From NCBI GenBank assembly GCA_028713415.1, contig JAQTOI010000008.1, forward strand, positions 1 to 37,243: a stretch of DNA of 37,243 nt, in the 5' to 3' direction. Below, piece by piece: positions 1 through 37,243 of the stretch (within the stretch, counting starts at the first letter, position 1; each line of letters starts with the position of its first letter). The position numbers and the translations under genes are program-made. Source of the DNA: Candidatus Omnitrophota bacterium (GTDB taxonomy: Bacteria > Omnitrophota > Gorgyraeia > Duberdicusellales > 4484-171). The notes beneath the pieces were generated by a model that was not told where the DNA came from, made no database searches, and saw only the letters and a program-made list of their open reading frames with translations.

Positions 1-227
1 AGAAGCACAACGAGAGCAGCTAGGATATTTACAAAATATTTCATATAAGCACAAATTACCACGAGTTAGAAACGAATTTCCACGAATGACAGCTGCAAAT
101 CAGGGAAGAATTGATGCTAAGTGAAATACATTACTGAAAATAGTTTTGTTACTGATTTGTAAATTGTTTTTATGTATATGATATATATTCGTGGTAATTC
201 GTCTCCTAATTTGCGGAAATTCGCGTT
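1..227. repeat. Intergenic inverted element with CGAAT-type heptamer arms (left about 51-87, right about 182-227)
   Basis: 'cacaaattaccacgagttagaaacgaatttccacgaat' is approximately the reverse complement of 'attcgtggtaattcgtctcctaatttgcggaaattcgcg'. The right end abuts the leuA stop at 228. Confidence 0.7.
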
Positions 228-1727
228 TCAAAGCGCTTTATTTAACGCATCCAGATAGGCTCTCACCGAAGCTTCTAGGATGTCCGTGCTCGAACCTCTA
301 CCTATGCTGTTTTTGCCGCGAACGTGAATTTCTACGCGCACCAAGCCTTGAGCATCTTTTCCTTTAGTAATCGCTTCAAGCTTGTAGCTTAGCAATTTTG
401 CTTTAATCTTGGTAATTTTATCTACCGCTTTGTAACAGGCATCCACGGGCCCGTCTCCAGTTGAATGAGCCTGGAAAGTTTGATGTTTATATTTAATGCT
501 TACGAAGCCTTCAGGAACGATGTTGGTTCCGGTGATGACTTTTATTGCCTCGAGTTCGTAGATTTGCTTTTTTTCACGCATCTGCGCTTGTGCAAGCGCG
601 GCAATGTCATCATCAAAAATTTCTTTTTTCTTATCGGTGAGCTCCTTAAATTTCGCGAAAATTACCCTGATTTTATTTTCATCCAGCTTAAAGCCGAGGT
701 CTTTTAGCCTCTTAGCAAGGGCGTGGCTACCGGAGTGCTTTCCCAAAACCAATTGCGTAGACGCCATCCCTACATCTTTTGGATTCATAATTTCATAGGT
801 AATGCGTTTCTTCATTATAGCATCCTGATGAATCCCGGATTCATGGCGAAAGGCGTTGCCTCCCACTATAGCCTTATTCACAGGCACTATCAGTCCGGTA
901 AGAGAACTGACCAGATGAGAAGTGCGGTATATCTCTTTAGTATTGACTTGCGCATCTAAATTTTTGAAGGCATCCCTGCGAACCTTTATGGCCATTATCA
1001 CTTCCTCCAGAGAAGCGTTGCCCGCGCGTTCTCCTATGCCGTTTATTGTGCAGTGCACCTGACGTGCTCCGGCTAAAACCGCAGAAAGGGAATTTGCGGT
1101 TGCCAGGCCCAAATCGTCGTGGCAGTGGATTGAAATGACCGCCTTATTAATATTAGGTACGTTATTCAGGATGTCTGTGATAAGAGAGTGAATCTCTTGA
1201 GGGTAACTATAGCCGACGGTATCGGGAATGTTAATTGTGCGCGCGCCGGAGCTTATCGCTGTCTCAATAACCTTAAAGAGAAAACTTCTTTCGGAACGCG
1301 TCGCGTCTTCCGGAGAGAATTCAATATCGTCAAAATAGCGGCGCGCCATGACAGTTGATGCACGCGCAATCTCTAAAATCTCATCTTCCGCTTTTTTAAA
1401 CTTATATTTCAGATGAATCTTTGAAGTAGCCAGGAAAATATGTATGCGGGGCTGTCTTGCTCCTGAAAGCGCATTTTTCACCGCAAGAATATCTTTTTCA
1501 AGGCAGCGCGCCAAGCCGCAAACAACACTGCCTTTAATGTGGCGGCCTACGGATTTCACTGCCTGCAATTCATCAGGGCTTGCTATCGGAAAACCCGCCT
1601 CAATAACATCCACGCCCAGCTTCTGAAGCTGCAATGCTACTTCAAGTTTTTCTTCTGAAGTTAGCGACGCTCCCGGCGCCTGCTCTCCATCACGCAATGT
1701 TGTGTCGAAAATAATAATCTTATTCAT
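228..1727 (-). CDS. leuA: 2-isopropylmalate synthase
   Basis: IIIFDTTLRDGEQAPGASLT; HCHDDLGLATANSLSAVLAGA; NGIGERAGNASLEE; C-terminal regulatory domain; 499 aa. Confidence 0.96.
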   Translation of the reverse strand: MNKIIIFDTTLRDGEQAPGASLTSEEKLEVALQLQKLGVDVIEAGFPIASPDELQAVKSVGRHIKGSVVCGLARCLEKDILAVKNALSGARQPRIHIFLATSKIHLKYKFKKAEDEILEIARASTVMARRYFDDIEFSPEDATRSERSFLFKVIETAISSGARTINIPDTVGYSYPQEIHSLITDILNNVPNINKAVISIHCHDDLGLATANSLSAVLAGARQVHCTINGIGERAGNASLEEVIMAIKVRRDAFKNLDAQVNTKEIYRTSHLVSSLTGLIVPVNKAIVGGNAFRHESGIHQDAIMKKRITYEIMNPKDVGMASTQLVLGKHSGSHALAKRLKDLGFKLDENKIRVIFAKFKELTDKKKEIFDDDIAALAQAQMREKKQIYELEAIKVITGTNIVPEGFVSIKYKHQTFQAHSTGDGPVDACYKAVDKITKIKAKLLSYKLEAITKGKDAQGLVRVEIHVRGKNSIGRGSSTDILEASVRAYLDALNKAL

Positions 1728-1735
1728 ATTTTTAA

Positions 1736-1806
1736 AGCTTTCAGCTATCAGCTTACAGCTTTCAGCTTAAAAATTAAAAAGCTGACAGCTGATGACTGAT
1801 AACTGC
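1736..1806. repeat. Period-7 inverted heptamer element (AGCTTTC/AGCTGAT family)
   Basis: Left arm agctttc-agctatc-agcttac-agctttc-agctt (1736-1768), AT-rich loop, right arm agctgac-agctgat-gactgat-aactgc (1780-1806). Lies between the leuA start and ilvC stop. Confidence 0.85.
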
Positions 1807-2799
1807 CTATTTCTTCATCCACGGCATCATGTCGCGTAATTGCTTTCCAACTTTTTCTATCTGGTGCTCATCCCCAGCTTTTAACATCTGGTTAAAATTA
1901 ACCCTGCCGGTTTCATTCTCTTTAATCCATTCTCTGGCGAACTTCCCTTTTTGTATCTCTTTTAAAATTTTCGCCATTTCTTTTCTGGTGCGCTCTGTAA
2001 TCACTCTTTTTCCCCGGGAAAGATCCCCGTAACATGCAGTATTCGACACAGAACGCCTCATGCCGGATATTCCCTTTTCCTGTATTAAATCGGTGATAAG
2101 CTTCAGCTCATGCAACACTTCAAAATAAGCAATCTCTGGCTGATAGCCTGCAGCAATTAGGGTATCAAAACCTGCGGTGATAAGCTCTGAAACGCCGCCG
2201 CAAAGCACTGCTTGTTCACCGAAAAGGTCAGTTTCAGTTTCTTCTTTAAAAGTAGTTTCAATAACTCCCGCGCGAGTCGCGCCTAAACCCTTCGCGTAAG
2301 CCAAAGCCAGCTGCTTTGCCTGTCCGGTTGCGTCCTGATATACCGCAACAAGACAAGGCACTCCCTTACCTTCTTCATACATCCTGCGCACCAGGGCCCC
2401 GGGGCCTTTGGGAGCAACCATAAAAACATCAACTTTTTTAGAAGGCTTTATCTGCTTAAAATGAATGTTAAAACCATGCGAAAAACATAGGGCTTTACCT
2501 TTCTTTAAATTTTCTTTTATGGATTCCTGGTACACTTTTGCCTGCACGTGGTCCTGTGTTAAAATCTGGATAATATCAGCTTGTTTTGCCGCCTCAGCCG
2601 CTAGGACAGGGTTAAACCCGTCTTTCTTGGCCAGCTCATAATTTGGGGTGCCTTGCATTTCCGAAACTACTACGTTTACGCCGGAATCCCGCAGGCATAA
2701 TGCCTGTCCACGGCCTTGAATGCCATAACCTATGATTGCAATAGTCTTGCCCTTTAGCATGTTTAAGTCGGCATCGTTGTCATAATAAATCTTTACCAT
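1807..2799 (-). CDS. ilvC: Ketol-acid reductoisomerase
   Basis: [61 protein letters not shown]; 330 aa. Confidence 0.97.
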
Positions 2800-2810
2800 A
2801 AGCCCTCCTT

Positions 2811-2917
2811 AATTGTCCGCCATTCACTTTATACGAATGGCGAGATCTCGCCAAAATCAAAGATTTCGGTGGAAATAGCGACTGGCGCCAGTTTATCAAA
2901 ACGGACGTAAGTCAATT
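2811..2917 (-). promoter_or_regulatory. Multi-hairpin leader upstream of ilvC
   Basis: cgccattc...gaatggcg (2818-2842), perfect palindromes ggcgagatctcgcc (2839-2852) and actggcgccagt (2881-2892), immediately upstream of a strong SD (aaggaggg). Confidence 0.5.
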
Positions 2918-3386
2918 AAACAATAGCAATTTTGCCCGTGCGCACCAATTCCTTAATTCCAAAACCTGCAAGCAGCTCTAATAACTGCGTGACTTGTTCC
3001 TCGTCCCCCACCGCTTCTACAATCGCTAAGTCTTCCTTGCGTTGAACTATTTTTGCGACATAGCCTTCCAGGGCACGTTCTAATTTCGTTCTATCTTTAG
3101 CCAAACAATTTACTTTTGCTAAAATAAGCTCCCTGCCGATATATTCCTTCTTCGTAAAATCAGTAACCGAGATTACGTCAATAAGTTTATTCAGCTGTTT
3201 CTTAATCTGCTCCAGTATAGCCTCGTCTTTGGCATCAACCACTATTGTCATATAAGATATCGTGGGGTCAAGTGTCTCGCTGACCGCTAAAGATGAAATA
3301 TTATAGCCGCGCGCGCTAAAAAGCCCTGCCACGCGGGCCAATACTCCGAATTTGTTCTCAACTGATACTGATATGGTATGTTTCAT
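2916..3386 (-). CDS. ilvN: Acetolactate synthase small (regulatory) subunit
   Basis: MKHTISVSVENKFGVLARVAGLFSARGYNISSLAVSETLDP; ACT domain; 156 aa; next to ilvB. Confidence 0.96.
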   Translation of the reverse strand: MKHTISVSVENKFGVLARVAGLFSARGYNISSLAVSETLDPTISYMTIVVDAKDEAILEQIKKQLNKLIDVISVTDFTKKEYIGRELILAKVNCLAKDRTKLERALEGYVAKIVQRKEDLAIVEAVGDEEQVTQLLELLAGFGIKELVRTGKIAIV

Positions 3387-3405
3387 TCGTCGCTATCGCT
3401 CCTCA

Positions 3406-3520
3406 TAACGCAGATTACCACAGATAAAGAAACCTAAATAAAAAATTAAGGAATCAACGCAGATGGTCGCAGATAAATTCCTCTGCGATTATCTGCGTTA
3501 CATCTGTGAGAATCTGCGTT
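3406..3520 (-). repeat. CGCAGAT-family element, copy A (about 115 bp)
   Basis: Reverse complement is nearly identical by eye to 14943-15058, including the AT-rich core ttgattccttaattttttattt. Ends at 3520; the ilvB stop begins at 3521. Confidence 0.9.
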
Positions 3521-5185
3521 CTAGGCCAAACCATTAATCATTCGGTTAATGGCTTCTCCAGCCGGCACCATGGGATAGACGTTCTCCTCCGGCTCAACGT
3601 GGATATCCACAAAAACTACGTTTTTTGTAGAAAGTGCCTTCTGGAGCGCTTTTCTAACTTCTTCTTTTTTAGTAACCCGTAAGCCAATGCCTCCGTAACT
3701 TTCTGCCAATTTTACGAAATCCGGAGCGGTAATACAGGTATAAGAATAGCGTTTTTTATAGAATAGTTCCTGCCATTGGCGCACCATTCCTAAATAACCG
3801 TTATTCAATATTATTACTTTCACGTTTATTTTATTGCATACACAGGTGGCCAGTTCTTGAATATTCATCTGTATAGAACCGTCACCTGCTACATCAATAA
3901 CTTCTTTTTCCGGATAAGCCATTTTTGCGCCCATCGCCGCGGGAAACCCGAAACCCATGGTACCTAAACCGCCGCTTGAGATAAAGGTGCGCGGATAAAG
4001 GTATTTATACCATTGCGCTGCCCACATCTGATGCTGGCCGACTTCAGTGGTAATAATCGCCGCGCCGCGAGTTACTTCATAAAGCTGCTCCAGGACATAT
4101 TGCGGTTTTATTTTCCCTTCGCTTTTATAGGTCAAGGGGTGTTTTTTTCTCCAGGATTCTATTGTTTTAAGCCATCCGGAGGTATCCGGTATTTTTTTGA
4201 TTTCTTCCAAGAGCTGGCCCAAAACATTTTTAGCGTCGCCTACAATCGGGATATCCACTTTGATGTTTTTGCTGATTGATGAAGGATCAATGTCAATATG
4301 TATGACCTTTGCGCCCGGAGCAAAAGCGTCCAGCCTGCCGGTCACCCTGTCATCGAAACGGGCACCCACCGCAATAATAAGATCAGCTTCGGTGACTGCG
4401 TAGTTAGCATAGCCTGTCCCATGCATGCCCAGCATACCTAAGAAAAGTTCATCCGTCGCAGGGAAAGCACCCAGGCCCATCAAGGTCAGTGTCACCGGCG
4501 CACTAATACGCTTGGCTAGATCTTTTAGTTCGTGATGGGCGCCTGAAGTGATCACGCCTCCACCTGCATAAAGAATCGGTTTTTTGGCTTGGGCAATCAA
4601 TTTTGCCGCCCTTTTAATTTGTCCGGGATGGCCAAAAAGTGTGGGTTTATAACTGCGAATGTTAACTTCAGCGGGCCAGATAAAATCCGACTCCTGTTGC
4701 TGCACGTCAACGGGTACATCCACTAATACCGGGCCCGGCCTGCCGGTTGAAGCAATATAAAAAGCTTCTTTTATCGTCTGAGCTAAATGTTTTACGTCTT
4801 TCACTAAAAAATTATGCTTGGTTATCGGCCTGGTGATACCTGTTACGTCCGCCTCTTGAAAAGCATCATTTCCTATCAATGAAGTCTTAACCTGCCCGGT
4901 AATTGCTACAAGAGGTATAGAGTCCATATAAGCAGTGGCTATGCCTGTAACTAAATTAGTAGCGCCAGGGCCTGAAGTAGCAATGCAGACTCCGGTTTTG
5001 CCGCTGGCGCGGGAATAACCGTCGGCGGCATGCGCCGCTGCTTGCTCATGCCTGGTTAAGATAAATTTTATGGGAGCGTCATAAAGAGCATCGAAAAGAG
5101 GCAAGACCTGCCCGCCTGGATAGCCGAAAACGACCTCCACTTTTTCTTTAATTAAACTTTCTACAAGAATTTTTGCGCCGTTCAT
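3521..5185 (-). CDS. ilvB: Acetolactate synthase large subunit (TPP-dependent)
   Basis: [76 protein letters not shown]; 554 aa. Confidence 0.97.
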
Positions 5186-5299
5186 AAGGGTAAATTATAC
5201 CACTGAAGTTTAAAAAAACAACAAATTCCGCCCTTAGGCAACTAGGCTGGTTTTAAAGATTTGAGGCAGCCTTAACCAACCGAAAAACTCAACTTTGGG

Positions 5300-6214
5300 T
5301 TAAGGCATATTTGTAAGAAGGCTGTCTATTTTTTGCACTTCGTCGAAACGCTCCTCTTGTTTAAACATTACTTTCGCTTTAAGAAGATTGCGCTTGGCCT
5401 CCTCGTATTGCCCAGAAAATGCATAAGCAAACCCCAGGCCGGCATACGCCTGGGCATAATTTGGCTCTAGTGCCAAAACTTTCTTAAAAGCCGCAATAGC
5501 TTCAGTATATTTACCCAGAGCATTATATGCAAAACCTACTCCTCGCAGCGCCTCGATACTTTCGGGTTTAATATCCATTGCTTTTTGATAATTAAGTAGC
5601 GCTTCATCAGGGCGGTCAAGAGCAGTGTAAACATCAGCCAAGCCCACGTATGCTTCGGTATATTGAGGATCAATTGTCAAGGCCTTTTTGTAAGATTCTA
5701 CGGCTTCTTCATATTTTCCGGAAGCCATATGAAGATAGCCGAAAATCTGATGCGCTTGGGCTAACTGTGGATCCAATTCAAGAACTTTATTCAATTCTTC
5801 GGACGCTTGGTCATATTGCTTATTGGCGATATATGAAACTGCTTGCTTTAGGTAATCCTGAATATCGCTCATTTTTTCTTCAGGGGAAGATTTTGAAGAA
5901 CCGCCTGCATCGCCAAGAGTTGGCTGCTTTTCTGAAACTGTCGCATTGCCTGAATTTCCATCAGGAGAAGTTCCAGCAGGCACGGGTTTTTCCGGTGTCG
6001 TTACGGATGAACCTAAACTCTTTCCATCAACGCTTTCAATCTGGTCAAGGAAATAAGTAAGCGTTATGCCTTCCATCTCGAGTTTTATGCTTGACTCGCT
6101 CCTTTCAATAATTTTTCCTTCGACGGATTGGCCGCTTTTAAGCTTTATGGTCTCCGCAGACAAAGAAAGGCTAACGCAGCCAGCAGCCAAAAAGAATAAT
6201 ATTATTTTCTTCAT
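5300..6214 (-). CDS. Exported TPR-repeat protein
   Basis: N-terminal signal peptide; successive TPR motifs (YEEAVESYKKALTIDPQYTEAYVGLADVYTALDRPDEALLNYQKAMDIKPES...). Confidence 0.88.
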   Translation of the reverse strand: MKKIILFFLAAGCVSLSLSAETIKLKSGQSVEGKIIERSESSIKLEMEGITLTYFLDQIESVDGKSLGSSVTTPEKPVPAGTSPDGNSGNATVSEKQPTLGDAGGSSKSSPEEKMSDIQDYLKQAVSYIANKQYDQASEELNKVLELDPQLAQAHQIFGYLHMASGKYEEAVESYKKALTIDPQYTEAYVGLADVYTALDRPDEALLNYQKAMDIKPESIEALRGVGFAYNALGKYTEAIAAFKKVLALEPNYAQAYAGLGFAYAFSGQYEEAKRNLLKAKVMFKQEERFDEVQKIDSLLTNMP

Positions 6215-6220
6215 AAAATT

Positions 6221-7798
6221 TTAGGCGCGGGGTTTGGAATCTTTCAGGAGCTTATATTCAATAGAATCGGCAAGTGCATTATAGGAGGCTTCGATAACAT
6301 TTTCCGAAACCCCAACCGTGGTCCAGCTTTCTTTTTCGTCCTGCGACTCGATAAGCACGCGCACTTTTGCGGCGGTTCCTTCTACGGCGTCAAGGACGCG
6401 CACCTTAAAATCGCTCAGGCGCATTTTTGCAAGAGCCGGATAAAAATCGGCCAATGCGCGGCGCAGAGCGCTATCCAGCGCGTTCACCGGTCCGTCGCCC
6501 TCTGAAGCTATATGGCGCAAGGCGCCCTTTACTTTTAATTTTATGGTTGCTTCGGAAATAAGCTCATTATTTTCACGCTTCTCCACCGTCACTCTAAATC
6601 CGAGCAGCTCAAAAAACTTTTTATATTTCCTGAATTCGCGCTCCAAAAGCAGCTTAAATGAGCCCTCTGCCGCTTCAAACTGATAACCTTGATTTTCCAA
6701 GTCCTGAATAAGCTTGTGGATCTTCTTTGCTCGGGCAGATTTCTTATCCAAATCAAAGGTGAGCTCTTTTGCTTTTAACACAAGTGATGACTTGCCGGCA
6801 AGTTCAGAAACTACAAACCTGCGGTGGTTGCCGACTAATTCAGGAGCAATGTGTTCATAAGCAAGAGGGTTTTTAAGCATCGCGTCTATGTGCACGCCTC
6901 CTTTATGAGCGAAGGCGCTCCTGCCCACAAAAGGCGAAGCATCGCGATGAATCATATTGCTGATTTCGCTGACATAGTGAGAGAGCTCTGTCAATTGCGT
7001 TAAATTTTTCTCGCAAGAAACCGTATGGCCCATTTTAAATTTGAGCACGCCCAAAGCTGTAACAATATCGGTGTTTCCGCAACGTTCGCCATAGCCGTTA
7101 ATTGTGCCCTGAATGTGCGAGCAGCCATCCTCTATGCAAATGAGTGAATTGACAACGGCCATGCCTAAATCGTTATGACAGTGAATACCGAAATCACCAA
7201 ATGAGATTATTTCCCTGATTTCCTGAACAATCTTCTTTATCTCCCAGGGCAAAGTGCCGCCGTTAGTGTCACAAAAGATTATTAGTTGCGCTCCTGCAAG
7301 AATAGCAGCGGATACAGTTTTTATAGCATATTCGGCATTATTTTTATAACCGTCAAAAAAGTGCTCTGCGTCATAAAAAACTTTTTTACCCTGGCTTCTT
7401 AAAAATTTTATACTTCCGGAAATAATCTTTAAATTATCCTGCGGGCTTACTCTGAGCACTTCCTTGACCTGTAAATCCCAGGTTTTGCCGAAAATAGTAA
7501 CATACTCGGTGCCGCATCTAGCCAGACTTATCAGATTTTTATCCTGATGCGCCGGCCTAGCGGGGTGCGCCGTTGAACCAAAAGGTACAAGCTTTGCATT
7601 TTTGAGAGGGTGTTTTTTAAAATAGTTAAAAAACTCTGTGTCTTTTGGGTTGGAATAAGGCCAGCCGCCTTCGATAAAATCAATACCGAAGCTATCCAGC
7701 CGCGAAGCTATATTAATTTTATCCTGCAGGGAATATGAGATGCCCTCGGTTTGCGCGCCGTCGCGTAAGGTCGTATCATAAATAATTAGTTTTTTCAC
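6221..7798 (-). CDS. cimA: (R)-citramalate synthase
   Basis: LIIYDTTLRDGAQTEGISYSLQDKI; CDTNGGTLPWEI; GIHCHNDLGMAVVNSL; GYGERCGN; 525 aa with C-terminal LeuA-type dimer domain. CimA/NifV-like rather than LeuA. Confidence 0.9.
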   Translation of the reverse strand: MKKLIIYDTTLRDGAQTEGISYSLQDKINIASRLDSFGIDFIEGGWPYSNPKDTEFFNYFKKHPLKNAKLVPFGSTAHPARPAHQDKNLISLARCGTEYVTIFGKTWDLQVKEVLRVSPQDNLKIISGSIKFLRSQGKKVFYDAEHFFDGYKNNAEYAIKTVSAAILAGAQLIIFCDTNGGTLPWEIKKIVQEIREIISFGDFGIHCHNDLGMAVVNSLICIEDGCSHIQGTINGYGERCGNTDIVTALGVLKFKMGHTVSCEKNLTQLTELSHYVSEISNMIHRDASPFVGRSAFAHKGGVHIDAMLKNPLAYEHIAPELVGNHRRFVVSELAGKSSLVLKAKELTFDLDKKSARAKKIHKLIQDLENQGYQFEAAEGSFKLLLEREFRKYKKFFELLGFRVTVEKRENNELISEATIKLKVKGALRHIASEGDGPVNALDSALRRALADFYPALAKMRLSDFKVRVLDAVEGTAAKVRVLIESQDEKESWTTVGVSENVIEASYNALADSIEYKLLKDSKPRA

Positions 7799-7822
7799 TT
7801 TGAGGCCCTCACTTTTTTAAAC

Positions 7823-9052
7823 TTATTCCTTCATTTTATCCAGGCCAAATTCTTTATGAAGCACCTTCAGCGCTTCTTTGCCTGTTGACTTAGCCACTAC
7901 ACAGGAAATACTTATTTCTGAAGTAGAAATCATCTCAATATTGATCTTGTTTTTAGCCAGCGCACTGAAACAGCGGGCGGCAACTCCTGATTGCGATTTC
8001 ATACCCACGCCCACCACCGAAACTTTCGCGACACTCTCGTCAGAAACAATGCTGCCTGCTCCTATCGAGGTTGCGATTCTATTGGAGATTTTAATGGCTT
8101 TGGCGAGACTATCTTTGGGTACGGTAAAAGAAATATCCGTCATCTTTTTATGGCTGACGTTCTGCACAATCATATCAATATTAATATTCTGCGATGCAAG
8201 TTTAGTAAATATTTGCGCAGCTATCCCCGGTTTATCGGGCACATCGCAAACAGTTACTTTAGCTTCGTTTTCAGTCAGGGCAACGCCCCGTACCATTGAC
8301 TGCTCAATAAGGGGTGTCTTATCCATGATTATCGTTCCCTCCTTCTGGCTAAAACTCGAACGCACGTATATCGGCATATTAAATTTTTTCCCAACTTCGA
8401 CTGCGCGTGTATGCATAACCTGCGCGCCGCGCGCGGCAAGCTCAAGAATTTCATCAAAAGTGATGTATTTTAGCTTTTTTGCGTTAGTGATAATACGCGG
8501 GTCTGCCGTATAAATCCCATCGACATCCGTATAAATTTCGCACCTATCCGCATGTAATGATACTGCCAGCGCTACCGCGCTTAAATCCGAACCTCCGCGC
8601 CCCAGTGTGGTAATTTCAGATTTCGTACTGATACCCTGAAAACCGGCAATAATCACTATTTTACCGTCCTCAAGCTCATGCTTTATCCGGCGCGTTTCAA
8701 TTTTCAAAATTTTCGCCTTGGTATGATAAGTGTCAGTAATGATGCCTACCTGCGGCCCGGTGAAAGAAATCGCCTCAAAACCCTTTTTATGTATTGCCAT
8801 GGCAAGGAGCGCCGAAGAAATCTGTTCCCCGGTTGAAATAAGCATATCCATTTCGCGTTCCTCGGGACGGGGGTTAATTTTTCGCGAGAGCTCAATTAAC
8901 TCATCAGTCGTATCCCCCATGGCCGAAACTACTACGACGACCTTGTCTCCTCTCTTTGCGTAAGAAATAATTCTCTGGGCGACAGCTTCTATTCTCTCCA
9001 CGTTCCCAACCGAGGTACCGCCATATTTTTGCACTATTAACTTTTTACGCAT
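7823..9052 (-). CDS. lysC: Aspartate kinase with two C-terminal ACT domains; start probably the internal Met at 9052
   Basis: KLIVQKYGGTSVGNVERIEAVA; GFQGISTKSEITTLGRGGSDLSAVALA; DVDGIYTADPRI; ACT repeats. ORF extends to 9076. Confidence 0.95.
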   Translation of the reverse strand: MRKKLIVQKYGGTSVGNVERIEAVAQRIISYAKRGDKVVVVVSAMGDTTDELIELSRKINPRPEEREMDMLISTGEQISSALLAMAIHKKGFEAISFTGPQVGIITDTYHTKAKILKIETRRIKHELEDGKIVIIAGFQGISTKSEITTLGRGGSDLSAVALAVSLHADRCEIYTDVDGIYTADPRIITNAKKLKYITFDEILELAARGAQVMHTRAVEVGKKFNMPIYVRSSFSQKEGTIIMDKTPLIEQSMVRGVALTENEAKVTVCDVPDKPGIAAQIFTKLASQNINIDMIVQNVSHKKMTDISFTVPKDSLAKAIKISNRIATSIGAGSIVSDESVAKVSVVGVGMKSQSGVAARCFSALAKNKINIEMISTSEISISCVVAKSTGKEALKVLHKEFGLDKMKE

Positions 9053-10658
9053 GCACTTCCTCCTGATGCTTTCCATTTATCATTCCTGATTTATTTTTTC
9101 GCAAAAAAGTTTTTACTACTTCAATAGCCATAAAGGCTGCAAGCACCAATAAAAATACGGTCACCGCCAAAAGTGTTATATTTTTTTCCGCGAAATATTT
9201 CAACCCTTGAAAAACAAGAGCGGCTACAGTGGTAATAAACATAAATAATGCAGGGATAAGGGTAAAGACCACATTTTTTCCTTTAGCTAAGAGCCAGCAG
9301 CTAAGCACAAACAGGGCAAGCGCGGCAACCAACTGGTTTGACGCGCCAAAAGCAGACCATATTTTAGCCCACTGCCCGCTATAGGCTAATGCCGCGCTTA
9401 AAACAATAATGACAAAGGTAGAAAAAAAACGGTTTTTTATCTTAAAAAGTTCTTCGGTTAAATACCTCAAAATGCGTGTAGCCGTATCCAGGGTTGTAAG
9501 AATAAAAGCGTTTAATATGGTAATAGCTATAAGCGTCCCAAAGCCTCCCAGGATAGGGCGAGCGATAAAACCATAACCCTTGCCAAAAATATTGATGGGG
9601 CCGCTACTCTTTAAAATAGCTGCAAAATTTTCTCTCGGGCCAAAGATAATCGCCACGCTGATTATCGCAAGCACTGCTACAAGCCCCTCTGCCAGCACCC
9701 CACCATAACCAACCCTGCGGGCATAAGATTCATTGGCGATTTGCTTTGAGGTGGTTCCGCTTGCTATCAATGCGTGAAAACCCGAAATTGCCCCGCAGGC
9801 AACAGTTACAAATAACATGGGCCAAAGCTGGCCTTGCGAGTTATTCCATTTCATATAAGGCGGCATAGCTATAGATGGATTCGAAATTATTAAGCCCGCG
9901 AATCCGGCGCCCACGCCGAAGAATAAAAGAAAGCTCGACAGGTAATCACGCGGCTGCAGTAGTATATTTACGGGTAATACTGATGCTAAATAACAATAAA
10001 CGAACAAAATCAGCATCCAGAATCCTACGCTACCATAAAAGGGCAAACTATTTCCAATCACCATAAGAACAACCAGGCAGGTAAGCCCAAAGATAGTTGT
10101 AATAATGCTGTTAGAGCGCAGGTTATATAAAAGATGGCCGACAATCATAGCTACGGGTATAAGCCCAAGCGAAGGTAAAACTATCCTGGGTTGCTTAACA
10201 AAAGTATCGGCGCATAGATAGGCAAACACCGCAATAACCAGAATTAAGGCAAGCCATACGAACAGGGAAAATATAATTTTTGCTTTTTTTGATATCGCGC
10301 GCTCTGCGATATCCGCGACCGACACTCCGTTTTCTTTAACCGACACCAGAAGCGAACCAAAATCATGTATGCCGCCAAAAAATACAGAGCCAAGTACAAC
10401 CCAAAGCAAAGCCGGCAGCCAACCCCAAAGCATTGCTGCAATAACCGGCCCTATAATAGGCCCTGCTCCGGCAATAGAAGCAAAATGGTGGCCGTAAAGC
10501 ACCAGCCAGTTTTTTGCCGGAACATAATCAACGCCGTCGTAATTGGTAAACGCCGGGGTATCGCGTTTCTTATCCAAGCCAAAAAGCTTAGCGATAAACT
10601 TCCCGTACAGAAAGTAAGCGAGCGCGAAAACCGCTAAACTGATAAGAAAAATAATCAT
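9045..10658 (-). CDS. cstA: CstA-family carbon-starvation protein / pyruvate-peptide transporter
   Basis: NWLVLYGHHFASIAGAGPIIGPVIAAMLWGWLPALLWVVLGSVFFGGIHDFGSL; multi-spanning; 537 aa. Confidence 0.92.
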   Translation of the reverse strand: MIIFLISLAVFALAYFLYGKFIAKLFGLDKKRDTPAFTNYDGVDYVPAKNWLVLYGHHFASIAGAGPIIGPVIAAMLWGWLPALLWVVLGSVFFGGIHDFGSLLVSVKENGVSVADIAERAISKKAKIIFSLFVWLALILVIAVFAYLCADTFVKQPRIVLPSLGLIPVAMIVGHLLYNLRSNSIITTIFGLTCLVVLMVIGNSLPFYGSVGFWMLILFVYCYLASVLPVNILLQPRDYLSSFLLFFGVGAGFAGLIISNPSIAMPPYMKWNNSQGQLWPMLFVTVACGAISGFHALIASGTTSKQIANESYARRVGYGGVLAEGLVAVLAIISVAIIFGPRENFAAILKSSGPINIFGKGYGFIARPILGGFGTLIAITILNAFILTTLDTATRILRYLTEELFKIKNRFFSTFVIIVLSAALAYSGQWAKIWSAFGASNQLVAALALFVLSCWLLAKGKNVVFTLIPALFMFITTVAALVFQGLKYFAEKNITLLAVTVFLLVLAAFMAIEVVKTFLRKNKSGMINGKHQEEVHA

Positions 10659-10662
10659 CTTT

Positions 10663-11856
10663 TTATCTACCTAAAAAATATTCCAGCAGGGCCGTTCCGT
10701 TATCAAAATAAAGGTTAGAGCGGGCGGCATCATTTTCAGAGTAAGCGCTAAAGCCTGCGCTTTCTATGCCCGCTCCTGCTATAAGAAAAGGTACCGGCTC
10801 ATCAGTATGGGTACGCTTTGCCACAGGCGTAGGGTGATCCGGGGTAATCAAAATCCTATAGTCTTGGCCTTTAAGCTTCTCCACAATCGTTCCTATTACC
10901 ATCTTATCGATGCGCTCAAGACAAGTAATTTTCATGCGTAAATCCTGGTTGTGCCCGGCCTCATCGGTTGCCTCAATATGGATGAAAACAAAATCAGCCT
11001 CGTTAAGCGCTTTTAAGCCTGCCTGCGCTTTGCCCAGATAATTAGTATCGTAATAGCCGGTTGCTCCTTTAACCTTTATCACCTTCATACCGATAATTCT
11101 GCCTATGCCTTCAATTAAATCAACCGCGGAAATCACAGCTCCGGTAATGCCAAACTTATCCTTAAAAAGAGGCATGGCCGGCTTTGCGCCTGCGCCCCAG
11201 AGCCAAATCATGTTAGCCGGGTTTTCTTTTAAATCTATCCTTACCTTGTTTATCTCATGTTCCCTCAAAAACTCCCCTGAAAGTTTCATTAAATCAACGA
11301 TAACCTGGCTGTTTTTTCCTTGCGGTAAGTGCGTCTCGATAGCCTCACCCATAATATCGTGCGGCGCAAAATATTTCAGTTCATGCAAACCCAAACCCAA
11401 AGCGCCGCGATAAACCATCAGGTTGCGGTAACTTTTGCCGTGATAAAATTTGATATCTTTATTTCCTAAATGTTTATTGATAGACTCGATTAAGATTTTT
11501 GCTTCCCTGTCGCTGACGTGGCCTGCGCTATAATCAGAAATTTTACCTTCTGCTTCGGTAATTAAATTGCAGCGGAAAGCCAAGTCTTCTGCACCCAGCT
11601 CAACATTCAAATTCGCCGCCTCAAGCGGGCCTCTTCCACAGTAATACTTTTGGGGTTCATATCCCAAAAGCGATAAATTTGCCACGTCGCTTGAAGCCAC
11701 AAAACCCTTAGGGATTGTTTTTACTCTTCCTAAGGTGCCCGCTTTTGCCAATGCTTTCGTGTACGGCATTTCGGCGGCTTCAAGAGGAGTTTTGCCTCCC
11801 AACATCTCAATAGGATAATCCGCCGCGCCGTCTGGAACGATAACGATGTATTTCAT
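10663..11856 (-). CDS. apgM-type cofactor-independent phosphoglycerate mutase, or the related 'proposed homoserine kinase' subfamily
   Basis: MKYIVIVPDGAADYPIEMLGGKTPLEAAEMPYTKALAKAGTLGRVKTIPKGF; SSDVANLSLLGYEP; ITPDHPTPVAKRTHTDEPVPFL. Family is clear; exact substrate is ambiguous. Confidence 0.88.
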   Translation of the reverse strand: MKYIVIVPDGAADYPIEMLGGKTPLEAAEMPYTKALAKAGTLGRVKTIPKGFVASSDVANLSLLGYEPQKYYCGRGPLEAANLNVELGAEDLAFRCNLITEAEGKISDYSAGHVSDREAKILIESINKHLGNKDIKFYHGKSYRNLMVYRGALGLGLHELKYFAPHDIMGEAIETHLPQGKNSQVIVDLMKLSGEFLREHEINKVRIDLKENPANMIWLWGAGAKPAMPLFKDKFGITGAVISAVDLIEGIGRIIGMKVIKVKGATGYYDTNYLGKAQAGLKALNEADFVFIHIEATDEAGHNQDLRMKITCLERIDKMVIGTIVEKLKGQDYRILITPDHPTPVAKRTHTDEPVPFLIAGAGIESAGFSAYSENDAARSNLYFDNGTALLEYFLGR

Positions 11857-11870
11857 TGTATTATATTTTT

Positions 11871-11985
11871 AACGTAGATTACCGCAGAAGTCATACAGAT
11901 AATCGCAGATGAGTTTATCTGCGGGAATCCGCGTTGATTCCTTAATTTTTATTTAAGGTTTCTTTATCTGCGTATATCTGCGTTA
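11871..11985 (+). repeat. CGCAGAT-family element, copy B (about 115 bp)
   Basis: aacgtagattaccgcagaa...cagataatcgcagatgagtttatctgcgggaatccgcgttgattccttaatttttatttaaggtttctttatctgcgtatatctgcgtta; same layout and core as copies A and C. Confidence 0.9.
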
Positions 11986-12057
11986 GAAAAGAGTTTATTA
12001 CAATAGCCTTGTTTTTGCAAGGGTTTTTCGAGGCACAGATACGAGCGAATTTTATTA

Positions 12058-12927
12058 TTGCAAAACCAGGGTGAAAACTGTATCATTGTAGATATTATGA
12101 TTGCCGAGGGAGATTTGGTATTTTTGTATAAAGACGAACGCCGCAACTACCTCATAAAGGTGCAGGGTGGCCAATTGCATACCGATTTAGGCTATTTTGA
12201 CTTAAAAAGCCTGATAGGGAAAGAGTTTGGCTCATACATAGAAACCAATCTTGGACATGCGTTTTATATCTTAAAACCTTATTTATACGAAATGGTGATG
12301 AAAATAAAGCGCAAAACCCAGATTTTATACCCGAAAGATATCGGCACTATCATAACGCGCGCAAACATCTTTCCTGGAGCGCGCGTTATTGAATGCGGCT
12401 CAGGCTCAGGTTCTCTTACCACTGCATTGGCCAACTTTGTCCGGCCCGGCGGAAAAGTGTATAGCTATGACAGAAGCGAAGAATTTTCGAATAACGCAAA
12501 AAAGAATGTAGAAAGATACGGTTTAAACGAGTGGGTGGAATTTAAACTGCGTGAAGTAATTGAAGAATTTGACGAAAAAGAAGTTGATTTTGTGATGATT
12601 GATATCGGCAGCCAATGGGACTTAATCGATGCTGCCTATAAATCCTTAAAAGGCGGCTGCCGCCTTGCCTCGATTTGCCCTACCTTTGAACAACTCACCA
12701 GATTTGTCTTTACCCTGGAAGAAAAAGGCTTTACCAATATTGAAAGCATGGAAGTATTGGTGCGCAAAATACTCGTACGCAAGGGAAAAACCCGTCCCGA
12801 GCAGCAAATGCCCTCGCATACCGGATGGCTGGTATTTGCTTCTAAAATCTTTCCCAAACCAACCCCTGACACACTAGAATCAACCGCAGTTGTTTTAGAA
12901 AAGCCCCAGCCACAGACCAACGACTAA
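12058..12927 (+). CDS. trmI: tRNA (adenine-N1-)-methyltransferase, TrmI family; true start may be ATG at 12097
   Basis: GDLVFLYKDERRNYLIKV; ILYPKDIGTIITRANIFPGARVIECGSGSGSLTTALANFVRPGGKVYSYDRSEEF. Confidence 0.92.
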   Translation: MQNQGENCIIVDIMIAEGDLVFLYKDERRNYLIKVQGGQLHTDLGYFDLKSLIGKEFGSYIETNLGHAFYILKPYLYEMVMKIKRKTQILYPKDIGTIITRANIFPGARVIECGSGSGSLTTALANFVRPGGKVYSYDRSEEFSNNAKKNVERYGLNEWVEFKLREVIEEFDEKEVDFVMIDIGSQWDLIDAAYKSLKGGCRLASICPTFEQLTRFVFTLEEKGFTNIESMEVLVRKILVRKGKTRPEQQMPSHTGWLVFASKIFPKPTPDTLESTAVVLEKPQPQTND

Positions 12928-13087
12928 AGACCAAAGACTAAAGACCTTATAAAATTTAATCCGTAAAAAAATCGCCGGTCACAAGGATCCATCGTTAAGT
13001 CGTCTGCAAAGTAAGACTTCTAATATTCTTATAACCTCTTATGTAATTTTCTGGTCTACGGTCTTTGGTCTACGGTCTTTGGTCTTT
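12915..13087. repeat. Period-7 inverted heptamer element (GACCAAA/GGTCTTT family) between convergent trmI and lpxA
   Basis: Left arm gaccaac-gactaaa-gaccaaa-gactaaa-gacc (12915-12946); right arm ggtctac-ggtcttt-ggtctac-ggtcttt-ggtcttt (13053-13087). Both arms run into coding sequence. Confidence 0.9.
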
Positions 13088-13935
13088 AAGAATATATCAT
13101 AGGTAGGAATGCTGTTACGGATAAAATAAGGGTAATCGAGGAATATTTTTTCTAGAAATGAACTTTTATGCGGCCCGCTTATGCCGCGTTTTGAAAGCGC
13201 AAGAAAATCAACTATCTCTTTTACTTTTTCGCAGGGTATCTGTTTTAATTCTTCAACCGCCTTGCTTAAAGGTAAATTTTTTCTATAAAGTATATTAAAC
13301 GCTTTTTTTATCTCCCCTATTTCGCTAACTTTAAAACCTTTTCGCTTCAATCCAACAAGATTTAAGCCCCACACTCGAGAATCACCTACCAACATCATAA
13401 AGGGAGGCACATCCTGGTTCACCCGCGAAAGCCCGCCTATCATGGCAAGCCTGCCGATTCTTACAAACTGGTGCACTACTACGTTTCCGGAAATAAAAGC
13501 ATTATCATAAATATGAACGTGCCCGGCTATTAGCGCTCCGTTGCAAATCACAACACTATTGTCAAGACAGCAATCATGGGCAATATGCGAGAACCCCATT
13601 AAATAATTATTATCGCCAAGTATTGTAGTTTTATCAGCCGAGCTTGAGGAATGAATAGTAACATACTCGCGGATAATATTGTTTTTCCCGATTTGCACTG
13701 CCCCGCAGCTTTCTTTACAGCCTAAAATCTGCGGTGCTTCGCCTATCAGGGCACCGGTGCCGACAACAGTATTATCGCCTATGCATGTATCTCCTTTTAT
13801 GTGCGCAAAAGGCAAAATGTTAACGTTGTCGCCCAAGCTTACCCCTTTTTCTATTACTGCGTAGGCGCCGACATTAATATTCTTTCCTAAAATTACTTCC
13901 TTATCGACGACTGCCTTTTCACTAATCATTGCCAC
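13039..13935 (-). CDS. lpxA: Acyl-ACP--UDP-N-acetylglucosamine O-acyltransferase
   Basis: Hexapeptide left-handed beta-helix; GDTCIGDNTVVGTGALIGEAPQ; NNIIREYVTIH; NNYLMGFSHIAHDCCLDNSVVICNGALIAGHV; LVGLKRKGFKVSEI. Confidence 0.94.
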   Translation of the reverse strand: MAMISEKAVVDKEVILGKNINVGAYAVIEKGVSLGDNVNILPFAHIKGDTCIGDNTVVGTGALIGEAPQILGCKESCGAVQIGKNNIIREYVTIHSSSSADKTTILGDNNYLMGFSHIAHDCCLDNSVVICNGALIAGHVHIYDNAFISGNVVVHQFVRIGRLAMIGGLSRVNQDVPPFMMLVGDSRVWGLNLVGLKRKGFKVSEIGEIKKAFNILYRKNLPLSKAVEELKQIPCEKVKEIVDFLALSKRGISGPHKSSFLEKIFLDYPYFIRNSIPTYDIFLKTKDRRPKTVDQKIT

Positions 13936-14939
13936 ACCCCTTTAATTAGTTGCCCGCAATTTTTACAGGCGCCATGCGTTATAATATTATTTTTTACTGA
14001 AAAACCAAGCCTCTCAATAATTGCCTTATTGCAATTCGGGCAATAAGTATTTTCTCCATTTTGGATAGTGATATTACCCGTATACACAAAGGCAAGCCCT
14101 TTCTCTTTACCTATCTGTTGGGCCTTTTCTAGTTGCGCTGCTTGCGTGTGTTTTATTTGAGTTCGCCGGTAATCGGGATGAAATGCTGAAATATGCCAAG
14201 GGATATTTTTATCCACCGAGGCAATGAAAGAAGCGATTTGCGATAATTCTTGCGCGCTGTCATTTAGGCCCGGAATAAGAAGAGTGGTCACCTCTACCCA
14301 GATATCCAGCCTATTCATCAGCGCTATAGTTTGGAGTACCGGTTGTAATTTCGCCTTGCAGATTTTTTTGTAGAATTCTTCGCTAAATGATTTCAAATCC
14401 ACATTGGCGGCATCTAAGTAAGGGGCTATTGCCTGTATGGCTTGGCTACTCATGTAGCCATTGGTAACGAAAATGTTGCGCAAGCCTTTTTCTTTGGCTA
14501 ATTTACTGCACTCATACGCGAATTCGAAGTAAATCGTAGGTTCAGTATAAGTGTAAGAAATACTGGGGCAATGATTGATAAAAGCATCATTAACTATTTT
14601 TTCAGGCTCGATATCCTGCGCTTTTAACCCAGCTTTTTTTGCTTCTTGCGCCTGCGAAATCTGCCAATTCTGGCAGAAATCACATTGAAAATTACATCCC
14701 ATACATGCAATCGAGTACGAGGGAGAGCCGGGAAGGAAATGAAATAAAGGCTTTTTTTCAATCGGGTCAATATTTGCCGCAATAACCTTACCGTAGCTTA
14801 AGGAGTACAAGGTTCCTTCCTGGTTTATCCTGACTGCGCAAAGTCCGGTTTTACCGGCCGGGATATGGCAGAAATGATTGCAGAGGAAACAATCTGTTCT
14901 TTTACTTTCCTTTTTATCGTAGAATGAGGCTTCTTTCAT
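13926..14939 (-). CDS. amrS: AmmeMemoRadiSam system radical SAM enzyme (AmrS-like)
   Basis: CFLCNHFCHIPAGKTGLCAVRINQEGTLYSLSYGKVIAANIDPIEKKPLFHFLPGSPSYSIACMGCNFQCDFCQNWQISQ (CX3CX2C); 337 aa. Confidence 0.9.
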   Translation of the reverse strand: MKEASFYDKKESKRTDCFLCNHFCHIPAGKTGLCAVRINQEGTLYSLSYGKVIAANIDPIEKKPLFHFLPGSPSYSIACMGCNFQCDFCQNWQISQAQEAKKAGLKAQDIEPEKIVNDAFINHCPSISYTYTEPTIYFEFAYECSKLAKEKGLRNIFVTNGYMSSQAIQAIAPYLDAANVDLKSFSEEFYKKICKAKLQPVLQTIALMNRLDIWVEVTTLLIPGLNDSAQELSQIASFIASVDKNIPWHISAFHPDYRRTQIKHTQAAQLEKAQQIGKEKGLAFVYTGNITIQNGENTYCPNCNKAIIERLGFSVKNNIITHGACKNCGQLIKGVWQ

Positions 14940-14942
14940 TTA

Positions 14943-15060
14943 AACGCAGATTCTCGCAGATGTAACGCAGATAATCGCAGATGAATTTATCTGCGGCCAT
15001 CTGCGTTGATTCCTTAATTTTTTATCTTAAGTTTCTTTGTCTGCGTATATCTGCGTATTA
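14943..15060 (+). repeat. CGCAGAT-family element, copy C
   Basis: aacgcagattctcgcagatgtaacgcagataatcgcagatgaatttatctgcggccatctgcgttgattccttaattttttatcttaagtttctttgtctgcgtatatctgcgta; perfect internal arms at 14964-15007. Confidence 0.92.
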
Positions 15061-15106
15061 AATTATATTATTGATTTTTATAAATTCAATGGTAATATAA
15101 TTAATT

Positions 15107-15799
15107 GTGAATAAAAAAAGCGACTCTATTTTTCCATATACTTATATAGATTCGCAACGATTACGAGAAACATTTTTTTCCCCGCAGAAAAAACGAGAGC
15201 TGCATAAAAAGAAAAAAAACTCTCATTCTAAAGTAATTATCGTTGCAAGCGCTGCTGCCTTTTTATCCTTAGTCGCCTTAGTCGCGTTCGGTGTTAAATA
15301 CGACCTCTTGGTTATCCCCCGCGCTCATATAAAATCCGATACCTCGCTATTACGCAATCAGGGGCTTTACTCGTCTGCAGTAATAAAGGGGGGCGTTGCC
15401 TTCAAAGCAAAAAATTCTCCGCTTTATCTGGAAATACCCGCCCAGGGAGACATAAAGCTAATTATCAGCCTTAAAAAACCGGTCAATATCGCTAAAACTC
15501 CCCTTCTTTTATACCTTAAAAAAGCAAACTCTCCTTTAAAGATGGGCGTTGTAGCGCGTGATAGCCAGTTTTTTTCTAATTCGCTTAACCCGTTTATTAT
15601 TGAATTAAAGGCAAACATGGAATCGTCTTATACGAAAATTCCTATTGCGCTGGCTGATGCACGCCTTCAGAATACAAACCTTTCCAATATCAATCAAATC
15701 ACTCTGTATTTTTATCCTCCGCAAGAGAACGAATCCACAGCTATAAATAATTGGGTTGTAGTCAAAGATTTGGTTTTAGCAGAAAAGGGGGCCAAATGA
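15107..15799 (+). CDS. Single-pass membrane protein with basic N-terminus and beta-rich outer domain; function unknown; GTG start
   Basis: Lys/Arg-rich RELHKKKKNSHSK, then VIIVASAAAFLSLVALVAFGV (TM), then beta-strand-like sequence ending INNWVVVKDLVLAEKGAK. Stop overlaps the next gene's ATG (ATGA). Confidence 0.75.
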   Translation: MNKKSDSIFPYTYIDSQRLRETFFSPQKKRELHKKKKNSHSKVIIVASAAAFLSLVALVAFGVKYDLLVIPRAHIKSDTSLLRNQGLYSSAVIKGGVAFKAKNSPLYLEIPAQGDIKLIISLKKPVNIAKTPLLLYLKKANSPLKMGVVARDSQFFSNSLNPFIIELKANMESSYTKIPIALADARLQNTNLSNINQITLYFYPPQENESTAINNWVVVKDLVLAEKGAK

Positions 15800-16818
15800 A
15801 AATTATATCTGTAGTAAACCAGAAAGGTGGATGCGGAAAAACAATAACCGCCGTAAATTGTGCAGCCGCCTTGCACAAAAAAGGATATAGAGTTTTACTG
15901 GTTGACCTTGACCCCCAGGCGCATGCGACTTTTGCCTTGCGCAAAGTATCAAACGTGTATATTACGGATATTCTGGAAGCAACCGCTGAAAATTTGCCCA
16001 TGCCGTCGGAAAATCTCTTAACGGCCGTTCGTGATAACTTTTATCTTATCCCTTCGCGTATAGGCCTGGCTTCGCTTGAACATAAGCTAGCCGCGCGGCA
16101 AGATAAACTCCAGATACTTTCTTCATTTCTTGCGAAAATTTCAGAAAATTTTGATTACTGCCTGATTGATTGCCCTCCTAACTTGGGGATTCTTACGCTT
16201 AATGCGCTTGAAGCAAGCCACTACTCCCTTATTCCCTTAACGATATGCGACTTTTCTCTGCACGGCATAGACATCTTAAAAAACATTTTGATTATGCTTA
16301 AAGAATTTAAAGGCAGCCATCCGGTGCCCTTCTACCTGCTCACACAGGTAGATAAACGCTATAATTTTTCCAAAGATTTCGGCGATAAAGTCAAAAAACA
16401 ACTAGGTGATCTTCTTTTAAAATCAACCATACGTACCAACATAACCTTGCGTGAAGCTGCGAGTGCCGGAAAAACTATTTTTGAATATAAGGCTGATTCA
16501 CGCGGAGCCGAAGATTTTACTGCCCTCGCGGACGAAGTAGAAAAAATAACTGCACAAAATAAGTGGGCGTCTCTCTTTTTACGCAGCGATAAATTTTCCG
16601 AAGTTTATCTGGTTGGGGATTTCACTAACTGGCAGCGCGATGAACGTTATCGCTTAAGCAAGGTCGGAGAGGATATCTGGAGCATTAATGTCCCTTTAGA
16701 AAAAGGAAAATACCGCTATAAATTTGTCGCCGGAGACAGCTGGTTCAATGACCCGCATAACACATTGGCCGAAGATGATGCCTTTGGCGGGAAAAACTCT
16801 CTTCTAGTGATTGAATAG
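15796..16818 (+). CDS. ParA/Soj-like P-loop ATPase with C-terminal AMPK-type CBM48 glycogen-binding domain
   Basis: MKIISVVNQKGGCGKTITAVNCAAALHKKGYRVLLVDLDPQAHATF (deviant Walker A); YCLIDCPPNLGILTLNAL; C-term VYLVGDFTNWQRDERYRLSKVGEDIWSINVPLEKGKYRYKFVAGDSWFNDPHNTLAEDDAFGGKNSLLVI. ORF extends to 15751; start set at 15796. Confidence 0.93.
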   Translation: MKIISVVNQKGGCGKTITAVNCAAALHKKGYRVLLVDLDPQAHATFALRKVSNVYITDILEATAENLPMPSENLLTAVRDNFYLIPSRIGLASLEHKLAARQDKLQILSSFLAKISENFDYCLIDCPPNLGILTLNALEASHYSLIPLTICDFSLHGIDILKNILIMLKEFKGSHPVPFYLLTQVDKRYNFSKDFGDKVKKQLGDLLLKSTIRTNITLREAASAGKTIFEYKADSRGAEDFTALADEVEKITAQNKWASLFLRSDKFSEVYLVGDFTNWQRDERYRLSKVGEDIWSINVPLEKGKYRYKFVAGDSWFNDPHNTLAEDDAFGGKNSLLVIE

Positions 16819-16868
16819 AACTTCTTATCAGCCAGTCCCAAGTCTTCTCTGTTTGCTTCTAAGATAAC

Positions 16869-17576
16869 CTAATTATTTTTAGGGCTAATAGCGATCTTTC
16901 CTGCCGCAGTAATAAATTCTAAACGTAATGGAGCTTTAGTTTCTTTGTCCAGCCAGAGATTAAATCTGTGCGCTCCTTTACCCACAAGGAAAAATGCTTC
17001 TTTCTTGGATTTCGGGGTTAACCTGTAAGAATAGAACTTAACAGTAACTTTACTGGTAGGCAAATTAAAAACCAGAGTTTGGCCTTTTTTTAGTTCTATG
17101 TCCTGCGGAAAAAAATAAAGTAGCGCTAAAATATTCTGAATGGGGTAATTCTGGTATAAAAATTCTTCCTTTTTAGCGGCGCCGGTCCTTGTAATTTTAA
17201 CGTAGCCTTCTTTCTGGTTATAAACTTCCTCAATAAACTCTTTTCTACCGAAAAAAACGACATCGCGCATAACTTTAACGGGCAGGCGCGTATGCGCGTC
17301 TAGATAGACCTTTTCTTTTGTTTCCAAATTCAGAAGGCGGCCGATTTTGCTGTCAGAGTACACCTCTAAAACATCCGTATTCTGGCCGTTAATAACTTCC
17401 TGGCCAAGATACCTCCAATGTAAATTACCGGAAGGGATACCGTTAAAAGAAATAGCAAAAGTTAGGGTCTGGCGCGTACCAAAGTTTTCCTTCAAACTAT
17501 TATTTCCAAAACAAAAATTGGCAGTGCTTAAAAAAATAACCGCCGCAATAACCGGACGTTGTAAAGAATTATGCAT
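16869..17576 (-). CDS. DUF3108 domain-containing exported protein
   Basis: Signal peptide; TFAISFNGIPSGNLHWRYLGQEVINGQNTDVLEVYSDSKIG...; VYLDAHTRLPVKVMRD; LWLDKETKAPLRLEF. Confidence 0.7.
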   Translation of the reverse strand: MHNSLQRPVIAAVIFLSTANFCFGNNSLKENFGTRQTLTFAISFNGIPSGNLHWRYLGQEVINGQNTDVLEVYSDSKIGRLLNLETKEKVYLDAHTRLPVKVMRDVVFFGRKEFIEEVYNQKEGYVKITRTGAAKKEEFLYQNYPIQNILALLYFFPQDIELKKGQTLVFNLPTSKVTVKFYSYRLTPKSKKEAFFLVGKGAHRFNLWLDKETKAPLRLEFITAAGKIAISPKNN

Positions 17577-17587
17577 AATCTCCTTTT

Positions 17588-19441
17588 TTAAGTAAGGCTT
17601 TTTATTTCCTGGATTTTTTCTTTCGCTGCCAAATAACCTCTGGCCATAAGCTCCTCTATCTTTTCAAATTCCATCCAGCCCAGTCCCGCGAAACTAGGAT
17701 GGACAACCACATCGGCGATGCCCACTGCCTGCTGGATAAATTCTCGCTGCATAGTTTCGATGCTGCCGAAAATAAAATCGAATACGTGCATTTTATTGTG
17801 GCGCTGATACTCTTTACGAATCTCCTCCTGCGAAGGCGTGATATTTATGGCAATGATTCTATTGACGCCGTAGTTTAAGAGAATTTTTGTAGGCAAAGGG
17901 GTCAAAATTCCCCCATCTAAAAGAATATCTTCTTTGAGTTTTACCGGCTCAAAAAGCCCGGGCATCGCGCAGCTTGCTGCAACCGCTTTATAAAGCAGCC
18001 CTTCTTCAAGCACGATGATTTCTCTTTTGGCAAAATCAAAAGCAACCACTTTAAGCATATGCTTTAAATCGTAAAATGTTTTATTGCCAAAAATCTTTTT
18101 GCAGATACTCTCAAGCCTGCGCGCTCTTATTACGCCTTTGAACGGAAAAGAAATACCCATAAAATTACTTGTTTTTCGGCCAAACTCTTGCGCCAGAGGC
18201 GCGATCTCATCAGGCTTAAGCCCCATCGCCCAAAGCGTTGCGATAACCGAGCCCATACTTGAGCCGCAAATAATATCAATGGTTATGTCATTTTCCTCGA
18301 AAGCCTTGAGCACTCCGATGTGTGCATAACCGAAAGCTGCTCCGCTCCCCAAAGCAAGCCCTGTAATTAAGTCGGCGGTCTGACGGCTTATCCTGCGCAG
18401 CACTTTTGTGTAAGGCTCACCGCTCGACGCCGGCAATGTTGCATACACAGGTTGATTGAGGAGGTCGCATTTAGAAGTATAGCTAATTATGTCTTTACTG
18501 CCGAACTCATTGATTATAACCTTTAATTTTTCGCGTATTGTGGGGTGCTTGGTCTTAAGGTCACTCATCAAGATGCCTGCCCGGCGCAGCTCTTCTATTT
18601 GCGGGAAAAGGACAAAATGAATATAGTCGGCAGGGGAAACAAAATCGTCAAAATAGTTATCCCAAAAATAGAAAGGTATTTCATAAAGAATAAAATGGTA
18701 ACTTTCGCAAAGGTTATTAAGCAACGCGGAAAAATTTGCCGGCGATGTTACTTTTAAGAGCAGGTAATCTATTTCTCCTTTAATAATGAAATTAGGCAGC
18801 GTTTCTTCGTTAAAACCGGCCAGGCTCAGTGCTTTGGCCTCATTTTTGGCCAGATAAGGCAAAACGAAGTTATCACTGGAAGATACTTCAAGGCAAATTA
18901 CTTTTTTACCAGTTTCTTCTTTCAAGCGAAGCGCGAGGTTATATAGATAGGTGGTCTTGCCAGCTGAGGGAAAACCGATTATGCCTATATGTTTGACCTG
19001 AAATATTTTTTTTGGCCTGGTTTGAGTCTTGGCTTTTACGCGTTGAGTAAGCATGCGAGAAAAGTCAAGTGAAATAGCGGGGTGCTTGTTCAGGAATTCC
19101 TTGAAATGCTCATGCCCTGCGCGCAGGATAAAAGAAGTCTCAATAGCCTTGGTAGTTACAGAGTGGGGGTCGCCTGAAAAAATAGAAATTATCCCAAAGG
19201 ATGTGCCCCGTTTGAGCAAGTCTATCTCAACCTCTCCTACCTCCTGATGCGTAAGCGCTACTACCCGCCCTTTAAGCAAAAAATAAAAATAATCCGGAGG
19301 ACTTCCTTCCTGATAAATGATTTCTCCGCTTAAATATTGCTTAACCTCGCAAATTTCTAAAAATGCCGCGATATCTTCGCTGGAGAGCTTATTAAAGGTG
19401 GGGGTATTGCTTAGAATTAATATAATCTCGTTTTTATCCAT
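17588..19441 (-). CDS. cNMP-binding / P-loop / patatin-like phospholipase multidomain protein
   Basis: N-term cNMP domain (YLSGEIIYQEGSPPDYFYFLLKGRV); Walker A IGFPSAGKTTYLYNLALRL; patatin LGSGAAFGYAHIGVLKAFEEN, GSSMGS, LLDGGILTPLPTKILL. Confidence 0.9.
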   Translation of the reverse strand: MDKNEIILILSNTPTFNKLSSEDIAAFLEICEVKQYLSGEIIYQEGSPPDYFYFLLKGRVVALTHQEVGEVEIDLLKRGTSFGIISIFSGDPHSVTTKAIETSFILRAGHEHFKEFLNKHPAISLDFSRMLTQRVKAKTQTRPKKIFQVKHIGIIGFPSAGKTTYLYNLALRLKEETGKKVICLEVSSSDNFVLPYLAKNEAKALSLAGFNEETLPNFIIKGEIDYLLLKVTSPANFSALLNNLCESYHFILYEIPFYFWDNYFDDFVSPADYIHFVLFPQIEELRRAGILMSDLKTKHPTIREKLKVIINEFGSKDIISYTSKCDLLNQPVYATLPASSGEPYTKVLRRISRQTADLITGLALGSGAAFGYAHIGVLKAFEENDITIDIICGSSMGSVIATLWAMGLKPDEIAPLAQEFGRKTSNFMGISFPFKGVIRARRLESICKKIFGNKTFYDLKHMLKVVAFDFAKREIIVLEEGLLYKAVAASCAMPGLFEPVKLKEDILLDGGILTPLPTKILLNYGVNRIIAINITPSQEEIRKEYQRHNKMHVFDFIFGSIETMQREFIQQAVGIADVVVHPSFAGLGWMEFEKIEELMARGYLAAKEKIQEIKSLT

Positions 19442-19493
19442 ATAATGTTTTGAGCCTTATGCCGCAAAACTATGCAGCAAGATTGGTACTTAC

Positions 19494-20699
19494 TTAAATT
19501 TCCAATTTATTGCTGGAGGCAACTTCGGCGTACTCAAGGGCAAAGGGCCGTATTGAACGCTCCAGCGTAGTGTAGTCTATGCCAATTAAGCCAAAACGCG
19601 GGCTAAAGCCCTTATCCCATTCAAAATTATCGATTAGCGACCACCAAATATATCCGCGCACATCAACACCGGCTGAAATTGCCCGGCCTATGCTTTTTAA
19701 ATGCGTAAATAAATATTCTTTGTAATCTGAATTTTTCTCCTCAGCCGTTCCATTTTCGGTAATAATAATCGGCAGATTAAACTTCTTTAACCTCAGGAGC
19801 AATTCATATAGCCCTTGCGGATAAACATACCAACCCATATAATTCCTGCGTTCCTGGTGGTAATTATGCTCGCACTCTTTACCTAATGGGCCCGCAAATT
19901 GCACATATTCCTTGCAGTAGTAGTTTATTGCTATAAAATCCATGCATTGGCTTCTAGCAATTCTCTCAAGCAGAGAGTTATTGAATATCCTGTCCCGTAA
20001 AGAAGCGCTGGCTCTATTGAGGCCAAAACTAAACCGGGGGCATGGGTAAAATGAACGCAGGTGCTTGCTGAAAGACACTTTGCTTGGACAGCTACCATAA
20101 ACCCGTTTGATTTCCTGATAGGCCGCCTCATAACAAGCGGTTATATTATCCAGGACCTTGTTGGCAGACGATAAAGAATGCTCCCCCGGAGGCCAATTGC
20201 CGCGAAGGAAACCGTTATAGATATAAACTAATGGCTCATTAAAAACAAGCCAGTATTCTATTTTATCTTTAAAGGCTGATGAAACTTTACTCACATATTC
20301 GAGAAAAGAATCAATATTGGAAGATTTAAGCCAGCCGCCGGACTTTGCGAACCAAATAGGATTGGTAAAATGATGCAGGCTAACTAGTGGCCTAATACCT
20401 AGTGCCAGAAGAGCATCAATAACCTCTTTATAATGCGCAAGCTCCTCCTCCGCGACTACACCCCGTGAAGGATAAATCCTGGCCCATTCAAATGAAAGCC
20501 GTAAACAATTGAGGCGCAATTGAGATGCTAGGCGGAAATCTTCCCTGAAGCGAGAGTAATGGTCGCTGGCGAGCTTTGCGGGTTGTAAATTCTTTTCTTT
20601 TTCCCAAATTGCCCAGTCAGAATTGAAATTTCCGCCCTCTGACTGATAGCTGGAAAGGGCTGCCCCCCAGAAGAAAGATTGAGGAAATTGTATTTGCAT
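19494..20699 (-). CDS. Glycoside hydrolase family 1 (beta-glucosidase-like)
   Basis: FPQSFFWGAALSSYQSEGGNFNSDWAIWE; LRLSFEWARIYPSRG; WLVFNEP; PIIITENG; GYIWWSLIDNFEWDKGFSPRFGLIGID. Confidence 0.95.
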   Translation of the reverse strand: MQIQFPQSFFWGAALSSYQSEGGNFNSDWAIWEKEKNLQPAKLASDHYSRFREDFRLASQLRLNCLRLSFEWARIYPSRGVVAEEELAHYKEVIDALLALGIRPLVSLHHFTNPIWFAKSGGWLKSSNIDSFLEYVSKVSSAFKDKIEYWLVFNEPLVYIYNGFLRGNWPPGEHSLSSANKVLDNITACYEAAYQEIKRVYGSCPSKVSFSKHLRSFYPCPRFSFGLNRASASLRDRIFNNSLLERIARSQCMDFIAINYYCKEYVQFAGPLGKECEHNYHQERRNYMGWYVYPQGLYELLLRLKKFNLPIIITENGTAEEKNSDYKEYLFTHLKSIGRAISAGVDVRGYIWWSLIDNFEWDKGFSPRFGLIGIDYTTLERSIRPFALEYAEVASSNKLEI

Positions 20700-20797
20700 T
20701 AATTAAATGACCCTTGGATAGTTTTTTCGGCCAGCGGGGGGTCATTATAAAGATCTTCCCGCTGCGGATTAATTTTATCCAGAGCCCAATAAATAAC

Positions 20798-21199
20798 TTA
20801 AGCAGCGCTCATGACAACGTCTAAAGCTTTATTGTTGTCATTAGATGAAAAAATGATAATAGCCGAACCTTTCACTTGTGCCGCAGTGCCATAAATATGG
20901 GTAAGATTAATTCCAGCTTTCTCTAATTTTGCGGCGACTTTAGCTAATTGCCCGGCTTCGTCAGGCATCTCAATAATTATTACCTCTTTATTTTCAACCC
21001 TACCTATGGCAGACAGGGCTTCTTTAGTTCCAGCGTTATCCGATGTGACCAGGCGAAAACAGGCATCTGAACCCAATACATAACCATTAATCGCGCGTAT
21101 ATTAATGCTTTTTTCAGTAATTAGCTTAGTTACTGCGGCAAGCAAGCCCACCTTATTCGGTGCAACAACAACAACCTCTTCCCCTTTTACCGCTTTCAT
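20798..21199 (-). CDS. Tandem ACT-domain protein
   Basis: EEVVVVAPNKVGLLAAVTKLITEKSINIRAINGYVLG...; VIIIEMPDEAGQLAKVAAKLEKAGINLTHIYGTA; 133 aa. Confidence 0.88.
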   Translation of the reverse strand: MKAVKGEEVVVVAPNKVGLLAAVTKLITEKSINIRAINGYVLGSDACFRLVTSDNAGTKEALSAIGRVENKEVIIIEMPDEAGQLAKVAAKLEKAGINLTHIYGTAAQVKGSAIIIFSSNDNNKALDVVMSAA

Positions 21200-21208
21200 T
21201 TGACCTCC

Positions 21209-21441
21209 TCAATGACCCCCGTTTTGCCTCCATTGATTTTTTCGCAATTTCTGCTTTCTACGAAATTGCGAGAGAAACACATCGGGTGCAAAACTGGGGG
21301 AATTGATCCCGAGGCGCTCCGGTTAGATTTCGAAGAAATCTAACCGGTATACAGCACACCAGTGCGTCCTGGTGGACGGGCGCGAGGGATAATGCTCCTA
21401 ATAATTATTTACCCTGCCGCAGTATTTGCAGCAGGGTAAAT
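21209..21441 (-). ncRNA. Candidate structured leader RNA or multi-hairpin intergenic region
   Basis: cgcaatttc/gaaattgcg (21243-21270), perfect 13-bp stem ccggttagatttc-gaa-gaaatctaaccgg (21319-21347), caccag/ctggtg (21357-21374), atttaccctgc/gcagggtaaat (21407-21441), long-range cccccgttttgc/gcaaaactggggg. Confidence 0.5.
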
Positions 21442-21496
21442 CATTGCTTCGCGTTTAATGTAGCGCCATTTTTGAGAAGAAAAAAGAAACAGCTAC

Positions 21497-21682
21497 TTAT
21501 CTGTATTTTGCGCGCATTTCTTTTTCGGCCTGAAACCAAATTGCCGCATCCTGTCCCTTAGGCTTACCTTTACTTTCCCATATATAATAAGCCCTTTCCC
21601 GGATCATTTGGCTCAATTTTGCTTCGTCGACTTTAGAAGAACTTTTGCTTGCTCCAAATTTAGGATTTCTTGAGAATGCCAT
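21497..21682 (-). CDS. DUF2934 small protein
   Basis: LSQMIRERAYYIWESKGKPKGQDAAIWFQAEKEMRAKYR; 61 aa; strong upstream SD. Confidence 0.85.
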   Translation of the reverse strand: MAFSRNPKFGASKSSSKVDEAKLSQMIRERAYYIWESKGKPKGQDAAIWFQAEKEMRAKYR

Positions 21683-21747
21683 AACACACCTCCTTCTTGT
21701 CCTTTAGCCTAACGGCTACGTTTCTAAAAATACAGAATCACCCCTGA

Positions 21748-23778
21748 TTAATCAATAACTTCGATATCTAACGATAATGCGAAACTATCTTTGTCCCCGG
21801 TAACAAATAGAACGGAAATTTCCTGGTATACCCGCTCAAAACCAGATTCAGAAGAAGATACGGAATATACCGGCATTGTAAAAATGCGCGCTTTTGCGCA
21901 ATGAAAAGTAAGCAGCAGTTTTTTGTGGTAATCGATTATTACAAACTCATCGGAAACAGGCCAAGCGCGTGCATCTTTAAGCGGTGTATCGTGCGTTTTT
22001 TCTTTCTTGTAAATATCGGAAAAAGATGGTAATGATAAATTAAATTCTACTCCGAATTGACGATTATTCAAGGCATTTTTTTTGTTAAATTTATATAAAG
22101 CCTTAAAGCCTGAAGACCCCGAAAACTCAATAATCTTTGAAAAATCAAGGCCTGGAGACCGGTAACGGCAAGAAAGTTTTGCCGCATGGCCCGCTTTTGA
22201 GGCCGTAACATCATAGAGCTCATTAGCTAACGGCAGCATTTTTTCCTGAAGATTGAAATCTTCAAGGCCAAAACCTTTATCCATGATATGGTCAATAAGG
22301 CTGTGGCGTTGGTATTTGTCGTAAATAAGGAACTTATCTAAGTCTTTCTCTTTCTGTTTAACGACCTCATGAATGGTGCCATGCGCGCCGGCATCCTGCC
22401 CGACGTTTTCCCTGATTTTTTTATGATACGACTCCTCCTGCCTGGTTATAGTGTTAATAAGGTTAAAAGCTTTATCTTTTAAGCTGAATTCCAAGAAAGC
22501 CGCTCCTTTGCGGCTTACAATACAGGTCATCTTTGAATTTTTAACTATAATTTCCTTATTGCCGTCTAAGTCTATGTCCTCTTCTTCGAAAGAAATACCG
22601 GCCTTACGCTTTGCATCAAGTATGTTTTCTGCTTTGATAAGATTTGTATATATCGCTTCACGTATATGATTTAAATAAAATCCGCCGAAAATTCCGTGCC
22701 AATAACCGCAATTGGTCTGGGCTTTCCATAAGCTTTTAAACGCCTCTTTATCTTTAAGGCCGCAAGTATGTATCTTTTTGCTTAAGGAAACCATCCGTTT
22801 GTGCATATAGTTAAGCCGGCTGTATTTATGGTAAAAATTCCTGAAATAACCTCCGCGTAAATATGCGCTTGCCTCATCATATTGATTGTTGCTCTTTAGG
22901 AATTCTTTTAACCTTTCATAAACTAAAGCCGCCTCAGGCTCGAGCACCCACTCGCCCATCTCTTCATAGGATGCTGTCGGTAAATATACCAGGCCCTGGG
23001 AGTTAAATTTCGCGACTGCCTCCGCTGGCTTAATAGTCTCGATTGTTTTTGAATCCTGTAGCATGGAAAAGAAATCTTTCAACCACCCTTTTTCGTATAC
23101 CCAGTCATAAGTATTGGGCCAGAGTCCGAATTTTTCTCCGTCATCAAAAAGCGTTACTAATTTATCTTCCTCGCCGATAAACCCATTTAAAGTTTCCATT
23201 GCTTCATATGCGCGGGAAAAAGGCACTTTATAGCGCAGGGTTTTACTGATAGGAAATACTGAAATTGCTTTGCCATCGTCTTCGGTAGTATAGTAGCCGA
23301 AAAACTCTTTCTGTATGAGCCCGGCGTAGCGAAAATGCGTGTCATCAAGGAATGTATATTTAAGATTAGATTGGTGGATTATGCGGGCCAGGTACTGCTC
23401 CCAGACTCTCTCGGCTATCCAAATGCCGCTGGGTTGCGCGAACTCTTTTTTAATAAACTCATTCATCATATTAATCTGGCCGTATTTATCCGAATCGCTG
23501 ATTAGGGGCAGTATGGGTTCATAATAACCGCCGCTGATGACTTCCACCTGTCCCCGCTTAACTAAGCGTTTTAAAATATCCAGGTATTCTTTCGAGTTCT
23601 TAGATAACCAGTCGTAGAGAGGGCCGGAATTATGCACGCTGCACTTTATTTTGGGAAACTGCGCTAAGATAGAAAGGAAGGGCTGGTAACAGCGTTCGTA
23701 TGCCTCTTTGAATACGTGGTCGAAATTACCTACCGGCTGATGATTATGAACTCCTAATATTAAATATAGTTTTCCCAT
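21748..23778 (-). CDS. GH57 alpha-amylase / 4-alpha-glucanotransferase-like (DUF1925/DUF1926 type)
   Basis: LYLILGVHNHQPVGNFDHVFKEAYERCYQPFL; GIWIAERVWEQ; VTLFDDGEKFGLWPNTYDWVYEKGWL; 676 aa. Confidence 0.93.
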   Translation of the reverse strand: MGKLYLILGVHNHQPVGNFDHVFKEAYERCYQPFLSILAQFPKIKCSVHNSGPLYDWLSKNSKEYLDILKRLVKRGQVEVISGGYYEPILPLISDSDKYGQINMMNEFIKKEFAQPSGIWIAERVWEQYLARIIHQSNLKYTFLDDTHFRYAGLIQKEFFGYYTTEDDGKAISVFPISKTLRYKVPFSRAYEAMETLNGFIGEEDKLVTLFDDGEKFGLWPNTYDWVYEKGWLKDFFSMLQDSKTIETIKPAEAVAKFNSQGLVYLPTASYEEMGEWVLEPEAALVYERLKEFLKSNNQYDEASAYLRGGYFRNFYHKYSRLNYMHKRMVSLSKKIHTCGLKDKEAFKSLWKAQTNCGYWHGIFGGFYLNHIREAIYTNLIKAENILDAKRKAGISFEEEDIDLDGNKEIIVKNSKMTCIVSRKGAAFLEFSLKDKAFNLINTITRQEESYHKKIRENVGQDAGAHGTIHEVVKQKEKDLDKFLIYDKYQRHSLIDHIMDKGFGLEDFNLQEKMLPLANELYDVTASKAGHAAKLSCRYRSPGLDFSKIIEFSGSSGFKALYKFNKKNALNNRQFGVEFNLSLPSFSDIYKKEKTHDTPLKDARAWPVSDEFVIIDYHKKLLLTFHCAKARIFTMPVYSVSSSESGFERVYQEISVLFVTGDKDSFALSLDIEVID

Positions 23779-23785
23779 AAATAAA

Positions 23786-23893
23786 GCATAGCGCTAAGCG
23801 CATGGCGCATAGCGTTTAAATATATTAAATTATTAAATAGTAGATATCTTTTGTTTTGAAACGCTTAGCGCTTTGTGCTATGCGCTGTGCTAA
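23786..23893. repeat. Period-7 inverted heptamer element (AGCGCAT/AGCGCTA family)
   Basis: Left arm agcgcta-agcgcat-ggcgcat-agcgttt (to 23817), AT-rich loop, right arm aacgctt-agcgctt-tgtgcta-tgcgctg-tgcta (23860-23893). Lies between two GH57 genes. Confidence 0.87.
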
Positions 23894-23895
23894 TT

Positions 23896-25461
23896 TTATT
23901 TTATCTGCGTCGGTGGTTGCTTTCCCAGAAGCCGGTATATTTTTTCGACATACATGAAAAATATTCTTTTAAATTCTCCGCTTACATCCTCAAAAGTATT
24001 CCACCAGAACCAATCGCTGCCTTCAATCAAGTAAAAATATTGCCGAGCCTCTTCTACCTTCGGTAAACCCGCCTCCTGCTTAGCTATCAAATCTCTTATC
24101 CTGCGTACCAGCAACCAATAAGCGTTATTTTTCTTATTGCCCACCCATACGCCGAAATCGTTATTTATCCAGGAGCCGGGGGCAAGACGTTCAAGCTTTT
24201 TGCTTTCGGTTTGAGTCAAAAAATCTGAAGGCGTAGTGGTAGTCAGGCAATCGCTTTTCTCAAGAGAAGAATACAGGGCCTCTAAAAAATCTACTCCGTT
24301 ATTTTTATAGTATTCCCAGGCATTTTCTCCGTCCATAATAATAGTGACGATACGTTCGGGAAAAATATTCTTTACGTAAGAATGCGCGCGTTTAAAATGT
24401 TCAATCAAGTCGTAAGCGGCAAACTTAGGATCCTCCCAGCCCTGATAGGTAAAACTTATAATATCGGAAAGGTTCCTATCCCTGAAAAATATATTAACGC
24501 CTTTAAACTTATACGGCCTATGAATAATGTGGCGCTGATTACGAATCATATCGTAAGAGACATTCTCTGTGGTAAGGCTTTTGAAAAGAATGCCTTCATC
24601 GGTTCCTATCCACTTAAAGCCGGCTCTTGCATAAAGGGCAACTACATCTTCTGAAACGCTTCCCTCCGAGGGCCAGCTTCCCCTGGGTAATTCACCAAAC
24701 GCCCGCTTAAATACGTCTTTTGCTTTTTCCAAATGCCAGAAGCAGTCTGGAGGAGCTGAAAAACGCGAAAGTGGCTTTTTCAAGTAAGGGAATTCGTTCA
24801 AAATATCGGTATCATAAATAAGCGGCATTATCGGGTGATGATAGGGAGTTACGGTTATCTCAATGCGCCGGGCGCCAAGCAGTTTGTTGTATAACGGAAT
24901 GATGCGCGATAATATTTCGTAGTGTTTTTTTATAATGAGGGCGCGATCAGCCTGCGTATAATTTTTTTCTTTGGTAATTAGCGCGCGGATTTCTTTATCT
25001 TCCTTAATAGTGTAAGGATGAAACCAGCAAAGGTTAAAAAGTGCCTGCAGGTCTCCTATGTCTTGTGGTTTAAAATGGCCCTTGCTCATCTTTTTGTTGT
25101 AGAGCTGCAGGTACCTGCGGTGCGGCCGTATAGAACGGTCAAAATTTATCGAGAAAAACCGCTCGATGACGAATTTTTTTTCTTCCGGTTTTAAATATGC
25201 GGGATTTTTCAGTGATAGCATGGAGAAGTAATCTTGCGCGTGATTGTTGACGTAATCGAGCAATTGCTCAAGCAGAATGCCGCTGAAATTAAAACTTACT
25301 TTCAGGGTATTGAATTTATCCACTGTGCGCGCCATACCGTAGTAATCTTTTACCCCATGCAGGCGCACCCAGGGCAGGAGATAATAATCAGCATTGGGCG
25401 ACTTGTAGCAGGGCTGATGCATGTGCCATAGGAAAATTATTTTTGTAGGTGACTTTTTCAT
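23896..25461 (-). CDS. GH57 family glycoside hydrolase
   Basis: KIIFLWHMHQPCYKSPNADYYLLPWVRLHGVKDYYGMARTVDKF; GSWPSEGSVSEDVVALYARAGFKWIGTDEGIL; IIMDGENAWEYYKNNGVDFLEALY. Confidence 0.92.
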   Translation of the reverse strand: MKKSPTKIIFLWHMHQPCYKSPNADYYLLPWVRLHGVKDYYGMARTVDKFNTLKVSFNFSGILLEQLLDYVNNHAQDYFSMLSLKNPAYLKPEEKKFVIERFFSINFDRSIRPHRRYLQLYNKKMSKGHFKPQDIGDLQALFNLCWFHPYTIKEDKEIRALITKEKNYTQADRALIIKKHYEILSRIIPLYNKLLGARRIEITVTPYHHPIMPLIYDTDILNEFPYLKKPLSRFSAPPDCFWHLEKAKDVFKRAFGELPRGSWPSEGSVSEDVVALYARAGFKWIGTDEGILFKSLTTENVSYDMIRNQRHIIHRPYKFKGVNIFFRDRNLSDIISFTYQGWEDPKFAAYDLIEHFKRAHSYVKNIFPERIVTIIMDGENAWEYYKNNGVDFLEALYSSLEKSDCLTTTTPSDFLTQTESKKLERLAPGSWINNDFGVWVGNKKNNAYWLLVRRIRDLIAKQEAGLPKVEEARQYFYLIEGSDWFWWNTFEDVSGEFKRIFFMYVEKIYRLLGKQPPTQIK

Positions 25462-25481
25462 GCTTTCCTCATAAATTTTAA

Positions 25482-25597
25482 AACGCTAATTCACGCTAAT
25501 TAAAAATGCTAATTGCCGCGAATACATTAACGATGACGGCTGTTATTATTTATTCGCGAGAATTCGCGTTTCTTAAAGATTAGCGGTAATTCGCGTA
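25482..25597. repeat. Inverted element, CGCGAAT/CGCTAAT heptamer arms
   Basis: Left aacgctaattcacgctaattaaaaatgctaattgccgcgaat; right attcgcgagaattcgcgtttcttaaagattagcggtaattcgcgta. Abuts the GH57 stop at 25598. Confidence 0.82.
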
Positions 25598-27181
25598 TTA
25601 CGGTTGGCATACGGAGTAGTTAGCTTCGGGGAAGATGTTATCTTTATGTTCTATGTCTTCTATCACTTCATGATTCACCGCACCTCTCTCTAGGTAGCTT
25701 CTCAAGAGGTAGAAGCGTTCAAGGTGCGTGATTGTGCGTTTTTTGGCGTACTCCACAAAAGAGCCTGTCTTCATCATGAATGCCCAGTCGCTGCCTTGCG
25801 CAAGAAGAAGCTCTCTGGCCATCTGATTTAGGATTCTTTCTTGCATTTGGCCTAAACCGCAATATTTATTTGCTGCTTCCGTCATCTTTTCCTGCGCGCG
25901 GTGCAGATGCGGGTATATCCAGTCGTTTGAGCCGTTAAGCCAGACTTCGTAATAACCTTTCCAGCCCCAGCTTGAGGGTGAGGGATTAATTACCTGATTT
26001 TTCGGATATAAACCCAGGTACTGTCCGGGGGTAATAAGTTTAATTTTATTTTGGTCGTAACGGATTTTGCGTATCAGGAAATTAAGCCACTGCACCCCCT
26101 CGAACCACCAATGACCAAAAAGTTCCGCATCGTAAGGAGCAACAATAATGGGTTTTCTGTCGAATATAGAAGATAAATATTCTATCTGTTTTTCGCGGTT
26201 GAACATGAAATTGCCTGCGTGATAAACCGCCTTATCCGTTGCCCATTCAGGAACATATGGCTCTTTATGCGTGCTTTCTCCTGTAATACGGTAATATTTT
26301 ATGCCGGTAAAAATTCTTGAGCCGCAGTTTGAAATATACGGCTTTATATAGTCGTAATCTAAATCAAATCCTATATCGCGGTAATACTCGCGATAATTAT
26401 AATCACCCGGGTAGCCTTCTACCGCAGACCAGACGCTCTTCGATGACTCGTGATCCCTGCCGAATACTGCAACTTTGTTTTTTGTGTAATATGAGGAGTA
26501 AACTCCGAATTTTGGCCTGGGACGCGCAAAAATTATGCCATGAGATTCAAGAAGGAAATATTTTATGCCTTCTTCTTTTAAGACTTTATCCACTTCTTCT
26601 GTATAGCCGCATTCGGGAAGCCATATCCCTTTAGGGTTTGTGCCGAAATATTTACGATAGGACGCAGCGCCCGTACGCACCTGCATGCGTATAGCATCTT
26701 TATTAATTCCTATAAGGGGCAGGAACCCGTGGGTCGCACCGCAGGTAATTATCTCTAAAGAACCGTGAGTCTGGTATTTTTTGAATTCTTTGAGTAAATC
26801 GCGCCCGTAGGCATGAATAAATTTTTCACGTGTTTTATTAAAACGGTGATAATACATCAGCGCCAGTTTGTAGAAATCGGGGTTGAAACGGTTGCGGTCT
26901 ATCTCTTTTTCGCAAAGCTCGACCATCTTGTTTAAATGCCCCACGTAGCGGTTACGCAGCAATTCATCGGCAAGCATGTTGCACAATGTCGGGGAAAGAT
27001 TAAGAGTGAAAGCAAAATCAACGCCGTCGTGAACCAGCCCCTCGAACATATCTAAAAGGGGCATATAAGTTTCGGTTAGCGCCTCAAAAAACCAGCGCTC
27101 TTCCAAAAACTCTTCGTGCTCCGGATGGCGCACGAAAGGCAGATGAGCGTGTAAGACTAATGCTAAATATCCTTTTTCCAT
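25598..27181 (-). CDS. GH57 1,4-alpha-glucan branching enzyme-like (DUF1957)
   Basis: GYLALVLHAHLPFVRHPEHEEFLEERWFFEALTETYMPLLDMFEGL; GIWLPECGYTEEVDKVLKEEGIKYFLLESHGI; IVAPYDAELFGHWWFEGVQWLNFLIRK. Confidence 0.95.
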   Translation of the reverse strand: MEKGYLALVLHAHLPFVRHPEHEEFLEERWFFEALTETYMPLLDMFEGLVHDGVDFAFTLNLSPTLCNMLADELLRNRYVGHLNKMVELCEKEIDRNRFNPDFYKLALMYYHRFNKTREKFIHAYGRDLLKEFKKYQTHGSLEIITCGATHGFLPLIGINKDAIRMQVRTGAASYRKYFGTNPKGIWLPECGYTEEVDKVLKEEGIKYFLLESHGIIFARPRPKFGVYSSYYTKNKVAVFGRDHESSKSVWSAVEGYPGDYNYREYYRDIGFDLDYDYIKPYISNCGSRIFTGIKYYRITGESTHKEPYVPEWATDKAVYHAGNFMFNREKQIEYLSSIFDRKPIIVAPYDAELFGHWWFEGVQWLNFLIRKIRYDQNKIKLITPGQYLGLYPKNQVINPSPSSWGWKGYYEVWLNGSNDWIYPHLHRAQEKMTEAANKYCGLGQMQERILNQMARELLLAQGSDWAFMMKTGSFVEYAKKRTITHLERFYLLRSYLERGAVNHEVIEDIEHKDNIFPEANYSVCQP

Positions 27182-27202
27182 AAAAAGATTTATGTAAGTT
27201 TT

Positions 27203-27303
27203 TAACGCAGATTAACGCTAAAACAACACAAACGCACGCAGATAACTCATCCGCGACTGCCCCTGCCTGCCGGCAGGTGCGTATATCTGCGAAAATCTGC
27301 GTT
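27203..27303. repeat. Diverged CGCAGAT-family element, copy D, with embedded CCTGCCGGCAGG palindrome
   Basis: aacgcagattaacgct...acgcacgcagataactcatccgcgactgcccctgcctgccggcaggtgcgtatatctgcgaaaatctgcgtt; palindrome at 27266-27277. Confidence 0.75.
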
Positions 27304-27305
27304 TA

Positions 27306-28370
27306 TTATTTATCGAACCGTTTGACTGCGGGGGTTTTCTTCAATTTATGCTTCTGGCTTTTTGAGGTAGCTACAACTTCGAACTTGTAATCGCCTACCG
27401 GCAAAGCATATCTTAAAGAGAATGTCCCATCGGGGCGTAAATTAACGGGCTTTCCCTCCACGGTTACGTGTGCGTCATGTTCGGTTCTGCCGTAAAGAAT
27501 TAGCTCGGTCCACACTTCTAAGAAAAATTTGTCCTGCACCTTCTTGCGTTCTGAAAAGAGACTGCTCATGCCCCATGAAGCCAGCGGCGATGAAATCTGA
27601 TGTTTCAATATTTCTTCAAATCTCTTCTTTCGCTCCATAGAACTTTTTCCTAAGTCATATACCCCTAAAACTTTATAATACTCTTCATCGGGCAATGCCC
27701 ACTCTTCGTCAATAATTGAAGAAATTCCGAAATATGGCGTCTTGATGATATTGGAACGGGCTACAGGGAAAAATTTTCCTGCCGGATTTTTTAACCCTAT
27801 TTCCACGCACCATGAACATTCCGGTTTATTGACGTTAATATACCAGTTATTAGCTTCACACTTGATACCAATATCAAAAAATGAATTCGCGTTATTACCG
27901 TTAAATTGCTTGACGCTTGTTACATCGTAGACACGCAGCGCCCAACTTAAATCATGGCGCTCGTATTCGGGTATAGCGGAAATAACTTCGTTAATTTTAC
28001 TTTCCGAAAGATCCCAATAGGTATGCAGCCACCAGGGGTCTCTGGGCATGAGCATTATTCGGTTATCAGCGTAACGGACTGGAAGATTATAGGTTTCCTG
28101 TAAGGGCTTCTGTATCAGGCCCGTGGCGGTAAATTGCGCTTGCGCAGCCACCTGGGGCTCCTGCTGTAAAACGTGGTTGATTGCGGGAGAGTCAAAAACA
28201 GCTTTCTTTATAACGATTTTTCTTAAAATTGGGGCTTTGTTGCGTTTTGAGGCGATTTTCTTGACTATCTTGGTTATTCTTGACGCTTTTGTTTTGGAGG
28301 TTTTTTTCCTCATTTTTGCCTCATTTAAGGTAAAAAAATTGTACCACTCTCCCCCTAGCGTGTCAATCAA
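27306..28370 (-). CDS. DUF4912 domain protein with basic N-terminal tail; true start may be MRKKTSKTK
   Basis: RIMLMPRDPWWLHTYWDLSESKINEV; VDVGIK-like core; C-term WTELILYGRTEHDAHVTVEGKPVNLRPDGTFSLRYALPVGDYKFEVVA. Follows GH57 genes. Confidence 0.87.
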   Translation of the reverse strand: MIDTLGGEWYNFFTLNEAKMRKKTSKTKASRITKIVKKIASKRNKAPILRKIVIKKAVFDSPAINHVLQQEPQVAAQAQFTATGLIQKPLQETYNLPVRYADNRIMLMPRDPWWLHTYWDLSESKINEVISAIPEYERHDLSWALRVYDVTSVKQFNGNNANSFFDIGIKCEANNWYINVNKPECSWCVEIGLKNPAGKFFPVARSNIIKTPYFGISSIIDEEWALPDEEYYKVLGVYDLGKSSMERKKRFEEILKHQISSPLASWGMSSLFSERKKVQDKFFLEVWTELILYGRTEHDAHVTVEGKPVNLRPDGTFSLRYALPVGDYKFEVVATSKSQKHKLKKTPAVKRFDK

Positions 28371-28566
28371 TTAGTAGTTAAAACCTTTTCGCTTAAAAAC
28401 TGTAAATTTATCACGCCTGGGCGCGCTATCAATAAATACGATAGGAATTATCTAATAAGCTCGCATTAATTCCGGGCAAATGAGCCGCTTTTTAATTAAA
28501 GTACGCTTAAACTTATGTTAAGCTCGGCACTGGAGGAGTTTTCACAAAAGAATATAACGAGATACT

Positions 28567-29070
28567 TCAAGAATTATTTATCTCGGTTTTTATATCATCA
28601 ATTACTCGCAGCAATTGCCCGATCTCAACGGGAAAAGAAGAGGCACTTAGTAAAATTTTTTTGGTTTTTCCGTTAATGGTTATTCTCAGCTCATCTCCCC
28701 TGTATCCCAGAGGATTTGTACTTGAAATATACTCGTCATTAAAACGGAAAATATTTATGCTTAAAATCAGTTCTTTGAGCTCTTTAAGTTTACTTAAAGA
28801 CAGCGTGCCGCTTTTTACTATTGTTTTCGGAGAAAACCTGGGCCCGCTATAGTAATCTTTATTAAAAACTGTAACCTCTCCGTTTGAAGCAATAAAGATT
28901 TCATAATCTTTAGTTAATGCCTGACGCTTAACGGCGTAAAAAATATTTATATTATAATCATCAGCGTAAACTAACTTCTCTTTAGAATAAGCGCAGGGCC
29001 CGCCAGAACATACTGGCAATAAAAAGGAGACAACAAGAAGTAAAATTGAAAACTGTTTTTTAATTAACAT
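28567..29070 (-). CDS. Hypothetical exported protein
   Basis: 167 aa with N-terminal signal sequence MLIKKQFSILLLVVSFLLPVCSGG; no family recognised. Confidence 0.6.
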   Translation of the reverse strand: MLIKKQFSILLLVVSFLLPVCSGGPCAYSKEKLVYADDYNINIFYAVKRQALTKDYEIFIASNGEVTVFNKDYYSGPRFSPKTIVKSGTLSLSKLKELKELILSINIFRFNDEYISSTNPLGYRGDELRITINGKTKKILLSASSFPVEIGQLLRVIDDIKTEINNS

Positions 29071-29209
29071 TGCGTATATTTATTGTAAGCGCGCTCAATA
29101 CGCCTGTCAAGTTCGCTTTTAAGGAAATTATTTTTCTCTTCAGCAAGAAATTTTAGCCGGCATATTCGGGCAAGTAAAGCCTCTAGTTCCGCTTTCCTTT
29201 GACTTTTTT

Positions 29210-29372
29210 CGCCTCAGAAAAGAGGCGTACTTGGCCCTCCTCTTGGCCAAGGTACATGCTTAAGGAGGCAACGCCCGCTGCTTAAAGGATGCAGCGGTGT
29301 AGCGCTTTCTGCGCTAAGCGCACCGTCCGTTCTAACGCACGAGCGTACACCGGCGTATTCCGATGACGCCGG
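29210..29372. other. Array of short GC-rich hairpins in an intergenic region
   Basis: cgcctc/gaggcg (29210-29227); gtacttggcc/ggccaaggtac (29227-29255); ccgctgc/gcagcgg (29275-29297); agcgc/gcgct (29301-29315); ccggcgt/acgccgg (29350-29372). Confidence 0.55.
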
Positions 29373-29419
29373 GTGCGATACGGCAGGGTGCTACTTATAA
29401 AATGCGCAAAAAATAAGGC

Positions 29420-29983
29420 TTAAAATTTAACCTCAACGTCCTTTTTATCCTCCTCGGCAACCTTAAAAAGTTCTTCGGGCCTAAATCCCATCATGTTTGC
29501 GATGATGGTATCCGGAAAAGATTGTATTTTGATGTTGTAGTTGTTCACGCTCTCGTTGTAAAACTCACGCCTGTCGGTAATTTCGCTTTCAAGCGAAGAA
29601 ATCCTGGTCTGCAGATGCTTAAAATCCTCGTTGGCCTTTAGGTCCGGATAATTCTCTGCCACCGCGAAAAGGGTCTTTAGGGCGCCGCTTATCATATTGT
29701 CAGCTTGAGCTTTATCCTGAAAGTTTTGAGCGCTTTGATAGACACTGCGCGCTTTGGTAATTGTTTCGAGCAGCTCTTTTTCATACTTCATGTAGCCCTT
29801 GCAGACCTCAATCAGCTTAGGCAGCTCATCATGGCGTTGCTTAAGCAACACGTCAATATTTGCCCAGGCTTTTTTTAAATTATTTTTCAGCCTGATTAAG
29901 CCGTTGTAGACACCGATAAAATAACCGAAGAAAATGAGCGCTAAAAATATCACTACACCTAAAATCAAAAACCCCATTACCAT
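29420..29983 (-). CDS. lemA: LemA family protein
   Basis: GVYNGLIRLKNNLKKAWANIDVLLKQRHDELPKLIEVCKGYMKYEKELLETITKARS; GFRPEELFKV. Confidence 0.95.
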   Translation of the reverse strand: MVMGFLILGVVIFLALIFFGYFIGVYNGLIRLKNNLKKAWANIDVLLKQRHDELPKLIEVCKGYMKYEKELLETITKARSVYQSAQNFQDKAQADNMISGALKTLFAVAENYPDLKANEDFKHLQTRISSLESEITDRREFYNESVNNYNIKIQSFPDTIIANMMGFRPEELFKVAEEDKKDVEVKF

Positions 29984-30044
29984 ATTCTACCTCCTTTAAT
30001 GAGCGCGTGATTTTTCAAACGTGGATGTCCAAAAATCACTGGCC

Positions 30045-30800
30045 TCATTTGATCCCAAAATGCCACATTATATAACCGCAGCAGGCTAAAAACAAAATCG
30101 GCCCGCCGAAAATGGACAAATAGCATTTCCAGGAAAGTTGTTCAAGAAGTTCTTTTTCCGAGTAATCCGATATCACATAATAAGGCGTGTCGTCTGATCT
30201 ACCCATAATGATGTTATCCTGATTGTTGACGAATTCTTTTACCTGCGGATTGTCTTTAGCGGTACCCAGAATATAAACATAGTCATCAGGCTCAAGCACA
30301 TATTCGGTAAAACGCAAAGGCTTGCCCCCTAAAAAACCGCTTCGTGCTATGCCTCGTTCGGAACAAAAAGCAGCAATATGTTCAGGACAAGAAGAAAATG
30401 CTCTAGTCTGGTATTTTAAATCTATCTGCACTCTGACATCGGCATCACTATTCTCTATTAAAACCTTGCCTGTTTCATCTTGGACATAAAAAGGAAAAAA
30501 CGTCTTTAAGTCTTCTATAGTAACCCAGTGCCCTGACTTTCCGCTTGAGTGGTATTCCTCGACCTTGCAGTGATGAAAAACGCAGGTTTTTTTTAAAATG
30601 GGGCTTTGGGTTACTTGAAGAGGCATGATTGTGCCGGTAACTTCCGCAAGCCCCAGCGCCAGAGAACGGACCTTGGAAGTAGGTATTTCCTGAATGACCC
30701 GTTTTAGGCGCCAGGATTTCCAGCCTTTAATGAATGACCATATACCAAAGCCGGCGCCGATAAACGAATAAAAAAGCAGTTTATCTTCACTTTTGCTCAT
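30045..30800 (-). CDS. GIDE-like membrane protein (LemA neighbour)
   Basis: SLALGLAEVTGTIMPLQVTQSPILKKTCVFHHCKVEEYHSSGKSGHWVTIEDLKTFFPFYVQDETGKVLIENSDADV; PLRFTEYVLEPDDYVYILGTA; terminal TM segment. Confidence 0.8.
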   Translation of the reverse strand: MSKSEDKLLFYSFIGAGFGIWSFIKGWKSWRLKRVIQEIPTSKVRSLALGLAEVTGTIMPLQVTQSPILKKTCVFHHCKVEEYHSSGKSGHWVTIEDLKTFFPFYVQDETGKVLIENSDADVRVQIDLKYQTRAFSSCPEHIAAFCSERGIARSGFLGGKPLRFTEYVLEPDDYVYILGTAKDNPQVKEFVNNQDNIIMGRSDDTPYYVISDYSEKELLEQLSWKCYLSIFGGPILFLACCGYIMWHFGIK

Positions 30801-30883
30801 TTAGAAAAATTGTAGCACGAAAATACACTCGAGCAAATAATTTTATATAAAATGGGGCAGCAGCGTGGGCTCCGGGCGGTATT

Positions 30884-33061
30884 TTAAATGCAACTTGTCT
30901 TGGTTAAGAAATGACCTACTTTTTCATCGGCACCCTTAAAACAAATACTATTATGGCAATTAAAACACTCGGAAACAAAATTCTCCCGGTTACGCAGATT
31001 GCATGTACGCCGAATCATAATAAAAGATTGATTCGTCCAGAATTCATAAACATGCTCTTTTAATAAATTACCAAAATTATATTTTTTATTCTTCACTTCT
31101 TCCCTGAACCAGGATTCTCCTCCAGTGCAGGGATAGACGCAGCCTGAGCCGTCAACGAGCACAACCCTCCAAGGCTGAAAACATGGCTTCTCTTTAAATT
31201 TTTTATAAAACTGTGGTTCATATTCTAAGGTTATCTTTGCCCTCCTGGCTAATTTCTTGCTTTGGCGGATAATCTTATTATAGAGTTCTTTGTGAAAGAA
31301 AAGTGAATCTTCCTCCTTTAGCGCATAATTTGCGTGTTCGCTAAATCCAGGGTAGAAACGGACAAAAAAAGCGTCAACTTCGGCTATATTTAATTCTTTA
31401 GCCTGTTTGATTAATTCGGGAAGCTGTTCAATGTTAACTCTGCTTAATGCCGGACAGAATACTTTATGAATATTCTTTCCGCTGGCCGCAAGATGCTGGT
31501 TTAAAACCCGTAAACCCTCAATTATTTCTCCGGAAAGATTATTTCGTATAATGCGGTTATTTAGTTCCTGGGGGCCGTGTAAAGAGATCTCTAATCTAGA
31601 TATTTTAAGTTCGGAAAGCTCTTTTGCGTACTTTTTTATAAGCAATCCGTTTGTCCTGATGTAGATATTAACCTCCGGAAATGTCTCGTTCGCATATTTA
31701 ATAATGGCAAACAAATCTTTTGCAAGCAACGGTTCCCCTCCTCCGCTAAAAATAAAAATGCTTGGTGAGCCAGCTGGTATGTGCGAGGCAAATATCTTGA
31801 ATTTATCAAGCGTAATTTCATCCTTTGGCCCGGATAAATCCTGTTGGTTACAAAATAAGCAATTGGCGTTACAGGCATTAGTCATCAGAAAATGGTAGAC
31901 ACTTGGGTAGTTTAAGGCGATAGGGTGCTGAAATAAAACAGAACCGTATGAAAGTATTTTAATGCGTAGCGCCTGAAGGAAGCTTTCGCTTCTAACGCCG
32001 GTCGTAGAAGCATTCGCCCTCTTCGCAGGCCCCCTGCCCATTTCAGCGATAAGCCGTTTTAATGTACGCCAGGGGCCTGAGGCAGGAAGTACATTCAAGG
32101 CGTGCATTAGTGCTGCGTATCCGTTTTTTATATAACGCGGCAGGGCTTTTATCAGGCGAAGGGGGCTAAAAAAATGAGCCCATATGGATAATGAGCCGAA
32201 TAAATCCGAGAAATTTTTAAGTTCCATAATCCAGAAGAATTGCCAACGTGGTATAAGTATCCGTTTCTCGTCATAATAATTTAAACCCCTCGACTGCATG
32301 ACGAAATCTTTTTCAATCGGCAACATCCACAACCACTGCTTATGCAAAAGGGAGCCGAATTTTCTTTCCACATACCTGGGCTTACGGTCTTTAAAAATTT
32401 TCTTTTTGCCGTGTTCAAAGGAAACCCAGGGATAATGCCTGTAGATGTAGCGCACTTTATTCAAAACACGCCGGTTGCTGCGCGTCACAATATGGCCAAA
32501 GCTGCTGTAAAAATCTATCGAGGGGTCATATTGGAAAATACGGTGGTATTTTTCGTTGACATAAAGCAGTTCCTCGTGTTTATTTTTACAGTAATGCATC
32601 CTTTTGGTTGGCGAAACTATCGCGAGGTCATCTTTTTCTGTAGGATAGAAATCGTAGAGTTTACCGTTGAGCACGTTATAGCCATATTTTGCGGCATACG
32701 AAAGAAACTCCAATATAGGCATGCCTTTTACCGGAGATGAATAAAATGAATCGGAGTCAATAAGCAAAATCCAATCGTAGCCCGAGAGATGCTGGTGCAT
32801 ATAGTCACAGGCAATCTGCAGTATTTTCTTCCACTCATACCCTTGAGTTTCGATGCGCAGGGATGAGATAATCTTCCCGCTGAAATTCTCCTGAGTAGGC
32901 TGGAACTCCTTGATAATTTCCGGGCTTGAGTCGGTTGAGCAGTTATCAAAAACCACCAGGTCAATCCCTTCGCTTAAATAGTAGCTTAAATTATCGCGGA
33001 GTATTTGCTCTTCGTTATAGCAGAAGACTATACCGCAAGCGCGCATGGAGGGCTCGGGCAT
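30884..33061 (-). CDS. Fusion: GT2-like glycosyltransferase + radical SAM/SPASM-like domain
   Basis: N-term CGIVFCYNEEQILRDNLSYYLSEGIDLVVFDNCSTDSSPEI, DWILLIDSDSF (DXD-like); C-term TNACNANCLFCNQQDLSGPKDEITLDKF (CX3CX2C), IFSGGGEPLLAKDLF, CFQPWRVVLVDGSGCVYPCTGG, CFNCHNSICF. Confidence 0.88.
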   Translation of the reverse strand: MPEPSMRACGIVFCYNEEQILRDNLSYYLSEGIDLVVFDNCSTDSSPEIIKEFQPTQENFSGKIISSLRIETQGYEWKKILQIACDYMHQHLSGYDWILLIDSDSFYSSPVKGMPILEFLSYAAKYGYNVLNGKLYDFYPTEKDDLAIVSPTKRMHYCKNKHEELLYVNEKYHRIFQYDPSIDFYSSFGHIVTRSNRRVLNKVRYIYRHYPWVSFEHGKKKIFKDRKPRYVERKFGSLLHKQWLWMLPIEKDFVMQSRGLNYYDEKRILIPRWQFFWIMELKNFSDLFGSLSIWAHFFSPLRLIKALPRYIKNGYAALMHALNVLPASGPWRTLKRLIAEMGRGPAKRANASTTGVRSESFLQALRIKILSYGSVLFQHPIALNYPSVYHFLMTNACNANCLFCNQQDLSGPKDEITLDKFKIFASHIPAGSPSIFIFSGGGEPLLAKDLFAIIKYANETFPEVNIYIRTNGLLIKKYAKELSELKISRLEISLHGPQELNNRIIRNNLSGEIIEGLRVLNQHLAASGKNIHKVFCPALSRVNIEQLPELIKQAKELNIAEVDAFFVRFYPGFSEHANYALKEEDSLFFHKELYNKIIRQSKKLARRAKITLEYEPQFYKKFKEKPCFQPWRVVLVDGSGCVYPCTGGESWFREEVKNKKYNFGNLLKEHVYEFWTNQSFIMIRRTCNLRNRENFVSECFNCHNSICFKGADEKVGHFLTKTSCI

Positions 33062-33537
33062 CAGCGGCTCCTATTTTTTTTGAGGGTACTAATTTTTCCT
33101 TGCAGCGTTCCCATGGGGCAAATTGAACACCAGGCTCTTGTCTGGATAGGAATGCCTAAGAAAACAGCGATGATGGTTGTAATCAGGCACATGCGCACGA
33201 AAACAAAACCTATAGCAAAAAGCGTTTTGGGGCTGATAAGCAGCTGCATAATAAAAAAAATCATGAAGGCGGCGAAGAAAAACCATTTGAATTTTTCCGA
33301 TAGAAAAAGTTTTGGGATTTTCTTGCGCAGGCTTAATTTGCTCAAAACCAGGTCTAAGAATGCTCCGCGCGGGCACAGGTGCGAACACCAAAACCTGCCC
33401 TTAAAATAAGAAAGTATAAGGAAAAAAACCATCATCAGCAGCACAAGGTAGCCTAAAAGAGGAAAAAAAAGGCCCCCGATAAGAATAAGGGGCAGCAGCC
33501 AGATCATAATTAATTGAGAGAGCTTTTTATTGCCCAA
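33061..33537 (-). CDS. Small NapH/MauN-like 4Fe-4S membrane protein
   Basis: TM segments flank FKGRFWCSHLCPRGAFLDLVLSKLSLRKKIP and RAWCSICPMGTLQGKIS; stop overlaps the start of the downstream gene (TGATG). Confidence 0.8.
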   Translation of the reverse strand: MGNKKLSQLIMIWLLPLILIGGLFFPLLGYLVLLMMVFFLILSYFKGRFWCSHLCPRGAFLDLVLSKLSLRKKIPKLFLSEKFKWFFFAAFMIFFIMQLLISPKTLFAIGFVFVRMCLITTIIAVFLGIPIQTRAWCSICPMGTLQGKISTLKKNRSR

Positions 33538-34045
33538 TTTTAGATATGATTTTAGGTATGCAGTAATTGCCGATACAATCCAGTTGGCTTTTATCTTCTT
33601 TCTCGACTGCGAATTTTTGTTCCTTTTTAAGAAAATCCCTTTGTTCGTTTTTTTCTTTCAATAAACTATTGAATAATTTTTTATCATCGGCCAGCTGCAC
33701 GCTTGCGGTCAAATCTTTATAACAGGAAATTGCCGCATTTATTATTTCCAGGCCGAAATTAATCGCGCCCACGAGCGAAAAACTCTCCGGGTCAATCTTG
33801 CAAAATTTACACCGTTCTTCCAAAACATATTCCGGCCTTCCTGATTGAATTAAATGCTGGCGCAATGTTGCTTCGTTAACTTCGGAGGCCTGGGATATTG
33901 CGAGAAATTTGCCTCGAACCTTGCCGTTTTTAATCAGCTCCGAAAGACGCTTGCAGCATTTGGCTATCATATGCTCTGTTTCTATCGTGCATTCAAGCAC
34001 ATAGGTAAAATGTTCCTTATTTTTTTCTTCTATTGATTCAGCCAT
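33527..34045 (-). CDS. Hypothetical helical, Cys-containing (possibly ferritin-like) protein
   Basis: 172 aa; YVLECTIETEHMIAKCCKRL; YVLEERCKFCKIDPESF; CIGNYC; overlaps downstream gene by 11 bp. Confidence 0.5.
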   Translation of the reverse strand: MAESIEEKNKEHFTYVLECTIETEHMIAKCCKRLSELIKNGKVRGKFLAISQASEVNEATLRQHLIQSGRPEYVLEERCKFCKIDPESFSLVGAINFGLEIINAAISCYKDLTASVQLADDKKLFNSLLKEKNEQRDFLKKEQKFAVEKEDKSQLDCIGNYCIPKIISKIGQ

Positions 34046-34062
34046 ATTATCTCCTTCAATGA

Positions 34063-34120
34063 CGACACAACTTATGGAGCCTGCTTGCGAAGCGGGCGTG
34101 CGAACATAAGTTGTATGTCG
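34063..34120 (-). promoter_or_regulatory. Nested hairpin leader between nifU-like gene and 172-aa gene
   Basis: cgaca-caacttatg ... cataagttg-tatgtcg outer stem; inner gcctgctt/aagcgggc. Confidence 0.5.
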
Positions 34121-34127
34121 GAATTGA

Positions 34128-34352
34128 CTATGCTTGCTTTACTTCTTTAACCTCAGGGACAGCCTCTTTTAATTTCTGCTCAATACCCATCTTTAAAGTA
34201 TAAGTGCTCATAGGGCAGCAGCCGCAGGAGCCGGTAAGGCGAACCTTTACAACACCGTCCTCGCTTACATCAACCAGCTCTACATTACCGCCTTCAGATT
34301 TTAAATAAGGCCTCAATTCGTTTAATACTTTTTCAACTTTTTCTTTCAGCAT
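34128..34352 (-). CDS. NifU C-terminal domain Fe-S scaffold protein
   Basis: [66 protein letters not shown]. Confidence 0.94.
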
Positions 34353-34501
34353 AGAACCTCCTTCGATGGCTAACGCTCTTTACGCTTTCTAAGAGTACGG
34401 CCAGACTTGGCCAATAGTGGAAATTAATTCTACATCAAAAAAGCGCAATGGCAAGCGTCTTTTTACCCCTTTACTCCGTTTATTTCAAAAAGCCTTATAA
34501 A

Positions 34502-35209
34502 CTAATAACCGATAAAACTCTCGGTTTTTATGTTTTGCGGCTTTACTCCTAACTCTAGGCACATAACCTTCATCGCCTCAACCATTGCCGGCGGGCCAAA
34601 AATAAAAAATATCCTCTTATCTGCCTGGTCTACGTTAGCCAATACAAGGTTTTTATCGATTACCCCGAAAATGCAGCTTGAATCTTTGGGTTGACAGGAA
34701 GAAACCGTATAAATTATTTTTATATTACAGTGATTGCTGCGCCAAGAATCCAACTCCTTTTTAAAGGCGATTTCCTCTGTGCGGTTGGAATAAAAAAGAA
34801 CTACGTCCGTATGCAACTTTTTATCGACAATATATTCAATGATAGAAATCACCGGAGTAATACCTATGCCCCCGGCCAAAAGGCAGATTTTCTCATATCC
34901 TTCCTTAAGCGTGCATGCTCCCATCGGCAGTTTGAGCTTAACAGTGTCGCCTGCGTTCAAGGCGCGAAGTTTTTTAGAAAAATTGCTTTCGCTTAAACGT
35001 TTGGTCAACTCTATATACTCTTTTGTGGGAGAGCAGGAAAAAGAAAGATACTTATTCAAATCCTTGTTTGCCTTATTTTCTTCATCAAAAATAACTTGAG
35101 CGAACTGGCCGGCGGAAAACTCAATTTTCTCTTCAGGGACGAAGCGAAAACTTTCTATGGTTAAGACCCTCTTTATCCTCTCTTTAAGTTTAACGTTTAT
35201 TTCTCTCAC
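34502..35209 (-). CDS. FAD/NAD(P)-binding oxidoreductase (ferredoxin-NADP+ reductase-like)
   Basis: GQFAQVIFDEENK; YLSFSCSP; ICLLAGGIGITPVISIIEYI; VVLFYSNRTEEIAFKKEL; IFFIFGPPAMVEAMK. Confidence 0.9.
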   Translation of the reverse strand: MREINVKLKERIKRVLTIESFRFVPEEKIEFSAGQFAQVIFDEENKANKDLNKYLSFSCSPTKEYIELTKRLSESNFSKKLRALNAGDTVKLKLPMGACTLKEGYEKICLLAGGIGITPVISIIEYIVDKKLHTDVVLFYSNRTEEIAFKKELDSWRSNHCNIKIIYTVSSCQPKDSSCIFGVIDKNLVLANVDQADKRIFFIFGPPAMVEAMKVMCLELGVKPQNIKTESFIGY

Positions 35210-36147
35210 AACCCTGCTCCTTTTATATTAGCTTTAATTACTTCGGCAGATTTGCGCAAATTAGCTATTTCTTCGGCGTTAAGCTCCAGCTTCAAAGTCT
35301 CTCTGACGCCGGTATTATTCAAAATCTGCGGCAAACTCATATAAAGGTCTTGCGCTCCGTAATATTCGCTGACCAGGCAGGAAACCGGCAAAATAGAATT
35401 TTCATTCTTTAAAATCGCTTCGGTAATACGCGTAAGCGCAAGGCCTATTCCATAAGAAGTTTCTCCTTTGCGCTCGATAATCTTGTAAGCGAAATCCCGC
35501 ACCGCCTCAAAAATATGCTGCAGGCGTTCTTTATGGTCACAGCTATTACAAATTCTACAATAATCACCCAAAAACACACCGCCTATCATAGCGCTACTAA
35601 AAACCGGGAATTCGCTGTCGCCGTGTTCGCCTAAAATATAAGCATGAATATTGCGGGCATCAATATTGCAATGTTTAGATAAGAGAAAACGCAAGCGCGC
35701 GCTGTCTAAAACAGTACCGGAACCAATAACCTCTTGAGGTTTTTTGCCGGAAATTTTATATGCGGCATACGAAAGGACATCAAGCGGATTTGTAACGATA
35801 AGCAGAATTGATTCCGGGGAATATTTAATAACTTGAGGGATTATCTCCTTGAGGATCCCTACATTATCTTTTGCCAATTCAAGCCGGCTTTGTCCGGGAA
35901 GCTGTTTTTTCCCTGCAGTAATAACAACTAAATCTGAATTTTTTAAGTCAGGGTAATCTCCGGAAAATATCTCAACCGGGGAAAGGTAAGGCATGCCGCT
36001 GGCCAGGTCCATGACTTCCCCCTCAGCGCGCCTTTTATCTGAATCCAAAACTACAATTGAGCGAGCCAAACCACTCTGCAGCAGGCTATAGGCGTATCGA
36101 ATACCTACATTGCCCGCACCAATAATGGAAACCTTAGGCTTAAACAT
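35206..36147 (-). CDS. ldh: L-lactate dehydrogenase (LDH/MDH superfamily); start probably 36147
   Basis: VSIIGAGNVGIRYAYSLLQSGLARSIVVLDSD; AGKKQLPGQSRLELAKDN (Gln at the LDH specificity position); GSGTVLDSARLRFLLS; ILGEHGDSEFPVFS. ORF extends to 36198 but would overlap fur. Confidence 0.87.
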   Translation of the reverse strand: MFKPKVSIIGAGNVGIRYAYSLLQSGLARSIVVLDSDKRRAEGEVMDLASGMPYLSPVEIFSGDYPDLKNSDLVVITAGKKQLPGQSRLELAKDNVGILKEIIPQVIKYSPESILLIVTNPLDVLSYAAYKISGKKPQEVIGSGTVLDSARLRFLLSKHCNIDARNIHAYILGEHGDSEFPVFSSAMIGGVFLGDYCRICNSCDHKERLQHIFEAVRDFAYKIIERKGETSYGIGLALTRITEAILKNENSILPVSCLVSEYYGAQDLYMSLPQILNNTGVRETLKLELNAEEIANLRKSAEVIKANIKGAGL

Positions 36148-36571
36148 CTTTCCCCCTGCATTGTTTGCATATTCCATAAAAATAACCCTGGCATTCATTT
36201 ATGATATTTCCGCTTATCTCTTTCTGTTCAAGCGCCTGGCAGAAAGGTATGTCGATATCAAAAAACTTTCTGCAGCGTTTGCAGTAGAAATGGTGATGCG
36301 TGTCTCCGCGCGCTTCAAAGAAAGATTTATCCGAGGCAATATTTACCTCGCTAGCTAAGCCTTTTTCCCGCAACACCAGCAGCGTGGAATAAATTGTTCC
36401 TAAAGAAACAACCGGAAATTTCTTCTTAACTTCTTCAAAAATGTTTTCCGCGCTGAAATGCTCTCTATTTTTCCTTAAAATCTCAAATACCGCAATACGT
36501 TGCGCAGTAACCTTCACTTTCTTCTCTTTTAAAATACGTATGCATTCTTTCATTTCATTTATTTTTACCAC
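36140..36571 (-). CDS. Fur/PerR-family metal-dependent regulator
   Basis: RILKEKKVKVTAQRIAVFEILRKNREHFSAENIFEEVKKKFPVVSLGTIYSTLLVLREKGL; DTHHHFYCKRCRKFFDI; C-terminal CKQC. Confidence 0.94.
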   Translation of the reverse strand: MVKINEMKECIRILKEKKVKVTAQRIAVFEILRKNREHFSAENIFEEVKKKFPVVSLGTIYSTLLVLREKGLASEVNIASDKSFFEARGDTHHHFYCKRCRKFFDIDIPFCQALEQKEISGNIINECQGYFYGICKQCRGKDV

Positions 36572-36604
36572 AAAAATTCTTATTTGTCAATAATTATTCT
36601 TAAG

Positions 36605-36619
36605 TAATAATCATTATTA
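36605..36619. promoter_or_regulatory. Candidate Fur/Per box between fur and pncC
   Basis: Perfect 7-1-7 palindrome taataat-c-attatta, about 34 bp upstream of the Fur-family start; a second palindrome aataattatt lies adjacent at 36589-36598. Confidence 0.6.
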
Positions 36620-36647
36620 TCTTTTACTTCAGTTTATTTCTGCTACA

Positions 36648-37127
36648 ATGTTAGGTAAAATGAGAAAATTAGAAAAACTTATAAAAACGTTGCAAATAAA
36701 GAAACTCAAAATCGCAACGGTAGAATCAGCTACTGCTGGATACGCATCATACCTTTTAACAAAAGTGCCCGGTGCATCAAAGGTTTTCATGGGAGGATTT
36801 GTAGTGTATAGCCTGGAATCTAAGGCGCACTTTTTTAACCTTCCTCTACCCATATTAAGAAAAACACAAGGAGTATCTGCCGAGATTGCGCTGGCGCTTG
36901 CACGAGGCGTGCGTAAGCTGCTCAAAACCGATTTGGGTGCTTCAATCGTGGGCTTTGCCGGGCCCTTTGGTACAAATAAGGTGCCAGCTGGAACAATTTT
37001 CATCGCTGTTTCTGACAAAAATGGTGCTTTTGCAAAAAAATTGAGTATCAAAGGCAGCCGCGATACCGTGAGAAAAAAGGCAAGTTATAGGCTTATAGAA
37101 CTTATTTATAGTAGGGTAACAGGCTAA
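36648..37127 (+). CDS. pncC: Stand-alone CinA C-terminal domain / nicotinamide-nucleotide amidase PncC
   Basis: KIATVESATAGYASYLLTKVPGASKVFMGGFVVYSLESKAHFF; ALARGVRKLLKTDLGASIVGFAGPFGTNKVPAGTIFIAVSD. Start may be 36660. Confidence 0.88.
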   Translation: MLGKMRKLEKLIKTLQIKKLKIATVESATAGYASYLLTKVPGASKVFMGGFVVYSLESKAHFFNLPLPILRKTQGVSAEIALALARGVRKLLKTDLGASIVGFAGPFGTNKVPAGTIFIAVSDKNGAFAKKLSIKGSRDTVRKKASYRLIELIYSRVTG

Positions 37128-37243
37128 AAACCGAAGAGTGCGCAGCGAAATGAAGCCTCCCCGTAGGGGACAAAAGACTTTTAAAAATTTAACTCCCTTA
37201 ATAAAAATATGCTGACAAATTATAAAACTTCGGTAGTTTTATA

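Follow-up and report, generated by a model that had tools for sequence, protein, structure and literature searches.

A ParA-type ATPase fused to an AMPK-β-type glycogen-binding module and paired with a membrane protein: a candidate glycogen-positioning system in Candidatus Omnitrophota

ATPases of the ParA/MinD type place DNA, carboxysomes, chemoreceptors, flagella and division sites, and to our knowledge no bacterial machine that places glycogen has been described. Among the characterised systems, the Soj/ParA proteins of chromosomal ParABS partition (T. thermophilus, 1wcv; H. pylori, 8jmj) resemble the ATPase domain of the protein described here, named ParA-CBM, with a target TM of about 0.9 and about 33% identity, and have in common with it the deviant Walker A motif with its signature lysine. 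In contrast to them, ParA-CBM carries a fused glycogen-binding module and has a membrane-protein partner and no parB neighbour that could be seen. The McdAB system of carboxysomes and other ParA/MinD cargo systems likewise combine a ParA-like ATPase with a genetically linked small protein that has a basic peptide at its N-terminus, and are also linked to metabolic cargo, although in ParA-CBM cargo binding would reside on the ATPase itself, the partner is predicted to be transmembrane and the proposed cargo is a polysaccharide. BcsQ, a ParA/MinD family member of cellulose synthesis, also ties an ATPase to a glucan and to the inner membrane; ParA-CBM, however, falls well short of the BcsQ equivalog cut-off, is not accompanied by adjacent cellulose synthase genes and carries the carbohydrate-binding module (CBM). 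Finally, the CBM48 modules of AMPK-β, LSF1 and SEX4 are of the same type as that of ParA-CBM, with matching aromatic positions, whereas they reside on eukaryotic kinase or phosphatase proteins and not on a bacterial ParA. Each half is known; for the combination, or for any ParA-type system that uses a glucan as its cargo or scaffold, we found no description. The initial annotation of the locus knew of no described system with this architecture either, and a search of the open-access literature, an incomplete scope, returned no description of a ParA system acting on glycogen. A 2023 study of five ParA/MinD systems in a single cell does not mention glycogen (PMC10241942).

The window, a stretch of 37,243 nucleotides from a Candidatus Omnitrophota bacterium (contig JAQTOI010000008.1), contains two overlapping genes on the + strand, whose coordinates and descriptions had been given correctly in the initial annotation. 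The upstream gene (15107..15799, GTG start) encodes the membrane partner of 230 aa, and the downstream gene (15796..16818, 340 aa plus stop) encodes ParA-CBM, composed of a ParA/Soj ATPase and an AMPK-β-type module. The partner stop codon TGA (15797-15799) overlaps the ATPase start codon ATG (15796-15798), forming an ATGA stop/start overlap (15796..15799, + strand) in the sequence, and the stretch AAGGGGG, which resembles a ribosome site, precedes the ATG. Through this overlap, partner and ATPase are probably translationally coupled.

The ATPase domain spans aa 1-250 (15796..16545, + strand), the range covered by ParA models in Pfam searches with the frame 15796-16815 (AAA_31, 2.6e-45; CbiA, 1.2e-18). 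In an alignment of 53 sequences, K10, K15, T16, D39 and D125 are invariant. The deviant Walker A motif KGGCGKT claimed for this frame is exact, corresponds to K10-G-G-C-G-K15-T16 within the KGGxGKT pattern with its signature lysine, and is invariant or nearly so across the 53 sequences, while D39 is the catalytic aspartate of the Soj-like fold. The ATPase thus retains its ATP-switch residues. An AlphaFold2 model of the fused protein, built with the family alignment, reached a pLDDT of 90.9 and a pTM of 0.81, and a Foldseek search with this model placed Soj and ParA at the top of the solved structures (E 4e-24). Soj binds DNA through two arginines (PMC7229837), one of which, R188 in ParA-CBM, is at least 90% conserved. 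The position of the second one is occupied by T214, with R213 adjacent, and relatives have His or other residues there; since one of the two Soj arginines is out of place, the nucleoid is an uncertain track for this ATPase. No parB-like gene was found beside ParA-CBM in the inspected neighbourhoods, nor by Pfam among the neighbours tested. Because of the missing adjacent parB, and because nearly all relatives carry further ParA-like genes, an ordinary ParABS partition system was rejected.

The C-terminal module (aa 268-340; 16597..16815, + strand) matches AMPK1_CBM of Pfam over aa 268-336, with an E-value of 5.6e-10 and a score of 39.7 bits, above the curated cut-off of 26.8, and this is the single match to the AMPK1_CBM profile in the genome of the window. 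When a profile of the C-terminal region of the family was compared with the PDB, AMPK-β1 was retrieved with E=1.4e-12, followed by the plant glucan phosphatases LSF1 and SEX4; the similarity to AMPK-β is moderate when single sequences are compared (E about 1e-4). W279 and W316 are invariant in 53 diverse sequences and align with the two tryptophans of AMPK-β that stack on the sugar, and at the lysine position of the YKF motif either K or R occurs. From these features, glucan binding by the module is predicted. The assignment made in the initial annotation depended on an E-set/CBM48 fold with sugar-contacting aromatics, and the profile match to AMPK1_CBM/E-set and the invariance of both tryptophans bear it out.

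The partner, too, conforms to the earlier description of a Lys-rich N-terminus, a single TM helix and an outer beta domain. Its AlphaFold model (pLDDT 82.8) comprises an N-terminal helix (aa 11-24), a TM helix (aa 40-64) and a jelly-roll domain, and profile searches assigned no family name to it. Given the basic residues that precede the TM helix, the N-terminus would lie inside, according to the positive-inside rule. Aa 11-24, the predicted helix, have the sequence YIDSQRLRETFFS and are followed by a basic tail; the conserved motif of the helix is roughly [RH][LI]xx[TIVAS][YF][FL][SDG] (RLxxxFFS in the partner of the window), with lysines after it, so that a short positively charged peptide is present near the N-terminus. 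Activators of ParA/MinD ATPases act via a short, positively charged peptide located at or near their N-terminus (PMC13170346; PMC10241942), and the HpParB peptide is a further case of such an activating peptide (PMC11229316). By analogy, helix and tail of the partner (aa 11-39; 15137..15223, + strand), supported by the modelled helix and the conserved motif, constitute a candidate ATPase-activating peptide. For the outer domain, Foldseek retrieved CBM11, CBM30, CBM29, CBM6 and a mannanase CBM with E-values between 1e-4 and 1e-3, together with FlaA1, CIA30 and viral jelly rolls, with a TM of at most 0.53, and its Pfam CBM matches fall below the cut-off. Carbohydrate binding by this modelled jelly roll is therefore only a suggestion, because jelly rolls other than CBMs match as well and the TM does not exceed 0.53.

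The fusion of ATPase and module is widespread in the phylum. A fusion profile, used with a threshold (E at most 1e-85) set to keep out plain ParA, found it in 143 of the 190 sampled Omnitrophota genomes, almost always as one copy; the number 143 is a count by score. A few of these matches end near profile position 260 although the frame itself runs on, as would be expected if the module were preceded by a longer linker in those sequences. Throughout the family, order and class of the window the fusion is a single frame, and an assembly artefact or frame error was rejected, given one open frame across the phylum. The concern that homologues might lack the domain is hence answered by a fusion conserved phylum-wide. 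Across sequence records, hits to the fusion fall in Candidatus Omnitrophota and, rarely, in Syntrophaceae, Latescibacterota and one unclassified MAG. In these last cases (L095, Syntrophaceae; L127, Latescibacterota; L122, unclassified) ParA-CBM occurs without the usual partner, and their origin may be a transfer, mis-binning or an independent fusion. Immediately upstream of the fusion in L095 is a gene for a protein with a zinc-ribbon-like part and a TM segment.

Within the class of the window, the partner accompanies the ATPase closely. A partner homologue lies beside the ATPase at 89 of 101 distinct loci (102 minus L114, which is not a ParA), which settles the question of whether the pair is conserved together in that class; two of the 12 loci without a partner are contig ends. 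The partner is almost always directly upstream and on the same strand, being divergent in two loci, and a profile search found no partner homologue away from the ATPase among the 2112 proteins of the fetched loci. The remaining neighbours differ by family: radical SAM, patatin and GH1 genes are found in the family of the window, and GH57 or purine genes elsewhere. Since the partner stays adjacent while these neighbours vary among families, the pair forms a conserved unit. Regarding the neighbours themselves, the gene at 17588-19441 (- strand) of the window encodes a cNMP-binding domain, a P-loop NTPase-like middle part and a patatin phospholipase domain in one protein; it and the ATPase gene are convergent in most genomes of family f1 and some of f2. 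Downstream of ParA-CBM, several loci (L108, L109, L134 and others) share a recurring pair of genes, encoding a DUF4870-like membrane protein of 108 aa (below the cut-off) and a Lys-rich protein of 131-144 aa with a weakly Peptidase_U32_C-like end.

Outside this class, the partner was found at none of 15 examined loci of other Omnitrophota classes and, being missing at all of them, does not accompany the ATPase universally. In 13 of these 15 loci, a gene of 242-319 aa unrelated to the partner lies directly downstream of the ATPase, and may be an alternative partner in those classes. These genes (L182-L196; e.g. L182:7138-7947) have no Pfam match, and their products share an N-terminal motif of about R-x-L-K-D-[VI]-[SA]-x-x-F (e.g. 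RGLKDVSPLF or RDVSHVFLSS). A weight matrix made from the partners did not rank these proteins clearly above others, and their identification as a degenerate ParA was dropped after a profile comparison (0.4% probability).

Several observations connect the fusion with alpha-glucan metabolism. As first noticed in the initial annotation, a cluster of three GH57 genes and DUF4912 is located in the window (21748..28370, - strand), as context outside the pair. Its GH57 genes, at 21748-23778, 23896-25461 and 25598-27181, comprise a 4-alpha-glucanotransferase type, an amylase type and a branching enzyme with BE_C, and the DUF4912 gene occupies 27306-28370. At 29 loci of the class, the second gene upstream of the ATPase is a GH57 of the 23896-25461 type, an arrangement confined to part of the families, and in L058, as read from sequence, a GH57-like gene lies beside the ATPase gene and has a glycogen-phosphorylase-like gene next to it. 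In 'Ca. Velamenicoccus archaeovorus' (L083), a GH57-like gene precedes the pair. In the family of the window, GH57 branching enzyme is present in 23/23 genomes with the fusion versus 4/12 without it (p=2e-5; p=2.5e-4 by size-stratified permutation), and in the phylum as a whole, 135/143 versus 33/47 genomes carry a branching enzyme, either GH57 or GH13 (p=4e-5), both statistics ignoring shared ancestry. The GH57 type alone has a modest phylum-wide association (p=0.006), which becomes clearer when GH13 GlgB is added; the search for GlgB covered only the genomes lacking the GH57 type, and a single genome that has neither the fusion nor the GH57 type was scored as GlgB-less without a search, the opposite scoring giving p=1.3e-4. 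The glycogen synthase domain GT5, present in 55/58 relatives, was uninformative as an indicator. Glycogen synthase-type and phosphorylase genes are present in the genome of the window, and Omnitrophota MAGs have been reported to synthesise glycogen (PMC8542988). The recurrence of GH57 neighbours and the co-occurrence of branching enzyme with the fusion lend further weight to the glucan link.

Taken at about even odds, the preferred reading is that the pair positions or anchors intracellular alpha-glucan (glycogen) in the manner of ParA/MinD systems, with the membrane partner as ATPase activator. The ATPase would alternate between an ATP-bound dimer and monomers, as Soj does, and its C-terminal AMPK-β-type module would bind glycogen, so that the ATPase itself is proposed to carry or coat the granule. 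The cytoplasmic N-terminal helix and basic tail of the partner would contact the ATP dimer and cause its release, tying the ATPase cycle to the inner membrane and, perhaps through the outer jelly roll, to an envelope glycan. Glycogen would be anchored at the inner membrane or moved relative to it, on a matrix that may be the nucleoid, the membrane or glycogen itself, and would as an outcome be spaced, divided among daughters or kept near the membrane. Within this scheme, glucan binding, partner contact, DNA binding and positioning itself are what we infer. The two-component glucan system proposed in the initial annotation is partly supported, with a strengthened glucan link and conserved pairing in the class of the window; in the other classes, the partner is absent at 15/15 loci. 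The broader statement, that a phylum-wide ParA-type system positions or partitions glycogen by means of a cargo module in the ATPase and a transmembrane activator towards the envelope, is put forward tentatively, at somewhat less than even odds.

Other readings assign the module or the partner a different role. The cargo could be the membrane protein, or a complex that it joins, with the CBM reporting on glycogen reserves as in AMPK; glycogen binding would then alter the ATPase cycle and, in turn, the distribution or activity of the partner. The module of AMPK-β is described as a glycogen sensor (PMC2642990), and in ParA-CBM it is located on the ATPase and not on a cargo adaptor; no conserved signalling partner accompanies the pair, however, and the fusion persists in loci without the partner, which leaves this reading unlikely. 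That the module is a protein dock and no sugar binder, bringing a GH57 or another enzyme to a ParA-organised membrane site, is improbable: precisely the sugar-contact aromatics are invariant across the 53 diverse sequences, although E-set domains are able to serve as docks for proteins and the single-sequence similarity to AMPK-β is moderate (E about 1e-4).

The CBM-like fold of the outer domain of the partner and the presence of BcsQ among structural and profile matches of the ATPase are also consistent with an envelope machine, in which the pair would organise a trans-envelope apparatus for a surface alpha-glucan or oligosaccharide, bound by the outer jelly roll. In 33 of the 101 loci, moreover, a gene for an alginate-export-like outer-membrane barrel lies at most four genes upstream, with GH57 at 20 of those. 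This barrel neighbour is nevertheless absent in the window's own family, the BcsQ equivalog model gives 71 bits where 158 are required, GH57 and CBM are predicted to be cytoplasmic, and the conserved surroundings of the pair include neither a glycosyltransferase nor an export complex, so that this option seems improbable.

If the preferred reading of glycogen positioning or anchoring is correct, the pair would be the first among ParA/MinD systems to use a polysaccharide as its cargo or scaffold, and may be the first known machine that places or anchors bacterial glycogen. It would also provide a candidate role for two genes, one of them currently annotated as an ordinary ParA and the other encoding a membrane protein that lacks a family name. 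With the fusion in about three quarters of a mostly uncultured phylum, granule positioning and sharing at division become directly testable.

Modules of this type also occur on their own. Stand-alone AMPK1_CBM-like proteins of 100-170 aa are encoded near glycogen synthase-type and branching-enzyme genes in several genomes (G015:C14, G029:C195, G012:C143 and others), and in relatives (for example on G015:C14 and G029:C195) they share a contig with glycogen synthase and branching enzyme, within about 6 kb, a further link to alpha-glucan. Separately, giant open frames of 20,296 aa (G000:C3, the window's genome) and 20,944 aa (G011:C16, a relative) were observed, with a GT5-like match inside.
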